A DNA stretch of 64,000 nt, from NCBI GenBank assembly GCA_029261855.1, contig JAJDAN010000038.1, positions 92,051 through 156,050 on the forward strand. The letters run 5' to 3'. The first letter of the stretch is position 1, and each line of letters starts with the position of its first letter. The translations under genes were made by a program, and so were the position numbers. This stretch comes from Deltaproteobacteria bacterium (lineage in GTDB: Bacteria; Myxococcota_A; UBA9160; UBA4427). Below are positions 1-64,000 of the stretch, piece after piece. The notes below the pieces were generated by a model. That model did not search any database. It worked only from the letters and a program-made list of their open reading frames with translations, and was not told where the DNA came from.

Positions 1-1
1 C

Positions 2-1657
2 ATGCTGGCTCAGGGCATCTTCGGACAGGACGCCCTGGCCGCCGTCATTCCGGGCGCCCTGGTCATTCTGGTCTTCGCCCTCCCCCACTACGGTGCGACC
101 CTGATCCGGGTCTACGAAGACCCGGCCGATCGCGGCAAGTATCGGGTGTTCTCGGTCTGGGCCACGCTGGCGGTGGCCAGCGCCTTCGTCGCCAGTCTGT
201 CGAGTTCCTTGTTCGGGTCGCTGCTGCTCACCCTCTATCTGACCTGGAGCCCCTGGCACTACACGGGCCAGAATTACGGCATCGCGTTGATGCTGGCCCG
301 GCGACGCGGCGTCGCCGTGACGCCCGTGGTCAAGCGCGTCGTCTATACGTCGTTCGCCGCATCCTTCGCCCTGACGGTGTTTGCGATCCACAGTGGCCAA
401 CCCGAAGGAAGCTATGCGCCGGTCTCCTACGGCGGCACGGTCTTCGAGCTGCTGCCCATCGGGATTCCCCATGCGTGGGTCGGACCGTCGATCGTCGTGT
501 TGGGGGCGGTCTATCTCGTCACCACCGCGTTGTCGGCGGTCTGGCTGGTCCGGTCGGCGGGGCTGCGCGCGGCTGCACCTGCGCTCGTCCTGATGGCGAC
601 CCAGGCACTGTGGTTCTCGATCCCGGTGCCCCTCCGTCACTGGGAGCTCGCGGGGCCCGACAGTGTTTTCCGGCATGTCTACACGCCCTATGGCTTTCTC
701 TGGATCGCCGGATGTCATGCGCTGCAATACCTGTGGATCACCACCTACTACGCCGCGCAGTCGGAAACCGTCGCGACGGCATTGAAGGCGGAGTCGGGAG
801 CCGGGGCCCAGGTCGAGTCGCGGGGGCGAGCCTGGCGACGACGCGTGCGCTTCCTCGGCAAGGCAGCGCTCATGGGCTATGCGATCTGGATCGTGCCCGC
901 GCTGTTGTTCGCGCCCGGGCTGCTCGGCCGATTGCCGTACGAATCCGGTCTCGCGGTGATGGTCGCTGCCATGGTCAACCTCCATCACTTCGTCCTGGAC
1001 GGCGCGATCTGGAAGCTGAGAGACGGGCGCGTTGCGAGGATCCTCCTCCGCAGCGCGCCGCCCGTCGATTCCACCGGCAGGCCGGAAGCGCTGGACGCGC
1101 CCACTCGTGTCCCGTGGCTGCGGCGGGGCCTGCAGGGCCTCGGAGCCCTCGCGCTCGCGTACGGGGTCTTGATGTTCTGGGTGGACGACTTCGGTTTCGC
1201 GTCGGCGATGTCCCGCGGGGATACGGTGCGGGCGGAGCGTGCCCTCGACCGGCTCGCGCTTCTGGGGCGCGACGGCCCCGGCCGCCGCACGGAGCTGGGC
1301 CGCCGGCTGGCACGGGACGGGGATCCCGCGGCGGCGCGAGGTCAGCTGTTGCGCAGCGTCGAGCTCGCGCCGACGGCTCGCGGATACCAATCGCTCGGCT
1401 TGCTCCACGAGCAGGCCCGCGAGTGGCAGGACGCCGCGACCGCCTATGATTCGGCGCTGGCGCTCGCGCCGGACGACGTCGCCATCTTGTCCCGTGCCGG
1501 CCGAGCCTGGCTCGAGACGGGTCGCATCGACCGAGCCGTGCCACTGCTCGAGCGAGCGGTGGCACTGGCGCCGAACGACAACCGCATCAGATGGGATCTC
1601 GGGCGCGCGCGCCGGGAGGCCGATGTGACATCCCAGGCGCAGAAGCCAGAGCGCTGA
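2..1657 (+). CDS. Polytopic membrane protein with C-terminal TPR repeats (5' end probably outside window)
   Basis: The first two thirds (to about residue 400) is a series of hydrophobic segments consistent with about ten membrane spans, with a short conserved-looking stretch LPHYGATLIR near the start and SPWHYTGQNYG near residue 85. The last 130 residues hold about three tetratricopeptide repeats (for example around LLHEQAREWQDAATAYDSAL), probably a soluble protein-binding platform. The reading frame opens with ATG at base 2, but the protein begins in the middle of membrane sequence with no signal-like N terminus, so I think it starts upstream of the window. I do not recognise the family; function unknown. 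The next gene, encoding a membrane-anchored sulfatase-fold protein, follows after 81 bases on the same strand. Confidence 0.8.
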   Translation: MLAQGIFGQDALAAVIPGALVILVFALPHYGATLIRVYEDPADRGKYRVFSVWATLAVASAFVASLSSSLFGSLLLTLYLTWSPWHYTGQNYGIALMLARRRGVAVTPVVKRVVYTSFAASFALTVFAIHSGQPEGSYAPVSYGGTVFELLPIGIPHAWVGPSIVVLGAVYLVTTALSAVWLVRSAGLRAAAPALVLMATQALWFSIPVPLRHWELAGPDSVFRHVYTPYGFLWIAGCHALQYLWITTYYAAQSETVATALKAESGAGAQVESRGRAWRRRVRFLGKAALMGYAIWIVPALLFAPGLLGRLPYESGLAVMVAAMVNLHHFVLDGAIWKLRDGRVARILLRSAPPVDSTGRPEALDAPTRVPWLRRGLQGLGALALAYGVLMFWVDDFGFASAMSRGDTVRAERALDRLALLGRDGPGRRTELGRRLARDGDPAAARGQLLRSVELAPTARGYQSLGLLHEQAREWQDAATAYDSALALAPDDVAILSRAGRAWLETGRIDRAVPLLERAVALAPNDNRIRWDLGRARREADVTSQAQKPER

Positions 1658-1738
1658 AAACCAGGTATTGACCGGACACTGGACACCAAGCGCTGGGATC
1701 CAGGCACCGAGACGCGTCGAAAGGACGGACACGCCACC

Positions 1739-3268
1739 TTGCTCCGCAAGATCATCGACTCTTCCTGGTTCTATTTTGCACTCGCGGGCCTCCTGATCGT
1801 CGCCGCCGTCTACTCACAGCTGCGCTTCGAGCCGCTGGAGAGGCCCGTCGGAGACGCCGCAGACATCCGAGCGATGCCCGAGCGCGAGCAGCTCAACGTC
1901 GTGTTCGTCGTGATCGACATGCTGCGCGCCGATCGTCTCAGCGCCTACGGCAATCCGCGTCCGACGAGTCCCGTGCTCGACGCGATGGCCGCGAATGGCG
2001 TGCAGTTCATGAACGTCGAGGCTCAGTCGAGTTGGACCAAGGCCTCGATGGCGTCCATGTGGACCGGAATGTATCCCGAGCGAACCGGGGTACAGCGCTT
2101 CTTCCACGCGATGCCCCAGGAGGCGACGCTGCCGGCGGAGATCCTGAAGGACGCCGGCTACAGGACCGCGGGCATCTGGCGCAACGGTTGGGTGGCCAAC
2201 AACTTCGGGTTCGGGCAGGGCTTCGACCTCTACATCCGGCCGCGTCAGGTTCGTCCAGAACACAAGGTGACGCGCTCGTCGCCAGGCGTGCGCAACCTCC
2301 CCGGCACCGACATGGACGCGACGCTGTCGGCAATCGAGTTCATGACCGGGGCCAAGGACGATCCGTTCTTTCTGTACGTCCACTACATGGACGTCCACCA
2401 GTACCTCTACACCGACCTGTCGCCCGACTTCGGGACCAGCTTCTCGGACTTCTACGACAGCTCGATCTACTGGAGCGACTACAACATCGGGCGCCTCATG
2501 AAGGCCCTGCGTGACCTGGGGATCGCCGAGAAGACCCTGGTGGTCGTCATTTCGGACCACGGCGAGGCCTTCTTCGAGCACGGCATCGAGGGCCACGCCC
2601 GCAACCTCTACCGCGAGGTGCTCGACACGCCCTGGATCATGGCGCTTCCGTTCCGGCTCGATCCGGGTGTCGTGGTGGACCAGCGCGTCGCCAATGTCGA
2701 CGTGTGGCCGACCCTGCTCGACATGCTCGGCCTGCCGCCGCTTCCGGGCGCCGAGGGCGTGTCGGCGCTGCCCTTGATCCTCGATGCCGCCGAGGGACGT
2801 TCCGACGGCACGGCCGAGAGCGACCGGGCGGTATTCGCCCAGCTCGATCGCAGCTGGGGCCGCGTGGACGCCGAACCCGTCCCCACGCTCTCGATGGTGA
2901 AGGGGGCGCATCGCATCAACTACCTGACGAACAACCCCGACCGGGTCGAGGTGTTCGATCGCGTCGAGGACCCCAAGGAAACGAAGAACATCGCGAGCGA
3001 TCGGCCCGAGCTGGTGAGCGAGCTGAAGAGCGAGATCGATGCATTCTTCGGACGCCCCAAGACCGCCTGGTCGTCGGCGCCTGAGGTCGAGCTCGACGAG
3101 ATGCACATCAACCAGCTACGCGCGTTGGGATACGTGATCGAGACGCCGGGCGATCGACCGCAGCACGGAGATCGCCCGGGCAAGGCGATCCCGAAGCCGC
3201 CGGTTGCCAAGGGCGAGTCTGCAGAGGAAGTACCGGCCCCGGCCGTCCAGGTGCCTGCGACGAACTGA
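1739..3268 (+). CDS. Membrane-anchored sulfatase-fold (alkaline phosphatase superfamily) protein
   Basis: One N-terminal transmembrane segment (residues 10-25) anchors a periplasmic sulfatase domain. Metal-binding landmarks are visible: VVIDMLRADR with Asp at about residue 60, and ISDHGEAFFEHG with Asp273-His274. Where true sulfatases carry the Cys or Ser that becomes formylglycine (CxPSR), this protein reads SSWTKASMASM with Thr at about residue 100, so it probably does not mature as a classical sulfatase; phosphoethanolamine transferases and some other superfamily members use Thr. The C terminus (after about 480) is Pro/Lys-rich and probably disordered. The start is TTG at 1739 with GAAAGGA upstream; it gives the full hydrophobic anchor. 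Substrate unknown. Confidence 0.88.
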   Translation: MLRKIIDSSWFYFALAGLLIVAAVYSQLRFEPLERPVGDAADIRAMPEREQLNVVFVVIDMLRADRLSAYGNPRPTSPVLDAMAANGVQFMNVEAQSSWTKASMASMWTGMYPERTGVQRFFHAMPQEATLPAEILKDAGYRTAGIWRNGWVANNFGFGQGFDLYIRPRQVRPEHKVTRSSPGVRNLPGTDMDATLSAIEFMTGAKDDPFFLYVHYMDVHQYLYTDLSPDFGTSFSDFYDSSIYWSDYNIGRLMKALRDLGIAEKTLVVVISDHGEAFFEHGIEGHARNLYREVLDTPWIMALPFRLDPGVVVDQRVANVDVWPTLLDMLGLPPLPGAEGVSALPLILDAAEGRSDGTAESDRAVFAQLDRSWGRVDAEPVPTLSMVKGAHRINYLTNNPDRVEVFDRVEDPKETKNIASDRPELVSELKSEIDAFFGRPKTAWSSAPEVELDEMHINQLRALGYVIETPGDRPQHGDRPGKAIPKPPVAKGESAEEVPAPAVQVPATN

Positions 3269-3280
3269 TCGTCTCTCGGC

Positions 3281-4393
3281 TCAGCCCTGGAAGCTGGTCT
3301 CCAGCCGGGACCGACGCTCGTGTCGTTCGATGGCGAGCTCGATCATGCGGTCGAGCAGGGCGGGGTAGGGCAGTCCCGACGCGGCCCACATGAGCGGGAA
3401 CATCGAGCTGTCGGTGAACCCGGGCAGGCTGTTCAGCTCGTTGACGTAGAGCGCGCCCGTATCGCGTTCGAGGAAGAAGTCGACGCGGGCGATGCCTTCG
3501 CCTTCCAGCGCCTGGAAGGCTTCGATCGCCATGCTGCGGATTCGCTTGCTGACGTCTTCCGGGATGCGCGCCGGGATCTGCAGCTCGGTGCTCTCGTCGA
3601 GGTACTTCGATTCGTAGTCGTAGAATTCATGACTCGAAACGATCTCGCCGGGGATGGACGCTTCCGGGCAGTCGTTACCCAACACGGCGACCTCGATCTC
3701 GCGGGCGTCGATGGCCTTCTCGATGACGATCTTGGTGTCGTAGCGGGCGGCTTCGCCGATGGCTTCGAGCAGTGAGTCGAGGTCGCTCGCCTTGGAGATG
3801 CCCACCGACGATCCGGAATTCGCGGGCTTGACGAAGAGCGGAAGCCCCAGCGCTTCGATGGCCGCCTCGGCGGCGGCGCGTCTTCCTTCCGCGATGTCCG
3901 CGCCGCGCAGGACGACGTCCGGCACCACGGGCAGGCCAGCCGCTGCCAGCAGGCGTTTGGCAATGTCCTTGTCCATCTGCACCGCGGACGACAGCACCCC
4001 GGACCCGACGTAGGGGATCTCGGCCAGCTCGAGCAAGCCCTGGAGGGATCCGTCTTCGCCGCCGTGGCCGTGGATGATGGGGAAGATCACGTCGAGGGGC
4101 TGCGGGGCGTCTCCGGTGTCGGACCCGCCACTCGGCGAGACCCCGAGCGGAACCGCGGTGAGGTTGGCTCCGGGCACCGCCGGCAAGCGCACCTCGTTGC
4201 CGGAGACCGCCTTTTCGGGGAGCAGCTCGGGGCCGGCGCCGATGCGCCAGCGGCCCGCAGGGTCGACTGCGATGAGGGTGACGTCGTACTTGTCCGGGTC
4301 GAGCGCGTGGAAGATGGAGGTCGCCGAGCTCAGGGACACCTGGTGCTCGACGGAGCGCCCGCCAAAGAGAAGCCCTACGCGCAGTCTGGCCAT
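3281..4393 (-). CDS. ddl: D-alanine--D-alanine ligase
   Basis: ATP-grasp ligase joining two D-alanines for the peptidoglycan stem peptide, in the cytoplasm. The N-terminal motif GLLFGGRSVEHQVSLSSA is the classic Ddl signature; IIHGHGGEDGSLQGLLEL, PYVGSGVLSSAVQMDKD and VKPANSGSSVGISK follow, and the C-terminal metal site appears as RVDFFLE and NELNSLPGFTDSSMFP. From ATG 4393 the product is 370 residues, normal for Ddl. The open frame extends 47 codons further upstream, but that part is unrelated, low-complexity sequence and overlaps the divergent promoter region. A TATAGT -10-like box lies 21 nt upstream. No other cell-wall gene is adjacent; larE is divergent. Confidence 0.96.
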   Translation of the reverse strand: MARLRVGLLFGGRSVEHQVSLSSATSIFHALDPDKYDVTLIAVDPAGRWRIGAGPELLPEKAVSGNEVRLPAVPGANLTAVPLGVSPSGGSDTGDAPQPLDVIFPIIHGHGGEDGSLQGLLELAEIPYVGSGVLSSAVQMDKDIAKRLLAAAGLPVVPDVVLRGADIAEGRRAAAEAAIEALGLPLFVKPANSGSSVGISKASDLDSLLEAIGEAARYDTKIVIEKAIDAREIEVAVLGNDCPEASIPGEIVSSHEFYDYESKYLDESTELQIPARIPEDVSKRIRSMAIEAFQALEGEGIARVDFFLERDTGALYVNELNSLPGFTDSSMFPLMWAASGLPYPALLDRMIELAIERHERRSRLETSFQG

Positions 4394-4414
4394 GTCGTCC
4401 CCCCGGAATGCCCA

Positions 4415-4420
4415 ACTATA
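4415..4420 (-). promoter_or_regulatory. -10-like box of ddl
   Basis: On the minus strand this reads TATAGT, 21 nt before the ddl ATG; a run of G residues between them could serve as a weak ribosome site. No convincing -35 hexamer is seen 16-18 nt further upstream. Confidence 0.4.
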
Positions 4421-4471
4421 CCGTGCGGTACCCGTCGGACGCTTCGGGTTCCCTCTCGCCGTTCTGAAGGG

Positions 4472-4477
4472 TACCCT
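4472..4477 (+). promoter_or_regulatory. -10-like box of larE (leaderless type)
   Basis: TACCCT, preceded by GG, 7 nt before the larE ATG, with no Shine-Dalgarno sequence between. A transcript starting about 7 nt after this box would begin at or next to the start codon. The same arrangement recurs before many first genes in the window. Confidence 0.4.
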
Positions 4478-4484
4478 CGCGGCC

Positions 4485-5396
4485 ATGTCGCCCCCCGGTT
4501 CTACGCCCGTCTCCGTGTCCGTCTCGACGCCCACCTCCCAGCGGGAGGGATCGGCCGAGCTGCGACCGGTGTCTGCGGCCCTCCTCGCGAAGCAGGATGC
4601 CCTCGTCGAACGCCTGCGGTCGACGAAGCGGCTGCTGGTCGCGTTCTCGGGGGGTGTGGACTCGAGCTACCTGGCGTGGGCCGCCCGCGAGGCTCTCGGA
4701 GACGATGCACTGGCCGTGACCGCGGTGTCGCCGTCGTACCCGCAGAGTCACCGCCGCATGGCGGAGCAGATCGTCGCCGACTTCGACATCGCCCATCGCT
4801 TCGTCGAGACGCGCGAGATGGAAAGCGAAGCCTACCGCGCCAACGCCCCCGACCGTTGCTACCACTGCAAGAGCGAGCTCTTCATGCGCCTCGACGGGAT
4901 CCTCGACGAGCTCGACTTCCAGGCGATCGCCTACGGGATCAACACCGACGACACCGGCGACTTCCGCCCGGGTCACCGCGCCGCCGACGAGCACCAAGTC
5001 TTGTCTCCCTTCCTCGACGTCGCGCTCTCGAAGCAGGAGATCCGCGACCTGTCGCGCGCCGTCGGTCTTCCCACCGCGGACCTGCCGGCTTCGGCCTGTC
5101 TCTCGTCGAGGCTTCCCTACGGCACGGAAGTGACCCCCGAGCGTCTGGCACAGGTCGAAGAGGGAGAAGAGCGACTGCGGGCGCTGGGCTTCCGTCAGGT
5201 TCGGCTACGTCACCACGGGAATCTCGCGCGCGTCGAGATCGCGCCGGAAGAGATGGGCCGCGCTCTGGACCCGGAGATGGCTGCCGAGATCACGCGCGTC
5301 ATCAAACCGTTGGGCTTCCGCTGGGTATCCCTCGACCTCGAGGGCTATCGCATGGGGTCGCTCAACGAAGTGCTCTTCGTCCGAAATAGCGACTGA
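4485..5396 (+). CDS. larE: ATP-dependent sacrificial sulfur transferase LarE
   Basis: LarE supplies sulfur during assembly of the nickel-pincer nucleotide cofactor of lactate racemase-type enzymes. The PP-loop SGGVDSSYLAW (residues 55-65) binds ATP; SACLSSRLPYG (about 203-213) contains the Cys205 equivalent to the sacrificial cysteine of the characterised enzyme, and a CxxC pair (125/128) is also present. The product from ATG 4485 is 303 residues with a variable first 30; the open frame runs upstream into antisense ddl sequence, which I exclude. LarB, LarC and a LarA-type client are not in this window, so the partners must be elsewhere if the pathway is complete. Confidence 0.93.
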   Translation: MSPPGSTPVSVSVSTPTSQREGSAELRPVSAALLAKQDALVERLRSTKRLLVAFSGGVDSSYLAWAAREALGDDALAVTAVSPSYPQSHRRMAEQIVADFDIAHRFVETREMESEAYRANAPDRCYHCKSELFMRLDGILDELDFQAIAYGINTDDTGDFRPGHRAADEHQVLSPFLDVALSKQEIRDLSRAVGLPTADLPASACLSSRLPYGTEVTPERLAQVEEGEERLRALGFRQVRLRHHGNLARVEIAPEEMGRALDPEMAAEITRVIKPLGFRWVSLDLEGYRMGSLNEVLFVRNSD

Positions 5397-5403
5397 ATCT
5401 TTC

Positions 5404-6309
5404 GTGGCGCCTTCCGTCTTCGACGTTCGCGGCGATCCGCGCGCAATGGGTCTGGCCCAGGGCACGCTGTGCCGCGATGACATCCGCAAGGCGTTGGTCG
5501 ACGCCGGGATCGCGCGTCGGGGACGTCTGCCTGCGAGTCTGCGGCCGCTGATCGCCGGGCCCGTGCTCGGTCGCGGCATGGGGCTCTCGATCGTCCGTCA
5601 CTACCCCCACCTGAGCGAGCGCATCCAGGGTCTCGCGCGCGGCGCCGGTCAGTCCATCGAGTCGCTCATGGACCTGTTTCTCCAGGGAGTCGGCCCGGCC
5701 GGCCAGCCGGGGCTCTGCGCTTCGGCACCGGCCGCAGCCCGGGCTGGTGAGGGGTCCTTCCTGTTGCGCTCGATCGGCGACGCAGACTGGGTGGTGCGTC
5801 GCAGCCGCCCCGAGGTGGGCTTCGCATCCGTGGAGCTGACCGTGCCGTGGATGGCGCCTGCGGTCGCCGGTGTGAACGAATCCGGTGTGGCAGCCACGCT
5901 TGCGCCCATCGAGGCCGCCAGTCCCCTGGCGAACGCGCCCCCGGCATTGCTGCTGGTACAGGAGTGCCTGCAGCGTTTCCACGACGTCGCCGGCTGTATC
6001 GACTGGTGCTCCAAGCGGCCGGTTTCGGGGGTCGCGGCCATTCTGGTTGCGGACGCGAGCGGGAACGCCGCGGTCATCGGGATCGACGGAGACACGCGGC
6101 AGGTCGTCGAGGCGTCCGACGGCGTGCGGGTCGGGGGCGGTCGGCCCGAGGGCCATCTCGAACTGCTGAAGGACGTCGAATCCGCGTCGTCGCCGGGAGA
6201 CGTCGCCTCATTGCCCGAGGGCACCCGTGTCGTCGTGGTGCCGGGCGAGCGCGCACTGCGGCTCCTCGGCGAGGACGGCGCGGCGGCCCAGGTCTTCAGC
6301 GTCGACTGA
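5404..6309 (+). CDS. C45-like (acyl-CoA:6-APA acyltransferase family) Ntn hydrolase
   Basis: The N terminus FDVRGDPRAMGLAQG matches the G-x-P-x-xxGxxxG opening of peptidase family C45 proteins. The family's self-cleaving nucleophile would be Cys105 in QPGLCASAP; a later block VAGVNESGVAAT corresponds to the conserved glycine-rich strand of the family (N-E-x-G). Members are cytoplasmic N-terminal-nucleophile amidohydrolases or acyltransferases with varied substrates. It begins with GTG 8 bases after larE stops, so it is probably co-transcribed, but no functional link is known. It converges with the AlgJ-like gene, overlapping by 14 bases. Substrate unknown. Confidence 0.7.
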   Translation: MAPSVFDVRGDPRAMGLAQGTLCRDDIRKALVDAGIARRGRLPASLRPLIAGPVLGRGMGLSIVRHYPHLSERIQGLARGAGQSIESLMDLFLQGVGPAGQPGLCASAPAAARAGEGSFLLRSIGDADWVVRRSRPEVGFASVELTVPWMAPAVAGVNESGVAATLAPIEAASPLANAPPALLLVQECLQRFHDVAGCIDWCSKRPVSGVAAILVADASGNAAVIGIDGDTRQVVEASDGVRVGGGRPEGHLELLKDVESASSPGDVASLPEGTRVVVVPGERALRLLGEDGAAAQVFSVD

Positions 6310-7450
6310 CTTCTTCGATGTCGAGGGGTGGACGGTCCAGGAAACGCTCGGCGATCTCCTGGATCACGACGTCGGGTCGCTCGGCCTCGACGACGCGCGG
6401 GTCGACGTCGCGTTCCCAGACGTAGACGATTCGCGAGAAGCTCTCGGACAAGAAGGGCACCAGGGCATCCGCGAAGGAGTCGCGGAACATCACCGCGCTG
6501 GGGAGTGAGCCGTCGCCCGTGCCGAGACCGAAGGGGAGCTGGCGCCGCATGCGATCGTCCAGGGCGGCCCGGCGCTTGGCGGGTACCTCGGCCCGGGGCG
6601 CCTTGACGACCAGGTCGAGGGATTCTTCCGGGTAGGCGCGACTCAGCCCGACGATCCTCGCGAGCCCGAGACCCGGCCGAGTGCGTGTGAAGCCGCGGAT
6701 CGGGACCGGCGGCTGCGGTACCAGCGATGCGTCGATCTGGGCCAGACGTATCAGAATCGCGCGGTACGCCGCATAGGCGCCCCGGTCGTTCCAGTGTGTG
6801 TCGGTCTTGTGATAAGCGCGTCCCTCGCGGGCGGCCGCCCGCAGGGCCGGTCGCAGGTCGAGGAAGGGGACGGTCGAGGCCTCCCGGAGCCGATCGACGA
6901 GCTGGTCGAGCTGGGATTCCTCCGAGACTCGCGGCAACGACGCCGGCATGTAGTCGGCGTAGATCCGATGCTTGTTGGGTACGAGTACGAGCAGGTAGGC
7001 GATGTCCCTCTCGGCGAGCCACGCCCGTCGCGCTTCGAGCACACGTAGCCAGCGCTCGAGCGCGTCGGCGTCCAATCGCGCCGTGCCGCGGTACTGCGCG
7101 ACGGCATTCTCGTCGCCGAGGAAGAGCCAGCCGTCGCGCCCCACGATGAGCTTGTCCGACGGCGAGCTGCCGAACAGCTCGATGTGGATCCACGCCCAGG
7201 CGCGGATCGCGTCGTCACGCAGGCCGATGCGATCGTCGTAGTAGGCCTCGAGCGCCGTCGGGAGACGCGCGATCCCGGTCGGGGAAAGCTCGGGCGTCGG
7301 GAACGGAGCCAGGCTCCGCTGTTCGGTCAGCGAAAGCGAATCGTCGGGGAGCGCGAGGCTCAGCAACAGTGGCAGCCACAACAAGGCCAGGAAGGCCACG
7401 GTCGTGATCCGGGAGTCGCGGGCGGGCGGAGTCGCTTCGGAGGCCGTCAA
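6296..7450 (-). CDS. AlgJ/AlgX-like SGNH-fold acetyltransferase component
   Basis: A single N-terminal membrane helix (about 17-35) is followed by an extracytoplasmic SGNH domain as in AlgJ/AlgX, which finish O-acetylation of exopolysaccharide. Catalytic landmarks: KTDTHWNDRGAY with Asp217 and His219, and MFRDSFADAL with Ser325 as likely nucleophile; GRDGWLFLGDENAV near 104-117 is typical of the family. I start it at TTG 7450, directly after the stop of the upstream AlgI-like gene (TGA at 7454-7452); the frame continues upstream but only through antisense-quality, Arg/Ser-rich sequence. The pairing with an AlgI-type MBOAT gene is the standard two-component arrangement. Confidence 0.85.
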   Translation of the reverse strand: MTASEATPPARDSRITTVAFLALLWLPLLLSLALPDDSLSLTEQRSLAPFPTPELSPTGIARLPTALEAYYDDRIGLRDDAIRAWAWIHIELFGSSPSDKLIVGRDGWLFLGDENAVAQYRGTARLDADALERWLRVLEARRAWLAERDIAYLLVLVPNKHRIYADYMPASLPRVSEESQLDQLVDRLREASTVPFLDLRPALRAAAREGRAYHKTDTHWNDRGAYAAYRAILIRLAQIDASLVPQPPVPIRGFTRTRPGLGLARIVGLSRAYPEESLDLVVKAPRAEVPAKRRAALDDRMRRQLPFGLGTGDGSLPSAVMFRDSFADALVPFLSESFSRIVYVWERDVDPRVVEAERPDVVIQEIAERFLDRPPLDIEEVSRR

Positions 7451-7451
7451 G

Positions 7452-8909
7452 TCAGAACCGGAAGTAGATGAAGGGGTTGTGGGTGCCGGCCGCCAGCGCC
7501 ATCGCGCAGGCCACGAGCAGCGCCTGGACCGCCACGAAGCGCGCTGCGGCGAGCGCCGGTGAGAGGGAGCTCTCGCCCCGGTCGTGATGCTCGCGACCGA
7601 GGCTGGCACGGATCACGGGCATCCAGGGCACCGAGCCGAGGATGGCGACGACGAGCACCCCCACCGTCTTGGGATCGAGGAAGAGCGACAACGGGTGCAG
7701 CGACTGCGGATCGCCGCCCGGGACGAAGAGAGCCTGCCAGTAGGACAGCGCCTGGGGCAGGTCGTCCGCACGGAAGACCACCCAGGCGAGGAACACGGCC
7801 AGCAGCGTGTAGGCACGCGCAACCGGAACGGGGGCACGTTCGAGCTGCGCGCCGAGGCCGAGGCGTTCGATCACCATGAGGCCGCCGTGCAACAGGCCCC
7901 AGACGAGGAAGGTCCAGCTGGCCCCGTGCCACAGGCCGCACAGGACGAACACGAGCAACAGGTTCGAGTAGGTTCGAAGTGCACCGCGCCGACTGCCGCC
8001 GAGCGGGATGAAGAGGTAGTCGCGAAACCACGTGGACAGCGTGATGTGCCAGCGTCGCCAGAACTCGCGAACCGACCGGGACGTGTAGGGGTGCCGGAAG
8101 TTCTCGGGGAAGTCGAAGCCGAACACGCGTCCCAGGCCGATCGCCATGTCGGTGTAGCCCGAGAAGTCGAAGTAGATCTGCAGCCCGTACGCCACGGCCC
8201 CCAGCCAGGCGACGGCCGCCGACAGCTCGGACGCGGGCAACGCGAAGATGCGATCGACGGGCACTGCCAGGCTGTTCGCGATGAGGACCTTCTTCGCGAG
8301 TCCCACGACGAAGCGCCGAACGCCCGACGCCACCTGGTCCGCGTTCGCGCTCCGCTCGCGCAGCTGGGCGGCGAGCTGACGATATCGGACGATGGGCCCC
8401 GCGATGAGCTGCGGGAAGAGCGAGATGTAGAGCGCCACCCGGAGCGGGTTGCGATCGACGGGCGCGTCCCGTCGGTAGACGTCCACCACGTAGGTGATCG
8501 CCTGAAAGGTGAAGAAGGAGATTCCGATCGGAAGGTGTACGGGCGCCAGCTCGACCGCCGGAACTCCCATCGCTGTGAGGGCGAAGTTCAGGTTGTCGAC
8601 GGCGAAGTTCGCGTACTTGAAGGCGCCGAGCAGCAAGAGGTTCGTCGCGACGCCGAGCGTGAGGGCGCGACGGCGGCCCGCCGCCGTCTTCGCGCCGTCG
8701 ATCCCGCGACCGAATCCGTAGTTGACGGCGACGGAGGCGAGGAGCACTGCGACGTAGCCCGTCTCACCCCAGGCGTAGAAGAAGAGACTGGCTGCGAGCA
8801 GCAGTGCGTTGCGGGCGGGAACCCCGAAGCCCGCCCGAGCCAGCAGGAAATAGGCGCTGAGCACCAGGGGCAAGAACCCGAACAGGAAGACGGTAGAGCT
8901 GAAGATCAT
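7452..8909 (-). CDS. AlgI-like MBOAT family membrane O-acyltransferase
   Basis: Polytopic inner-membrane protein of 485 residues that in this family passes acetyl groups from the cytoplasm to a periplasmic SGNH partner for polysaccharide O-acetylation. Family motifs: FKYANF near 98, PQLIAGPIVRY near 165-175, YFDFSGYTDMAIGLG near 246-260, EFWRRWHITLSTWFRDYLFIPLGG near 282-305 and the active-site His328 in CGLWHGASWTF. It overlaps the upstream glycosyltransferase by 4 bases (ATGA) and is followed at once by the AlgJ-like gene, so the three are one translation-coupled set. The polymer modified is not known; no polymerase or export genes adjoin. Confidence 0.94.
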   Translation of the reverse strand: MIFSSTVFLFGFLPLVLSAYFLLARAGFGVPARNALLLAASLFFYAWGETGYVAVLLASVAVNYGFGRGIDGAKTAAGRRRALTLGVATNLLLLGAFKYANFAVDNLNFALTAMGVPAVELAPVHLPIGISFFTFQAITYVVDVYRRDAPVDRNPLRVALYISLFPQLIAGPIVRYRQLAAQLRERSANADQVASGVRRFVVGLAKKVLIANSLAVPVDRIFALPASELSAAVAWLGAVAYGLQIYFDFSGYTDMAIGLGRVFGFDFPENFRHPYTSRSVREFWRRWHITLSTWFRDYLFIPLGGSRRGALRTYSNLLLVFVLCGLWHGASWTFLVWGLLHGGLMVIERLGLGAQLERAPVPVARAYTLLAVFLAWVVFRADDLPQALSYWQALFVPGGDPQSLHPLSLFLDPKTVGVLVVAILGSVPWMPVIRASLGREHHDRGESSLSPALAAARFVAVQALLVACAMALAAGTHNPFIYFRF

Positions 8910-10150
8910 GTCCGGCGGACCCAGCCGCGACGACCGTCGCGAAGGATGAGGAAGAGCGCGCTCACCCCGAAGAAGTGGTACGCGAGGTCACGGCTTCTCA
9001 GCAACCACGCTGGCCAGTGCGGCTTGCCCTGGAAGTCCCAGGCGCCGTCCAGCGCAAGACTGCCGGTGAGCCAGGCGTCGAGGCCGTAGACGTAGACGGT
9101 GGCGAGGACGAGCGCGGGCAGCGCGAAGCGAGCCCCCGCCACCAGCCACAGGGGCAGCGCCCAGGCGAGATACTGCCAGGCCCAGAAGTTCGTGAGCCCG
9201 TGGAAGACCACGAAGCTGGCCCCAACGCTCCCGGCGACGGCGAGGGCGCCGCGGGCGTCTCGACGGGACCAGGCGACGAACGCGATCGCCGTGACGCAGA
9301 TCCAGGTGTTCGCCAGGTAGACCTGCCGCACCGTCCAGGTGAAGGCAGGCCGCAGCATCTCCGGCAGCGCGGTCGGGTCCGGATAGAAGAGCTGCGGCCC
9401 CCACACCTTGAGTCCGGCGGGTGTCTGGATCTGCAGGCCGGGGTAGAGGAAGACAGAATCGATCACCGCCATGGCGTCATGCGCCATGGCCGGGAGATAA
9501 CTCGCGATACCGACGCCAAATGCTCCGGCGCCAAAGCGGATGCGGTCGCGCCAGGAGGGCAGGGCGAAGGCGAGCGCGGGCACTGCGAGAACCGCGGGAA
9601 ACTTGATCCAGAGGCCCAGGCCCAGGACGGCGCCCGCGAGTGCCGGCCGGTCCCGCACTACGAGGATCACCGCTCCCAGCAGGAAGAACGCCAGGGCCGA
9701 GTCCGTGTTGCCGTGATAGGACGAGAAGACGATGGCGAGGGGAAGCAGCCAGTAGGCCGCACAGTAGAGAAAGCGCCGCGGGTCGTCCCGCAGCAGCAGT
9801 GTGATGAGCACACCGGTACCCAGGTCCAGCAGGGCGAACGGCGCGCGCAGGAAGACCGCAAAGGGGATACCGGTCTTGGCGGCTACCACGTAGAGGCGGG
9901 AGAAGATCTCCCCCATCAACGGGGGGTGGTTGAAGATGTGCTCGCCGCCGTGGTAGTAGGCGATCAGGCCCTTCTGGTTGATCTCCCAGGCGTGGACTGC
10001 CCAGATGTCGACGTCGAAGGTGCCCGTCGTTCCCAGCACGAACCAGCCGCGCGCAGCGGCGCCCAACGCCAGGGCGACCCACAGCCATGGGCCGGGCGCG
10101 AGCAGGAATGCGGGGAGACGGTGATTAGCGGCGCCGCCGTCCGCGCCCAC
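8906..10150 (-). CDS. Integral membrane GT-C type glycosyltransferase
   Basis: A 414-residue protein with about ten hydrophobic helices. After the first helix comes GTTGTFDVDIWAVHAWEIN, an acidic first loop like the lipid-phosphate-sugar-using GT-C enzymes, then HIFNHPPLMGEIFSRLY, a pattern also found in GT39/GT87-type mannosyltransferases. It would transfer a sugar from a polyprenyl-phosphate donor on the periplasmic face. The start ATG at 10150 lies inside the end of the helicase gene (26-base overlap); a later start is possible. Its 3' end overlaps the AlgI-like gene by 4 bases, pointing to a shared role in making or decorating a surface glycan. Acceptor unknown. Confidence 0.8.
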   Translation of the reverse strand: MGADGGAANHRLPAFLLAPGPWLWVALALGAAARGWFVLGTTGTFDVDIWAVHAWEINQKGLIAYYHGGEHIFNHPPLMGEIFSRLYVVAAKTGIPFAVFLRAPFALLDLGTGVLITLLLRDDPRRFLYCAAYWLLPLAIVFSSYHGNTDSALAFFLLGAVILVVRDRPALAGAVLGLGLWIKFPAVLAVPALAFALPSWRDRIRFGAGAFGVGIASYLPAMAHDAMAVIDSVFLYPGLQIQTPAGLKVWGPQLFYPDPTALPEMLRPAFTWTVRQVYLANTWICVTAIAFVAWSRRDARGALAVAGSVGASFVVFHGLTNFWAWQYLAWALPLWLVAGARFALPALVLATVYVYGLDAWLTGSLALDGAWDFQGKPHWPAWLLRSRDLAYHFFGVSALFLILRDGRRGWVRRT

Positions 10151-11558
10151 GTCCGCGTCCCTTGCGGTCGCCGTCGCGGCGAGGAGAGTGACTGGGCTCG
10201 TGGTCGGGCGGCGTCGCTTCGAGTTCGCTCTCGTCCACCGTCGTCTCGGGCCGGTGCTCCTTGAGATAGGCGGCGCATACGGCGGCCAGGTCGCGACGTC
10301 CCTCGATGCTGTCCGCCATCTTCTCGATCACCGGGATCAGCCGGTCGATGCCGAACTCCTGCTCGCTCTTGGGAACGGCTCGCATCTCGTGCTCGACCTT
10401 CACCTGGAGGCGTTCGCGGATGCGCCCGAGCATGATCGTTTCCGTGGGCGGCTTGCGCTCGAGGACCTTGATCTTGTTGATGGTCTGCATGTACCGGAAG
10501 TTGCCGATGTCGAGGCCGGACACCAGGGAAATGGCGATGCCCGCCTTGCCCGCTCGTCCCGTTCGACCCGTCCGGTGGACGTAGACCTCGGGTGAGTCCG
10601 GCGCCGAGTAGCTGATGACGTGGCTCAAGTCGCTGATGTCGATGCCTCGGGCGGCGACGTCCGTGGCGACGAGGAAGCGCAGCTTGCCGGCCTTGATCTT
10701 GTTCATCGCCTTTTCCCGCGCGACCTGGGTCAGGTCGCCGGAGATCTGGTCGGCGTCGAAGCCGCGCTTCTGCAGGTAGGCGGTCACGAAGCGGACATCG
10801 CCCTTGGTGTTGCAGAAGATGATGGCGCTCTCCGGGTCTTCGAACTCGATGATCCGAGCCAGCAACGCTTCCTTCTCAGCGGCCGGGACGACGTAGTAGA
10901 AGTGCTCGATCTGCTGTGGTGAGTTCTGGTCTGCGTCGAGTGCGACGTAGGTCTCGTCGTGCAGGAAGAAGCGCGCCAGGGAGCGCACCTTCTCGGGAAT
11001 GGTCGCCGAGAAGAGATGGGAGTCGCGATCCGCCGGCAGGTAGCCGCCGATCTCGCGCATGTCGGGCCAGAATCCGAGAGACAGCATCTCGTCGGCTTCG
11101 TCGAGCACCAGCACCTTGACGCCGGACAGGTCCATGCGCCCGTTGCCCAGGTGGTCGAGAATGCGCCCGGGCGTTCCGACGATCACGTGCACGCCGTTCT
11201 CGAGGGCTTCGAGCTGAGGCCCGTAACCGACGCCGCCGTAGACCGCGAGCACCTTGACGCCCCGGTGCTTGCCGAGGATGGTGATTTCCTTGGCGACCTG
11301 GTTGGCCAGCTCACGGGTGGGCAGCATCACGAGGGCCTGGATGGCCTTGCTGTCCACGTCCATTCGCTCGGCGATGGGGATTCCGAAGGCGCCGGTCTTG
11401 CCGCTGCCGGTCTGTGCCTGGATGATGAGGTCGCCACCCTCGCGCATGAGGGGGATGGCCTTTGCCTGAACGGGCATCGGCGTCGACCACCCGAGCTCCT
11501 TCAGCGAGGTCTGGATATCGTCGGGTAGGTCGGAGAAAAGTTCAGTGAGTTCAGTCAT
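10125..11558 (-). CDS. DEAD-box ATP-dependent RNA helicase
   Basis: Cytoplasmic RNA helicase of 477 residues. Motifs in order: Q motif with GWSTPMPVQAKAIP (23-36), Walker A AQTGSGKT (48-55), PTRELA (80-85), DEAD (153-156), SAT (184-186), and HRTGRTGRAGKAG (328-340). The C terminus is a basic Arg/Gly-rich tail, as in RhlE/DeaD-type helicases that bind rRNA or cold-shock mRNAs. ATG 11558 gives the normal N terminus; the frame runs 77 codons further upstream, over the gatC region, and is not credible there. It is the first gene of the minus-strand run ending with the AlgJ-like gene. Confidence 0.95.
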   Translation of the reverse strand: MTELTELFSDLPDDIQTSLKELGWSTPMPVQAKAIPLMREGGDLIIQAQTGSGKTGAFGIPIAERMDVDSKAIQALVMLPTRELANQVAKEITILGKHRGVKVLAVYGGVGYGPQLEALENGVHVIVGTPGRILDHLGNGRMDLSGVKVLVLDEADEMLSLGFWPDMREIGGYLPADRDSHLFSATIPEKVRSLARFFLHDETYVALDADQNSPQQIEHFYYVVPAAEKEALLARIIEFEDPESAIIFCNTKGDVRFVTAYLQKRGFDADQISGDLTQVAREKAMNKIKAGKLRFLVATDVAARGIDISDLSHVISYSAPDSPEVYVHRTGRTGRAGKAGIAISLVSGLDIGNFRYMQTINKIKVLERKPPTETIMLGRIRERLQVKVEHEMRAVPKSEQEFGIDRLIPVIEKMADSIEGRRDLAAVCAAYLKEHRPETTVDESELEATPPDHEPSHSPRRDGDRKGRGRGRGRRRR

Positions 11559-11569
11559 GTAGGCGCGCG

Positions 11570-11575
11570 AGGGTA
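11570..11575 (-). promoter_or_regulatory. -10-like box of the helicase gene
   Basis: Minus strand TACCCT, 11 nt before ATG 11558, without a Shine-Dalgarno sequence between; a very short or absent leader is expected. Confidence 0.35.
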
Positions 11576-11634
11576 CGTGTCGGCCGGGTCTGGCGCAAAC
11601 ACGCGGGCGGCCGAGCAGCCCGCGGGCGCTCTGG

Positions 11635-11640
11635 TAGCCT
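11635..11640 (+). promoter_or_regulatory. -10-like box of gatC (leaderless type)
   Basis: TAGCCT preceded by GG, 9 nt before the gatC ATG, with only pyrimidine-rich sequence and no ribosome site between. Confidence 0.4.
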
Positions 11641-11649
11641 CTGCGCCCC

Positions 11650-11952
11650 ATGTCCCGCATCAGCCGCCAGGAAGTCGACCAGATCGCGCAGCTCGCGCGG
11701 CTCTCGCTCAGCGATGACGAGGCGGCCGCGATGGAGCGCGACCTCGAGCGCATCCTCGAGTACGTGGCGGCGCTCGAGACCCTGGACACCGAGGGCGTCG
11801 AGCCGACCGCGCACGCGCTTCAGCTCGCGACCCCGGTACGACCGGACGAGGCGTGCGAGCCGATGGACCCCGAGCTGGCGCTGTCGAACGCGCCGGAAGC
11901 GGCCGGGACCGCGTTCGTGGTTCCCAAGGTCATCGACGAGGAAGGTCGATGA
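11650..11952 (+). CDS. gatC: Aspartyl/glutamyl-tRNA amidotransferase subunit C
   Basis: Small subunit (100 residues) of the GatCAB complex that turns Asp-tRNA(Asn) and/or Glu-tRNA(Gln) into the amidated forms. It wraps between GatA and GatB. The N-terminal helical pattern [21 protein letters not shown] and the middle [15 protein letters not shown] are typical; the C terminus [11 protein letters not shown] is the family ending. It overlaps gatA by ATGA. The operon's presence implies at least one indirect tRNA amidation route in this organism. Confidence 0.95.
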
Positions 11953-13417
11953 GCGACATCCGCGAAGCCCTGGGGAGCCTTGCGGCCGCGCGCGCGGCGC
12001 TGGACGCCGGGTCGCTGTCGGCCGCAGACCTGGTCGAGGCGGCGTTGACCCGCGCCCAGGACCATGCGGCGCTTCAGGCCGTGGTCGGGGTGCGTCCCCG
12101 GCACGCCCGGGACGAAGCGCGCGCATCGGACGAGCGACGCGCGAAGGGCGAGCGGCGTTCGCTGGTCGACGGCATCCCCATGCTGCTCAAGGACAACATG
12201 GTGGTGGCGGGCGAGGCGACGACCTGTGGCTCGCGCATCCTCGAGGGCTTCGTTTCGCCCTACTCGGCGGGAGTGGTCGAGCGACTGCAGTCCGCGGGAG
12301 CCATCGTCCTCGGTCGCACCAACATGGACGAGTTCGCGATGGGCTCGTCGACGGAAAGCTCCTGCTTCGGTGCGGCGCGCAACCCCTGGGATCCGTCTCG
12401 CACCTGCGGTGGCTCGTCGGGCGGGTCGGCAGCGGCGGTCGCGGCCGGCATCGTGCCTGCGGCACTCGGGAGCGACACCGGAGGCTCCATCCGTCAGCCC
12501 GCCGGCTTCTGCGGGGTCACCGGCTTCAAGCCCACCTACGGTCGGGTGTCGCGCTGGGGACTCGTCGCCTATGCGTCGAGCCTCGATCAAATTGGTCCCT
12601 TTACCCGCAGCGCTGCAGATGCCGCGGCGCTGCTCTCGGTGATCGCCGGGCACGACCCGCGCGACTCGACCTCGTTGCCGGTTCCGGTGCCGGACTACGC
12701 AGCCGCGCTGACCGGCGACGTTTCCGGTCTCACGATCGGGATGCCGCGTGAGTGCTTCGTCGAAGAAGGTGTCGAGCCGGGTGTGCTCGAGAGCGTGCGC
12801 GAAGGCGTGCGCGAGCTCGAGGCTGCGGGCGCCAAGGTCGTGGAGGTGTCGTTGCCCCACAGCCGCTACGCGATCGCCACCTACTACCTGATCGCCACCG
12901 CCGAGGCCTCGAGCAACCTCGCTCGCTTCGACGGGGTCCGCTACGGCCACCGGGCGGAAGGCGCGACCGACATCGACGACCTCTATCGCCGCTCGCGTTC
13001 CGAAGGCTTCGGGGCGGAGGTGAAGCGACGCATCCTGCTCGGCACCTACGTGCTGTCGGCGGGCTACTACGACGCGTACTACAAGCGGGCCCAACAGGCG
13101 CGAACCCTGCTGCGACGCGACTTCGACGAGGCGTTCGCGAAGTGCGACGTCCTCGTCACGCCGACGAGTCCGGAGCTTGCCTTCCCGCTGGGCGAGAAGA
13201 ACGACGATCCGGTTCGGATGTACCTGTCCGACATCTATACCGTCACCGCGAACCTGGTCGGCGTGCCGGGCCTCTCGGTTCCCTGCAGTCCTGCGGCCGG
13301 CATGCCCGTGGGGCTACAGTTGCTGGGTCGCAGCCTGGAAGAATCGACCCTGCTGCGGGTCGCGGACGCCTTCCAGCGCCGCACCGACCATCACGAGAAG
13401 AGACCCCCGGAACCCGT

Positions 13418-13421
<4 letters not shown>
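11949..13421 (+). CDS. gatA: Aspartyl/glutamyl-tRNA amidotransferase subunit A
   Basis: Amidase-signature subunit (490 residues) that releases ammonia from glutamine for GatB. The Ser-cis-Ser-Lys machinery is visible: Lys in [12 protein letters not shown] (about 77-88), the glycine/serine loop [14 protein letters not shown] (about 153-166) and [16 protein letters not shown] (about 175-190) with the nucleophile Ser. The ATG is chosen inside the ATGA overlap with gatC; upstream in-frame sequence is antisense-like. The C-terminal [21 protein letters not shown] matches the family. Coupled to gatB by another ATGA overlap. Confidence 0.97.
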
Positions 13422-14911
<1,490 letters not shown>

Positions 14912-14921
14912 CCCGCCGCCG

Positions 14922-15875
14922 ATGAAGCTGCTGCTTCGCGGTGGAGTCGGCGTGGTTCTGGCGATCGCGCTGGTCACCGTTGCCGTGCTCGGAATCGAGC
15001 TGTTGCGTGCGCGGCTGGCAGACAGCGACGCCCTGCGAGAGAGCCTGATCGGCGCCGCGGCTTCCCAGCTCGACGCCCGCCTCGAGCCCGGGCCGGTCGA
15101 AGTCCAGTTCTGGCCCGCTGCACTACGTCTGGCGTCGCCGGTGCTCGAGCTCGCGGACAGCTCGCGAGTCATCCTGCCCGAGACGACGGTCGCGCTTGCG
15201 TCCGGGTCGCTGTTCCGGGGGCCGGCGAGGGTTACGGGCGCGTCGATGTCCGGCCCGGTGACGTTGCAGCGGGGACGACTCGAGCTGTCCGGGCTCCTCG
15301 ACGCCCGGCTCGCTCCAGGCGAGTCCGCCACGGGTTGGACCCTCGACGCGGACGTTGTTCTCGAGTCGGGTGGAAGGCTGGAGCTCCGAGGGCAGCTGGA
15401 CCCGGGCGGGCGATTCGTCGGCGAGGTCCGGCTCGACGCGGTGAACGCGGCGCCTTTCGCGACGTTGCTCTCGAGCGACGCTGCCGAGCACCCGGCGCTT
15501 CGCGGTGCGTTCGACGGTCGGCTCGCCTTCGCGGGGAGCGATCTTCCCGCGACACTGCGGATCGAGTCGCCGGACGCCGATCTCGCGTTGCCGCCGCTGT
15601 CCCTCTCCGGACCGGTCGCCCTCGTCGCCGAGCTGCCGGCGGTGGCGGCCGCGGGTGCAGACGGGCGCCGCGGCTTTGCGGTCGACGCGTCCCGGGCGCG
15701 TGTCGACTACGTTGTCGGGGCGCTTGGGGACGGCGGCTTCACCAAGGCGTCCGGAACGGGAGCGAGCGTAGTGGGAAAGATCGTGCGCGAGCCGGACGGG
15801 CGCCTTCGGCTCGAGGACGTGGCGCTCCGGATCCGGGACTTCCAGGCCGAACGGAGACCCGACCGTGCGAGATGA
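14922..15875 (+). CDS. AsmA-like exported/inner-membrane-anchored protein
   Basis: 317 residues: an N-terminal membrane helix (8-27, GVGVVLAIALVTVAVLGIEL) then a long beta-rich, periplasmic region with repeated short hydrophobic strands of the kind seen in AsmA/TamB-like proteins (for instance FWPAALRLASPVLELADSS and GRLELSGLLDARLAPGESATG). Larger AsmA proteins bridge the envelope and help lipid movement; this is a short version. Assignment is by overall pattern, not a sharp motif. It sits between gatB and mtnA in a five-gene plus-strand run and overlaps mtnA by 11 bases, so it is translated with them, with no evident functional tie. Confidence 0.6.
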   Translation: MKLLLRGGVGVVLAIALVTVAVLGIELLRARLADSDALRESLIGAAASQLDARLEPGPVEVQFWPAALRLASPVLELADSSRVILPETTVALASGSLFRGPARVTGASMSGPVTLQRGRLELSGLLDARLAPGESATGWTLDADVVLESGGRLELRGQLDPGGRFVGEVRLDAVNAAPFATLLSSDAAEHPALRGAFDGRLAFAGSDLPATLRIESPDADLALPPLSLSGPVALVAELPAVAAAGADGRRGFAVDASRARVDYVVGALGDGGFTKASGTGASVVGKIVREPDGRLRLEDVALRIRDFQAERRPDRAR

Positions 15876-16932
15876 CGCCGACTGGTTCACCCTGCTCTGG
15901 ACCGAAGACGGCCCGGTGCTCCTCGACCAGCGACTGCTGCCGGGCGAAGAGACCTACCTCACCCTGCACAGCGTCGAGGAAATGGCGCGCGCCATCGAGG
16001 ACCTGGTGATTCGTGGGGCACCCGCGATCGCGTGCGCGGCGGCGCTCGGCATCGCCCTCGCGGCCCGGCGCAGTGAAGCGACGGACGTCGCGGGCGTCGT
16101 CGCCGACATCGAGCGGGCCTGCGAGCGACTGGCGGTGACGCGTCCGACTGCCGTCAATCTGTTCTGGGCCATCGAGCGCATGCGCTCATGCATGCGTCGG
16201 GCAGTCCCCACGGCGACCGCCGAGTCCCTGCGCCAGACGATCGTCGACGAGGCGCTTCGGGTTCTCGAGGAAGACGTGGTCACCAACCGCACCCTCGGTC
16301 GCGCGGGTGTCGACATCGTGCCGCAAGGCGCGCGCATCCTGACCCACTGCAACGCCGGCGCGCTCGCCACCGCGGGCCACGGCACGGCCCTGGGTGTCGT
16401 GCGGTCGGCAGTCGAGGCCGGGCGCGCCGTTCGGGTGCTCGCGGACGAGACCCGTCCGTTCCTGCAGGGCTCGCGCCTGACGGCCTGGGAGCTGGCCCGA
16501 GACGGTATCCCGGTTTCGGTCCTGACCGACAGCATGGCGGGCCACCTGATGAGCCGGGGCGAGGTGGACCTGGTCCTCGTCGGCGCCGACCGCGTCGCGG
16601 CCAACGGTGACGTAGCCAACAAGATCGGAACCTATCCGCTGGCGGTGCTCGCCCGCGAGCACGGCATTCCCTTCTACGTGGCGGCACCACTCTCGACCGT
16701 GGACCTCTCGACGCCGGACGGCGCCGCGATACCCATCGAGGAGCGCCGCTCGGAGGAGGTCACCGAGCTCGCCGGCACACGCCTGGCGCCGCTGGGCGTC
16801 GAAGCCTGGCACCCGGCCTTCGACGTGACCCCGGCGCGGCTTGTGACCGGGATCATCACCGAACGGGGGATCGCCCGCGCGCCCTACGCCGAGAGCCTCG
16901 CGGCCCTCTGCGCAGAAGCTTCCGCTTCCTGA
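15865..16932 (+). CDS. mtnA: S-methyl-5-thioribose-1-phosphate isomerase
   Basis: Isomerises methylthioribose-1-phosphate to methylthioribulose-1-phosphate in the methionine salvage pathway. The eIF-2B-like fold is shown by VIRGAPAIACAAALGIAL (about 48-65), the active-site Cys in ILTHCNAGALATAGHGTALG (about 155-174) and the catalytic Asp in VGADRVAANGDVANKIGTY (about 235-253). 355 residues, GTG start, overlapping the preceding gene by 11 bases. No other mtn genes are in the window. Confidence 0.95.
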   Translation: MRDDADWFTLLWTEDGPVLLDQRLLPGEETYLTLHSVEEMARAIEDLVIRGAPAIACAAALGIALAARRSEATDVAGVVADIERACERLAVTRPTAVNLFWAIERMRSCMRRAVPTATAESLRQTIVDEALRVLEEDVVTNRTLGRAGVDIVPQGARILTHCNAGALATAGHGTALGVVRSAVEAGRAVRVLADETRPFLQGSRLTAWELARDGIPVSVLTDSMAGHLMSRGEVDLVLVGADRVAANGDVANKIGTYPLAVLAREHGIPFYVAAPLSTVDLSTPDGAAIPIEERRSEEVTELAGTRLAPLGVEAWHPAFDVTPARLVTGIITERGIARAPYAESLAALCAEASAS

Positions 16933-16940
16933 CCCCTCCA

Positions 16941-16982
16941 GGTCGGATCCCGACCGCGGGGATCGGGGCCCACTCAAGTGGG
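16941..16982 (+). terminator. Two short hairpins after mtnA
   Basis: GGTCGG-ATC-CCGACC (16941-16955) and CCCACT-CA-AGTGGG (16969-16982) are perfect 6-bp stems between mtnA and the next gene. Neither is followed by a U-tract, so they could be part of a weak or Rho-assisted terminator or a leader structure. Confidence 0.4.
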
Positions 16983-17009
16983 AGCGTCCGCTGTGTCGAT
17001 ACGGCTGGC

Positions 17010-17016
17010 GGAGGAG
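17010..17016 (+). promoter_or_regulatory. Strong ribosome binding site
   Basis: GGAGGAG, 7 nt before ATG 17024; this fixes the start of the signalling protein and contrasts with the many leaderless starts nearby. Confidence 0.7.
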
Positions 17017-17023
17017 TCCACCA

Positions 17024-18940
17024 ATGGTCGCAACGATCCTGTGTGCCGACGTCGACCGTCAGCTCTTCAAGATCCTGGAGAAGGCGCTGCGCGACGAGGG
17101 TTACAGGGCCGTTGCTGCGCACGACGGCGACCAGGCGCTGGCGGCGATGTCCGAAGAGCACCCGGCCATGGTCCTGCTCGATCTGACCTTGCCGAAGCGG
17201 GACGGCTTCCAGGTGCTCGAGGCCATCCGCGGCATGGAGGGAGACCTCGCTGAGACGCCGGTGGTCCTCACGAGTGCCAGTCGCGTCAACCCCCAGTACG
17301 AGGAGCGAGCGTACTCGCTCGGCTGCCAGGCGCTGATCACCAAGCCGGTGGCTCTCGACGACCTCCTTTCCCTCGTCCGCGAGCACGTGAAGGCGTCGCC
17401 TCCGTCGAACGAGCGTGCGACCCGGGAGGGGACCCGCGTCGAGGGCGACCTGTCCGAGATCGACTTCGCGCACCTGCTGCACCACCTGCACGGGCTGCGG
17501 GCCACCGGTGTGTTGATGGTCAACAGCGGCAAGAAGAAGAAGGCCATTCAGCTGACCGACGGCTATCCCGTCGCCGTGAAGTCGAACCTGGTGGGCGAGT
17601 GCCTCGGCAACTATCTCGTGAGCACGGGGAAGCTTCCGGAAGACGCCGTCGCCGAGTCCCTCGCGCGCATGAAGAAGGGTGAAGGCCTGCAGGGACAGAT
17701 CCTCGTGGCCATGGACGTGATTACCGAAGACGAGATCGCGTCCGCCCTGCGCGAGCAGGCCGAGAGCAAGTTGTACGAAATGTTCGGGTGGCGCCGCGGC
17801 GCCTTCAAGCTGGAGATCGGCAGTCGTCTGAAGCGCGGCAATACCCTCGCGCTCGAGACGAGTCCGGCGAACGTCATTCTCGAGGGACTTCGCAACTGGA
17901 CGCCGCTGTCCCAGGTGGAGGACTTCTTCGCGTGCAACGGGCACCGGCCGGTGGGCCGGGCCCAGAGCCCGTTCTATCGCTTCCAGGACGTGAACCTCGA
18001 TGCCGAGGAGCAGACTCTCGTGCAGGGGCTCGACGGTTCACAGACTCTCGCGGCCATCTGTGGCGACGACGAGCATCGGCGGCGGACCTTCCAGGCCCTG
18101 GCGGCGGTAGAGCTACTCGAGCTCGGCGGAGAGCCGCACGCCGCGACGGAAAGCGCGGGCCACACGCAGGCGGAAACCGAAGCACCGGCGGCGCCGCGCG
18201 CCGCGGCACGCCCGCGATCCGAGGACAAGCTTCGCAAGGAACTCGCGGCGCTGGCCGAGCGTCTGCGTGGCCGCAACTTCTTCGAGATGCTCGAGGTGAA
18301 GGAAGACGCTGCGCCGCACACGATCGAATCTGCCTACGAACGGCTCGCGCGCAACGCGCACCCCGACCGCTTCAGCAAGGCGAGTGAAACCGTCAGGCAG
18401 ATGGCGTCGGAGGTCTTCGAGATGGTCTCCGAAGCGCACGCCACTCTGCTCGATCCGCAACGACGCCTCGACTACATGGCGGCGCGGCGGCGTGGTCTGC
18501 GCGTGGACGCCGAGACCGGTGAGCCCAGCGTGCGCGCCGAGGTCGAGTTCCAGCAGGGCGAAGTCATGCTGCGTCAGCGCGACTACGAGCGCGCCCTGGG
18601 GCACTTCGCGCGGGCCCGGGAAGGGGCTCCGCGAGACGGCGAGTACCTGGCCCACTACGCCTGGTGCTTCTATCTCTGCAACCCGGACAACGCGACGGTG
18701 GTCCAGGAGGCCCTCGCCCACATGAAGCGGGCGGTCAAGCTGGCGCGCGATCAGGAGAAGCCCTACCTGTTTCTCGGGCGCCTCTGCAAGGTGGTAGGCG
18801 ACGGCAAGGGCGCGGAAGCGATGTTCACCCGGGCCGTTCAGATCAAGCCTGACTGCGTGGAGGCAATGCGCGAGCTACGGCTCATCAACATGCGCAAGGA
18901 CAAGGGCCGGGGCCTCATCGGTCGGCTGCTCAGGCGATAG
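17024..18940 (+). CDS. REC - DUF4388 (PATAN) - J domain - TPR signalling protein
   Basis: A 638-residue protein with four modules. Residues 4-118 are a response-regulator receiver: ADVD near 8-11, phospho-acceptor Asp53 in LLDLTLPKRDGF, Thr83 and Lys107 (ITKPV). Residues about 138-370 resemble DUF4388/PATAN (EGDLSEIDFAHLLHHLH, then KLYEMFGWRRGAFKLE). Residues about 415-480 form a J domain with FFEMLEVKEDA and HPD at 446-448, the motif that stimulates Hsp70 ATPase. The last 120 residues contain TPR repeats. No DNA-binding or enzymatic output domain is present, so output is probably through protein contact, perhaps recruiting DnaK. No histidine kinase is adjacent. Such mixtures are typical of delta-proteobacterial lineages. 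Confidence 0.9.
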   Translation: MVATILCADVDRQLFKILEKALRDEGYRAVAAHDGDQALAAMSEEHPAMVLLDLTLPKRDGFQVLEAIRGMEGDLAETPVVLTSASRVNPQYEERAYSLGCQALITKPVALDDLLSLVREHVKASPPSNERATREGTRVEGDLSEIDFAHLLHHLHGLRATGVLMVNSGKKKKAIQLTDGYPVAVKSNLVGECLGNYLVSTGKLPEDAVAESLARMKKGEGLQGQILVAMDVITEDEIASALREQAESKLYEMFGWRRGAFKLEIGSRLKRGNTLALETSPANVILEGLRNWTPLSQVEDFFACNGHRPVGRAQSPFYRFQDVNLDAEEQTLVQGLDGSQTLAAICGDDEHRRRTFQALAAVELLELGGEPHAATESAGHTQAETEAPAAPRAAARPRSEDKLRKELAALAERLRGRNFFEMLEVKEDAAPHTIESAYERLARNAHPDRFSKASETVRQMASEVFEMVSEAHATLLDPQRRLDYMAARRRGLRVDAETGEPSVRAEVEFQQGEVMLRQRDYERALGHFARAREGAPRDGEYLAHYAWCFYLCNPDNATVVQEALAHMKRAVKLARDQEKPYLFLGRLCKVVGDGKGAEAMFTRAVQIKPDCVEAMRELRLINMRKDKGRGLIGRLLRR

Positions 18941-18966
18941 CCCGGACGCCGGTCTGGCCCAGGCGC

Positions 18967-18980
18967 TCCACGCGAGTGGA
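18967..18980 (+). terminator. Small hairpin with GCGA loop
   Basis: TCCAC-GCGA-GTGGA between the signalling gene and ilvE; a GNRA-type loop on a 5-bp stem, no U-tract. Possible weak terminator or mRNA-end structure. Confidence 0.3.
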
Positions 18981-19003
18981 CCAATCAACACGAGGAAGCA
19001 GGC

Positions 19004-19927
19004 GTGGCCGAAGGCGTGACGGGTGAGAAGATCTGGCTGGACGGCGGTCTCGTCGACTGGGAAGACGCGAACGTCCACATCCTGACCCATACGCTGCACT
19101 ACGGGTTGGGCGTCTTCGAGGGCATCCGCTGCTACAAGGGCGACGACGGTCGCTCGGCCATCTTCCAGCTGCACGCGCACGTGCGGCGCCTGTTCGCGTC
19201 GGCGCACATCAACATGCTCGAGATCCCGTACAGCGAGGACCAGGTTCGTCAGGCGATCCTCGAGATCCTGCCGGCCAATCACCTCGACGAGGGCTACATC
19301 CGACCGCTCGTGTTCATCGGGTCTGGCGCCATGGGACTCAACCCCGGCAAGAACCCGATCCGGGTCGCCGTCATGGGCTGGGCCTGGGGCGCCTATCTCG
19401 GTGACGAGGGCGTGCAGAATGGGATCCGCGCCAAGATCTCGACCTTCGCTCGTCATCACGTGAACGCGAAGATGACCAAGGGCAAGACCTGCGGCGACTA
19501 TGTGAACTCGATCCTCGCCAAGCGGGAAGCCCTGCTCGACGGCTACGACGAAGCGATCATGCTCGACACCAGCGGGCTCGTGTCCGAAGCCACGGGCGAG
19601 AACCTCTTCCTGGTGCGCGGGGACCGGCTCTACACGCCGCCGCTGCCGACGGTGCTCGACGGCATTACGCGCAACGCCATCGTGCAGATCGCGCGAGACA
19701 AGGGCATCGAGGTCATGGAGGCCCAGCTCACCCGCGACGAGCTCTACATCGCAGACGAGATCTTCCTGACAGGAACGGCCGCGGAGGTCACCCCCGTTCG
19801 CGAGGTGGACCACCGGACGATCGGCAGCGGCACCCGCGGTCCGATCACGAAGCTGCTGCAGACTGCGTTCTTCGACGTCGTCAACGGTCGCGACAGCAAG
19901 TACGAGCGCTGGCTGTCGTACCTGTAG
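19004..19927 (+). CDS. ilvE: Branched-chain amino acid aminotransferase
   Basis: PLP fold-type IV transaminase (307 residues) for the last step of Leu, Ile and Val synthesis. Motifs: IWLDGGLVDWEDANVH (9-24), THTLHYGLGVFEGIRCY (about 28-44), active-site Lys in KMTKGKTCGDYVNS near 155-168, and the C-terminal EIFLTGTAAEVTPVREVD. The start is GTG 19004 with GAGGAAG upstream. It is followed after 2 bases by hspQ. Confidence 0.95.
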   Translation: MAEGVTGEKIWLDGGLVDWEDANVHILTHTLHYGLGVFEGIRCYKGDDGRSAIFQLHAHVRRLFASAHINMLEIPYSEDQVRQAILEILPANHLDEGYIRPLVFIGSGAMGLNPGKNPIRVAVMGWAWGAYLGDEGVQNGIRAKISTFARHHVNAKMTKGKTCGDYVNSILAKREALLDGYDEAIMLDTSGLVSEATGENLFLVRGDRLYTPPLPTVLDGITRNAIVQIARDKGIEVMEAQLTRDELYIADEIFLTGTAAEVTPVREVDHRTIGSGTRGPITKLLQTAFFDVVNGRDSKYERWLSYL

Positions 19928-19929
19928 AC

Positions 19930-20250
19930 ATGCCGGACGGGAAGCAAGCGAAGTTCGGCATCGGTCAGCTGGTGCACCACGTGCGTTTCGATTATCGCGG
20001 TGTGATCGTCGACGTCGACGCGAGCTACCAGGGCACCGAGGAGTGGTACCACGAGATCGCTCGCTCGCGTCCGCCCCGGGACCGTCCCTGGTACCACGTG
20101 CTCGTCCATGAGGCCGACCACAGCACCTACGTGGCCGAGCGACATCTCGAACCCGACGAGAGTCGGCTCCCCATCGAGCACCCGCTGCTCGGGTCGCACT
20201 TCGACATCTTCGAAGACGGCCTCTACCGCCGGGACCGCCCGCTCAACTGA
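19930..20250 (+). CDS. hspQ: Heat shock protein HspQ (YccV-like)
   Basis: 106 residues matching the HspQ/YccV family: KFGIGQLVHHVRFDYRGVIVDVD near the start, then PWYHVLVHEADHSTYVAERHLEPD. In enterobacteria HspQ is a specificity factor for Lon and binds hemimethylated DNA. Start ATG two bases after ilvE stops, so probably co-expressed with it. Confidence 0.93.
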   Translation: MPDGKQAKFGIGQLVHHVRFDYRGVIVDVDASYQGTEEWYHEIARSRPPRDRPWYHVLVHEADHSTYVAERHLEPDESRLPIEHPLLGSHFDIFEDGLYRRDRPLN

Positions 20251-20266
20251 CACCTGTGGCTAACAT
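20237..20266 (+). promoter_or_regulatory. Sigma-70-like promoter, leaderless type
   Basis: CTGACA (20237-20242), 18-nt spacer, TAACAT (20261-20266), then 6 nt to the GTG at 20273. The -35 overlaps the end of hspQ. This is the best complete promoter in the window and implies the mRNA starts at or next to the start codon. Confidence 0.5.
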
Positions 20267-20272
20267 CCGGGT

Positions 20273-21520
20273 GTGAGCCGTCCCGGGACCTTGCTTCTCG
20301 CTGCGTGTCTCGCAGGCGCTTGGCTGGCCTGCCTGGGCCCCAATGCGGACGTGGTGGAGTGGCGGTCCAGCATGAACCAGGCGCTGACGGCCATCGCGCT
20401 CTCAGACCCTGTATCCGCTGGCCCGCTGCTCGAGAAGTCGCGTCTCGCTGCCGAGCGCATCCCAGAGCCGCTGAAGTTCGAGGCTCTCGCGATGACGGCG
20501 GAGGCACGCGCCGCGCTGGCGGCGGAACTCGAAGAGCCCGTCGAACGAGAACAGCTGCTTCGGGAATCGCTTGCGATTCGCGAGGGTGCGGGTCTCTCGC
20601 CGCTGCCGGCGCTGTTTCCGCTCTGCGACGTCCTGATCGAGCTGGGCCGCTTCGACGAGGCGCGTCAGACGCACGAACGCATCCTCGCCGACGTGAAGCC
20701 GAAGGCGCGGCCGCATGACCGCAGGCTCCACTACGCCTACGTCGTAATGGCCGAGGCCTATCGCGAGCGGGGCATGCTCGAGGAATCGCTTCCCTTCTAC
20801 GAGCAGGCGAGCGTCGCCAGGATGTACTCGGAGGGGAGCGGTCGCTTCGACGTTGCGCCGGCCCTCGATGGCTGGGCGCAGGCACTGGAGGGACTCGGTC
20901 GTGACGACGATGCGCTTGCCGTGCGCGACCAGGTCGACTGGATCGTGACGGGTCGCACCTACACGGATGACGTCATCGTGAAGGTGTACGGCGCCGCGCG
21001 GTTCACGACACCGCTTCGCTGGAAGCGCAGCCAGATGCCCCTCGATGTCTTCATCGAGGATCCGCCGCCGGATTGGCAGGGCGACCCGGAAGCGCTCATC
21101 GCCACGGCGCGTGAGGCGGTGCTCGCGTGGGCCGACGTGGTCGAGCCGGGCGTTCCGTCGTTCGAGTTCACGACCTCACGGCTGTTCTCGGACCTCGAGA
21201 TCGGCTGGGTGCAGGACCGGGGGGAGGGCTGGGTCGGACATGCCAACGCCGGGAAGTTCAAGCTGGCGCACACGCCCCTGCGGAACGTCGAGATCCGGGT
21301 GCTGACCTCCGCAGCGGGCGGCAACCAGCCGGCGCTGGCGTGGATCCGCCGGGTCGTGCTGCATGAGGTAGGGCACGCCGTCGGGCTGTTCGGGCACAGC
21401 TCCTACTCGCGAGACCTCATGTACCCCGTTCTCGGCGAAGACAACCCCGAGATCTCGGAGCGGGATCGGGACACCCTGCGCGAGGTCTACGACATGGAGA
21501 TCCAAGGGCGCTTGTGGTGA
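20273..21520 (+). CDS. Lipoprotein with TPR region and matrixin-like metalloprotease domain
   Basis: The N terminus ends in a lipobox-like LAC (about residue 20), suggesting export and lipid anchoring. Residues about 40-220 are helical repeats with a TPR/Sel1 feel (two copies of an LLxESLAIRE/ESLPFYEQA type helix). The C-terminal third carries HEVGHAVGLFGHS at 364-376, a zinc site of HExxHxxGxxGH form, and SRDLMYPVL about 15 residues later, the Met-turn of metzincins. It is therefore probably an active zinc protease facing the periplasm or outside. GTG start with its own promoter. Substrate unknown. Confidence 0.82.
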   Translation: MSRPGTLLLAACLAGAWLACLGPNADVVEWRSSMNQALTAIALSDPVSAGPLLEKSRLAAERIPEPLKFEALAMTAEARAALAAELEEPVEREQLLRESLAIREGAGLSPLPALFPLCDVLIELGRFDEARQTHERILADVKPKARPHDRRLHYAYVVMAEAYRERGMLEESLPFYEQASVARMYSEGSGRFDVAPALDGWAQALEGLGRDDDALAVRDQVDWIVTGRTYTDDVIVKVYGAARFTTPLRWKRSQMPLDVFIEDPPPDWQGDPEALIATAREAVLAWADVVEPGVPSFEFTTSRLFSDLEIGWVQDRGEGWVGHANAGKFKLAHTPLRNVEIRVLTSAAGGNQPALAWIRRVVLHEVGHAVGLFGHSSYSRDLMYPVLGEDNPEISERDRDTLREVYDMEIQGRLW

Positions 21521-21578
21521 GGCGCTCATGCCGGTGAAGCCTCGAAGCTGCACAAACCGCAGCAAGATCAACGCATTG

Positions 21579-21595
21579 ACGATGTGATACATCGT
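21579..21595. promoter_or_regulatory. 17-bp perfect dyad, candidate operator
   Basis: ACGATGT-GAT-ACATCGT, a 7-bp inverted repeat in an unusually AT-rich stretch, 39 nt before the RHH/zinc-ribbon gene. TTGAC overlaps its left end. A dimeric repressor, possibly that gene's own RHH product, could bind here. Confidence 0.4.
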
Positions 21596-21620
21596 GTGCC
21601 ACGGTGTCTTCCGCGCCCAT

Positions 21621-21625
21621 GGAGG
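21621..21625 (+). promoter_or_regulatory. Ribosome binding site
   Basis: GGAGG, 9 nt before ATG 21635; supports that start over the alternative frame beginning at 21594. Confidence 0.55.
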
Positions 21626-21634
21626 ACCTGACGC

Positions 21635-22216
21635 ATGGAAGAACGACAACGACGGCGGGACCGCAAGGAGCGCGTCCTGCACACGCGGATCTCGGAGCAG
21701 CTTTCCGATGACATCCGGCGGCTGGCCGAGGACCTGCGGGTCCCCACCTCGAACCTGGTCCGGAACGTCCTCGAAGAGGTCTTCACGGTGGTCGAGAACG
21801 TGTCCGAGGACGTGGGCGAGCTGTTCGAGGACGTGCTCGAGGAAGCCGACGCCACGCGAGACCGGATCCGCCGCCGGCGGCGCCACCAGAGCCGCCACCA
21901 TCGTCATCGCAAGCGCGAGGGTCGCGAGGCTCGAGAAGGTCGTGGCGCGGGCAGCTGGGCCGACGTGGCCGAGGCGGAGATCCGCAAGGACGAACAGTCC
22001 GAGAGGCCGGCTCCGCCCCCCGAGCCGCCGAGCCCGCCCCGGGAGCGCCCGGTGTTTCCGGACGTGATCGGGTGGCAGCCCCTGGTGCTCAACCAGGCGC
22101 AGAACTGTGCAGACTGCAGCAAGCCGCTCCCGCGGGGCACCCGGGCGTTCGTGGGCCTCACCGAGACGGGACTGTCCCGAAACACCCTCTGCAGGGATTG
22201 TCTACAAGACCGCTGA
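21635..22216 (+). CDS. Ribbon-helix-helix-like protein with C-terminal zinc ribbon
   Basis: 193 residues in three parts. Residues 12-50 (LHTRISEQLSDDIRRLAEDL and following helix with NLVRNVLEEVF) look like a ribbon-helix-helix or phasin-like DNA-binding/dimerisation fold. The middle (about 73-150) is a strongly basic Arg/His run followed by a Pro/Glu-rich linker. The C terminus has two cysteine pairs, NCADCSKPLPRGTRAF and LCRDCL, consistent with a small zinc ribbon. I do not recognise the full protein as a named family. A 17-bp dyad lies just upstream, which would fit autoregulation. Confidence 0.7.
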   Translation: MEERQRRRDRKERVLHTRISEQLSDDIRRLAEDLRVPTSNLVRNVLEEVFTVVENVSEDVGELFEDVLEEADATRDRIRRRRRHQSRHHRHRKREGREAREGRGAGSWADVAEAEIRKDEQSERPAPPPEPPSPPRERPVFPDVIGWQPLVLNQAQNCADCSKPLPRGTRAFVGLTETGLSRNTLCRDCLQDR

Positions 22217-22249
22217 AGCTGGACCCGCCGGTCTGCCGATAGCCGATGC

Positions 22250-22753
22250 ATGGAGAACATGTTGTCGGTGTTTCGGGAATACGGCCGCCTCGAGCGCATG
22301 CGCGAGGACCAGGGCCTGTCGGTCGAGCAGCTCGAGCGCTGGACCCACCTGAAGCGCATCCTCGCCGGCCACTTCCGGCCGGGCATCAAGCGCGAGTACG
22401 CCGACAAGCAATCGTCGCTGCGGCTTCCGTCACAGCTGCGCGTCAGCTTCGACTCGTACGGCGAGCTGCGCGAATGCCTGATGACCAACATCTCGCGCGG
22501 TGGTGTCTTCGTCGCCACGCCGAACCCGCTTCCCATCGGGACGCCGTTCAGTCTGCGGATCCATGTCGAGGAAACCGGTGAGACGCATCTGCTCTCGGGC
22601 GAGGTGGCGACGGTGAACACCGGCGTCGACATGCGCAGCGAGGACCGCGGCATGGGTATCCGCTTCACGAAGCTCGAAGACGGCCAGGAGGCCATCGTGC
22701 AGCGCCTCTACGGCAGGGCGCTCGACCAGGTCATCAGTCGGCTGGAGAGCTGA
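22250..22753 (+). CDS. PilZ domain protein
   Basis: 167 residues: an N-terminal helical region (1-55) and a PilZ-like barrel from about 60 (LRLPSQLRVSFDSYGELRE, MTNISRGGVFVATPNPLPIGT, GMGIRFTKLEDGQEAIVQRL). The family binds cyclic di-GMP through an RxxxR and D/NxSxxG pair; here NISRGG is clear, while the N-terminal Arg motif (R57 region, KREYADKQSSLRL) is only partly conserved, so binding is likely but not certain. It resembles the PilZ subtype common in Myxococcus-type bacteria. Ends converge with the PHB-depolymerase-like gene, overlapping by 20 bases. Confidence 0.85.
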   Translation: MENMLSVFREYGRLERMREDQGLSVEQLERWTHLKRILAGHFRPGIKREYADKQSSLRLPSQLRVSFDSYGELRECLMTNISRGGVFVATPNPLPIGTPFSLRIHVEETGETHLLSGEVATVNTGVDMRSEDRGMGIRFTKLEDGQEAIVQRLYGRALDQVISRLES

Positions 22754-23744
22754 CGCCTGCGTCCGCTTCCGGCTGCGCGTCCTTGCGAAAGCGCGAGACG
22801 AAGCGCCAGACCTCCTCCGAAGCATCGATCACCTTCGTATCCGGGCCGACGATGCGTTGCCGGCGACCGGCGTCTCCACCCGGCCAACCGTGTCCCGCCC
22901 CGGTGAGCTTCCACAGCTCGACGTCCGCTCCGCTCTCGCACTGCGACCAGCGCAGGTGCCTTGCGGTGTGACCGGTCGCCTCCTCGCGCCTTTCCTCGAC
23001 GAGTTTCGGCGTGTCCGGGCAGGCGTTCAGGACGATCCAGCGCTGTAGCTCGGGCTCGACGGCATTGTGCATCACGCGCGACCGCGTGAACGGGAAGGGC
23101 GGACCCAGACCTCCTTCGTAGAGAGCGCGCGGATCGTCGACGCTGTGCACGTGCAACACGGGCATCGGGTGCTTGCCCTCGAACGACTCGAGCACCATGG
23201 CCGCGCCCACGGGCGCGATGGCGGCCACCAGGTCCGGGGCCTCGGCGGCCACGCGGTAGCTCATCATCGCGCCGTTCGAATGCCCGGTGGCGTAGACCCG
23301 CGATCGGTCGATGGCGAGGGTCGCAGCGATCTCGGCCACGAGCGCGCGGGCGAAGGCCACGTCGTCCACTTCTTCGCGCGCGGCGAAGCCGCAACAGGTG
23401 CCCGCGTTCCAGGTGAGCAGACGACGCCCCAGTCGGCCGCTGCCGTCCGGGTACGCGACCACGAAGCCCTCGCGGTCGGCGACGGCGTCGAACCCAGCCT
23501 GTTCCCGGTAACCCTCGGCCTGGCCGCCGCCGCCGTGGAAGGCGATCAGCAGCGGCAGGACCTCGCCGTCCGCGGCCTGCGGCGGCACGTGCAGGAAGTA
23601 GCTGCGCGAGCGGTCTCCGACCTTCATCTCGAGGTCGTGAGTGCCGGGCCCGAGAGTGCGGCCTTTCGCATGGCCCGCACCGATCGGTCCGGCGACGACG
23701 AGCCCGACGAAGAGTGCCGTCGCGATGCACCGCGCTCTGCTCAT
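22734..23744 (-). CDS. Secreted PHB-depolymerase/feruloyl-esterase-type alpha/beta hydrolase
   Basis: 336 residues with a cleavable signal peptide (1-26, ending GHA). The fold is the LpqC/esterase-PHB family: IAFHGGGGQAEGYRE (about 66-80) forms the oxyanion region, YATGHSNGAMMSYRVA (about 149-164) the GxSxG nucleophile elbow, and GAGHGWPGG (about 285-293) the catalytic His. It should act outside the cytoplasm on polyester or aromatic ester substrates. A strong AAGGAGG ribosome site precedes the ATG. The gene is divergent from the next hydrolase. Confidence 0.9.
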   Translation of the reverse strand: MSRARCIATALFVGLVVAGPIGAGHAKGRTLGPGTHDLEMKVGDRSRSYFLHVPPQAADGEVLPLLIAFHGGGGQAEGYREQAGFDAVADREGFVVAYPDGSGRLGRRLLTWNAGTCCGFAAREEVDDVAFARALVAEIAATLAIDRSRVYATGHSNGAMMSYRVAAEAPDLVAAIAPVGAAMVLESFEGKHPMPVLHVHSVDDPRALYEGGLGPPFPFTRSRVMHNAVEPELQRWIVLNACPDTPKLVEERREEATGHTARHLRWSQCESGADVELWKLTGAGHGWPGGDAGRRQRIVGPDTKVIDASEEVWRFVSRFRKDAQPEADAGVSSPAD

Positions 23745-23748
23745 CTTT

Positions 23749-23755
23749 CCTCCTT
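23749..23755 (-). promoter_or_regulatory. Strong ribosome binding site
   Basis: Minus-strand AAGGAGG, 4 nt before ATG 23744 of the secreted esterase; among the strongest Shine-Dalgarno sequences in the window. Confidence 0.65.
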
Positions 23756-23855
23756 ACCTGCCGGTGGAAATCGGAATGCTACGTTGCCGAACCGTTCCCG
23801 TCGTCTACTCCGAAAGGTCGAACCCCCATCCCATGCCCGGGTTTCGCACGCCGCG

Positions 23856-24791
23856 ATGATTCGCGAGTCCCTTCCGCTGCCCGAACGGGGTGTCGAGCTC
23901 GGCCTGGTGGATTTCGGGGGCGCCGGGCCGCTCGCCATCGTGTCCCACGCCAACGGCTTCTGCGCGTCTCTCTACGAGCCGGTCGCGGCGCGGCTGCGCG
24001 ACCGCTATCGCGTGTTCGCGTTCGATTCCCGGGGCCACGGCGATTCGAGCGTGCCGCCGCCCCCCGCAGCCTACGAGTGGAACGAGTTCGTCGCGGACTG
24101 GATCGCCGCTGCAGAGGCCCTGTGCGACCGCCAGGGCGTCGATCGCGTCGAGCTCGGGATCGGACACTCGTTCGGCGGGACCTGTCTGCTGGCGGCCGCC
24201 GCCCGGCGACCCGGTCGCTTCGGCGCTCTCGCGCTCCTCGACCCCGTCGTGATTCCGCCGCCGGGAGAGCGAAGCGGTGCATTCCATGGCGAGGGCAGTC
24301 ACCCGATGGCGGTGGCGGCGCGCAAGCGCAACGCCGTGTTTCCCTCGCGCGACGCGATCCGCTCGAGCTGGGCCCGGCGCGGCGTGTTCGGGGACTGGCG
24401 GCCCGAGGTTCTCGAGACATACCTGCGCGAAGGCTTCCGGGACCGCGAGGACGGCCAGGTCGAGCTCAAGTGCGATCCCGAGGTGGAAGCCAGTGTGTTC
24501 GAGCTGGGAACCGACTTCGACCTCTTCCAGGAGATTCCGGCGCTGGAGACGCCGGCCCTGTGGATCCACGCGGGCCAGGGGAACTTTCCGCTCGGGCTGA
24601 TCGAGCGCGCGGCCGGGCAGAGCGACGAGATCACCCTCGAGAGCCTGGAGCTCGACCACCTGATGGCCATGACCGCCCCCGACGCCGTCGCCGATCTCGT
24701 GCTCGCCTGGACGGCGTCCAGGCGGGATGGCCGGCGCGAGGCGGGGCGTGAGGTTCGCGAGACCCGAACGACCAAGCAGGAGATCGCATGA
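23856..24791 (+). CDS. Alpha/beta hydrolase
   Basis: 311-residue cytoplasmic alpha/beta-hydrolase. SHANGFCASLYEPVA (about 29-43) is the HGxx-like oxyanion strand with SHANG in place of HG; FDSRGHGDSS (about 55-64) is the usual turn; GHSFGGTCLLAAA (about 104-116) is the nucleophile elbow; and LDHLMAMTAPD near 270 supplies the His. No lid signature that would set the substrate. The ATG at 23856 starts the folded domain; the frame continues far upstream only as antisense of the neighbouring esterase. Coupled by ATGA to the next gene. Confidence 0.87.
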   Translation: MIRESLPLPERGVELGLVDFGGAGPLAIVSHANGFCASLYEPVAARLRDRYRVFAFDSRGHGDSSVPPPPAAYEWNEFVADWIAAAEALCDRQGVDRVELGIGHSFGGTCLLAAAARRPGRFGALALLDPVVIPPPGERSGAFHGEGSHPMAVAARKRNAVFPSRDAIRSSWARRGVFGDWRPEVLETYLREGFRDREDGQVELKCDPEVEASVFELGTDFDLFQEIPALETPALWIHAGQGNFPLGLIERAAGQSDEITLESLELDHLMAMTAPDAVADLVLAWTASRRDGRREAGREVRETRTTKQEIA

Positions 24792-25798
24792 CCGCGAGCA
24801 TCCACGACCTGGGAACGCCGGCGCTACTGGTCGACGTCGACGCCCTCGACGCCAATCTCGACGTCTTCAGCGAGGCACTGCCCGGTCCCCGCCTGCGGCC
24901 TCACGTCAAGGCCCACAAGTGTACGGCGCTCGCGCGACGGCAGGCCGAGCGCGGTCACGAAGGGTTCACCTGCGCGACGGTTCGCGAGATGATCGGCATG
25001 GCAGAAGCCGGCCTGGGTGCGGACCTGCTGCTCGCCAACGAAGTGGTCGACCCGGTGCGCCTACGCAGCCTGGCGGCGCTCGACGCCCGTGTGACGGTGG
25101 CCGTCGATTCCGCGGAGACGATCCGCGCGGCGGCGGACGCGGGCATTCGCGAGGTACTGGTCGACGTCAACGTGGGTCTCCCGCGCTGTGGTTGTCCCGT
25201 CGATCGCGCCGGACCCCTCGCCGATCTCGCGCGCAAGAGCGGGCTCGTCGTGCGCGGTGTCATGGGTTATGAGGGACACGTGGTCGGCAACGACGACCGG
25301 GCCGCGCGCGAAGCGGGTTGCGAGGCGAGCATGCAGCTGCTGTTGCAGGCCCACGAGCAGGTCGGCGGCGACCTGGTGTCAGCGGGGGGTACCGGCACCT
25401 ACGACTGCAATCGCTGGGCGACGGAGATCCAGGCCGGATCGTATGCGCTCATGGACACGGCCTACACGAAGCTCGGGTTGCCCCTGGGTCAGGCGCTCTT
25501 CCTGTGGTGCACGGTCATCTCGGTTTCCGAGAAGTTCGCAGTCGCCGACGGCGGCCTGAAGTCTCTCGGCATGGACCACGGGAATCCGCACCTTCCGGAC
25601 GGCGGGAAGCTGTGGTTCTGCTCGGACGAGCACATCACCTTCGCTGGCGATCCGTCGAAGCCGCCGGTGCGGGTAGGAGATCGCCTGCGGGTGGTCCCCG
25701 CCCACGTCGATCCGACGATCGCGTACCACGATCGCCTGCACCTGGTGTCCGGCGAGAACGTCGTCGACATCTGGGACGTCGACCTGCGCGGCTGGTAG
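24788..25798 (+). CDS. D-threonine aldolase / D-serine dehydratase-like PLP enzyme
   Basis: 336-residue fold-type III PLP enzyme. TPALLVDVDALDANL (10-24) starts the barrel and LRPHVKAHKCTALAR (about 36-50) contains the PLP Lys. The C-terminal metal site typical of D-threonine aldolases appears as VVPAHVDPTIAYHDRL. Members split D-threonine or dehydrate D-serine, or act on other beta-hydroxy amino acids. It overlaps the preceding hydrolase by 4 bases, so both may belong to one pathway for a hydroxy-amino-acid or its ester, but that is inference. Confidence 0.86.
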   Translation: MTASIHDLGTPALLVDVDALDANLDVFSEALPGPRLRPHVKAHKCTALARRQAERGHEGFTCATVREMIGMAEAGLGADLLLANEVVDPVRLRSLAALDARVTVAVDSAETIRAAADAGIREVLVDVNVGLPRCGCPVDRAGPLADLARKSGLVVRGVMGYEGHVVGNDDRAAREAGCEASMQLLLQAHEQVGGDLVSAGGTGTYDCNRWATEIQAGSYALMDTAYTKLGLPLGQALFLWCTVISVSEKFAVADGGLKSLGMDHGNPHLPDGGKLWFCSDEHITFAGDPSKPPVRVGDRLRVVPAHVDPTIAYHDRLHLVSGENVVDIWDVDLRGW

Positions 25799-25843
25799 TG
25801 ACAGAGCGTCGAAGTCGTCCGGCTTCGTCGTGCCTCGTACTGC

Positions 25844-25849
25844 TAGAGT
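25844..25849 (+). promoter_or_regulatory. -10-like box (leaderless type)
   Basis: TAGAGT preceded by GC, 6 nt before GTG 25856; no ribosome site between. Confidence 0.4.
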
Positions 25850-25855
25850 GGCGCC

Positions 25856-26587
25856 GTGAGAATCGTCCAGGTGTTCATCGCGCTCGCGATCATCGGCGGC
25901 CTCTTCTGGGCGGGTGTGCAGGCGCGCGGGCATCTCGGGCTCGAGCTGTCGACCGAATCCGTCGCGACCGTGGTGGCCGGGCTCGGATGGCGCGCCTGGC
26001 TGGTCTACCTCGCGATCGTGATCTTCCGGACCTTCCTCGGCCTGCCGTCCATGATCGTCCTGCTCGCGGGCGGCGTGGCGTTCGGACCGATCGTCGGCGC
26101 GCTGCTCGGGGCTTCCGGGATCATCATCTCGGCGTTCCTGTGGTACGTCAGCGCGCGCTGGCTGGGTCGCGACTTCATCCGCGACTGGCTGGGGACGCGC
26201 GCGGCGGACTTCCAGCGCCGAGCCGAGGCGGCGGGGCCGTTCGTGGTCGGCATCTCCACCGCACATCCAGCCGGTCCGCTCACGCCGTTCCACCTGGGAT
26301 CGGGGCTCGCGGCGCTCCCGTTCGCCCCTTTTGCGGTCGCGGTGATCGTGGGCTCTCCGATTCGAGCCTTCGCGCTCGCGTTCTTCGGGTCGGCGTTGCT
26401 CGAATTCGGGACGCCGCGCTTCTACGTGGCGACCGTCATCGTCCTCGTTCTCGGTCTGCTGCCCCTCGCGCATCGGGGCATCCGGGAGCGGATCTTCGGA
26501 GCCTTCCGGCCCATGCCGCTGCCGGACCCGGCCCCGCCTCCGCGGGACGAAGGGTCGAGTTCCCCGACTCGCCCCGAGGAGGGCTGA
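25856..26587 (+). CDS. TVP38/TMEM64-family (VTT domain) membrane protein
   Basis: 243 residues, about five membrane helices. The VTT/DedA-like signature is seen in FRTFLGLPSMIVLLAGGVAFGPIVGALLG-type sequence (about 58-85) and the re-entrant region around ARWLGRDFIRDW. After the last helix there is a Pro-rich cytoplasmic tail. Proteins of this superfamily are linked to lipid scrambling and membrane homeostasis. Here it is followed 5 bases later by pldA, an outer membrane phospholipase, making a lipid-related pair plausible. Confidence 0.88.
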   Translation: MRIVQVFIALAIIGGLFWAGVQARGHLGLELSTESVATVVAGLGWRAWLVYLAIVIFRTFLGLPSMIVLLAGGVAFGPIVGALLGASGIIISAFLWYVSARWLGRDFIRDWLGTRAADFQRRAEAAGPFVVGISTAHPAGPLTPFHLGSGLAALPFAPFAVAVIVGSPIRAFALAFFGSALLEFGTPRFYVATVIVLVLGLLPLAHRGIRERIFGAFRPMPLPDPAPPPRDEGSSSPTRPEEG

Positions 26588-26592
26588 GCCCG

Positions 26593-27879
26593 ATGCTGTC
26601 GCGGACCTTCGCACCTGCTTGCGGGATGCTGGCCGCGTTGTTCGCAGCGGGGACCGTGCTCGCCGAGACTCCCGATCTTCTCGGAGAGAGTCCCGAGTAC
26701 CTGCTGGTGGAAGCCCGCCAGCTGGTCCCGGAAGAGCCGGCCTTCGAGGTGAGGCTCTACGTGAGCAACCCCGGGAGCGAGCCCGTGCATTTCGAGCTGC
26801 CGGCGTCGTTGTCCGCCGAGCTGGTCGACGAGACGCGGATCGACCCGGTCGTGCTGGTTCGGGTGGCCGACGACGGTTCTCTGGCGGAATCCCCCGCCAC
26901 GGCCGAGGCGGTGGAACTCGCGCCGGGTCGCTTCGTCCAGCAGCGCTACCGCGGCATGCTGCCGGTGCAGGCGCACGGCGTCGTCAGCCTGCGCGTCACG
27001 GCGCCGCCGGCGGGCACCATCCTCTTCTCGGTGAAGGCGGCGGAGCTGAACCGGGTGGGGCCGTTCTCCTGGGGCGACGGTCCGGACGGCGGCGACGACG
27101 ATCTGCTCGGCCGCATCCTGTCCGGGCTGAAGACATACGAGCCGATCTACTTCATCGCCGGTGGAGATCTCGACCCGGTGACGGCCAAGTTCCAGCTCAG
27201 CGCCCAGTACCGCATCCTGCTCGCACCGGGAGAGCCGTCGCAGCCGAAGGGCTTCTGGGGCAAGGCGTGGCACCACGCGCACGACGTGTACGTGGGTTAC
27301 ACGCAGACCTCCGTCTGGGAGCTCGATTCGCCGTCGGCGCCGTTCCGGGACAGCAGCTTCCGGCCCGCGGTCTACTACCTGGGCGAAGACCTGTTCTCCG
27401 ATGCGGCCCTGCCCTGGGACCGCTTCGGCCTGCAGTTGGGCTTCGAGCACGAGTCGAACGGCGAGCGCGGCAGCGATTCGCGTTCCATGAACATCGCCTT
27501 CGTGCGGCCGATCTTCACGTTCGACCTCGGGGCCCGCAATCACTTCACGATCGCGCCGAAGATCTACGCGTATCTCGAGAAGGACGAGAACAAGGACATC
27601 GACCACTACCGTGGCTACGTGGACCTGTTGCTCAAGGTGGGGCGCGTCGACGGTCTCGAGGTGACGGCCACCCTGCGGAAGGGGACGAAGAAGGCCTACG
27701 GGTCCGCGCAGGTGGACGCGACCTTTCCGGTGGGTCTCGTGACCCGCTACTTCGGCGCATTCTTTCACGCGCAGTTCTTCTACGGCTACGGCGAGACGCT
27801 GCTCAACTACGACAAGAACGCCAAGACGCAGCTGCGTGGGGGCATCCTGATCGTCCCGTACGGCGCGCTCTATCCCTGA
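26593..27879 (+). CDS. pldA: Outer membrane phospholipase A
   Basis: 428 residues with a signal peptide (1-24). The C-terminal 220 residues form the PldA beta-barrel: VGYTQTSVWEL (about 234-244), then FGLQLGFEHESNGERG (about 278-293) with catalytic His286 and Ser288 and the conserved Asn, and KIYAYLEKDENKDID. The family hydrolyses phospholipids that have flipped to the outer leaflet, in a calcium-dependent dimer. The N-terminal 150-residue beta-rich region is longer than in E. coli PldA and is common in non-enteric versions. ATG 26593 gives the signal peptide. Confidence 0.92.
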   Translation: MLSRTFAPACGMLAALFAAGTVLAETPDLLGESPEYLLVEARQLVPEEPAFEVRLYVSNPGSEPVHFELPASLSAELVDETRIDPVVLVRVADDGSLAESPATAEAVELAPGRFVQQRYRGMLPVQAHGVVSLRVTAPPAGTILFSVKAAELNRVGPFSWGDGPDGGDDDLLGRILSGLKTYEPIYFIAGGDLDPVTAKFQLSAQYRILLAPGEPSQPKGFWGKAWHHAHDVYVGYTQTSVWELDSPSAPFRDSSFRPAVYYLGEDLFSDAALPWDRFGLQLGFEHESNGERGSDSRSMNIAFVRPIFTFDLGARNHFTIAPKIYAYLEKDENKDIDHYRGYVDLLLKVGRVDGLEVTATLRKGTKKAYGSAQVDATFPVGLVTRYFGAFFHAQFFYGYGETLLNYDKNAKTQLRGGILIVPYGALYP

Positions 27880-27896
27880 CCTCGTCGGGTGGCGCG

Positions 27897-28574
27897 TCAG
27901 CGGAGCGTGCGCGAGCGCTCGGTCCAGATCCCCGACGGCCCCTTGAAGACGAGGGTGCGTTGGGACGTGACGATGGTTGCGATGCTCGAGAGCGCGCGCA
28001 CCGACTCGATGGTCTCGTTCAGCCGCAGCTCCGTCGCGAAGAAGCCGCCGTGCTCACCGCTGATGCCGAGGGCGCGGCGATCGGTGACCACCACCGCCGT
28101 GGCCGGGCCGACGCGCGTGGTCACCACCCGCTCCCGGGGCCCGATGCTCTGCTCCGCCCAATTGCCCGTGCCGAAGAAGGCGAGGGCGCGTTCGCCGGTG
28201 ACGACCAGCACGAGGGTTTGGGAGATCCACGCGCTCTGCTGGGGTATCTCGCTCAGGCGATACCGCTCGCTGCGCCAGGACGACGACTGGGGGGTCGCGC
28301 CGAGTAGCCGGTGGTTCGTCCCGACCACGGCGACACGTCCGCGAGACTCGGTGAAGAGGACCTCTTCTTCCAGCTCGAGTCGTTCGCTGAGCTGGCCGCT
28401 GCCGACGAGATCGAAGGCGACCAGCTCGCGCCCGATGACCTCGACGGCGATGGTGTCCTCGAGTACGACTTCACCGGGATCGACGCTCTGAGCGACCGCG
28501 ACTTCCCGGTGGAGCCCGGTGCCGAAGAGCACAAGCAGTCCGGCCAATGCTGCGAGCCGACCGGGTCGCGTCAC
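27897..28574 (-). CDS. Exported protein made of five ~40-residue repeats
   Basis: 225 residues with an N-terminal hydrophobic segment ending in VAVAQ (export signal). The rest is five repeats with a period near 40 (about 41-70, 80-109, 120-148, 158-187, 198-225), each with a pattern like xVVTxxRxLxFxG followed by W/F, then TERxxLxE; for example VVVTDRRALGIS and IVTSQRTLVFKG. This suggests a small beta-propeller or beta-solenoid in the periplasm. I know no named family. I start it at GTG 28574, overlapping the yhbY stop (GTGA), which places the signal segment at the N terminus; an upstream start would overlap yhbY more. Confidence 0.72.
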   Translation of the reverse strand: MTRPGRLAALAGLLVLFGTGLHREVAVAQSVDPGEVVLEDTIAVEVIGRELVAFDLVGSGQLSERLELEEEVLFTESRGRVAVVGTNHRLLGATPQSSSWRSERYRLSEIPQQSAWISQTLVLVVTGERALAFFGTGNWAEQSIGPRERVVTTRVGPATAVVVTDRRALGISGEHGGFFATELRLNETIESVRALSSIATIVTSQRTLVFKGPSGIWTERSRTLR

Positions 28575-28906
28575 TCGCGGACCGGCAGCTCGATGCGCGG
28601 CTCTTCGGGATGCGCCCGATAGAGGATCGCCGTGTGTCCCACGAGTCCGCACAGCTCAGCGCCGCTGCGTTCGGCCAGGGATCTCGACAGGCCCTTCTTG
28701 TCGTCGGGTTCGTGGAGCCGGACCTTCACGAGCTCGTGGTCCGCCAGGGCCGCCGTCAGGGCGTCGAGTAGGGACGGACTGATTCCAGCCGCACCGACAT
28801 GGACGACGGGCTTGAGGCTGTGGGCGAGCTTGCGCAGGTGCTTGCGCTGGAAGCCCTGCAGGGCACTCGAGGGGGTCGGGGATTCGTCGGGTTTGGGGGG
28901 CGGCAT
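28571..28906 (-). CDS. yhbY: YhbY-family CRM-domain RNA-binding protein
   Basis: 111 residues: a CRM/YhbY domain with LQGFQRKHLRKLAHSLKPVVHVG (GxxG region: VGAAGISPSLLDAL) and GHTAILYRAHPEEP near the C terminus. E. coli YhbY associates with pre-50S ribosomal particles. ATG 28906 is preferred over the upstream frame start (28954) because a TACGCT -10-like box sits 6 nt before it. The following exported repeat protein overlaps by 4 bases and is probably co-transcribed. Confidence 0.92.
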   Translation of the reverse strand: MPPPKPDESPTPSSALQGFQRKHLRKLAHSLKPVVHVGAAGISPSLLDALTAALADHELVKVRLHEPDDKKGLSRSLAERSGAELCGLVGHTAILYRAHPEEPRIELPVRE

Positions 28907-28912
28907 GGCGGC

Positions 28913-28918
28913 AGCGTA
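28913..28918 (-). promoter_or_regulatory. -10-like box of yhbY (leaderless type)
   Basis: Minus-strand TACGCT preceded by GC, 6 nt before ATG 28906, no ribosome site between. Confidence 0.4.
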
Positions 28919-29018
28919 GCAAGTGAGCCCCGGGGGCTGGCCCCAATGCGTCATTGGCTTGGCTACGAGCGCGCGGGGTTCCGGGCAGAAGGCTCAACGC
29001 CCGGCTCCGACCTGCCGA

Positions 29019-29024
29019 TATGCA
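29019..29024 (+). promoter_or_regulatory. -10-like box of the first PilT-type gene
   Basis: TATGCA, 7 nt before ATG 29032. It overlaps an alternative ATG at 29020; if the box is real the gene starts at 29032 as a leaderless message. Confidence 0.3.
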
Positions 29025-29031
29025 CGGCGCC

Positions 29032-30591
29032 ATGGCCGAAACGAAGACTGTGCCGCTGCTGGGACGCATCGCCGTCCAGATGAAGCTGATTGATCAGAAG
29101 CAGCTCGCCCAAGCCCTCGGGGCGGACGCGGGTGGGAAGCAGCTGGGCGCCGTGCTGCTCGAGATGGGTCTGATCAACGACCGCCAGCTCGAGAAGCTGC
29201 TGGCCGTCCAGCGCGATCTCGTCGCCAAGCACCGCGCCAAGCTGGCGGCGTCTCCCGAAGGCGCCAAGCCCGCTGCCGCCAAGCCGGTTGCCGCGAAGCC
29301 CGCAGCTCGCCCCGCGTCAGCATCGCCCGAGCCCGAGGCCGCCGACTCGTTCTCCGCACCGCCCCTGGATCTGGACGCGCCTGCCGCGAACCCGGCCGCA
29401 CAGCCCGCGGCCGAAGCGGCTGCGCCGGCGCGGCCCGCTTCCGGGCCTGCCCCGGAGATGCGCCTCGCAGACCCGGTCGAGGTGCCGGCGTACGACGGTC
29501 CTTCCCTCGAGCTCTCGGTCTGCGAGCCGAGTCAGCCACATCTCCAGCGCCTGGCGCAGCTGCTCCAGGACGCCGTGCAGTCCGGCGCCAGCGACATCCA
29601 CATCCACGCCGGCGCGACGCCCAAGCAGCGCCTGGCGGGAACCCTGCACGAGATGAGCCCGACGCCCCTGGCGGCGGAGGAGGCCGAAGCGTTCGTGATG
29701 TCGTCCCTGGACGCCGCACAGCGTGCCGAGCTCTCGCATCTGGGCGAGCTCGACTACTGCCTCGAGCTTCCTGGCGTCGGACGCTTCCGCGCGAACGCCT
29801 ATCGCCAGCAGCGCGGCTTCGACGTGGTCTACCGGTCCATCGATCCGGAGCCGCCGACCCTCGAGAAGCTGGGGTTGCCCGAGGACCTCAAGCGCTTCAC
29901 CGAGTACCACCAGGGCATGGTGCTGATCACGGGGCCCGCGGGCTGTGGCAAGTCCGCGACCCTGGCCGCGCTCGTGAACCTGATCAACGAGACGCGCGAG
30001 GAACACATCCTCACCATCGAGGACCCGATCGAGGTGGTCCACCAGTCGAAGCGCTGCCTCGTCAACCAGCGCCACGCGGGCAAGCACACGGGCAGCTTCG
30101 CGCGCGCCCTGCGCGGCGCTCTGCGTGAAGATCCGGACATCATCGTCATCGGCGAGCTGCGCGATCTCGAGACGATTTCCCTCGCGATGACGGCGGCGGA
30201 GACCGGGCACTTCGTCCTCGCGACCCTGCACACCAACAACGCGGTCCGCACCATCAACCGAATGATCGGCGCCTTCCCGTCGGCCGAGCAGGGCCAGGTC
30301 CGGACGATGCTGTCGGAATCCCTTCGCGCCGTCATCTCCCAACGGTTGGTGCCCCGGAGCGACGGCGCGGGCCGGGTGCCGGCGCTCGAGATCCTCGTCC
30401 TCAACCGCGCCATCTCCAACCTGGTTCGGGAAGAGAAGACGGTCCAGATCAAGTCCGCCATCCAGACGGGCAAGTCCCAGGGCATGTTCCTGCTGGAGCA
30501 GTCGCTCAACGACCTGGTGCGAACCGGCGTCGTCGAGAAGGAAGTCGCAGCTCGCTTCGCAGAGGACAAGAAGATCATTACCGGCGCCTAG
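29032..30591 (+). CDS. PilT/PilU-like type IV pilus retraction ATPase with extra N-terminal domain
   Basis: 519 residues, well above the usual 350-380 for PilT. Residues 5-65 resemble the N-terminal domain of GspE/PilB-type ATPases (KQLGAVLLEMGLINDRQLEKLL). Residues about 75-150 are an Ala/Pro/Lys-rich linker. The PilT core begins near 165: SGASDIHIHAG, Walker A GPAGCGKSATL (301-311, with Cys and Ala where PilT normally has Ser and Thr), Asp box ILTIEDPIEVVH, Walker B REDPDIIVIGELRDLET, and His box ATLHTNNA. Probably a secondary retraction ATPase (PilU-like) or regulator. Start 29032 is chosen on spacing from the -10-like box; 29020 is possible. Confidence 0.88.
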   Translation: MAETKTVPLLGRIAVQMKLIDQKQLAQALGADAGGKQLGAVLLEMGLINDRQLEKLLAVQRDLVAKHRAKLAASPEGAKPAAAKPVAAKPAARPASASPEPEAADSFSAPPLDLDAPAANPAAQPAAEAAAPARPASGPAPEMRLADPVEVPAYDGPSLELSVCEPSQPHLQRLAQLLQDAVQSGASDIHIHAGATPKQRLAGTLHEMSPTPLAAEEAEAFVMSSLDAAQRAELSHLGELDYCLELPGVGRFRANAYRQQRGFDVVYRSIDPEPPTLEKLGLPEDLKRFTEYHQGMVLITGPAGCGKSATLAALVNLINETREEHILTIEDPIEVVHQSKRCLVNQRHAGKHTGSFARALRGALREDPDIIVIGELRDLETISLAMTAAETGHFVLATLHTNNAVRTINRMIGAFPSAEQGQVRTMLSESLRAVISQRLVPRSDGAGRVPALEILVLNRAISNLVREEKTVQIKSAIQTGKSQGMFLLEQSLNDLVRTGVVEKEVAARFAEDKKIITGA

Positions 30592-30621
30592 GCGCCCGAA
30601 CCCGGGTACAGGGCAGACTCC

Positions 30622-31683
30622 GTGGCACGAATCGACACGCTCCTCACCTATCTCAAGGACAACGACTGTTCGGACCTGCACCTGGCGGCGGGGCTCGAGC
30701 CGCGTGTTCGCCGGAAGGGATCCCTGGCCGTGATCCCGGGTCAGAGCGTGCTGTCCGACGAAGACCTGCGGAGCATGCTCGAAGAGATCGCGCTCGCGAA
30801 GCACTGGGAAGAGTACTGCCTCACCAACGACCTCGACTTCGCCTACGGGCTCGAGGGCGTGGCGCGTTTCCGCGCCAACTACTTCGTGCAGCAGCACGGC
30901 GCGGGCGCCGTTTTCCGCATCATTCCCGAAGACATCATCACGATGGAGCAGCTGCGGCTGGCGAGCGCCATCGAGACCCTGGCGCACCTCGAACAGGGCC
31001 TCGTGCTGGTCACCGGCCCCACCGGATCGGGTAAGTCGACCACCCTGGCGGCGATCGTCGACAAGATCAACAAGACCTACCCGAAGCACATCGTCACCAT
31101 CGAGGATCCCGTCGAGTTCGTGCATCAGCACCAGTCGGCGACCTTTTCCCATCGGGAGGTGGGTCTGCACACGCTGTCGTTCGGGAACGCGCTGCGCTCG
31201 GCGATCCGGCAGGACGCCGACGTGATTCTCGTCGGCGAGATGCGCGAACGCGAGACGATCCAGCTCGCGATCACCGCGGCAGAGATGGGCATGCTGGTGT
31301 TCGGCACCCTGCACACCAACAACGCCGCCAAGACCATCGATCGCATCATCGACGCCTTCCCGGCGGACGAGCAGAACATGATCCGCCTGAGTCTGTCCGA
31401 GTCGCTCGCCGGCATCGTCTCGCAGCTGCTGCTCAAGACCGCGGATGGCAAGGGACGTGCCGCCGCAAACGAGATCCTGCTGAAGACCCCGGGCCTGCCC
31501 AACGTCATCCGCGAAGCGAACAACCAGATGCTCTACTCGATCATCCAGTCCGGCAAGAAGGAAGGCATGCAGTCCATGGACGACGTGCTCTTCCAGTACG
31601 CCAAGGACGGCGTCGTCACGCCCCGCGATGCGTACATGAAGGCGACGGACAAGCAGCGCTTCGAGCCCCTCCTGAAGGACTGA
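30622..31683 (+). CDS. pilT: Twitching motility ATPase PilT
   Basis: 353 residues, canonical PilT length. CSDLHLAAG (16-24) starts the core; Walker A GPTGSGKSTTLAAI (about 133-146), Asp box HIVTIEDPVEFVHQH, Walker B RQDADVILVGEMRERETI, His box GTLHTNNAAKTIDRIID. It drives depolymerisation of type IV pili for twitching motility. GTG start, 30 bases after the larger homologue; the two are likely one operon acting at the same pilus base. Pilus structural genes are not in this window. Confidence 0.94.
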   Translation: MARIDTLLTYLKDNDCSDLHLAAGLEPRVRRKGSLAVIPGQSVLSDEDLRSMLEEIALAKHWEEYCLTNDLDFAYGLEGVARFRANYFVQQHGAGAVFRIIPEDIITMEQLRLASAIETLAHLEQGLVLVTGPTGSGKSTTLAAIVDKINKTYPKHIVTIEDPVEFVHQHQSATFSHREVGLHTLSFGNALRSAIRQDADVILVGEMRERETIQLAITAAEMGMLVFGTLHTNNAAKTIDRIIDAFPADEQNMIRLSLSESLAGIVSQLLLKTADGKGRAAANEILLKTPGLPNVIREANNQMLYSIIQSGKKEGMQSMDDVLFQYAKDGVVTPRDAYMKATDKQRFEPLLKD

Positions 31684-31704
31684 GATCCGTTCCGCGCGCC
31701 GGAC

Positions 31705-31732
31705 TTGACCCGGGGCCGGGGCGCGCGAGACT
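31705..31732 (+). promoter_or_regulatory. Promoter-like element before the phosphoesterase gene
   Basis: TTGACC (31705-31710), 16-nt spacer, GAGACT (31727-31732), 6 nt before GTG 31739. The -10 lacks the usual TA start, so support is moderate at best. Confidence 0.3.
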
Positions 31733-31738
31733 CCCGCC

Positions 31739-32980
31739 GTGCCGCGCCTCCTTCTGGTCATCCCCTTCATCCTCCTGTTCGCCAGTGTCCTCGTCGGCGG
31801 CCACTGGTATCTCGTCCAGCGTCTCGTGTTCGACGCGGCGCTGCCGCCGGCGACCGAACGCGTGCTGATGTGGGCGATCGTCGCCTGTGCGGTCACCCTG
31901 ATCCTGCAGCCCATCGGAGAACGGACCCTGCGGCCGCCGCTCGCGCGTGTGATCGCGTGGCCCGCGAGCCTGTGGATGGGGCTCTTCTTCTATCTGTTCC
32001 TGCTCGTGGCGTTCACCGACGCGCTGCTGTTCTTCGGGGCCCTCTTCGGCCCGGAAACGGTCTACGCGGCGGATTCCGCGACGCCAGGCGCCAGCAATCT
32101 CGGTGGCCTGCGAGCGGCCGCGGTGCTCGCCGTGGCGCTGGTCTTCGTCGCTCTCGGGATGCGCGGTTGGCGCCGCGGACCGAAGCTCCAGCAGCTAGAC
32201 GTCTTCCTGCCGCGCTGGCCCGCGGCGCTCGACGGCTTCCGCATCGCACAGATCTCGGACATCCACATCGGCCCGCTGCTCGATCGTCGCTTCGCGCGCG
32301 AGCTGACGGAACGGGTCAACGCGCTCGATGCGGATCTCATCGCCGTGACCGGCGACCTCGTGGACGGCAGCCTTTCGAAACTGCGCGACGAGGTCGAGCC
32401 CTTCGGCGCGCTGCGCGCGCGCCAGGGCGTCTTCTTCGTGACCGGAAACCACGACCACTACTCCGGTGCGAACGACTGGTCGGGTCGCATGCAGGAGCTG
32501 GGCATGCGGGTGCTGCGCAACCAGCGCGTGACCCTCGAGCAGGACGGCAGCCGTTTCGAGCTGGCCGGCGTCGACGACCACCGGTCGGGCTACGAGACCT
32601 TCGGCGGCGAAGACCTGGATGCGGCCCTCGCCGGTCTTCCGCTGGCAGACGCGCCGGACCGCGCGGTGATCCTGCTGGCCCACGACCCCACGACCTTCAA
32701 GAAGGCCAGCCGCATGGGTGTCGACCTGCAGCTTTCGGGTCATACCCACGGCGGTCAGATCTGGCCCTTCGGCTACTTCGTGAGGCTCGCCGTTCCCTTC
32801 GTCGCGGGTCTCTATCGCCGCGGTGACGCCCAGGTCTACGTCAGCTGCGGAACGGGCTTCTGGGGGCCGCCCATGCGCCTCGGCGCCCCGGCAGAGATCA
32901 CCGAGATCCGGATTCGTTCCGGCGAGCAACCCGACACCGCCCCAACCCCACAATCAACCCCGGCAGGAGAGAGCAGATGA
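31739..32980 (+). CDS. Membrane-anchored metallophosphoesterase (YaeI/YkuE-like)
   Basis: 413 residues. Four hydrophobic helices occupy 1-145; the calcineurin-type catalytic domain follows with IAQISDIHIGPLLD (metal Asp-x-His), VTGDLVDG, VTGNHDHYSG (GNHD), AHDPTTF and SGHTHGGQIWPFG. The membrane part plus this motif set resembles YaeI/YkuE-type enzymes acting on UDP-diacylglucosamine-like or other phosphoesters; the substrate here is unknown. The gene overlaps the acyl-CoA dehydrogenase by ATGA. The C-terminal tail is Pro/Thr-rich. Confidence 0.87.
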   Translation: MPRLLLVIPFILLFASVLVGGHWYLVQRLVFDAALPPATERVLMWAIVACAVTLILQPIGERTLRPPLARVIAWPASLWMGLFFYLFLLVAFTDALLFFGALFGPETVYAADSATPGASNLGGLRAAAVLAVALVFVALGMRGWRRGPKLQQLDVFLPRWPAALDGFRIAQISDIHIGPLLDRRFARELTERVNALDADLIAVTGDLVDGSLSKLRDEVEPFGALRARQGVFFVTGNHDHYSGANDWSGRMQELGMRVLRNQRVTLEQDGSRFELAGVDDHRSGYETFGGEDLDAALAGLPLADAPDRAVILLAHDPTTFKKASRMGVDLQLSGHTHGGQIWPFGYFVRLAVPFVAGLYRRGDAQVYVSCGTGFWGPPMRLGAPAEITEIRIRSGEQPDTAPTPQSTPAGESR

Positions 32981-34233
32981 TCGAGTGGAGTGAGCAGCAC
33001 CTGATGATTCGCGACGCGGTTCGCCGCTTCGTCGAGGCGGAGATCGTTCCGAATCTCGAAGAGCTCGAGCACGGGGACATGCCTCCCTACGATCTGCTGC
33101 GCAAGCTGTTCGCCACCTTCGGGATGGACGAGATGGCGCGCTCCCGCTTCGAACGCGAGATCGCCCGCGAGAAGGCCGGGGAAGCCAAGGCCCCCAAGAC
33201 GAGCTCCAGCGAAGAGGAAGAGCTGGTGCCCCGCGGCCGGGTCGGCGCCAAGGGCGACGCCGCCGCCATGACGATGATCCCGATCATCGAGCTGTGCCGT
33301 TACTGCCCCGGCATGGTCACGGCCATGGGCGTCAGCATGGGATTGACCGGGGGCGCCGTCATGTCGAAGGGCACCCTCGCGCAGAAGGAACGCTGGGGCC
33401 TCGACCTGCTGACCCTCGACAAGATCGGCGCCTGGGCGATCACCGAGCCCGGCTCCGGGTCCGACGCCTTCGGCGGCATGAAGAGCAGCGCTCGCCGCAA
33501 GGAAGGCGGCGGCTACATCCTGAACGGCAACAAGACCTTCATCACCAACGGGCCCCACGCGGACACCATCATCTTCATCTGCAAGCTCGAAGAAGAAGGC
33601 GTCCCGATGCGCGAGCGCAAGATCCTGAACTTCGTGCTCGACCGCGGCATGAAGGGTTTGGTGCAGAGCAAGGCCATGCGGAAGATGGGCCTGCATTCGT
33701 CGCCCACCGGCGAGCTCTTCCTTTCGGACGTCGAGGTCGAAACGGACCGGCTGCTGGGCGAGTCGGAAGAGCAGCCTTCCCGGGCCGGCGCCAAGGAGAC
33801 CTTCTCGACGGAACGCTCCGGGGTCGCGGCCATGGCCCTCGGCATCGTCGAACGCTGCCTCGAGCTGTCGGTGAAGTACGCGAAGGAACGCGTGCAGTTC
33901 GAGCGGCCCATCGGAGAATTCCAGCTCGTGCAGCTGAAGCTCGCCAAGATGGAGGTCGCGCGCACGAACATCCAGAACCTGGTGTTCCGCCACATAGAGC
34001 TGGTGGACTGCGGCCGGCGTCCGACCCTGGCCGAATCGTCCGCGATGAAGCTCTATTCGGCACAGGCCGCCATGGAGGTCGCCCTCGAGGCGGTGCAGAT
34101 CTACGGCGGCAACGGCTACATGTCCGAGTACCAGGTCGAGCAGCTGTGTCGCGACGCGAAGGTGCTGCAGATCTACGCGGGCACCGACGAGATCCAGGTC
34201 TCGTCTATCGCACGCGATCTGCTGGCTGGCTGA
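32977..34233 (+). CDS. Acyl-CoA dehydrogenase
   Basis: 418-residue FAD flavoprotein. GAWAITEPGSGSDAFGGMKSSA (about 148-169) is the FAD/acyl-CoA signature 1, GYILNGNKTFITNG follows, and the C-terminal QIYGGNGYMSEYQVEQLCRDAK is signature 2. The residue usually occupied by catalytic Glu in short/medium-chain enzymes (YEGT) is Ala here (IYAGTDEIQ), as in isovaleryl-type enzymes where the base lies on another helix. A Lys/Glu-rich insert (about 58-85) between helices is unusual. The substrate is not clear. Starts in an ATGA overlap. Confidence 0.92.
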   Translation: MIEWSEQHLMIRDAVRRFVEAEIVPNLEELEHGDMPPYDLLRKLFATFGMDEMARSRFEREIAREKAGEAKAPKTSSSEEEELVPRGRVGAKGDAAAMTMIPIIELCRYCPGMVTAMGVSMGLTGGAVMSKGTLAQKERWGLDLLTLDKIGAWAITEPGSGSDAFGGMKSSARRKEGGGYILNGNKTFITNGPHADTIIFICKLEEEGVPMRERKILNFVLDRGMKGLVQSKAMRKMGLHSSPTGELFLSDVEVETDRLLGESEEQPSRAGAKETFSTERSGVAAMALGIVERCLELSVKYAKERVQFERPIGEFQLVQLKLAKMEVARTNIQNLVFRHIELVDCGRRPTLAESSAMKLYSAQAAMEVALEAVQIYGGNGYMSEYQVEQLCRDAKVLQIYAGTDEIQVSSIARDLLAG

Positions 34234-34240
34234 AGCGCTC

Positions 34241-34666
34241 ATGGGTGGCACCCGCACGATCCGCGTGCAGGTCGATGGCCAAGGCCTGCACGAGATCACG
34301 CGGGAGGTGTGCGCGGTGGCCGCGCAGGCGCTGGCGGAGTCCGGCGCCGACGATGGCCTCTGCACCGTCTTCATTCCGCACACGTCGGCCAGCCTGACCA
34401 TCCAGGAAAACGCGGACCCCTCGGCCCGGCGGGATCTCGAACGCTGGCTGGCGCGGCTCGTGCCCGAGGGCGACTCGCTCTACACCCACACCGCCGAAGG
34501 CCCCGACGACATGCCCGCCCACATCAAGGCCGCTCTCACGGCGACGTCCCTGTCGGTGCCGATCGCAGGCGGACGCCTCGTGCTCGGCACCTGGCAGGGC
34601 ATCTTCCTGTGGGAGCACCGCAGCGCCCGAGGGCAGCGGAACGTCGTGGTGCACGTGGGGGGGTGA
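34241..34666 (+). CDS. YjbQ family protein (secondary thiamine-phosphate synthase-like)
   Basis: 141 residues, complete YjbQ/UPF0047 fold: FIPHTSASLTIQENADPSARRDL (about 45-67), then THTAEGPDDMPAHIKAAL and GRLVLGTWQGIFLWEHR near the C terminus with the conserved His residues. E. coli YjbQ has weak thiamine-phosphate synthase activity in vivo; its main role is unsettled. Starts 7 bases after the acyl-CoA dehydrogenase. Confidence 0.92.
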   Translation: MGGTRTIRVQVDGQGLHEITREVCAVAAQALAESGADDGLCTVFIPHTSASLTIQENADPSARRDLERWLARLVPEGDSLYTHTAEGPDDMPAHIKAALTATSLSVPIAGGRLVLGTWQGIFLWEHRSARGQRNVVVHVGG

Positions 34667-34760
34667 TTCGGGCGTTCCGTCCTGCGCGGACGCTTCCCGT
34701 GCCTGCGGATGTGCAGGCGACGTGCGGCTTGTGCTTCAAGATCGCGCGGAATCGACCCGA

Positions 34761-34766
34761 TATAGC
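34761..34766 (+). promoter_or_regulatory. -10-like box of the PEP-CTERM gene (leaderless type)
   Basis: TATAGC, 5 nt before ATG 34772; the last base departs from TAnnnT. No ribosome site between. The 105-base gap before it (34667-34771) otherwise shows nothing. Confidence 0.35.
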
Positions 34767-34771
34767 CGCGC

Positions 34772-35290
34772 ATGGACGAACGGCTGCGCGCCGTCCGGCG
34801 GAGACGCCGGCGCGAGCGACGTCTCATACGAAAGGCCTGGAATCTGCTGCCCCTGGCGGCGGTGATCCTGGCCTGGCTGCTGTCTGCCGGCGTCGTGAAG
34901 CTGATGGAGGTGCCGAAGCCGACGGCTCCTGAAGCGCGCCGTGCGGCGCCGCCGGCGAACGCTCACGCGCCCTCCGCAGAGCGTTCCCTGCTGCGCCCGG
35001 ACGTCCGCCCGGAGTTTCCGGCGATGCTGTCCACCAGCATCCTGGACCACGAGATCAGCGGGCCGCCGGAAGACAACCGGACGCAGAAGAGCGGGCTGCC
35101 ACAGGAGCCGCTGCCCGGTCTTCCGATTCCCCTCGAGCCGCTTCCGCTGGAGCCCATCGACGCGCTGCCCGACGAGCCGACGCAGCTCGCGCCCGTCCCC
35201 GAGCCCGGCTCCGCCGTTCTCGTAGGAGGAGGTCTCGCGTGGCTCGCCGCGCGCCGCCGCCGCGGGCCGTCTAGTCGACCATCGTCCTAG
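34772..35290 (+). CDS. Small proline-rich protein with PEP-CTERM sorting signal
   Basis: 172 residues. A very basic N terminus (R/K-rich to residue 21) and a hydrophobic segment (24-44) are followed by a Pro/Glu-rich stretch with a repeated LPLEP/IPLEP motif (about 110-135). The C terminus is a clear PEP-CTERM tripartite signal: VPEPGS (142-147), a hydrophobic helix, then ARRRRG. Such signals are cleaved by exosortase and the proteins are usually secreted into extracellular polymer. No exosortase is in this window. No known functional domain otherwise. It is the last plus-strand gene before the convergent FKBP. Confidence 0.72.
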   Translation: MDERLRAVRRRRRRERRLIRKAWNLLPLAAVILAWLLSAGVVKLMEVPKPTAPEARRAAPPANAHAPSAERSLLRPDVRPEFPAMLSTSILDHEISGPPEDNRTQKSGLPQEPLPGLPIPLEPLPLEPIDALPDEPTQLAPVPEPGSAVLVGGGLAWLAARRRRGPSSRPSS

Positions 35291-35296
35291 GGCGAC

Positions 35297-35980
35297 CTAC
35301 TCGACGGAGAGAAGCTCGACCTCGAAGGTCAGCACCGCGCCCGGCGGGATCGCGCCCGGCACGCCGCCGTCGCCGTACGCGATGGCCGCGGGGCATACCA
35401 GCTTCGCCTTGCCGCCGGACTTCATCATGGGCAGGGCCTCGTTCCAGCACTTGATGACCTGGCCGATCACGAACTCGGCAGGCTGACCGCGTTCCACCGA
35501 CGAATCGAAGACCGTGCCGTCCCGCAACGAGCCCGTGTAGTGGACGGACACCTTGGATCCATCGACCGGACTCTTGCCGCTACCGGCGGAGACTTCCGTG
35601 TAGATCAGTCCCGAGCTCGTCTGTTTGGCGCCAGACGCCTTCGCCTGGGCCTTGATGTACGCCTCGGCCTTGGGGGCTTCTGCGAGGAGCGCTGCCTTCG
35701 CGCGCTCTTCCTGCAGCATCGTCAGCTTCGGGCCGTACACCGCCGGGTCGAGCTGCATGGCGTTGCCCGCCGTCTGGTCGCGCAGGCCGCGAGCGATGAT
35801 CTGGACCTCTTCGTCCGTCAGATAGAGCGGCTGCAAGCGCTGCGCGAAGTCCACCCCGATCAGGTAGATCGCCTTGTCGGTGTCCGATTCGATCTTCACC
35901 TCGGCCAGGGCCGGCGCGGCGAACGCAACGAGCGCTGCCAGCGCGAGCAGGATCGGGAGATGGCTTGCGAGACGGAGCAT
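35297..35980 (-). CDS. Periplasmic FKBP-type peptidyl-prolyl isomerase
   Basis: 227 residues with a signal peptide (1-26, ending ALA), an FkpA-like N-terminal dimerisation region (to about 120) and a C-terminal FKBP domain: SKVSVHYTGSLRDGTVFDSSVERGQPAEFVIGQVI-type sequence, KAKLVCPAAIAYGDGGVPGAIPPGAVLTFEVELL. It catalyses proline isomerisation and chaperones proteins in the periplasm. AAGGAAG ribosome site just upstream of ATG 35980. Confidence 0.95.
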   Translation of the reverse strand: MLRLASHLPILLALAALVAFAAPALAEVKIESDTDKAIYLIGVDFAQRLQPLYLTDEEVQIIARGLRDQTAGNAMQLDPAVYGPKLTMLQEERAKAALLAEAPKAEAYIKAQAKASGAKQTSSGLIYTEVSAGSGKSPVDGSKVSVHYTGSLRDGTVFDSSVERGQPAEFVIGQVIKCWNEALPMMKSGGKAKLVCPAAIAYGDGGVPGAIPPGAVLTFEVELLSVE

Positions 35981-36086
35981 GATCTTCCTTTCTTTCGCTT
36001 TCGCGGATTCGCGCTCTCGCCAGTCGCCGAAGAGTGCGTTCGAAGAGGGGTGGGTCTGAAATGGGCCGGGAGCATAGCAGGACGGC

Positions 36087-36092
36087 TACCCT
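36087..36092 (+). promoter_or_regulatory. -10-like box (leaderless type)
   Basis: TACCCT preceded by GC, 9 nt before ATG 36102; no ribosome site between. Confidence 0.4.
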
Positions 36093-37203
36093 CGACCCGT
36101 CATGTCCGATGCCAAATCCGACGCCAAACCCAATGCGAACGACGAGCACTTCTTCCGCGAGCTGGGCGCCTTCGGCCCCGTGTTCCTGCAGGCCCTCGAA
36201 GGCTTCGAGTGGGCGCAGCGGCGCCTGCATCCTCCGGTGATCGGGCAGCTCCAGACGGCGCTGCGCCCGATGATCCCGAGGCTCGAGGAAGCAAGACGCC
36301 GTTTTCAGGCAGTGACGCCGCCGGCGGGGCTCGAGGGTCTGGCGACGGACCTCGTGACAGCGGTCTCCCCCCTCGAGCAAGCCCTGCAGCTCTTTGCCGG
36401 GAGTGGGGCGGCGGCAGGCGCCGAGCAGATGCAGGGCATCGCGCGGGTGCTCGGGGCCATGCGGGCCCACTGTCGCGCCCAGGAGGCGCTCTTCCCCCTG
36501 CGCGTGGCGTTGCCCCCGGTCAGTCGCTTCTTCGTCGAAGCGCCGTTCCGGGCCGATCTCGATGCGCTCGATCCGCCTCCGCCCGAAGGCGTACCCGTCG
36601 GGCTGTTGCAGGGGAAGTCCCAGGACGACGGCCGCGGCGGCTTTTCGCTCTTCGTACCCGGAAGCTACGACGGCAGCGAAGCCTGGCCCCTGGTCGTCGC
36701 GCTCCACGGCGGCAGCGGCGACGGCCGGGACTTCGTCTGGACCTGGCTGCGCGAGGCCCGGGGCAGGCGCTTCCTGCTGCTCGCGCCGACGTCGCGCGGT
36801 CCGACCTGGTCGCTGATGGGCGCCGACGTCGATGCCCCCGCCTTGCGCGCGATGGTGACGGCGGTGACCGAACGCTTCGCCGTCGACAGCGATCGCATCC
36901 TGCTCACGGGTCTCTCGGACGGGGCCACGTACAGCTTGCTCTGTGGTCTCCAGGAAGACATGCCCTTCACCGCGCTGGCGCCTCTTTCGGGCGTGCTGCA
37001 TCCGATGAACTTCGCCAACGGAAACATGGAACGCGCGAAGGGACGCCGCATCCGTCTGGTGCACGGCGCCCTCGACTGGATGTTTCCCGTCGACATCGCG
37101 CGCGTCGCCGCCGCCGAGCTCGACAAGGCGGGTGCGGATCTCTCCTACCACGAGATCGACGACCTCTCGCACACCTACGCGCGCGAGGAAAACGACCGCA
37201 TCC

Positions 37204-40179
<2,976 letters not shown>

Positions 40180-40189
40180 CAGGGGGCTC

Positions 40190-40195
40190 AAGATA
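40190..40195 (-). promoter_or_regulatory. -10-like box of uvrA
   Basis: Minus-strand TATCTT, 10 nt before uvrA ATG 40179; short or absent leader. Confidence 0.35.
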
Positions 40196-40238
40196 GAGCA
40201 GGGTCCGGCGGCAGTCTTCGCCCGGTTTACGCCCCTGC

Positions 40239-40254
40239 TGACACCCTGGTGTCA
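40239..40254. promoter_or_regulatory. 16-bp perfect dyad upstream of uvrA
   Basis: TGACACC-CT-GGTGTCA, a 7-bp inverted repeat, 43 bases beyond the uvrA -10-like box and 41 bases past the stop of the upstream glycosyltransferase. It could be an operator for uvrA or a terminator stem for the upstream gene; no U-tract follows on either strand. Confidence 0.4.
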
Positions 40255-40295
40255 CGATCGACTCGTTTCATGCTCATGATTCAGGCGCTCACGAC

Positions 40296-41870
40296 TCAGG
40301 GCTCGTTCCGAGGCCGGGCCGGTCGGTGGAGGAAGACGTCGAGGTAGTAGCCGGTGCCCGGCCGCGTGGCTTCGCGGAAGCGGAACTCCCGCGCGAAGCG
40401 GTACTCCCGCGCGAAGATCTCGTGGCCTGCGATCTCGCGGTCGAAGGCCTGGGCGCCCAGGATGCGGAGGCGCCCCGGCAGCTCGTCGATGGGGGCCAGG
40501 TTCCACAGCACGATGACCGTTGGGCGGCGCGCCAGCACATAGTCGGCAACGCCTTCCCGCTTCCCGTACTCGCCGGGGAGTCGGGCGATCGTGGCGTCCG
40601 AAAGGCCCCACAAGTCGAGGGTCGGCAGGCGGCTGAAGAACGGAATGGCGCCGGCGTCTCCGACGGCGAGCCAGGCGTCCGGGGGCTGGCTATCGCCGAG
40701 CCAACGGCCGAGGGCGATGTGGGCCTTCTCGAGGCCTTCCCGGTAGGGCTCGCGGGTCTGCACGAGCTCGAGGGACGAATAGCCGGCGACGAGCACGGCC
40801 ACGGCGATCAGCGCCCGTCGGGATTTCCCGGGGAGCCAGTGCCGCGCGCTCTCGTCGGCGAGTACGAACAGCGGCGGCAGTGCCGGAGCCAGGAATCGGA
40901 ACGTGCCCATGAACTCGCTGCCCGACCAGACGTCGAACGCCACCCGGAACGCCACCGCGGTCCACAGGGTCGAGAGCCACACCCGGCCGGTCGCGGTCCG
41001 GTCGTGCCGGATGGCCCACAGGCCCGCGACCGCCAGGGCGACCACTGCCCAGAGGTCGACGGGTGGCAGCCAGCCGCTGCCGGAGAAGAGGGCGCCGAGA
41101 TCCGAGAGCCCGGCGTGGATGCGCGGCGCGACGGCGCCGGTGGCCTTGGCGGTGAAGGTGTTGGGGAAGGCCGCGCCGTAGAACCACAGCCGCCAGGCGA
41201 AGTGCAGTGCGACCGGGGGCAGGGCCGTTGCGGCGAACCCGACCGGGAAGCGCGCAGCCGCGCGGCCGCGAAGCAGCATGACCCACCCGGGCAGTACCAC
41301 CAGCAGCGGCAACGCTTCGGGCCGGGTCAGCACGCAGGCTGCCGTCAGCCCGCCGGCCAGGATGCCCGTCCTCCGTCCCGTCCTCCTTCCCGTCCCCCGT
41401 CCCGGCGGCCGGACACAGGCGCGCGCCGTCTCGAGCAGCAGCGCCATGAAGAGCGCCGTCTCCATGCCGTCGGCACAGTTCACCACGAAGACCGGGTTGA
41501 CGGCCAGCAGCGCGGCGAACGGCCGTGTTCGCGGACTGCCGTCCGGACCGGGGAAGTCGAAGACCCGCCAGATGACGAAGAGGCCGAGTCCGAGACCGAC
41601 GAAGTCGATGGCGCGCAGGGCGAAGTCGTCCGGCAGCACCGCGAAGGGAACCGCCGTGACGATCATCCAGAGAAAGCTGGTGTAGCCCTCGACGGTTTCG
41701 CCCGGATTGAAGACCGGCCCGAGTCCGTCCGCCAGATTGCGTGCATAGCGGAACGTGATGAACGCGTCGTCGAGCCAGTAGCCCAGCCAGAGCAGCCACA
41801 GGAAGGCGAAGAGCGCGATGGCGCCGGCCCGGAACATCCGATCGGGCTCGTGCGTCAGGCGGGCCAGCAT
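40296..41870 (-). CDS. AftB-like GT-C membrane glycosyltransferase
   Basis: 524 residues. About nine membrane helices, then a soluble C-terminal part. The first extracytoplasmic loop reads LDDAFITFRYARNLADGLG, then VFNPGETVEGYTSFLW, closely resembling the loop of mycobacterial arabinosyltransferase AftB and related enzymes in Gram-negatives; the DD pair is the expected catalytic/metal site. The donor would be a polyprenyl-phosphate sugar. Two local DNA repeats are visible in the protein: a GRGTGRRTGRRTG loop (about 155-168) and RFAREFRFRE near the C terminus. Starts with TAAGAT 6 nt upstream. Acceptor unknown. Confidence 0.83.
   Translation of the reverse strand: MLARLTHEPDRMFRAGAIALFAFLWLLWLGYWLDDAFITFRYARNLADGLGPVFNPGETVEGYTSFLWMIVTAVPFAVLPDDFALRAIDFVGLGLGLFVIWRVFDFPGPDGSPRTRPFAALLAVNPVFVVNCADGMETALFMALLLETARACVRPPGRGTGRRTGRRTGILAGGLTAACVLTRPEALPLLVVLPGWVMLLRGRAAARFPVGFAATALPPVALHFAWRLWFYGAAFPNTFTAKATGAVAPRIHAGLSDLGALFSGSGWLPPVDLWAVVALAVAGLWAIRHDRTATGRVWLSTLWTAVAFRVAFDVWSGSEFMGTFRFLAPALPPLFVLADESARHWLPGKSRRALIAVAVLVAGYSSLELVQTREPYREGLEKAHIALGRWLGDSQPPDAWLAVGDAGAIPFFSRLPTLDLWGLSDATIARLPGEYGKREGVADYVLARRPTVIVLWNLAPIDELPGRLRILGAQAFDREIAGHEIFAREYRFAREFRFREATRPGTGYYLDVFLHRPARPRNEP
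40376..40413. repeat. Two-copy 18-bp direct repeat inside the GT-C gene
   Basis: Two near-identical 18-bp units (built on CGAAGCGG/CTCCCGCG) that encode the REYRFAREFRF stretch near the C terminus of the glycosyltransferase. Likely slippage-prone; remains in frame. Confidence 0.5.
41360..41404. repeat. GT-rich short tandem repeat in a loop of the GT-C gene
   Basis: Degenerate repeats of CCGTCC/TCCGTCCC that encode a charged GRGTGRRTGRRTG loop. Copy number change in threes would only alter loop length. Confidence 0.45.
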
Positions 41871-41876
41871 GCGTGC

Positions 41877-41882
41877 ATCTTA
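41877..41882 (-). promoter_or_regulatory. -10-like box of the AftB-like gene (leaderless type)
   Basis: Minus-strand TAAGAT, 6 nt before ATG 41870, no ribosome site between; one of the best examples of the window-wide pattern. Confidence 0.45.
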
Positions 41883-41945
41883 CCGCGGCCCGCGCCGCTG
41901 ACGGGGTCGAACGGGATCAGACGGTTCGTCGCCGCGCGGCTCCGT

Positions 41946-41951
41946 TATGAT
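41946..41951 (+). promoter_or_regulatory. -10-like box before a leader ORF and the mscS-type gene
   Basis: TATGAT, 9 nt before ATG 41961 (a 14-codon ORF) and 41 nt before the channel gene's ATG at 41993. Confidence 0.4.
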
Positions 41952-41960
41952 CCTCCGTCC

Positions 41961-42005
41961 ATGGACGTGGAAACGGAAGCGGAAGAGACCCGATGGAAGT
42001 CCTGA
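41961..42005 (+). CDS. Possible 14-residue leader peptide ORF before the channel gene
   Basis: ATG 41961 to TGA 42005 encodes MDVETEAEETRWKS. It sits at the leaderless distance (9 nt) from a TATGAT box and overlaps the start of the mscS-type gene by 13 bases in another frame. It may be a translated upstream ORF that couples or tunes expression, or chance. No similarity is recognisable. Confidence 0.25.
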   Translation: MDVETEAEETRWKS

Positions 42006-43228
42006 CCCGGCTGTGGGAGGCGCCGTGGTTCTCGCAGCTGGTGGAGCTCGGCGGTCTGCTCGTCGCCGCCACCATCGCCTATGGCATCGCGCGCGTCTGG
42101 ATCGTCTCGACGATCCGCCGCCTCGTGCGGCGCACGCAGACGAACTGGGACGACGCGCTCGTCAACAACGACGTCTTCGTGCGCCTCGCCCACCTCGCGC
42201 CGGCCCTGGTCGTCATCTACGGCCTCGAGTTCGTCTCGCTGAACGAGACCCTCGAACAGCTCGTGAAGCGGGTGGCGGTGGGTGTGATGGTCGTGGTGGC
42301 GGGAATGTCCGTCGCGTCCTTCCTGAACGCACTCGAAGACATCTACAGCAGCAAGCCAGAGAACCGGCAGCGGCCCATCCGGGGCTACGTGCAGGTACTC
42401 AAGATCGTCCTGTTCGTGTTGGCGGCGGTCTCGATCGTCTCGATCCTGCTCGACAAGTCGCCGTTGATCTTCGTGAGCGGCATCGGCGCCATGTCCGCGG
42501 TGCTGCTGCTGATCTTCAAGGACACGATCCTGTCCCTGGTGGCGAGCGTGCAGCTCACCAGCAACGACATGGTGCACGTGGGTGACTGGATCGAGATGCC
42601 GAAGTACGGCGCCGACGGCGACGTCATCGACGTCGCGCTCCACACGGTGACGATCCAGAACTGGGACAAGACCATCACCACGGTCCCGACCTACGCACTG
42701 ATCGCCGATTCCTTCAAGAACTGGCGCGGCATGTCGAAGGCGGGCGGCCGGCGCATCAAGCGGTCGCTCTACATCGACAAGTCGACCATCCGCTTCCTCG
42801 AGCCCGAAGAGATCGAGCGCTTCCGGAGCTGGGCGTTGCTGCGCGAGCACATCGCCAGCAAGACCCGCGAGCTGGACAGCTACAACGCGGACGCGGGTCG
42901 CGATCCCCAGGTTCGCGGCAACATCCGGCGCCTGACCAATGTCGGTACCCTGCGGGCGTACATCCTGGCGTACCTGAAGGCCCATCCGAAGATCCACCCG
43001 GGCATGACGCTGATGGTGCGACAGCTGCAGCCGGGCCCGGACGGGCTGCCCATGGAGATCTACTGCTTCACGAACGACACGGACTGGGCCGTCTACGAAG
43101 GGATCCAGGCGGACCTGTTCGATCACATTCTTGCCACGCTTCCCGAGTTCGGCCTGCGGGTGTTCCAGAACCCGACGGGCGCCGATCTCGACCGGATCGT
43201 GGGCGAACGCGGAGGATCGGATGCCTGA
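41993..43228 (+). CDS. MscS-family mechanosensitive ion channel (YbdG-like)
   Basis: 411 residues. Three to four N-terminal helices with WDDALVNNDVFVRLAHLAPALV between them, then the pore-like helix and the MscS beta domain: GIGAMSAVLLLIFKDTILSLVAS (about 161-183), VHVGDWIEMPKYGADGDVIDV (about 191-211), TITTVPTYALIADSFKNWR (about 226-244). Size and the insertion after the beta domain match YbdG-type channels, which protect cells from osmotic downshock. The upstream 14-codon ORF overlaps its start. The following SDR overlaps by 8 bases. Confidence 0.92.
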   Translation: MEVLTRLWEAPWFSQLVELGGLLVAATIAYGIARVWIVSTIRRLVRRTQTNWDDALVNNDVFVRLAHLAPALVVIYGLEFVSLNETLEQLVKRVAVGVMVVVAGMSVASFLNALEDIYSSKPENRQRPIRGYVQVLKIVLFVLAAVSIVSILLDKSPLIFVSGIGAMSAVLLLIFKDTILSLVASVQLTSNDMVHVGDWIEMPKYGADGDVIDVALHTVTIQNWDKTITTVPTYALIADSFKNWRGMSKAGGRRIKRSLYIDKSTIRFLEPEEIERFRSWALLREHIASKTRELDSYNADAGRDPQVRGNIRRLTNVGTLRAYILAYLKAHPKIHPGMTLMVRQLQPGPDGLPMEIYCFTNDTDWAVYEGIQADLFDHILATLPEFGLRVFQNPTGADLDRIVGERGGSDA

Positions 43229-43973
43229 TTGCGCCGGGCGGGTAGCCGTCATCACGGGTGCCAGCCGCGGGCTGGGCGCGGCCCTCGCCGAAGACTACGC
43301 GAAGCGCGGCCTGCGGCTCGCACTGTGCTCCCGCAGCGCGCCAGCCTTGCCGGCGAGCGACGCGGTGATGGCCGAGCAGGTGGACGTCAGCGACGAGAAG
43401 GCCGTGGAGGCCTTCACCCGAGCGGTCGAGGAACGCTTCGGAACCATCGACCTGTGGATCAACAATGCCGGGGTGCTCGGTCCTCTCAAGCCCATGCGCG
43501 ACATCCGTCTGGACGAGTTCCGCGAGCATCTGGAAATCAACCTCACGGGCCAGTTCCTGTGCACCCGGGCGTACATCCAGCATCTGCGCCGGCGTTCGGA
43601 CCCGAAGGTCGGCGGCGTACTCATCAACATCTCGTCCGGCGCCGCCCGTCACGGGCACGCGGGCATGGCCGCCTACTGTGCGGGCAAGGCCGGCCTCGAC
43701 CGCCTGGCCGAGTGCGCGCAGCTCGAAGAGGAAGAAACGGGCCTGCGGGTCTATGCGGTCGCGCCAGGCGTGATCGACACCGAGATGCAGACCGTCATCC
43801 GCGCGACCTCGCCCGACGACTTTCCGGCCGTCGATCGCTTCATCGAGATGAAGCAGGAGAACACCTTCAACACGCCCGCCTTCGTTGCGGAGCACCTGCT
43901 CGCCATCGCCTTCGACCCGGCGGCGCGTCCGGATGAGGTGTGCATGTGGCTCCCCGACGAGGTCCCGCACTAG
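43221..43973 (+). CDS. Short-chain dehydrogenase/reductase
   Basis: 250-residue Rossmann enzyme. VITGASRGLGAAL (10-22) is the NAD(P) loop; NNAGVLGPLKPM near 78 and ISSGAARHGHAGMAAYCAGKAGL (Ser and YxxxK) the catalytic triad. PGVIDTEMQ follows. Start ATG 43221 overlaps the channel gene by 8 bases. Substrate unknown. Confidence 0.92.
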   Translation: MPDCAGRVAVITGASRGLGAALAEDYAKRGLRLALCSRSAPALPASDAVMAEQVDVSDEKAVEAFTRAVEERFGTIDLWINNAGVLGPLKPMRDIRLDEFREHLEINLTGQFLCTRAYIQHLRRRSDPKVGGVLINISSGAARHGHAGMAAYCAGKAGLDRLAECAQLEEEETGLRVYAVAPGVIDTEMQTVIRATSPDDFPAVDRFIEMKQENTFNTPAFVAEHLLAIAFDPAARPDEVCMWLPDEVPH

Positions 43974-43974
43974 C

Positions 43975-44880
43975 GTGAAGGTCTTCCTCACCGGCGCGAG
44001 CGGACTGGTGGGGACCCGCTTGCGCGACGAGCTACTGGCCCGCGGCCACGAGGTCGTCGCGCTCTCGCGTCGGGAACGCAGCCCCACCGGCAGCGGCCCC
44101 TTTCGCTGGGTCCAGGGCGACCCCTGCGAGCCCGGGGCTTGGACCCAGGAGGCCGCGGCCGCCGACGCGGTGGTCCACCTGGCCGGCGCGTCCGTGGCAT
44201 CGGGACGCTGGACCGAGGCGCGGAAGCGCGAGCTCGTCCGCAGCCGCATCGATTCGACCCGCGCCCTGGTGAGTGCCTTCCGCGACGCGCCGCACCGACC
44301 CCGGGTCTTCGTGTGTGCTTCGGCGACGGGCTACTACGGGCCAAGGGGAGAAGAAGAACTCGCGGAGGACGCGCCCCCCGGCGACGATTTCCTCGCGGAT
44401 CTCTGCGTGAAGTGGGAGGTCGAGGCGCGGCGGGTGGCGGCGCTCGAGATGCGGGTCGTGTGTCTCCGCTTCGGGGTGATCCTGAGCACGGAGGGGGGTG
44501 CCCTCGCGACCATGCTCCCGATCTTCCGACTCGGTCTCGGCGGTCCGCTGGGACCGGGCGCGAGCTGGTTCCCGTGGTTGTCCGTCGAGGACGCCGCGGG
44601 GATCGCGGCCTTTGCGGTCGAGAACGAGATCGCCGGTCCGGTGAATGCCGTGGCGCCCGAGGCCGCGCGCATGCGCGATTTCGCCGGAACCCTGGGGCGC
44701 GTCCTGCGCCGCCCGGCGCTGCTGCCCGTCCCGCTCTTCGCGCTCCAGCTCGCTCTCGGCGAAATGGGAGGCTCTCTCGTCCCCGGACAACGGGTCGTCC
44801 CCCGGGCCCTCGCCGACGCCGGCTACGACTTTCGTCAGCCGACACTCGAGAGTGCCCTGCTGAGCTGCCTGTCCCGCTGA
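43975..44880 (+). CDS. TIGR01777-family epimerase/SDR
   Basis: 301 residues; GTG start one base after the SDR stop. VFLTGASGLVGTRLRDEL (3-20), HLAGASVASGRWTEARK (about 61-77), SATGYYGPRGEEEL and FRLGLGGPLGPGASWFPWLSVED are diagnostic of the YfcH/SULA-like epimerase family. Found widely as cell-division-associated or uncharacterised NAD-dependent epimerases; in this window it follows another SDR, probably in one operon. Confidence 0.92.
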   Translation: MKVFLTGASGLVGTRLRDELLARGHEVVALSRRERSPTGSGPFRWVQGDPCEPGAWTQEAAAADAVVHLAGASVASGRWTEARKRELVRSRIDSTRALVSAFRDAPHRPRVFVCASATGYYGPRGEEELAEDAPPGDDFLADLCVKWEVEARRVAALEMRVVCLRFGVILSTEGGALATMLPIFRLGLGGPLGPGASWFPWLSVEDAAGIAAFAVENEIAGPVNAVAPEAARMRDFAGTLGRVLRRPALLPVPLFALQLALGEMGGSLVPGQRVVPRALADAGYDFRQPTLESALLSCLSR

Positions 44881-44908
44881 CATCCTCCGCGATCCGGCGC
44901 GCGTCAGG

Positions 44909-44914
44909 TAGAAT
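44909..44914 (+). promoter_or_regulatory. -10-like box (leaderless type)
   Basis: TAGAAT preceded by GG, 8 nt before ATG 44923, no ribosome site between. The 42-base gap holds nothing else. Confidence 0.45.
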
Positions 44915-44922
44915 CGGCGGGC

Positions 44923-46347
44923 ATGACGCTTCACGCCAAGCTGACGAAGGGGATCCGGAGCGGCCCGCGCGGGCCGAAGGTCGCCGCCTTCTTCGACCTC
45001 GATCAGACGCTGCTCGCCGGCTTCTCGGCGACCGCGTTCTTCCGGGAACGGCTGGTGTCCGGCAGGATGTCGCCGCGCGAGCTCGGCGAGTCGGCGCTCG
45101 GTGCGTTGAGCTTCGGCCTGGGGCGAACCGGCTTCTCGGGCTTCATGGCGGCGGCCACCAGCGCCTACCGCGGCACTGCCGAAACCGTGCTGCAGGAGAT
45201 CGGCGAAGAGGTCTTCCACAGGGACCTGGTCAGCCAGATCTATCCCGAAGCCCGCGCGCTGGTGCGAGCCCATCAGGAGATGGGGCACACGGTCGCCGTC
45301 GTTACCTCGGCCACCCGCTATCAGGCCAAGCCGTTTGCGCTCGAGCTGGGGATCGAGCACGTGCTGTGTACCGAGCTCGAGGTGAGGGACGGCGTCTTCA
45401 CCGGCCGCGTCATTCATCCCACCTGCTACGGCGAGGGCAAGGCCCAGCGCGGGAGTCAGCTCGCCGCGGAGTACGATGTCGATCTCGAGGCCAGCTACTT
45501 CTACACGGACAGTGACGAGGACCTGCCGCTGCTCGAGATCGTCGGGCATCCGCGTCCGCTCAATCCCAATGCCCGGCTTGCGCAGATCGCCCGCGAGCGG
45601 TCCTGGAAGGTCCGGCGCTTCCACAGCCGCGGAACGCCGGGCATCGGCGATCTCGTGCGCACCGTGTGCGCCTACGGCAGCGTCATTCCGTCTGCGGCGG
45701 TGGGCCTGGCGACCGGCTTGCTCACCGGGTCGCGGCGGGAAGGCATCAACGTGCTGGGAGCCATGTGGGGCGATCTCGCGATCTCCCTGGCCGGCGTCGA
45801 CCTGCGCGTCCGCGGCGAGGAACACCTGTGGAGCCGGCGCCCGGCGGTCTTCATCTTCAACCACCAGAGCGGGCTCGACGCCATGGTCGCCATCAAGCTG
45901 CTGCGCCGGGACATGACCGGCGTCGCCAAGAAGGAGATCCAGCAGAATCCGATCTTCGGCCCCATCTTCACCCTCGGTGGGGTCGCGTTCATCGACCGGT
46001 CGAACACGCAGAAGGCCATCGAAGCCCTGAAGCCCGCCACCGAAGCCCTGCGCAAGGGCTTGTCTCTCGCAGTCTTTCCGGAGGGCACCCGATCCGAATC
46101 GACCCGCGTGGGCCCGTTCAAGAAGGGCGCGTTCCACATCGCCATGCAGTCCGGCGTCCCCATCGTGCCCGTGGTTCTCAAGAACACCATCGACGCCTTG
46201 CCGAGGAACGCCATCGTCCTGCGTCCCGCGACGGTGGAGGTCGAGGTGCTTCCCCCTATCGAGACCAGCGCCTGGACGCGCGAGGGGCTCGAGGACGAGA
46301 TCAAGGCCATCCGAGACCGCTACGTCGAGATCCTGCAGCACGCCTGA
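44923..46347 (+). CDS. HAD-IB phosphatase fused to 1-acylglycerol-3-phosphate acyltransferase
   Basis: 474 residues, two enzymes in one chain. Residues 18-235: HAD-IB domain with DLDQTLLAGFSA (Asp nucleophile), VTSATRYQAKPFA, and DSDEDLPLLE. Residues about 265-474: PlsC domain with NHQSGLDAMVAIKLL (HxxxxD written as HQSGLD) and FPEGTRSESTRVGPFKKG. The fusion is known in actinobacteria and some proteobacteria; it would both make phosphatidic acid and dephosphorylate a serine-type or lipid intermediate. Cytoplasmic/peripheral membrane. Confidence 0.92.
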   Translation: MTLHAKLTKGIRSGPRGPKVAAFFDLDQTLLAGFSATAFFRERLVSGRMSPRELGESALGALSFGLGRTGFSGFMAAATSAYRGTAETVLQEIGEEVFHRDLVSQIYPEARALVRAHQEMGHTVAVVTSATRYQAKPFALELGIEHVLCTELEVRDGVFTGRVIHPTCYGEGKAQRGSQLAAEYDVDLEASYFYTDSDEDLPLLEIVGHPRPLNPNARLAQIARERSWKVRRFHSRGTPGIGDLVRTVCAYGSVIPSAAVGLATGLLTGSRREGINVLGAMWGDLAISLAGVDLRVRGEEHLWSRRPAVFIFNHQSGLDAMVAIKLLRRDMTGVAKKEIQQNPIFGPIFTLGGVAFIDRSNTQKAIEALKPATEALRKGLSLAVFPEGTRSESTRVGPFKKGAFHIAMQSGVPIVPVVLKNTIDALPRNAIVLRPATVEVEVLPPIETSAWTREGLEDEIKAIRDRYVEILQHA

Positions 46348-46372
46348 CGGGTGCTGGAGCGAGGGGAGTGAG

Positions 46373-46909
46373 ATGAGCGGAGCCAGCCCGGAGCGGTCGC
46401 GTCTGAGCAAGATCCTCCGCGTCATCGGCTATGGCGTCGTGGCGCTGGTCGTAATCGGCGCACTGGCCTACGCGACCCGCAGCAATCCGCTGGGACCGAT
46501 CGCCGGCCGCGCCCTGAGCGGCGAGCTGGTCTCCGCGCCGGTGGACGACTGGTCGTTCAGCGACGAGAGCATGCTGATCGCCGTGGAGTCCCGGCCGGCC
46601 GCGCCGCATTCGGTCACGACCGTCTGCTTCAGCCACGACGGTGCGCTCTACGTGCCCGCCCAGAACGGCAGCGCGAAGAGCTGGACCCACTACGCGACGT
46701 CGGATCCCCGGGTGCGGCTGCTGATCGACGGCAAGATCTACCCGGCGCTCGCGACGCGCGTGACCGACACGGCGCTGGTCGAAGACCTGACCCGGGCGGC
46801 GGCCGCGAAGTACAGCTTCATCGCCGACGCCGACGAGATGCCCGACGACGTCTGGGTGTTTCGGATGGAATCCGCAGGGCCCGACATCGCGTCGGGCCCC
46901 GAGGACTGA
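46373..46909 (+). CDS. Membrane-anchored DUF2255/nitroreductase-like split-barrel protein
   Basis: 178 residues: one membrane helix (about 14-36), then a domain with HSVTTVCFSHDGALYVPAQNGSAKSW and TSDPRVRLLIDGKIYPALATRV that resembles the FMN/F420-binding split beta-barrel group. No enzyme residues can be named with confidence. ATG with GAGGGGAGTGAG upstream. It ends at the edge of the 20-bp repeat array. Function unknown; the fold assignment is inference. Confidence 0.6.
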   Translation: MSGASPERSRLSKILRVIGYGVVALVVIGALAYATRSNPLGPIAGRALSGELVSAPVDDWSFSDESMLIAVESRPAAPHSVTTVCFSHDGALYVPAQNGSAKSWTHYATSDPRVRLLIDGKIYPALATRVTDTALVEDLTRAAAAKYSFIADADEMPDDVWVFRMESAGPDIASGPED

Positions 46910-46910
46910 C

Positions 46911-46970
46911 CAGGCGCCTGCGGTTCGAGTCAGGCGCCTGCGGCTCGAGTCAGGCGCCTGCGGCTTGGGC
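46911..46970. repeat. Tandem repeat array A, three 20-bp units
   Basis: Three units built on CAGGCGCCTGCGGYTCGAGT at 46911-46930, 46931-46950 and 46951-46970 (last unit diverged at its end). CAGGCGCCTG is itself a perfect 10-bp palindrome. The third unit codes the last residues of the GST gene and the stop codon (46950-46952) lies at the unit junction. Units share the core GCGCCTGCGGCTT with array B at 52051. Confidence 0.85.
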
Positions 46971-47561
46971 CTTGCCCATGCTGGGTCGCGAGGTCGCGGC
47001 CGCGAGCCACTTCTGGACCCGGGGATAGGCGGAGATGTCGAGCCCCACCAATCCCGCCATCGACAGCACCGACACGACGTTGAGGTCGGCGATGCTGAAC
47101 GCGCCGCCCAGCAGATGCTCCCGGTTCTCGAGGTGCGCTTCGAGCACCTTGAGCGGCCGCGCGATGTCGCGCTCGCCGGCGTCGGCCAGCTTCGGGTTGC
47201 GCTTGTCCTCGGGCAGCATGATGCGGTGGATCAGGATCGCCAGCAGGTGCGGCTCGAACTCGGTGATGCCCCAGAAGCTCCACTGGATGGCTCGCGCCTG
47301 GTCGGCTTCGGACGCGGGCCACAGGTCGCCCCCGTACTTGCGCCCCAGATAGAGGTTGATGGCCATCGATTCCCACAGCACGAGATCGCCGTCGACCAGG
47401 GTGGGGACGCGACCGTTGGGATTCAGTGCCAGGTACTCGGGCTTCTTGCTGTCGCCCATGAAGTTCGTCTTCACGAGTTCCCAGTCGGCGCCCACCTCTT
47501 CGAGGCACCAGATGGAACGAAGGGCGCGGGAGTTCGTCGCGCCGTAGAGCTTGAGGGTCAT
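46950..47561 (-). CDS. Glutathione S-transferase family protein
   Basis: 203 residues: thioredoxin-like N-terminal domain (LKLYGATNSRALRSIWCLEEVGADWEL, PTLVDGDLVLWESMAINLYL with the SxAI/N motif) and an all-helical C-terminal domain ending KAQAAGA. Likely a cytosolic GST of the general bacterial type; active-site Ser/Tyr is not certain. The stop codon lies in repeat array A. It is the last gene of a minus-strand run beginning at 51790. Confidence 0.92.
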   Translation of the reverse strand: MTLKLYGATNSRALRSIWCLEEVGADWELVKTNFMGDSKKPEYLALNPNGRVPTLVDGDLVLWESMAINLYLGRKYGGDLWPASEADQARAIQWSFWGITEFEPHLLAILIHRIMLPEDKRNPKLADAGERDIARPLKVLEAHLENREHLLGGAFSIADLNVVSVLSMAGLVGLDISAYPRVQKWLAAATSRPSMGKAQAAGA

Positions 47562-47636
47562 TCCGTTCTCCGAGTGGATGCGTGGACGACCGGGCGGTGC
47601 CCGGTCCGGGCCTATTGCATGTAGGCCCCTTGGATG

Positions 47637-49100
47637 TCACCCGGGTGGTGCGGGTGACATCCGGAAAGCATGGGCCGGCGCGTCGGGCCACGGCGTCGAC
47701 ACGCGAATCCGCAGGCCGTCGCCGTCGGCCGCCACACGGGCCTCCTCGCCGGTGCCCAGGCAGCTGACGGCGATCCCTTCGGGCACCTGCAGAGGCCCGA
47801 GCCAGAACTCGCCGCCGGCGGGTGTCCCCAGCAGGATCGCGTACAGGTTGCCGCGCGCCGTCGTGAACCGGACGGGGATGCCGTCGCGGGTCTCCGCTTC
47901 GGCGCGGACCCAAGGGCGGGTGCCGACGATGGCCTCCCGGTTCGACGCGAGCCACTCGCCCAGGTGTTCGAGGCGCCGCACCTGAGGTTCGGGGATGCCG
48001 GCGTCCACGCCGCGGGGTCCCACGTTGAGCAGTAGGTTGCCGTTCTTCGAGACGGTGTCGATGAAGCTGCGCAGCAGCTCGTCCGCGTCTTCGTAGTCGT
48101 CTTCGCCGTGGTTGCGGTTGTACCCGAAGGACGGGCTCATACCCCGGGTCGCTTCCCACTTGCCCGGCGTGATCTCCTTGAAGCTCGTGTATTCCGGGGT
48201 GCGGAAGTCGGAATGCGCGGGCTTGGGAGGGATCAGCCCGGCAGGCTCCTCCCCCTTCGCGGCGGCCTTGCGAAGCGACCGCCTCATCAACCAATCGACG
48301 GTCTTCTGCACGATCGGCCGGGACAGCAGTCGCATCGGGAGATTCCGATGCATCCAACGGTCGTTCACCACGCCCTCGGGTACGGCGCGGTAGTAGTCCT
48401 GCATCAAGCGCACCATCGTCTCGAGATCCGTCGGCCAGGAAATGTCGTTCCACAGGATGCTCGGCTGGTAGCGCTCGATCAGCTCGCGAACCTGGGCTTC
48501 CGCGTAGCGCGGGTAGTCGCCTCCCGGAGCCGATCCAATGAACTCGCCGAGGGTGCGGACGGGCTGCGGATTCCACGACCAGTCGATGCCACCTGAATAG
48601 TAGACGCCGAAGCGCAGGCCCTCTGCGCGGACGGCGGCGGCGAGCTCGCCCACCACGTCTCGCTTGCTGGTCCAACCCGGCCGGTTGGGGTTGTCGACCT
48701 CGCTCGGCCACAGGCAATAGCCGTCGTGGTGCTTCGTCACGAGCACCACGTAACCCGCTCCGGCTCGTCGGAAGAGCTGCGCCCACTCGTCCGGTCGCCA
48801 TTGCTCGAGCCCGTGATCGAAGGGCGCGCGAAAGTCCTCGTAGGGCTGATCGCCGTAGTTCTCGGCGTGGAACGCGGCAGACGGGCTCTCGGGGACGCGG
48901 ATCGCGTTGTCGTACCACTCGGTGTACGGAGTCATCACGACGCCCTGGTCGTAGTGCTTCGAAAAGGCGTCGGAGATGTGGTCGAGCTTCGCGGCGAAGC
49001 CGGGGATCGAGAACAGACCCCAATGGATGAAGATGCCGAGCTTGCTGTCGTGGAACCAGTCGGGCACGGCGTGACTGCGGAGGACGTCGAGCTCTTTCAC
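47637..49100 (-). CDS. GH29 alpha-L-fucosidase
   Basis: 487-residue family 29 glycosidase. DWFHDSKLGIFIHWGLFSIPGF (about 13-34) is the family start, VLVTKHHDGYCLWPS (about 118-132) and GVYYSGGIDWSW follow, and ILWNDISWP (about 184-192) contains the nucleophile Asp. NLLLNVGPRGVDAGIPEPQ marks the end of the barrel. No signal peptide, so it cleaves imported fucosides in the cytoplasm. GTG 49100; in-frame sequence upstream is antisense to the dehydratase and is excluded. Adjacent to L-fuconate dehydratase, so it probably feeds the oxidative fucose route. Confidence 0.92.
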   Translation of the reverse strand: MKELDVLRSHAVPDWFHDSKLGIFIHWGLFSIPGFAAKLDHISDAFSKHYDQGVVMTPYTEWYDNAIRVPESPSAAFHAENYGDQPYEDFRAPFDHGLEQWRPDEWAQLFRRAGAGYVVLVTKHHDGYCLWPSEVDNPNRPGWTSKRDVVGELAAAVRAEGLRFGVYYSGGIDWSWNPQPVRTLGEFIGSAPGGDYPRYAEAQVRELIERYQPSILWNDISWPTDLETMVRLMQDYYRAVPEGVVNDRWMHRNLPMRLLSRPIVQKTVDWLMRRSLRKAAAKGEEPAGLIPPKPAHSDFRTPEYTSFKEITPGKWEATRGMSPSFGYNRNHGEDDYEDADELLRSFIDTVSKNGNLLLNVGPRGVDAGIPEPQVRRLEHLGEWLASNREAIVGTRPWVRAEAETRDGIPVRFTTARGNLYAILLGTPAGGEFWLGPLQVPEGIAVSCLGTGEEARVAADGDGLRIRVSTPWPDAPAHAFRMSPAPPG

Positions 49101-49116
49101 GATCGGTCGCTTCCTT

Positions 49117-49160
49117 TTCGGGGCCGGGGCCTGCTCTTGTTCGGGACCGGGGCCTACTCG
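49117..49160. repeat. Two-copy 23-bp-spaced direct repeat between fucose genes
   Basis: TTCGGGRCCGGGGCCTRCTC twice, offset by 23 bases, between the dehydratase stop and the fucosidase start. Short, probably slippage. Confidence 0.5.
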
Positions 49161-50467
49161 CCTTGCGACAGCCTCTGCCGCCAGACCGGACCGTCGGGCC
49201 AGGCGAACTGCGCCAGGCTCTCGGCCTTCATCTCGGTGCCGAAGCCCGGCGCCGTCGGCATGCGGTAGCGGCCTTTCTCGACGCGCACGGGCGTCACGAA
49301 GTGGTCGTGCAGGTGGTCGGCGAACTCGATCAAGCGGCCGTCGAGGCTGCCGCTGACGCACACGAAGTCGAAGGCCGAGAAGTGCTGCACGTGCTCGCAG
49401 AGACCGACGCCGCCGGCGTGGGGACAGACCGGGACACCGAAGTGGGCAGCGAGCAAGAGCACCGCGATCACCTCGTTGACGCCGCCGAGGCGGCAGCCAT
49501 CGATCTGCAGGTAGTCGATCGCCCCGGCCTGGAGCAGCTGCTTGAAGATGACGCGGTTCTGGCAGTGTTCGCCGGTGGCGACGCCGATGGGGCGCACGGC
49601 GCTGGCGATGCGCGCGTGCCCAAGAATGTCGTCCGGGCTGGTCGGCTCTTCGATGAAGAGCGGGTCGAAGGCCGCGAGCTCGCGCATTGCGTCGATGGCT
49701 TCGTCCACGTCCCAGACCTGGTTGGCGTCCAGCATCAGCACGCGGTCGGGTCCGATTTCCTCGCGTACGATGCGGCAGCGCCGCAGGTCGTCTTCGAGAT
49801 CGGCGCCGACCTTGACCTTGAAGTGATTCCAGCCCCCGGCGATGGCGGCGCGGCAGCGCGCGCGGATGGTGTCTTCGTCGTAGCCGATCCAGCCTGCGGA
49901 CGTGAGGTATGCCGGGTAGCCGTCGCGTTCGAGGGCCGCGCGGCGGGCGGCCCGTCCATCCGCCTGCTTCTCGAGCAGGGCGAGGGCGGCCTCGGGCGTG
50001 AGTGCGTCGCGCATGTGCCGGAAGTCGACGCAGCGCACGATCTCCTGCGGGGTCATGTCGCTGAGGTATTGCCAGAGCGGCTTCCCGGCCCGGCGCGCGA
50101 GCAGGTCCCAGACGGCGTTCACCACGGCGGCGAGGGCCAGGTGCACGACGCCTTTCTCCGGGCCGAGCCAGCGCAACTGGCTGTCTCCGGCGAGGGATCG
50201 CCAGAAGCCGCCGAGGTCGGCCTCGATCTCGTCGAGGTCGCGCCCCACCACCAGCGGTCGGTACGCCTCGATGGCCCGGACACAGATCTCCGTGCCGCGA
50301 CCGATGGTGAAGGTCATGCCGTGACCCGTGAGGTCGTCGTCGCAGCGCAGGATCGCGAAGGCCGCCGAGTAGTCCGGGTCCGGGTTCATGGCGTCGGAGC
50401 CGTCGCCGAAGTCCGACGTGGGGAAGCGCACGTCGTGGACGGACAGATCGCGGATGCGCAGGCTCAT
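49154..50467 (-). CDS. L-fuconate dehydratase (enolase superfamily)
   Basis: 437-residue mandelate-racemase-subgroup enzyme. Catalytic Lys pair in HFKVKVGAD (about 215-223), metal ligands in MLDANQVWDVDEAI (about 246-259), FIEEPTSPDDILGH (about 273-286), and GVATGEHCQNRV (about 298-309); His in CPHAGGVGLCEH. The sequence GDGSDAMNPDPDYSAAFAIL near the start is specific to fuconate dehydratases. It dehydrates L-fuconate to 2-keto-3-deoxy-L-fuconate. Precedes the fucosidase by 53 bases; other fucose-oxidation genes (fucose dehydrogenase, KDF enzymes) are not visible here. Confidence 0.94.
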   Translation of the reverse strand: MSLRIRDLSVHDVRFPTSDFGDGSDAMNPDPDYSAAFAILRCDDDLTGHGMTFTIGRGTEICVRAIEAYRPLVVGRDLDEIEADLGGFWRSLAGDSQLRWLGPEKGVVHLALAAVVNAVWDLLARRAGKPLWQYLSDMTPQEIVRCVDFRHMRDALTPEAALALLEKQADGRAARRAALERDGYPAYLTSAGWIGYDEDTIRARCRAAIAGGWNHFKVKVGADLEDDLRRCRIVREEIGPDRVLMLDANQVWDVDEAIDAMRELAAFDPLFIEEPTSPDDILGHARIASAVRPIGVATGEHCQNRVIFKQLLQAGAIDYLQIDGCRLGGVNEVIAVLLLAAHFGVPVCPHAGGVGLCEHVQHFSAFDFVCVSGSLDGRLIEFADHLHDHFVTPVRVEKGRYRMPTAPGFGTEMKAESLAQFAWPDGPVWRQRLSQGE

Positions 50468-50491
50468 GCATTCTCTCCGGTTCGGCTCAGC

Positions 50492-51790
50492 TCAGGGGAT
50501 CTCGACGTCGTCTTCGCCGCGCCGCAGCGCGTCGCGCACGTCGGGATGGGCGATGTTCGCGAGGGCTTCGGCTCGTTCGTCCACGCTGAGCCCGCGCAGG
50601 TCGGCGACCCCGTACTCGGTGACGACCAGGTCGAGCTGATGGCGGGGCGTCGTCACGACCGAACCGCGCGGCAGACGAGTCTGGATGCGCGAGATGACCC
50701 GATCGCCCAGGCGCACGGTCGCGGGCAGGCACACGAGCGACCGGTCGTCGCTCTCGAGGGAGGCGCCGCTCACGAAGTCCTCGTGTCCACCGATACCCGA
50801 ATGCTGTCGGCCCTCGATGGTATCGGCGACGACCTGCCCGAAGAGGTCGACGGAAAGCGCACCGTTGATGGCGATCATGTTGCGGTTGCGCTGGATCACC
50901 GACGGGTCGTTCACGATGTCCACGGGCAGGAAGCGCACGTCCTCGTTCTCGTGGAGCCAGTCGTGCAGCGCCTTCGTTCCGAGGGCGAAGGTGCAGATCG
51001 AATGTCCGTCGTAGATGCCCTTGCTGCGGTTCGAGACCTTCCCGGCCTGGTGCAGCCGCATCAGCCCCGTCGTGAACATCTCGCTGTGGATCCCGTAGTC
51101 GTCTCCCTCGCCCTGGGCCAGCAGGCTCGCGACGGCGTTGGGCACGCCCCCTATTCCGGTCTGCAGGGTTGCGCCTTGGGGGACGAGCTTCTGGACGTGG
51201 CCCGCGATCGCGATCTCGACTTCCGTCGGCGGCGGGTCGTCGAGAGTGGGCGGCGGGCGATCGCCTTCGACGAGAACGTCGATCTCGTCCGGGCCGAGGG
51301 AATGATCGGACCCCGGTGGCAGGCCGAAGGTGCGCGGCAACCCGGCGTTGACCTCGGCGATCAACACGCGATTCGGGTCCCGACCGCACGTACGCAGGGC
51401 TGCGACGGTTGCGCCGGCGTGTAGCGAAAGGCTGTAGCGCCCGTCGGGTCCGGCCGGCGCGACCGCCGTCGTCATCACCCGGGGAGCGAGCTGCTCGGCG
51501 ATCGTCGCGAAACGCCGGAAGTCACCCGGGATGAAACGGACGTCGTGTCCGGCCGCCCGGAGCGCGCGTTCCGCGGGGCCGAAGAAGCCCGAGAGCAGGC
51601 GCACGCCCTTCTTGGCGAAGACGGGATAGAGGTCGAGCAGCAATGCACCGAAGATCTGGAGATCTTCGAAGTCGTCGCGGTCCGACAGCGCGTGCAGGAA
51701 GCTGGCGGGCTGGCCCGGGCCGAGGGGGATCGCGAGCGAGTCGACCGGCCGCAGCATCGCCGCGGCGCCCCGGGGAGTGGTCTCTTTCAT
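50492..51790 (-). CDS. Acetyl-CoA hydrolase / 4-hydroxybutyrate CoA-transferase family protein
   Basis: 432 residues in two CoA-transferase lobes. GIGGVPNAVASLLAQG (about 217-232) is the CoA-binding loop and YGIHSEMFTTGLMRL (about 237-251) holds the catalytic Glu. The C-terminal LDLVVTEYGVADLRGLSVDERAEALANIAHPDVRD-type block is the family ending. Family members swap CoA between acyl groups. 24 bases before the fuconate dehydratase, so probably the first gene of the fucose operon, though its link to fucose is not established. Confidence 0.93.
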   Translation of the reverse strand: MKETTPRGAAAMLRPVDSLAIPLGPGQPASFLHALSDRDDFEDLQIFGALLLDLYPVFAKKGVRLLSGFFGPAERALRAAGHDVRFIPGDFRRFATIAEQLAPRVMTTAVAPAGPDGRYSLSLHAGATVAALRTCGRDPNRVLIAEVNAGLPRTFGLPPGSDHSLGPDEIDVLVEGDRPPPTLDDPPPTEVEIAIAGHVQKLVPQGATLQTGIGGVPNAVASLLAQGEGDDYGIHSEMFTTGLMRLHQAGKVSNRSKGIYDGHSICTFALGTKALHDWLHENEDVRFLPVDIVNDPSVIQRNRNMIAINGALSVDLFGQVVADTIEGRQHSGIGGHEDFVSGASLESDDRSLVCLPATVRLGDRVISRIQTRLPRGSVVTTPRHQLDLVVTEYGVADLRGLSVDERAEALANIAHPDVRDALRRGEDDVEIP

Positions 51791-51798
51791 GGGGCGGG

Positions 51799-51804
51799 AG
51801 TCTA
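51799..51804 (-). promoter_or_regulatory. -10-like box of the CoA-transferase gene (leaderless type)
   Basis: Minus-strand TAGACT preceded by GC, 8 nt before ATG 51790, no ribosome site between. Confidence 0.45.
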
Positions 51805-51822
51805 GCGGCCCGCCGGTCGCGG

Positions 51823-52005
51823 TCAGCCGCGTCGGCGTCCGTACAACACGAGTCCCAGCAACCCGATGGCGACGAGCAGCGCAGTGTGAGGTTCGGGGAT
51901 AGGATTCACAGTTCGTCGACCACTTCGAAGACCCCGATGCTCCCGGCTGTGTCCCCAGCGCTTTCGCCGCTCAGACGAGGACTCTGATTCGCACGCCGGA
52001 TTCAT
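51823..52005 (-). pseudogene. Orphan PEP-CTERM sorting signal, probable remnant of a surface protein gene
   Basis: A 60-codon frame whose last 28 codons read VNPIPEPHTALLVAIGLLGL then VLYGRRRG and stop, a complete PEP-CTERM signal (PEP motif, hydrophobic helix, RRR). The 32 codons before it are Arg/Ser/Glu-rich and unlike any secreted domain, and no signal peptide or longer coding frame extends upstream before repeat array B begins. I read it as the decayed 3' end of a PEP-CTERM gene. A very short real gene cannot be excluded. It lies in the 361-base gap between the subtilase gene and the CoA-transferase gene. Confidence 0.5.
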
Positions 52006-52050
52006 CGGTCGTTCGCGATCGAAACCGAAGGACCGGCAAGCGACGTGCAG

Positions 52051-52150
52051 AGCGCCTGCAGCTTCCCGAAAGCGCCGGTGGCTTCGGGTAAGCGCCGGCG
52101 GCTTCGGGTAAGCGCCGGCGGCTTCGGGAAAGCGCCGGCAGCTTCAAGTG
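52051..52150. repeat. Tandem repeat array B, five 20-bp units
   Basis: Five contiguous 20-bp units (52051, 52071, 52091, 52111, 52131) fitting AGCGCCNGCNGCTTCNNGWA, ending one base before the subtilase stop codon (52152-52154). Core GCGCC(T/G)GC(G/A)GCTT is shared with array A, about 5 kb away, which has the same 20-bp period. Not a CRISPR: units are contiguous without spacers. Confidence 0.85.
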
Positions 52151-52151
52151 C

Positions 52152-53606
52152 TCAGCGACAGGGGCGGTCGAGCCGCGCGAGCACGTCGCACACCGGAGGC
52201 AGGCGCGGCGGTTGCGCGCCGACTGCCGGTTGCTGGCTCGCTTGCTGGAAGAGCGCGCGTCTCGCCGAGACCGGGTCGGCGCCCGCACCGAGCAGGATCG
52301 CGAGCGAGCCCGTGACGTGCGCCGCCGCGAAGCTCGTGCCACTTCCGAACGCAAAGGCATCGCCGGGGACCGTGGACAGGATCTCGACGCCGGGCGCGGA
52401 CAGCTCGGCGGAGGGGCCGCGATTGCTGCGGTCGAAGAGACGTCCTTCGCGATCTTCCGCGCCGACTCCGATGACCGCCGGATAGGCGGCGGGGTAGCGC
52501 GGGTCGCTGGTGCCTTCGTTGCCCGCCGCGGCGACGACCAGCACCCCCAGCTCGTCGAGCCGTTCGGTTCCGCGCGCGAGCAGGGGATTGTCCGGTCCGA
52601 CGATCGACAGGTTCACGATGGCGGCCTGCTGTTCCCAGGCGACGTCGAGCCCTCGCAAAACGATGAACAGCGGACAGGTGTCGTTCGCGGTTGCACCCAT
52701 CGGCGTGCACACGGGGACGGCCACGAGCTCGACGTCGGGGGCCAGGCCGGCGATGCCGAAGCCATTGCCTTCGATGGCGTACACCAGGCCGGTGACGAGG
52801 GTGCCGTGGGCGCCGGGCGTGCCGGCGCTCGGCCCGCCGTCCACGGGTGCCATCTCGATGGGGCCGAGATCGCGGTGGCTCGTCTGCGGTGCGGAATCCA
52901 GGATGGCGACGCGCACACCGGCACCCTTCGAGACGGACCGGGCGCGCTCCACGCCGGACTGTTGCAGACCCCACTGCAGCGGGCGGTAGGGGTCGGGGCG
53001 CATCACGCCGGCGTCGGCCAGCGGCACGATCTCGTCGGCGGCGGTGCGGTAGACGTGATTCGGAACCAGTGCTGCCGTATCCGGTGCGACGGGCACCAGC
53101 TCTTCCGGTCGCGCGCCCTTCGGGCCGGTGATGCGGGCCACCGTCGCGCACAGCACGGGGCTCCAGTACGACTCTGCGACCCGCGCCTGGGCGCCGAGCT
53201 CGAATTCCCTGGACGTCCCCTTCGGCAGCGCGAGGATCGCCTCGCCCGAGACCTGGCCGGCGGGGGCGTCGCCCGTCGCGCTCGGCAAGCTGATGATCTG
53301 GCCCCCGCGGTCGGCGATGGCCGCCTGCGCCGGCCGAGCGGGAGCGATTCCCGGCTCGGAGGTCTGCGCGAGCTGCGCGAAGGATCTCCCAGTCTCGAAC
53401 GGCGCGCAGGCGCCAGCGTCCGCTCCCTCCGCTTCGTCCGCGACGCCGGGAGCGTCCGCGACGTCGCGAGAGAGAGGAACCGCATGCGCCACGTCCGGCA
53501 CCCACTGCCCGAAGCCGAGGAAAACGGCCACGAGAACGAGTCGAACCCAGGCGGGCCCCGCGTCAGGGACGGAGCGGCTTTTCTGCAAAGGTTGCGACAC
53601 CGTCAC
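52152..53606 (-). CDS. Secreted S8 family subtilisin-like serine protease
   Basis: 484 residues. Signal sequence at about 20-42. Catalytic triad: Asp237 in VAILDSAPQTSH, His268 in GAHGTLVTGL, Ser425 in FGSGTSFAAAH; oxyanion Asn363 in AAAGNEGTSD. The 150 residues between the signal and the catalytic domain show no I9-type propeptide, although such a domain seems to be present on the anti-sigma factor made by the preceding gene. Cys residues are placed for one or two disulphides. GTG 53606 overlaps the anti-sigma gene by 44 bases; GTG 53600 is also possible. Repeat array B starts one base after its stop. Confidence 0.9.
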   Translation of the reverse strand: MTVSQPLQKSRSVPDAGPAWVRLVLVAVFLGFGQWVPDVAHAVPLSRDVADAPGVADEAEGADAGACAPFETGRSFAQLAQTSEPGIAPARPAQAAIADRGGQIISLPSATGDAPAGQVSGEAILALPKGTSREFELGAQARVAESYWSPVLCATVARITGPKGARPEELVPVAPDTAALVPNHVYRTAADEIVPLADAGVMRPDPYRPLQWGLQQSGVERARSVSKGAGVRVAILDSAPQTSHRDLGPIEMAPVDGGPSAGTPGAHGTLVTGLVYAIEGNGFGIAGLAPDVELVAVPVCTPMGATANDTCPLFIVLRGLDVAWEQQAAIVNLSIVGPDNPLLARGTERLDELGVLVVAAAGNEGTSDPRYPAAYPAVIGVGAEDREGRLFDRSNRGPSAELSAPGVEILSTVPGDAFAFGSGTSFAAAHVTGSLAILLGAGADPVSARRALFQQASQQPAVGAQPPRLPPVCDVLARLDRPCR

Positions 53607-54351
53607 GATCCTCGGTCAACAGCTTCTTCGCGGCGGTGAGGTCCACGTCCGCGCCCAGTTCCAGTCGGTATACCCCGAGCTGGCTGGGACCGCTCGTTAC
53701 GCGAGCTCCCAGGGCGCGTAGTGTCTGGTTGATCTGCGAGGCGTTCGCGTCCTCGCGGAAGACGACCTCGAGGGTCGCGTGACCCTTCGTCGCCCCCTCC
53801 TGTGCAGACGTGGACGCGCTGGCCGTCTCGTATACCGGCTCGGGCTCCCCGCCTCGTCTCAGGACACCGGGGCCCACGAGCGCGCCCACCGCCAGCGCCA
53901 GCAGCAGGCTCGCCGCCAGGGCGACGCGCTTCCCGGACGAGGCGCCGGCGACGCGTCGCCAACCCATGGCCTGGGGCTCGTCGGGCGCGTCGCTGCGCTG
54001 GCGCAGCGGAAGCTGCGACACGCTGGCTCCCTTCGCTCCCTTCGCCCTTTCGCCGTCTTCGGTGCCGCCCTCGCGGCGCAGGACATCCGGCGGTGCGGCT
54101 TCCATGCGCGCCAGCACCTGTGCGTAGATGCGTTCCGGGTCGGGCGCTTCGCCCGACTCGGCCAGGTCCGACCCCTGCAACCCGAGCGACCCCTGCAGCA
54201 TGGCGATCTCGTCGCGGCAGTCGCTGCAGCCCGCTGCGTGCGCCTCGACGGCGCCGCGCTGGGTCTCGTCGAGCCCGTCGGGATACCAGGGGATGAAGCC
54301 GAGCACGTCGGCGGGACACTGTGTCTGGGGAGGTGTTCGATGGGTGCTCAT
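53563..54351 (-). CDS. Zinc-finger anti-sigma factor with propeptide-like C-terminal domain
   Basis: 262 residues. HxxxCxxC (His38, Cys42, Cys45; EAHAAGCSDCRDEI) is the zinc anti-sigma domain that holds the ECF sigma factor in the cytoplasm. A single membrane helix (about 142-165) follows a Pro/Gly-rich linker. The periplasmic end (about 194-262: LEVVFREDANASQINQTLRA, then LGARVTSGPSQLGVYRLEL) looks like the small domain found as propeptide/inhibitor on S8 proteases, with the ALGA...LGVY pattern. Overlaps the sigma gene by ATGA and the protease gene by 44 bases. Signal released perhaps by proteolysis of this domain. Confidence 0.85.
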   Translation of the reverse strand: MSTHRTPPQTQCPADVLGFIPWYPDGLDETQRGAVEAHAAGCSDCRDEIAMLQGSLGLQGSDLAESGEAPDPERIYAQVLARMEAAPPDVLRREGGTEDGERAKGAKGASVSQLPLRQRSDAPDEPQAMGWRRVAGASSGKRVALAASLLLALAVGALVGPGVLRRGGEPEPVYETASASTSAQEGATKGHATLEVVFREDANASQINQTLRALGARVTSGPSQLGVYRLELGADVDLTAAKKLLTEDRDGVATFAEKPLRP

Positions 54352-54929
54352 GCCGTGAGACCTGAGAAGGCGCTGGATGCGGTGGACCGAAGTCTCGCCC
54401 GCGCGCGCGATACGCGGGTCTTGACGGTGTTCTCGGAAACGCCGAGGTGTTCGGCGATTTCCGTGTAGCTCCAGCCTTCGAGGACGGACAGCTGCAGCAC
54501 CTGCCGCTGGCTTTCCGGCAGCTTCTCGATGGCGTCGAGCGCTTCCTTGAGTGCTTGCCGGGAAGCGAGGTTCTCGCTCGGATCGTCTTCGCCCGCGAAC
54601 TGGTGAAGCCTCTCGACGTTGGTCGGGATCACCCGCGAGATGCGCTTGCTGCTGCGGTGACGGATGGCGCTCAGTGCCTTGAAGTGCGCGATGCCGAAGA
54701 TCCAGGTCGACACCTGGGAGTCGCCGCGAAACGCGTCGGCCGCTCGCCAGATCTCGAAGAAGACGTCGGCGACGACTTCCTCGGCGAGGGAATCGTCGTT
54801 GAGCCTGCGCCGGACGAGCCCGAAGACCCGACGGTAGTAGCGGTCGAACAGGGTCCGGTGCGCGGCCACGTCCTGGTGCTGTGAGATGCGTTCGATGAGT
54901 TGCTGGTCTTCAGTGACCGTGTCACTCAC
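54348..54929 (-). CDS. ECF-type RNA polymerase sigma factor
   Basis: 193 residues. Region 2: LFDRYYRRVFGLVRRRLNDD, EEVVADVFFEIWRAADAFRGD, STWIFGIAHFKAL. Region 4: LPESQRQVLQLSVLEGWSYTEI, then AEHLGVSENTVKTRVSRARARL. No extra domains. GTG start with AAGGGAAGG nearby. It is coupled to its anti-sigma factor by an ATGA overlap. Its targets may include the adjacent operon, but I see no clear ECF -35/-10 pair to test that by eye. Confidence 0.95.
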   Translation of the reverse strand: MSDTVTEDQQLIERISQHQDVAAHRTLFDRYYRRVFGLVRRRLNDDSLAEEVVADVFFEIWRAADAFRGDSQVSTWIFGIAHFKALSAIRHRSSKRISRVIPTNVERLHQFAGEDDPSENLASRQALKEALDAIEKLPESQRQVLQLSVLEGWSYTEIAEHLGVSENTVKTRVSRARARLRSTASSAFSGLTA

Positions 54930-55039
54930 GGGTGCGATGCCTTCCCTGGGATGGAGGTGTGCTGCGAGGTTGCCTTACAGGGTGTGTCGCCGTTCGCCCG
55001 GACCCGGTGCCGGCGAATCGCGCGATCACCGCTGGTTTC

Positions 55040-55061
55040 CCCGCGGGCCACCTGCCGCGGG
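55040..55061 (-). terminator. Hairpin after the small secreted protein gene
   Basis: CCCGCGG, 8-nt loop, CCGCGGG, in the 155-base gap between the small secreted-protein gene and the sigma factor. On the minus strand it lies downstream of that gene; no U-tract. May separate two transcription units of the block. The rest of the gap shows nothing. Confidence 0.4.
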
Positions 55062-55084
55062 ATCTGGGGCCGGCTGACGACGGC

Positions 55085-55489
55085 TCACGGCCGCGCGCCG
55101 GGCGGGAGGCCGGGCACCGGCTCGGATTCGATGAAGGCCGGTCCTCCGGCAGAGCAACCCATGGGCTCGTCGCACAGACTGGGCGAGGGCGGTCCCGCGG
55201 AGCTCGGGGGCGGCACCGGCGGGGGGCCGGCCGCGGTCAGGGTCGACGACACCTGCGCGGGGACCAGTCGCGCGGCGGGGCTGCCCGCGATGTCGAAGCT
55301 CGAAGGCCGTGCGGCGTCCACCAAACCGCGCGGGCGGGCGCACTCGCCCGGCGGCGCCAGGGTGTCCCGCGTGTCCGTCGACGGCTTGTCGGAGGGCGCG
55401 TCGTCTGCGAAGGCCACCGCCGTCACGGAGGCGGACAGCAGGACGACAGCGGCGAGAAGGACGAAGAGGGTCGGGAGGAATCGCTGCAT
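55085..55489 (-). CDS. Small secreted proline-rich protein, family not recognised
   Basis: 134 residues with a clear signal peptide (1-28, VTAVAFA). The mature part is Pro/Ala/Ser-rich with only three Cys (GECARP, SLCDEPMGC) and no recognisable domain; it ends PGLPPGARP. Coding status rests on the signal peptide, tight spacing (18 bases) after the TPR/beta-barrel gene, and frame. Function unknown. Confidence 0.55.
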   Translation of the reverse strand: MQRFLPTLFVLLAAVVLLSASVTAVAFADDAPSDKPSTDTRDTLAPPGECARPRGLVDAARPSSFDIAGSPAARLVPAQVSSTLTAAGPPPVPPPSSAGPPSPSLCDEPMGCSAGGPAFIESEPVPGLPPGARP

Positions 55490-55507
55490 GGGGGTCTCGT
55501 TTCAGGG

Positions 55508-57118
55508 TCAGGGGCCGATGCGGCCCTTCAGGTGCAATCCCACCACGTGGCGGTGGTACTTGAAGACCTTCGCGGTGGAATCGTTGTCGTCGTAGCGCCA
55601 GGCGAAGATCAGGCTGAGCTTGTCGCCGAGTGCTCGCTCGAGGGAAGCGCCGACGTTCCACTCCCGCTCGCGTTTGTTGGTCCCGGAAAGTGCGTACTCG
55701 GTTCCATCCGTCGGGGTCTGATTCGGGTAGGTGGAGGGATGGCGATAGGGCCGGTACTTGAAGCCGACCTCGAAGTCGAAGAGCACCTGCCAGGGCAGGG
55801 TGGCGCCCGTTCCCACGACGAACGCGTGCTGCTGGAAGCTGTACTCGAGGCCGCGCGAGTCGTACCAGGAATAGGCGTAGCCGCCTCGCGCTGCGAGACC
55901 GGTGAGGCCGAGGGTGTCGGGCAGGGGCAGGGCGTGCAGGAAGCCCGCGGAGACCTCCCAGCCGTCGCGGTTGCGCGCGCTCGCTTCGTTCAGCCCGGGC
56001 GGACCGCAGGCGCTGACGTTGCCCGGGCACGAGTCGCCGGGCGTTCCGTCCCCGTCCGGGACGTCGAAGGTGTCGAACAGGAAGTCGTCCCGGGTGTAGC
56101 CGAGGTCGAGGCGCGTCTGTCCCCAGTCGCCGAAACCCTCGAACAGCGACGCCTCGAAGACGTGCTCGGACAGATACTGGTTGTCGTCCACCCACGCGAA
56201 GCCGTACTCGTAGCGGCCGCGCAGGACGGCGTCCTCGGTGAGGACCCGGTCGAGCCACACCGAGACCGTCGGATACTGGGTGTCGAATTCGTGGATCTTG
56301 GCCTGGCGGGTGCCGTAGTAGCCGCCCATCAACCCCAGGGTCCAGTCTTCGTCGCGGTACAGGGTGCTGCCGGCGGACAGGGTCCAGACCCCGCGCCAGT
56401 CGGCCTTGTCGCTGATCTCGTCGGGCAGGTCGACTCCCGAACCCTTGAGGACGACGTTGGTGTCGTATTCGGCGCCGATGCTGCCTTCGAGCCACCACTG
56501 CATGCCCGGGTCTTCGAGTCGGTCGAGGGCGCGTCCGGCCTCTTCGGCCCAGGCGCTGCCGGGCCACTCGTCCGCCACGCGCTCGAGGGCGGTATGGGCG
56601 CGTTTGCGATCCACGTCCGCCAGGGCCAGGCCCTGGTAGAACGACGAGACCGGCTCGGCGTAGCCGGGATCCATGGCGCGCGCGCGCTCGAGGGCGGCGA
56701 CGCCCGCCTCCCGGTCCGCGGCCTCGAGCAGCAGCAGGCCGCGGTAGAGCTGGACGTTGGCCCGGTCGGGGTCCCGGGCTTCGGCGCGGTCGAGGGCCTC
56801 GCGGGCGCCGTCGAGGTCTTCGAGGTGATAGCGGGCGATGGCGAGCGAGACGTCGACTCCGGGCAGCGAGGGGTCCACGGCGCGGGCGGCTTCGATGGCC
56901 GCCGTCGCCTCCTCGTAGTGCTGGAGCCGGATCAGGCATTGGCCCGCGACGAGGCTTGCCTCGGCGTCCCGTGGGTCGTCTGCACGTGCGCTCTCGAGGT
57001 CCGGCAGCGCGGCCGGGCAACGACCCTCGCGTGCCAGCGCCATTCCACGCTCGCGCGGTCCGGTAGCTGACGCGGCGGCCACCGAGAGCAGCAGCGACGC
57101 GCACAACACGCCGCACAT
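55508..57118 (-). CDS. TPR-containing outer membrane beta-barrel protein (Slam-like architecture)
   Basis: 536 residues. Signal peptide 1-19; TPR region about 25-210 (LPDLESARADDPRDAEASLV, YEEATAAIEAARAVDPSLPG and similar); C-terminal about 300 residues form an outer membrane beta-barrel opening with GSIGAEYDTNVVLKG and ending HRHVVGLHLKGRIGP, alternating pattern to the end, though without a terminal Phe. TPR plus barrel matches the Slam/DUF560 and similar exporters, so export or retention of surface proteins is a reasonable guess. ATG 57118; a long in-frame extension upstream is not credible. A 12-bp tandem repeat lies just upstream. Confidence 0.78.
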   Translation of the reverse strand: MCGVLCASLLLSVAAASATGPRERGMALAREGRCPAALPDLESARADDPRDAEASLVAGQCLIRLQHYEEATAAIEAARAVDPSLPGVDVSLAIARYHLEDLDGAREALDRAEARDPDRANVQLYRGLLLLEAADREAGVAALERARAMDPGYAEPVSSFYQGLALADVDRKRAHTALERVADEWPGSAWAEEAGRALDRLEDPGMQWWLEGSIGAEYDTNVVLKGSGVDLPDEISDKADWRGVWTLSAGSTLYRDEDWTLGLMGGYYGTRQAKIHEFDTQYPTVSVWLDRVLTEDAVLRGRYEYGFAWVDDNQYLSEHVFEASLFEGFGDWGQTRLDLGYTRDDFLFDTFDVPDGDGTPGDSCPGNVSACGPPGLNEASARNRDGWEVSAGFLHALPLPDTLGLTGLAARGGYAYSWYDSRGLEYSFQQHAFVVGTGATLPWQVLFDFEVGFKYRPYRHPSTYPNQTPTDGTEYALSGTNKREREWNVGASLERALGDKLSLIFAWRYDDNDSTAKVFKYHRHVVGLHLKGRIGP

Positions 57119-57140
57119 CGCCCGGCCCAGGACCCTGCTC

Positions 57141-57172
57141 GACAGCCCGACTGGCAGCCCGACTGACAGCCT
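57141..57172. repeat. 12-bp tandem repeat upstream of the TPR/beta-barrel gene
   Basis: GACAGCCCGACTG, GCAGCCCGACTG, ACAGCCTGAG: about two and a half units between the PEP-CTERM gene and the TPR gene, 23 bases before the ATG of the latter. Function unclear. Confidence 0.45.
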
Positions 57173-57183
57173 GAGCCCCGGGG

Positions 57184-57987
57184 CTAGCCGCTGGCTTCTG
57201 GCTGTCGCCCTCTCTCTCGAGAAGTGGGGCACCCGGCACTCTCCATGCTTCTGCCCCCCCGAGCGGTTTCGCGTCTGCGGCCGAAGAGGGCGATCCCCGC
57301 CAACCCGGTCGCGCAGAGCAGCAGCGTAGTCGGTTCCGGGACTTCCGTGTAGCTGAGCGCGACGGCGAGCCCCAGGGGAGCCAGCACCTGGGACGCGTCG
57401 CTGATCGCGAGGGGCCCGCCCACCACGTAACGCACCAGGATCTCGGTCGATTCGCCCTCTGCGAGGTCCGGCAGGACGATCGCGCCGTAGAGGATGTCGG
57501 GCCCGGACGGGGGCACGTAGCGCAACAGATCGAGCAGATCCCCGTCGAGCCCGATCTGGGGATTGCCCGGGTACGTGTTCAGCGGATCGAGGACGGTGAA
57601 CAGCAGGACGGGCGCCGCGAGGGCGCCCGCGCTGACGTTCTCGATGGTCCAGGTGGAGTCGACGATGGCGGGGTCGCTGGGCGTTGCGGTCGCCGGCAGC
57701 TGATGGATCGTCGTGATCGCCTGGGAGCTCACCCGCACGGAGGCTCCGGACGACGGGCCGCCCGCCCCGATGAAGAGGTCCGAGGGCGTCGCCTCGAGGG
57801 AGGGTGCGATCCCGCTGGCCGCGACATCGGCCGGGTCGAAGCCCTGGCCCTGGTCGGCCTGGAAGTAGAGCGGCGTGACGTCGTCGATGGTGAGCGCCGC
57901 GGCCGGCAGGGGACTGACGAGGAGCAGCCCGAAGAGGAAACCCTTCGCCAGGGACGACTGTTCGCTGGACGGAATTCGGCACGACAT
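57184..57987 (-). CDS. PEP-CTERM surface protein with unusual C-terminal tail
   Basis: 267 residues: signal peptide 1-31 (PLPAAA), then a beta-rich domain (about 32-212) with no Cys and no recognised family, resembling other PEP-CTERM secreted domains. VPEPTTLLL (216-224), hydrophobic helix and GRRRE (236-240) form the sorting signal, but it is followed by 28 further residues; the sorting signal is normally at the very end. A run of seven C (G on the coding strand, 57254-57260) lies just after the RRR, so a frameshift or stop-codon change may have lengthened the tail. First gene of the six-gene minus-strand block. Confidence 0.82.
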   Translation of the reverse strand: MSCRIPSSEQSSLAKGFLFGLLLVSPLPAAALTIDDVTPLYFQADQGQGFDPADVAASGIAPSLEATPSDLFIGAGGPSSGASVRVSSQAITTIHQLPATATPSDPAIVDSTWTIENVSAGALAAPVLLFTVLDPLNTYPGNPQIGLDGDLLDLLRYVPPSGPDILYGAIVLPDLAEGESTEILVRYVVGGPLAISDASQVLAPLGLAVALSYTEVPEPTTLLLCATGLAGIALFGRRRETARGGRSMESAGCPTSRERGRQPEASG

Positions 57988-58083
57988 CAGGGGGAACGTG
58001 GTGTCGAGACGGCCAAAAGTTGCAAGAAAAGGTCGTTCTCCGATCGCGTACGCCCGAACCGCCGATCGGCTTCTCGCGCCGTG

Positions 58084-58938
58084 CTAGCTCGTCACTGCGG
58101 TCCCCTTGCGTCGATCCACGCTGCGGCACGCGGCGACCAGCGCAGGAACGAAGAGATCGGCGCGGGCCACGCAGGCGCTGTGGTCGCCGTCCACCTCGAA
58201 TAGCTCGGCGCCTGGGATCGATGCGGCCAGCCTGCGCTGGCGGTCGGGCGGCACCAGCTCGTCGCGGGTGGTCACGATCACCGCGGTGGGCACGTCCACG
58301 CTGCCGATCCAGTCGTGGGACGAGAAGCCGCTGAGTGCGTGGCTGGCCTGGATGACCGACGCCGGATCGTGGCCGGCGAACTCGTGAAACACGCGATCGC
58401 GCAGCTGGGGGTGCTCGATCCGCGACAGCATCCGCTGCAGCAGGCGTTGACGCGCGGCGGAAGGCGCCAGCCGCGCCATGCCCGCCACCGCGGGTAGAGC
58501 CATGCGCGCCGCGCGAGCGATGTTGCGGGCCATGAAATGACGCGCGGTCGCGCACAGCACGAGGCCGGCGATCTGCTGCGGGTGACGCCGCCAGGCGAGG
58601 GACGCAATCGGTCCGCCCATCGAGTAGCCGACGGCGATGAAGCGCTCGATGCCGCGAGCACGCGCGACCGCGACCGCGTCGTCCGCGCATTGCTCCAGGC
58701 GGAAGCGTCGGGTCCGGAGCCCCGCGCCGTGACCGCGGTGGTCGAGGCTGAGGACGCGGAAGTGCTGGGACAGCGGCCGGAAGCAGGGGCCCCAGTTCAG
58801 ACGCGCGGTCGCACCGAGGCCGTGCAGCAGCACCACCGCCGCTGCGCCCGGCGGGCCCGGGATGTCCCGCACCGTCGTCGTCCCGTGCCGACCGACCTGG
58901 ACCACGTGGTCGATGGACTCGATGGCTGCCGTCGTCAT
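58084..58938 (-). CDS. Alpha/beta hydrolase
   Basis: 284 residues, cytoplasmic. VVLLHGLGATARLNWG (about 35-50), LDHRGHGAG near 67, nucleophile elbow AVGYSMGGPIASLAW (about 99-113), and His near DHSACVARADLF. Resembles 3-oxoadipate enol-lactonase/haloperoxidase-type hydrolases. The start is ATG 58938; the longer open frame runs through the divergent oxidoreductase gene. Neighbours do not indicate substrate. Confidence 0.9.
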   Translation of the reverse strand: MTTAAIESIDHVVQVGRHGTTTVRDIPGPPGAAAVVLLHGLGATARLNWGPCFRPLSQHFRVLSLDHRGHGAGLRTRRFRLEQCADDAVAVARARGIERFIAVGYSMGGPIASLAWRRHPQQIAGLVLCATARHFMARNIARAARMALPAVAGMARLAPSAARQRLLQRMLSRIEHPQLRDRVFHEFAGHDPASVIQASHALSGFSSHDWIGSVDVPTAVIVTTRDELVPPDRQRRLAASIPGAELFEVDGDHSACVARADLFVPALVAACRSVDRRKGTAVTS

Positions 58939-59070
58939 GGCCACAGCATCGAACGCTCTGGGCGCCCGTGCCAGGGGATTGGTGCCAGCCGTGCGGCCGA
59001 AGTGGATCTTGCCGGACCCGCGCCCGCTCGGGACCCTGATCTCTCCCGCGCCCCTGGAGGATCGACCCCG

Positions 59071-61290
59071 ATGTCCGACAAGCGAAGCGTCCACCGCGTC
59101 TGTCCCTTCTGCGAAGCCACCTGTGGGCTCACCGTCGAGGTCGACGACGACGCCATCGTCGGCGTGCGCGGCGACCGCGACGACCCCTTCTCGAAGGGCT
59201 TCATCTGCCCGAAGGCGTACGGGCTGAAGGGGCTCTACCACGACCCCGATCGCCTGCGCCGTCCCGTGCGTCGCACGGCCGACGGTTTCGAGGAGATCAG
59301 CTGGGAAGAGGCCTACGACGAGGTGGCTTCGCGCCTGATCGCGATCCGCGACGAGCACGGGCCCGACGCCATCGGCACCTACACGGGCAACCCCATCGTT
59401 CACGATCTCGGCGCCGTGCTGTACCGGCCAGTGCTGCAGCGCGCCCTGGGGAGCCGCAGTCTGTTCAATTCGGCCGCCATCGATACGCTGCCGAAGATCG
59501 TCCAGACCGGCCTGATGTTCGGACGCAGCTTCCCGCTGGCGGTGCCGATCCCGGACATCGATCGCAGCGACTACCTGCTCGTGATCGGTGCGAACCCCGC
59601 CGTGTCCCACGGCAGCCTGATGACGATGCCCGACGCTCCCGGCCGCCTGAAGGCGGTGACCGAGCGCGGCGGCAAGCTGGTGGTTGTCGACCCCCGCCGC
59701 AGCGAAACGGCGCAGATCGCGAGCGAGCACCATTTCATCCGACCCGGCAGCGACGCCGCCTTCCTGCTGGCCATCGTCCACACGCTCTTCGAAGAAGACC
59801 GCGTGACCCTCGGTGCAGCCGAAGACCTCGTCGAGGGCCTCGACGACGTGCAGGAGGTCGCGCGCGAGTTCTCGCCCGAGTCCGTTGCCGAGCACTGCGG
59901 CATCGAGGCCGCGGAGATCCGTCGCATCGCGCGCGAGCTTTCCGACGCAGAGTCGGCGGCGTGCTACGGCCGCCTCGGCACCTGCGTGCAGGAATTCGGG
60001 ACCCTCGCGAGCTGGGCCTGCGAGCTGGTCAACATCCTGACCGGCAATCTCGACCGTCCCGGCGGTGTGATGTTCACCCGGCCCGCGGCTCCCATCGACG
60101 CCGCCTTCGACGGCCGCTTCGCCATGGGTCGCTGGCACAGCCGTGTGAGCGGCCGGCCGGAAGTCGAAGGCCTGATCCCGTCGTCCACCATGGCGGAAGA
60201 GATCCTCACCGAGGGGCCGGGCCAGGTCCGGGCGATGATCTTGATGATGACGAACGCCGCGCGCAGCGCCGCGAACTCCGAGAGGATCGAAGAGGCCTTC
60301 TCACGCCTGGACTTCCTGGTCGCCATCGACTTCTACATCAACGAGACCACGCGGCACGCGGACATCATCCTGCCGACACCTTCGCCGGCAGAGCTCTCGG
60401 GCTACGAAGTGCCCTTCTACCTGCTCTCGGTGCGGAACATCGCCAAGTGGTCGTCCGCGGCGATGCCACCGCCGGACGACGCGCAGGAGGCCTGGCAGGT
60501 GTTCTCGCGCATCGGCTCCCGACTGATGGGGCTCGACGCGCTCGACCCACAGGCGGTGGACGACCTGGTATTGCGCCAGTTCGCGACCGCGGCTCTCGCC
60601 GACGGCGCCTGGCCGGAGCTCAGCGTGGACGAAGTCTTCGATAAGGTCGAGGGCGACATCGGACCGGACCGCATCCTCGACATGCTTCTCCGCATCGGCC
60701 CCTACGGCGACGGCTTCGGCCGCAAGCCCGACGGACTGAATCTGCGAAAGGTGCGCGAGGCGCCCCACGGCATCGACCTCGGTCCCCTCCAGCCGAGGCT
60801 CGACGACGTGATCGGCACCGAGAGTGGTCGCATTGCGCTAGCGCCCCCGACCATGGTCGACGATGTCCCTCGCCTGCAAGCGCGCATGGCCCGTCCCCGG
60901 GAAGACGTGGTCCTCATCGGTCGCCGGGACATGCGCTCGACGAACTCGTTCACCCACAATCTGCCGGCGCTGATGAAGGGACGCGAGCGCTGCGTCCTGC
61001 AGGTTTCGCCCGCGGATGCCGAGCGACTGGGTCTCGTCCCGGGCGGCGCCGCCCGGGTGACGAGCCGGGTCGGCAAGCTGGTCGCCCCGGTCGTCGTCAC
61101 CGACGATCTGATGCCCGGAGTCGTCAGCCTGCCCCACGGCTGGGGGCACGCGGCGTCCGGCACGCGGCTCGAGGTGGCCAACGGCCGACCCGGTGTGAAC
61201 GCGAACCTGCTGACCGACAACGAGGCCTACGACGTGGCGAGCGGGACCGCAGTGCTGTTCGGGACGCCGGTGAGCGTCGAGCCCGCCTGA
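59071..61290 (+). CDS. Molybdopterin (bis-MGD) oxidoreductase
   Basis: 739 residues. N-terminal 4Fe-4S cluster VCPFCEATCG (about 10-19) with the fourth Cys in GFICPKAYG (about 46-54); MGD-binding domains follow (NPAVSHGSLMTMPDAPGRL and VVVDPRRSETAQIA); C-terminal molydopterin-dinucleotide domain near LPHGWGHAASGTR. No Cys or selenocysteine is seen in the usual active-site position; Asp in NSAAIDTLPKIV is the best candidate Mo/W ligand. Probably a soluble DMSO-reductase-family enzyme of unknown substrate. No partner iron-sulfur or membrane subunit adjoins. GGAGG 14 nt before the ATG. Confidence 0.88.
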   Translation: MSDKRSVHRVCPFCEATCGLTVEVDDDAIVGVRGDRDDPFSKGFICPKAYGLKGLYHDPDRLRRPVRRTADGFEEISWEEAYDEVASRLIAIRDEHGPDAIGTYTGNPIVHDLGAVLYRPVLQRALGSRSLFNSAAIDTLPKIVQTGLMFGRSFPLAVPIPDIDRSDYLLVIGANPAVSHGSLMTMPDAPGRLKAVTERGGKLVVVDPRRSETAQIASEHHFIRPGSDAAFLLAIVHTLFEEDRVTLGAAEDLVEGLDDVQEVAREFSPESVAEHCGIEAAEIRRIARELSDAESAACYGRLGTCVQEFGTLASWACELVNILTGNLDRPGGVMFTRPAAPIDAAFDGRFAMGRWHSRVSGRPEVEGLIPSSTMAEEILTEGPGQVRAMILMMTNAARSAANSERIEEAFSRLDFLVAIDFYINETTRHADIILPTPSPAELSGYEVPFYLLSVRNIAKWSSAAMPPPDDAQEAWQVFSRIGSRLMGLDALDPQAVDDLVLRQFATAALADGAWPELSVDEVFDKVEGDIGPDRILDMLLRIGPYGDGFGRKPDGLNLRKVREAPHGIDLGPLQPRLDDVIGTESGRIALAPPTMVDDVPRLQARMARPREDVVLIGRRDMRSTNSFTHNLPALMKGRERCVLQVSPADAERLGLVPGGAARVTSRVGKLVAPVVVTDDLMPGVVSLPHGWGHAASGTRLEVANGRPGVNANLLTDNEAYDVASGTAVLFGTPVSVEPA

Positions 61291-61309
61291 CGCACACTCG
61301 CCGGGGCGA

Positions 61310-62278
61310 CTACAGGTCTGCGACCAGCTTGTCGTAGAAGCCCACGTAGTCGTGCTTCTCGTCGCTCTCGAGAATGCCGATGGCCGAACGCGGGTGCTGA
61401 TTGAGCTGACCCGTGATGTTGTAGGGCACCAGTGCTCCCCACTCGTGCTTCTCACGCAGGCCGACCATGTGGTCCTGCAGCAGCTGGTAGACGGGCCTCA
61501 CCCGGTAGGCGGGATTGCGAAGGAAGCCGATCAACAGCTCCATCGGGCAGTTTCCCGCGCCCCGGCCCATGCCCATGGCGGTAGCGTCGATGCGGTTCGC
61601 GCCGTGCACGATGGCCTCGATGGTGTTCGCGAAGGCCAGCTGCTGGTTGTTGTGGGCGTGGATGCCGATCTCCTTGCCCGTCCCTTCGAGCGCCTTCTTG
61701 TAGCGGTCGACGAGGCGTCCCACCTGCTCGCCGTAGAGCGAGCCGAAGCTGTCGACGACGCACACCGTGCTGCAGGGTGCGTCGCGAAGCACTTCGAGGG
61801 CCTGGTCGATCTCGGCATCCTGGACGATGGAGATCGCCATGATGTTGCACGCGGTCTCGTAGCCCTTGTCGTGGGCGTCCTGGATCATCTCGAGGGCCGC
61901 GGGCATCTGGTGCACGTAGGTGGCCACGCGGATGACGTCGAGGACGCTGTCCTTCTTGGGCAGGATGTCCGTCTTGTAATCGGTCTTGCCCACGTCGGCC
62001 ATGGCCGAGAGCTTGAGCGAGCTGGGGTTGTCATCGACGATGCGTCGCAGGTCGTCTTCGTCGCAGAACTTCCAGTCCCCGCACTTGTCCTTGGCGAACA
62101 GCTTCTTCGAGCCCTTGTAGCCGACCTCCATGTAGTCGATGCCGGCCTCGACGCAGGTGTCGTACACGCTGCGGACGAAGCCGTCGTCGAAGAGGTGGTC
62201 GTTGATCAGTCCACCATCGCGGACGGTGCAGTCGAGCACCTTCAGTTCGGGGCGGTAGGTGATCCACGGTGCGGTCAT
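61310..62278 (-). CDS. DRE-TIM metallolyase, 4-hydroxy-2-oxovalerate aldolase-like
   Basis: 322 residues. LDCTVRDGGLINDHLF (14-29) is the metal Asp/Arg motif, GIHAHNNQQLAFANTIEAI (about 199-217) the metal His pair, ATAMGMGRGAGNCPMELL near 230 the C-terminal loop. Matches the aldolase-catalytic-domain group that includes DmpG-type aldolases; length is close to HOA aldolase, but no acylating aldehyde dehydrogenase (DmpF) is next to it. Substrate uncertain. GGAG ribosome site upstream. Confidence 0.9.
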   Translation of the reverse strand: MTAPWITYRPELKVLDCTVRDGGLINDHLFDDGFVRSVYDTCVEAGIDYMEVGYKGSKKLFAKDKCGDWKFCDEDDLRRIVDDNPSSLKLSAMADVGKTDYKTDILPKKDSVLDVIRVATYVHQMPAALEMIQDAHDKGYETACNIMAISIVQDAEIDQALEVLRDAPCSTVCVVDSFGSLYGEQVGRLVDRYKKALEGTGKEIGIHAHNNQQLAFANTIEAIVHGANRIDATAMGMGRGAGNCPMELLIGFLRNPAYRVRPVYQLLQDHMVGLREKHEWGALVPYNITGQLNQHPRSAIGILESDEKHDYVGFYDKLVADL

Positions 62279-62384
62279 TTCAGGGCTCCAAACGGGGTTT
62301 TGAGATATGAAGAGCGGGCCAGTCTAGACCGATCGGACGGGCTTGTCTCGCGGTTTGGCGCCGGGCACCGGGTCTGGCGGGCCG

Positions 62385-63257
62385 TCAAGCCGAAGGCAGG
62401 TCTGTGCCCGTCAGGCGGACGCTCTCCTGCCACAGCCCGGCGGCGAGCGCCGGATCCGGCTGCTTGAGGGGCCGGTCGCGACGCTTCAGGGACCGCCAGT
62501 AGCCGCCGGTGGAATCGGCGAGGGCGGGGTCCGTCGAGATCAGCAGGCAGGTGCGCGCCGCGCGCGCCGCGCTCGGGAACAGGTATCGGATCATCGGCTT
62601 CGCGACCGTGTAGAGCAGGCCCGGGTTGTTGGCGGCGATGTTCGAGGCCACCGGGCCCGGGTCGACGGCGTTGGCGGTCACGCCACTGCCCTGGATCCGG
62701 CGCGCGAGCTCGAGGGTGAAATGGACGATGGCGAGCTTCGACCGCGCATAGGCCTGGCTCACCGAGTAGTCCCGCTCGAGCTGCAGGTTGTCGAGCTCGA
62801 GCTTCCCGATCTTGTAGGTGTCCGACGAGACGTTGACGACGCGAGCGGGCGCGGACTGCTGCAGGCGCTCGAAGAGCCGCAGGGTCAGCTGGAACATCGC
62901 GAGATAGTTGACCGCGAAGGTCTGCTCGAGACCCTCTGCGTTGACCTGGCGGTGCAGGTTCACGAGGCCCGCGTTGTTGACGAGCAGGTGCAGGGGGCGC
63001 CCGCTTTCCAGGTAGTCGTCGGCGGCACGGTCCACGTCCGAGCGGTTCATCAGGTCGCAGAGCAGGATGTCCGGCTTGCGGCCCGTGCGCGCGGCGATCT
63101 CGGCCTGGACCCGCTCACACTTCTGCGGGTTGCGGCCCAGCAGCACCAGCTCGGCGCCTGCGTCCGCCAGGGAATCGGCCACCGCGCGACCGTGTCCATC
63201 CGTCGCGCCGGTCACGAGGCACACGCGCCCGGTCATGTCGTGAGTCGAGGTCGTCAT
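62385..63257 (-). CDS. Short-chain dehydrogenase/reductase
   Basis: 290 residues. VTGATDGHGRAVADSLAD (15-32) has a TGxxxGxG loop; NNAGLVNLHRQ near 91, VNVSSDTYKIG and the catalytic YARSKLA. PGPVASNIAANNPG follows. Resembles retinol dehydrogenase/protochlorophyllide-reductase-type SDRs. AAGGAAGG precedes the ATG at 63257; the frame further upstream is over the divergent promoter region. A TATACG -10-like box is about 80 bases upstream. Confidence 0.92.
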   Translation of the reverse strand: MTTSTHDMTGRVCLVTGATDGHGRAVADSLADAGAELVLLGRNPQKCERVQAEIAARTGRKPDILLCDLMNRSDVDRAADDYLESGRPLHLLVNNAGLVNLHRQVNAEGLEQTFAVNYLAMFQLTLRLFERLQQSAPARVVNVSSDTYKIGKLELDNLQLERDYSVSQAYARSKLAIVHFTLELARRIQGSGVTANAVDPGPVASNIAANNPGLLYTVAKPMIRYLFPSAARAARTCLLISTDPALADSTGGYWRSLKRRDRPLKQPDPALAAGLWQESVRLTGTDLPSA

Positions 63258-63400
63258 CTCGTTCGCTGCCTTCCTTCGAGGGGCGTCCGGCAGGCCACCT
63301 TCGGGGCCCGAAGTCGATCCCTTGTTTCGTCCGGTGAGCGACGTATACCAGAGGCGAGACTGCGCCAGCGAGTCCGTTTGGTCCAGGTTTCTTCTTCGCC

Positions 63401-63433
63401 TTCTCGTCACTTTCTCGTCACCTTCTCGCCTCG
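63401..63433. repeat. 11-bp tandem repeat before the last gene
   Basis: TTCTCGTCACT, TTCTCGTCACC, TTCTCGCCTCG: three units in the 193-base gap between the divergent SDR and glycosyltransferase genes, ending 17 bases before the latter's ATG. Confidence 0.5.
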
Positions 63434-63450
63434 GCGACCGGATCGATCCC

Positions 63451-64000
63451 ATGCAGCCCCTCCTCAGACGAACGGACCACTGGAGCCTCGGACTCGCCGG
63501 TGTCGCGGTCGTCGCATTGGGTGTGCGACTCGCGCTGGCCCTGTCCCAATCCGACTTCGCACACTGGCCGGACGGTGAGTACTACCTCAGCATCGCGAAG
63601 AACCTGCTGCGCTACGGCGAGTACCGGAACGACGCCGGCCCCTTTCCACTCGCCCCGTTGCAGGCGGATGTCGGACCCACCTCGTTCTGGCTTCCGGGCT
63701 ACCCGTTCCTGCTGGCAGGAGTGTTCTCGGTCTTCGGTGTGAGCGCGAAGGCGCTCTTCGTGTCGCAGGCGGTGTTGGGAACCGGGACCGTGGTGCTGAC
63801 GGGTCTACTGGGACGTCGTCTCGGGGGCGGGCTCCTGGGCTCGATCGCCGCGGCGCTGGTGGCGATCAGTCCTCTTCAGCTCGCGCAGGTCACGCGAGTG
63901 GCCAGCGAGACCCTTGCTGCCTTCTTGTTCGTCCTGATCGTCTGGCTGTCGAGTCGAACCCTGGATCGGATACGCGATGGTTCGCCGGTCTCGCTGGACC
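63451..64000 (+). CDS. GT-C family membrane glycosyltransferase, 3' end outside window
   Basis: 183 codons are visible before the window ends; the frame is still open. The first helix is LAGVAVVALGVRLALALSQSD; then SDFAHWPDGEYYLSIAKNLL, the acidic first loop of GT-C/PMT-like enzymes that use lipid-linked sugars, then TSFWLPGYPFLLAGVFSVFG and two more helices. Probably an ArnT/PMT_2-type transferase. ATG 63451 is the first Met in frame with the fold; there is no strong ribosome site. Acceptor cannot be judged from this part. Confidence 0.78.
   Translation, partial: MQPLLRRTDHWSLGLAGVAVVALGVRLALALSQSDFAHWPDGEYYLSIAKNLLRYGEYRNDAGPFPLAPLQADVGPTSFWLPGYPFLLAGVFSVFGVSAKALFVSQAVLGTGTVVLTGLLGRRLGGGLLGSIAAALVAISPLQLAQVTRVASETLAAFLFVLIVWLSSRTLDRIRDGSPVSLD

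Follow-up and report, generated by a model that had tools for sequence, protein, structure and literature searches.

The locus described here raises the question of whether six neighbouring genes for a sigma switch, a secreted protease and surface proteins work together as one envelope-sensing unit. Such a unit had been proposed in a preliminary description of the sequence. Within the analysed stretch of 64,000 nt (hereafter the window), the block is present at 52152-57987 with all six genes on the minus strand, and the family or features of each gene were checked. In the direction of transcription, it encodes a PEP-CTERM protein, a TPR protein with a beta-barrel-like half, a small secreted protein, an ECF sigma factor, a zinc anti-sigma factor and an S8 subtilase.

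Gene Order and Conservation

According to the coordinates, the anti-sigma and sigma genes overlap by 4 nt (ATGA), and the S8 gene overlaps the anti-sigma gene by 44 nt, which implies coupled expression. The PEP-CTERM gene is followed by the barrel gene after approximately 65 nt (barrel start ATG at 57118), and a gap of 18 nt separates the latter from the small-protein gene. The longest gap in the block, with 155 nt, lies between the small-protein gene and the sigma gene (54930..55084, minus strand), and may hold an internal promoter.

Among Myxococcota MAGs of the window's class, the order of the five genes for the TPR/barrel protein, small protein, ECF sigma factor, anti-sigma factor and S8 subtilase is kept on a single strand at 18 loci, one per genome and spread over several families within the class. 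This conservation is far beyond chance expectation. The neighbours are thus retained in related genomes and the block is a conserved unit, with the correction that the PEP-CTERM gene accompanies this five-gene core at only part of the loci. In the window, G001, G045, G050, and G052, the PEP-CTERM gene precedes the barrel gene, and PEP-CTERM homologues lie directly 5' of the barrel gene at L048, L151, L153, L154, L156, L157, L158, and L159, with no adjoining sigma trio at L154, L156, and L158. The PEP-CTERM gene belongs with the barrel gene.

A more fitting view of the block is that of two modules, brought together in this Myxococcota class. The export/display half consists of the PEP-CTERM protein, the Slam-like barrel and the small protein, and part of it was also found without sigma genes. 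The signalling trio of ECF sigma factor, anti-sigma factor and S8 subtilase is also present where the display half is missing, namely in some genomes of the window's class and outside the phylum; trios without barrel genes are located at L043 and L053.

ECF-like −35/−10 pairs and enriched words were searched for in the upstream regions of the orthologues and compared with shuffled sequence. Nothing above shuffled sequence was worth reporting, and no shared ECF-type promoter was found across orthologues upstream of the barrel gene or the sigma gene. This result, together with the 155-nt gap and the separate occurrence of PEP-CTERM/barrel pairs and trios, would fit two independent transcription units lying side by side, with a sigma switch that does not control the PEP-CTERM protein, the barrel or the small protein. 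However, the halves adjoin with unchanged order and strand at 18 loci from several families of the class. Two separate units are quite possible, if clearly short of probable, and would be compatible with the mechanism proposed below for the trio.

The Display Half and the Sigma Factor

The PEP-CTERM protein (267 aa; 57184..57987, minus strand) matches PF07589 with 23.4 bits at a cut-off of 20.7, and seven exosortase matches in the genome are in line with PEP-CTERM/exosortase sorting. No TbpBBD or lipoprotein C domain was found in this protein by Pfam. A lone ECF-like site was observed 5' of its gene in the window (GCAACTTTT...CGTT) and represents a single case.

The barrel gene (55508..57118, minus strand, starting with the ATG mentioned above) is kept at all 18 core loci and codes for approximately 536 aa, with matches to TPR families and a C-terminal half resembling a beta-barrel. 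TPR_Slam (PF24575) was matched by 5 of the 12 barrel orthologues (best 2e-6), which places a Slam-type TPR region at the N-terminus, while the window protein itself gave general TPR matches only. The matches to SlipAM (DUF560, PF04575) in three of the twelve orthologues were weak and below significance (best E 0.032). Among the matches listed in a PDB sequence search with the barrel protein, only the TPR half was covered.

The small Cys/Pro-rich secreted protein (134 aa; 55085..55489, minus strand) constitutes a conserved family with no Pfam or NCBIfam match. With a profile built from its orthologues, it was located between the barrel and sigma genes in nearly all loci.

The sigma factor (193 aa, GTG start; 54348..54929, minus strand) has the composition of the ECF group, as regions 2 and 4 are present (Sigma70_r2 6.6e-15, Sigma70_r4_2 2.5e-21) and region 3 is absent. 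It shares 41-53% identity with 17 orthologues.

A Subtilase-Prodomain-Like End on the Anti-Sigma Factor

The membrane zinc anti-sigma factor (262 aa; 53563..54351, minus strand) matches zf-HC2 with 23.1 bits (cut-off 22.2); zf-HC2 is also matched by all 17 orthologues, in which C12 and the motif H38-x3-C42-x2-C45 are invariant. A single membrane helix is predicted at approximately residues 143-163 (53863..53925, minus strand) from a hydrophobic stretch and an AlphaFold helix at 143-158. The Hx3Cx2C motif and the single helix are those of a class I zinc anti-sigma factor. A scan of genome contigs with the anti-sigma factor alone gave no matches.

Overlooked in the preliminary description, the periplasmic end of this protein is a subtilase-prodomain-like domain (residues 190-262; 53563..53784, minus strand), as identified by PF22148, AlphaFold and Foldseek; in subtilisin-type proteases, the prodomain serves as an inhibitory cap. 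PF22148, the fervidolysin prodomain, scored 22.4 bits on the window domain alone (cut-off 21) and 19.0 bits, just under the cut-off, on the whole protein; it was matched by 9 of the 17 full-length orthologues (best 2.1e-5). Residues 191-260 are modelled by AlphaFold as a beta-alpha-beta-beta-alpha-beta fold with a pLDDT of 86-96. Such ferredoxin-like folds are common. The best PDB matches by Foldseek were subtilisin propeptides, fervidolysin and POIA1 at probabilities of 0.97-1.00, with E-values of only 0.03-0.09. A profile of the domain retrieves the N-terminal prodomains of ordinary Lysobacter subtilases (E 5.7e-5 and 9.1e-5 per genome); a PDB sequence search with this profile gave no meaningful match, and a plasmid search with the domain consensus gave none. 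The domain stops approximately five residues past a FAEP-like motif.

The Protease and its Association with the Anti-Sigma Domain

The secreted S8 subtilase (484 aa, GTG start; 52152..53606, minus strand) matches Peptidase_S8 at 4.8e-31, which is the sole domain found; no PDZ domain of the kind that accompanies an S1 protease in DegS was detected. None of the catalytic residues D237, H267, N363, and S425 varies among 15 orthologues, pro-subtilisin E is matched by the AlphaFold model of the enzyme (E 8e-20), and a search with the S8 alignment yielded named relatives. In the AlphaFold model, the enzyme has a prodomain-like region of its own (residues 117-188; 53043..53258, minus strand) with strands at 117-128, 142-149, and 154-160, a helix at 167-170 and a strand at 179-188, so that the first helix of the fold is apparently missing. 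A recent duplication of this region as the origin of the anti-sigma domain was rejected, as hhalign detects no sequence relation. A candidate RseP-type site-2 protease is also encoded in the genome (Peptidase_M50, 9.7e-58).

An S8 gene lies downstream of the anti-sigma gene at 28 of 32 loci with the prodomain-like domain, compared to 0 of 20 zinc anti-sigma factors without it, although these controls probably belong largely to one anti-sigma family. The four loci with the domain and no downstream S8 gene are L052, L057, L135, and L136. In another phylum, the trio recurs with identical order and strand at six of eight loci. Across 15 loci, the partial correlation between domain and S8 was 0.68 given sigma and barrel, with the qualification that label permutation leaves some phylogeny in, whereas that between domain and sigma was −0.03; the domain co-diverges with the protease and not with the sigma factor. 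With regard to the proposed linkage of protease, sigma switch and surface genes, the conserved unit and the tie between protease and switch are the parts that are borne out. This tie is more specific than first suggested, since the anti-sigma ectodomain resembles a subtilase prodomain and tracks the protease.

At L081 and L090-L093, which are S8 loci from Lysobacter, Devosia and a betaproteobacterium, a sigma gene also lies nearby, on the opposite strand. They are merely loose parallels because the anti-sigma factor, where read (L090, L092), has no prodomain-like end.

Proposed Mechanism and Alternatives

Fold and gene neighbourhood suggest that the sigma switch senses, or is cut by, the secreted protease encoded downstream. 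We propose a switch with a protease-prodomain mimic as its sensor, which would dock the S8 enzyme of its own operon, with the complex gating sigma release; in our judgement, this is an evenly balanced proposition. As in its family, the zinc domain would hold the ECF sigma factor at the inner membrane. Fold, adjacency and co-divergence point to a periplasmic end that would dock the downstream-encoded subtilase in the fashion of a prodomain or I9-type inhibitor, and the free C-terminus of the domain would end where a cleaved prodomain occupies the active-site cleft of the protease. Depending on whether the protease arrives, leaves for other substrates or attacks the anti-sigma linker, the state of the complex would expose the anti-sigma factor to cleavage. 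The first cut would most likely come from the S8 enzyme and the next from the RseP-type site-2 protease of the genome. The freed sigma factor would then raise the operon and probably also the upstream PEP-CTERM protein, Slam-like barrel and small protein. However, the S8 enzyme has its own prodomain-like region, to which the anti-sigma domain shows no sequence relation, and need not use that of the anti-sigma factor, which counts against docking, as do the four domain-bearing loci with no S8 gene behind them, the commonness of the fold and the modest Foldseek E-values. Against autoregulation and sigma control of the surface genes stands the promoter search, in which no shared ECF-type site emerged.

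Alternatively, the prodomain-like end may be a folding helper or inhibitor in trans that keeps the secreted protease capped and tethered, with coupling mainly from switch to protease and a sigma factor that merely sets dosage. The first helix apparently missing from the S8 prodomain would fit such a helper, the translational overlap would favour matched amounts, and there is precedent for it, as Kobayashi in 2015 reportedly described a propeptide-deficient subtilase served by an external chaperone that is a protein of its own, namely the Aeromonas protease ASP and its neighbour-encoded partner. The structure titled ORF2 (2mk4), a weak fold match of the anti-sigma domain, is presumably this chaperone. 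Where PMC9549277 refers to the external chaperone of a propeptide-deficient subtilase, Kobayashi 2015 is cited. Nevertheless, we consider a helper in trans unlikely, as a prodomain-like region remains in the protease itself and, without signalling, it is hard to see why the domain is kept fused to a membrane protein that holds sigma in two phyla.

Quite improbable is a sensor for an unrelated ligand in an otherwise typical ECF operon whose targets are secreted, the protease being only a co-regulated product: a common fold, Foldseek E-values above 0.01 and four domain-bearing loci without downstream S8 would suit it, whereas the Pfam prodomain matches, the true subtilase prodomains retrieved with the profile, the skewed S8 adjacency (28/32 vs. 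0/20), the recurrence of the trio in a second phylum and the co-divergence with S8 rather than sigma all speak against it.

Returning to the prodomain-mimic sensor, we tentatively suggest, at slightly less than an even chance, that an as yet undescribed signalling class spans two or more phyla. Its anti-sigma factor would have taken over a subtilase prodomain to sense its own secreted S8 enzyme, which would act as dedicated site-1 protease or as messenger of the cell-surface state, and in this Myxococcota class the switch would be wired to a Slam-like/PEP-CTERM display module. If true, a subtilase recognising an anti-sigma factor via a copy of a prodomain would add an enzyme class with a simple docking logic. 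It would also offer a handle on the regulation of surface display in uncultured Myxococcota rich in PEP-CTERM proteins, and a single domain signature could predict protease/anti-sigma pairs in other phyla.

Comparison with Known Systems

In a literature search, no description of such a system of ECF sigma factor, prodomain-bearing anti-sigma factor and subtilase was found. The display half resembles type XI secretion (Slam) in its N-terminal TPR and C-terminal barrel adjoining a candidate surface cargo, with weak matches to both Slam Pfam families. Here, however, the cargo candidate bears a PEP-CTERM signal instead of a TbpBBD or lipoprotein C domain, and the barrel match is below significance; the published type XI/Slam accounts found cover Proteobacteria and make no mention of PEP-CTERM.

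The trio shares a conserved subtilase gene near an ECF sigma gene with ECF54 (PMC8999054). That group was described without an anti-sigma factor, and its protease was proposed to degrade sigma (PMC8999054), whereas an anti-sigma factor with a prodomain-like end is present here. In PopC/PopD of Myxococcus xanthus, from the same phylum, a separate partner protein also restrains a subtilisin-like protease, which acts on surface proteins once released (PMC6434023); no anti-sigma role is reported for PopD, and PopC exits via the TonB-dependent transporter Oar. As in the sigma-E pathway of RseA/DegS/RseP, a periplasmic serine protease and a membrane anti-sigma factor are accompanied by a candidate site-2 protease encoded in the genome, with the difference that DegS is of the S1 type and senses through a PDZ domain. 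The site-1 proteases in a review comprise DegS/DegP, SipS/SipT and Prc, with no S8 enzyme among them (PMC7593790).

The precedent for an anti-sigma ectodomain that binds an enzyme and is then cleaved is RsiV/sigma-V of Bacillus subtilis. The ectodomain of the membrane anti-sigma factor RsiV binds the active-site pocket of its enzyme and inhibits it, and RsiV is then destroyed by proteolysis (PMC5014341). There, the enzyme is a foreign lysozyme and signal peptidase makes the cut, whereas sequence and fold point here to a prodomain-type ectodomain whose likely partner would be the S8 subtilase of its own operon.

Conservation of the block

The preliminary description placed six genes on the minus strand of the window (52152-57987), namely a PEP-CTERM gene, a TPR/barrel gene, and genes for a small secreted protein, an ECF sigma factor, its zinc anti-sigma factor and an S8 subtilase, and all of them were found as stated in the window sequence. 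The genome is 6.96 Mb, and by S8 protease its nearest named relative is the Myxococcota MAG JANQSB010000607.1, identical to a same-genus contig (G001:C297). The anti-sigma gene shares 4 nt with the sigma gene before it and 44 nt with the protease gene behind it. Using profiles made from the first relatives, the gene order that had been proposed for comparison was borne out from the barrel gene to the protease (TPR/barrel, small protein, ECF, anti-sigma, S8, single strand) at 18 loci, with several further loci truncated by contig ends. Full-length anti-sigma factors of the block type occur in 27 of the 91 sampled genomes of the class (strong matches, E 2e-39 or better), are patchily distributed even inside the window's own family and, among 284 genomes sampled across the phylum, are confined to the class. 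The sigma factor may control the surface-protein genes, but no promoter motif common to the orthologues was found upstream of the barrel and sigma genes.

A prodomain-like domain in the anti-sigma factor

The C-terminal part of the anti-sigma factor matches the fervidolysin prodomain family PF22148 (Pfam) in 9/17 full-length orthologues (best E 2.1e-5); the window's protein scores 19.0 as a whole, just below the cut-off of 21, and 22.4, above it, for the domain alone. AlphaFold confidently predicts a beta-alpha-beta-beta-alpha-beta fold, for which the best Foldseek PDB matches are subtilisin propeptides, pro-subtilisin, fervidolysin, EpiP and the inhibitor POIA1, at probabilities near 1 and modest E-values. 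Run on other genomes, the domain profile retrieved N-terminal prodomains of ordinary subtilases. Nearly all class orthologues end 3-6 residues past a conserved FAEP-like motif, and thus stop about where a protease prodomain gets cut off. We propose that the anti-sigma factor would act as a prodomain-mimic receptor for the protease of its own operon.

Alternatively, the domain could cap the protease in trans or help it to fold. The protease is secreted, judging by its signal-peptide-like start, its catalytic residues are intact, and it has a prodomain-like region of its own, in which the fold's first helix is apparently absent; no sequence relationship was detected between this region and that of the anti-sigma factor.

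A further alternative, a coincidental fold, has to be weighed against the gene neighbourhood, as an S8 gene lies directly behind the domain-bearing anti-sigma gene at 28 of the 32 loci with the domain and enough downstream sequence. Among zinc anti-sigma factors of this class that lack the domain, an S8 gene lay within 4 kb in 0/20 cases, which are not 20 independent draws because they probably belong largely to one family. Diverged second copies within the class (L134, L137, L138) retain the sigma, anti-sigma and S8 trio. The domain is also present in 8/185 genomes of a class reached via a betaproteobacterial record, where the trio keeps order and strand at 6/8 domain loci. Across 15 loci, domain distances track protease distances (partial correlation of 0.68 once sigma and barrel are accounted for, with shared ancestry only partially controlled for) and do not track those of the sigma factor (-0.03). 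With the anti-sigma factor as receptor, the state of its complex with the protease would gate proteolysis and sigma release.

At five loci from a betaproteobacterium, Devosia and Lysobacteraceae (L081, L090, L091-L093), a sigma gene and an S8 gene lie near each other on opposite strands; the anti-sigma gene, read at L090 and L092, follows the sigma gene and lacks the domain.

The PEP-CTERM gene and the flanks

The PEP-CTERM gene goes with the barrel gene. In G001, G045, G050 and G052 it immediately precedes the latter, and barrel, small or sigma genes continue from there up to the contig end or block completion. In G034, G047, G031 and G033 it likewise directly precedes the barrel gene, at separate loci. 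Judged by its orthologues (TPR_Slam matches in 5/12, weak SlipAM barrel matches in 3/12), the barrel protein appears Slam-like and may export the PEP-CTERM protein. The window's genome holds 38 PEP-CTERM and 7 exosortase matches.

PEP-CTERM/Slam-like pairs without an adjoining trio occur at L154, L156 and L158, at L154 accompanied by a small protein with a DVAA motif. At L152 6445-8816 (G039; the L075 region), a PEP-CTERM fragment joins an S8 catalytic-domain fragment directly in a different frame, and none of the barrel, small-protein, sigma and anti-sigma genes lies between them; the junction looks like a deletion scar of all intervening genes, or an assembly error. The motif F-[DS]-P-x-D-V-A-A is common to PEP-CTERM proteins (window 57184-57987; L151) and small secreted proteins (L039, L044, L047, L049, L054, L055) of several genomes, possibly as a shared recognition site, possibly by chance. 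At L044, L049 and L055, a divergent Ser/Thr protein kinase gene just upstream of the barrel gene occupies the position of the window's PEP-CTERM gene.

Just past the S8 stop codon lie imperfect tandem repeats of ~21 nt (cccgaagccgccggcgctta; 52040-52150, minus strand). Downstream of the S8 gene, at a distance of 146 nt, a short ORF (51823-52005, minus strand) ends in a complete PEP-CTERM signal (VNPIPEPHTALLVAIGLLGLVLYGRRRG) and looks like a PEP-CTERM gene remnant; in the same-genus genome (L058), only about 100 nt separate S8 from the next gene. At L044, L050, L055, L066 and L071, the block is closely followed by another, different ECF sigma gene that is convergent to S8.

Comparison with known systems

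No description of a prodomain-bearing anti-sigma factor, or of S8 as a site-1 protease, was found in the literature, a provisional result because the main ECF reclassification lay outside the search. Among the nearest published statements, the site-1 proteases listed are others than S8 (PMC7593790), and ECF54 has subtilases in its context, as here, but without an anti-sigma factor (PMC8999054). RsiV, which binds the active site of lysozyme and is then cut (PMC5014341), provides a precedent for the proposed docking of anti-sigma factor and protease followed by proteolysis.
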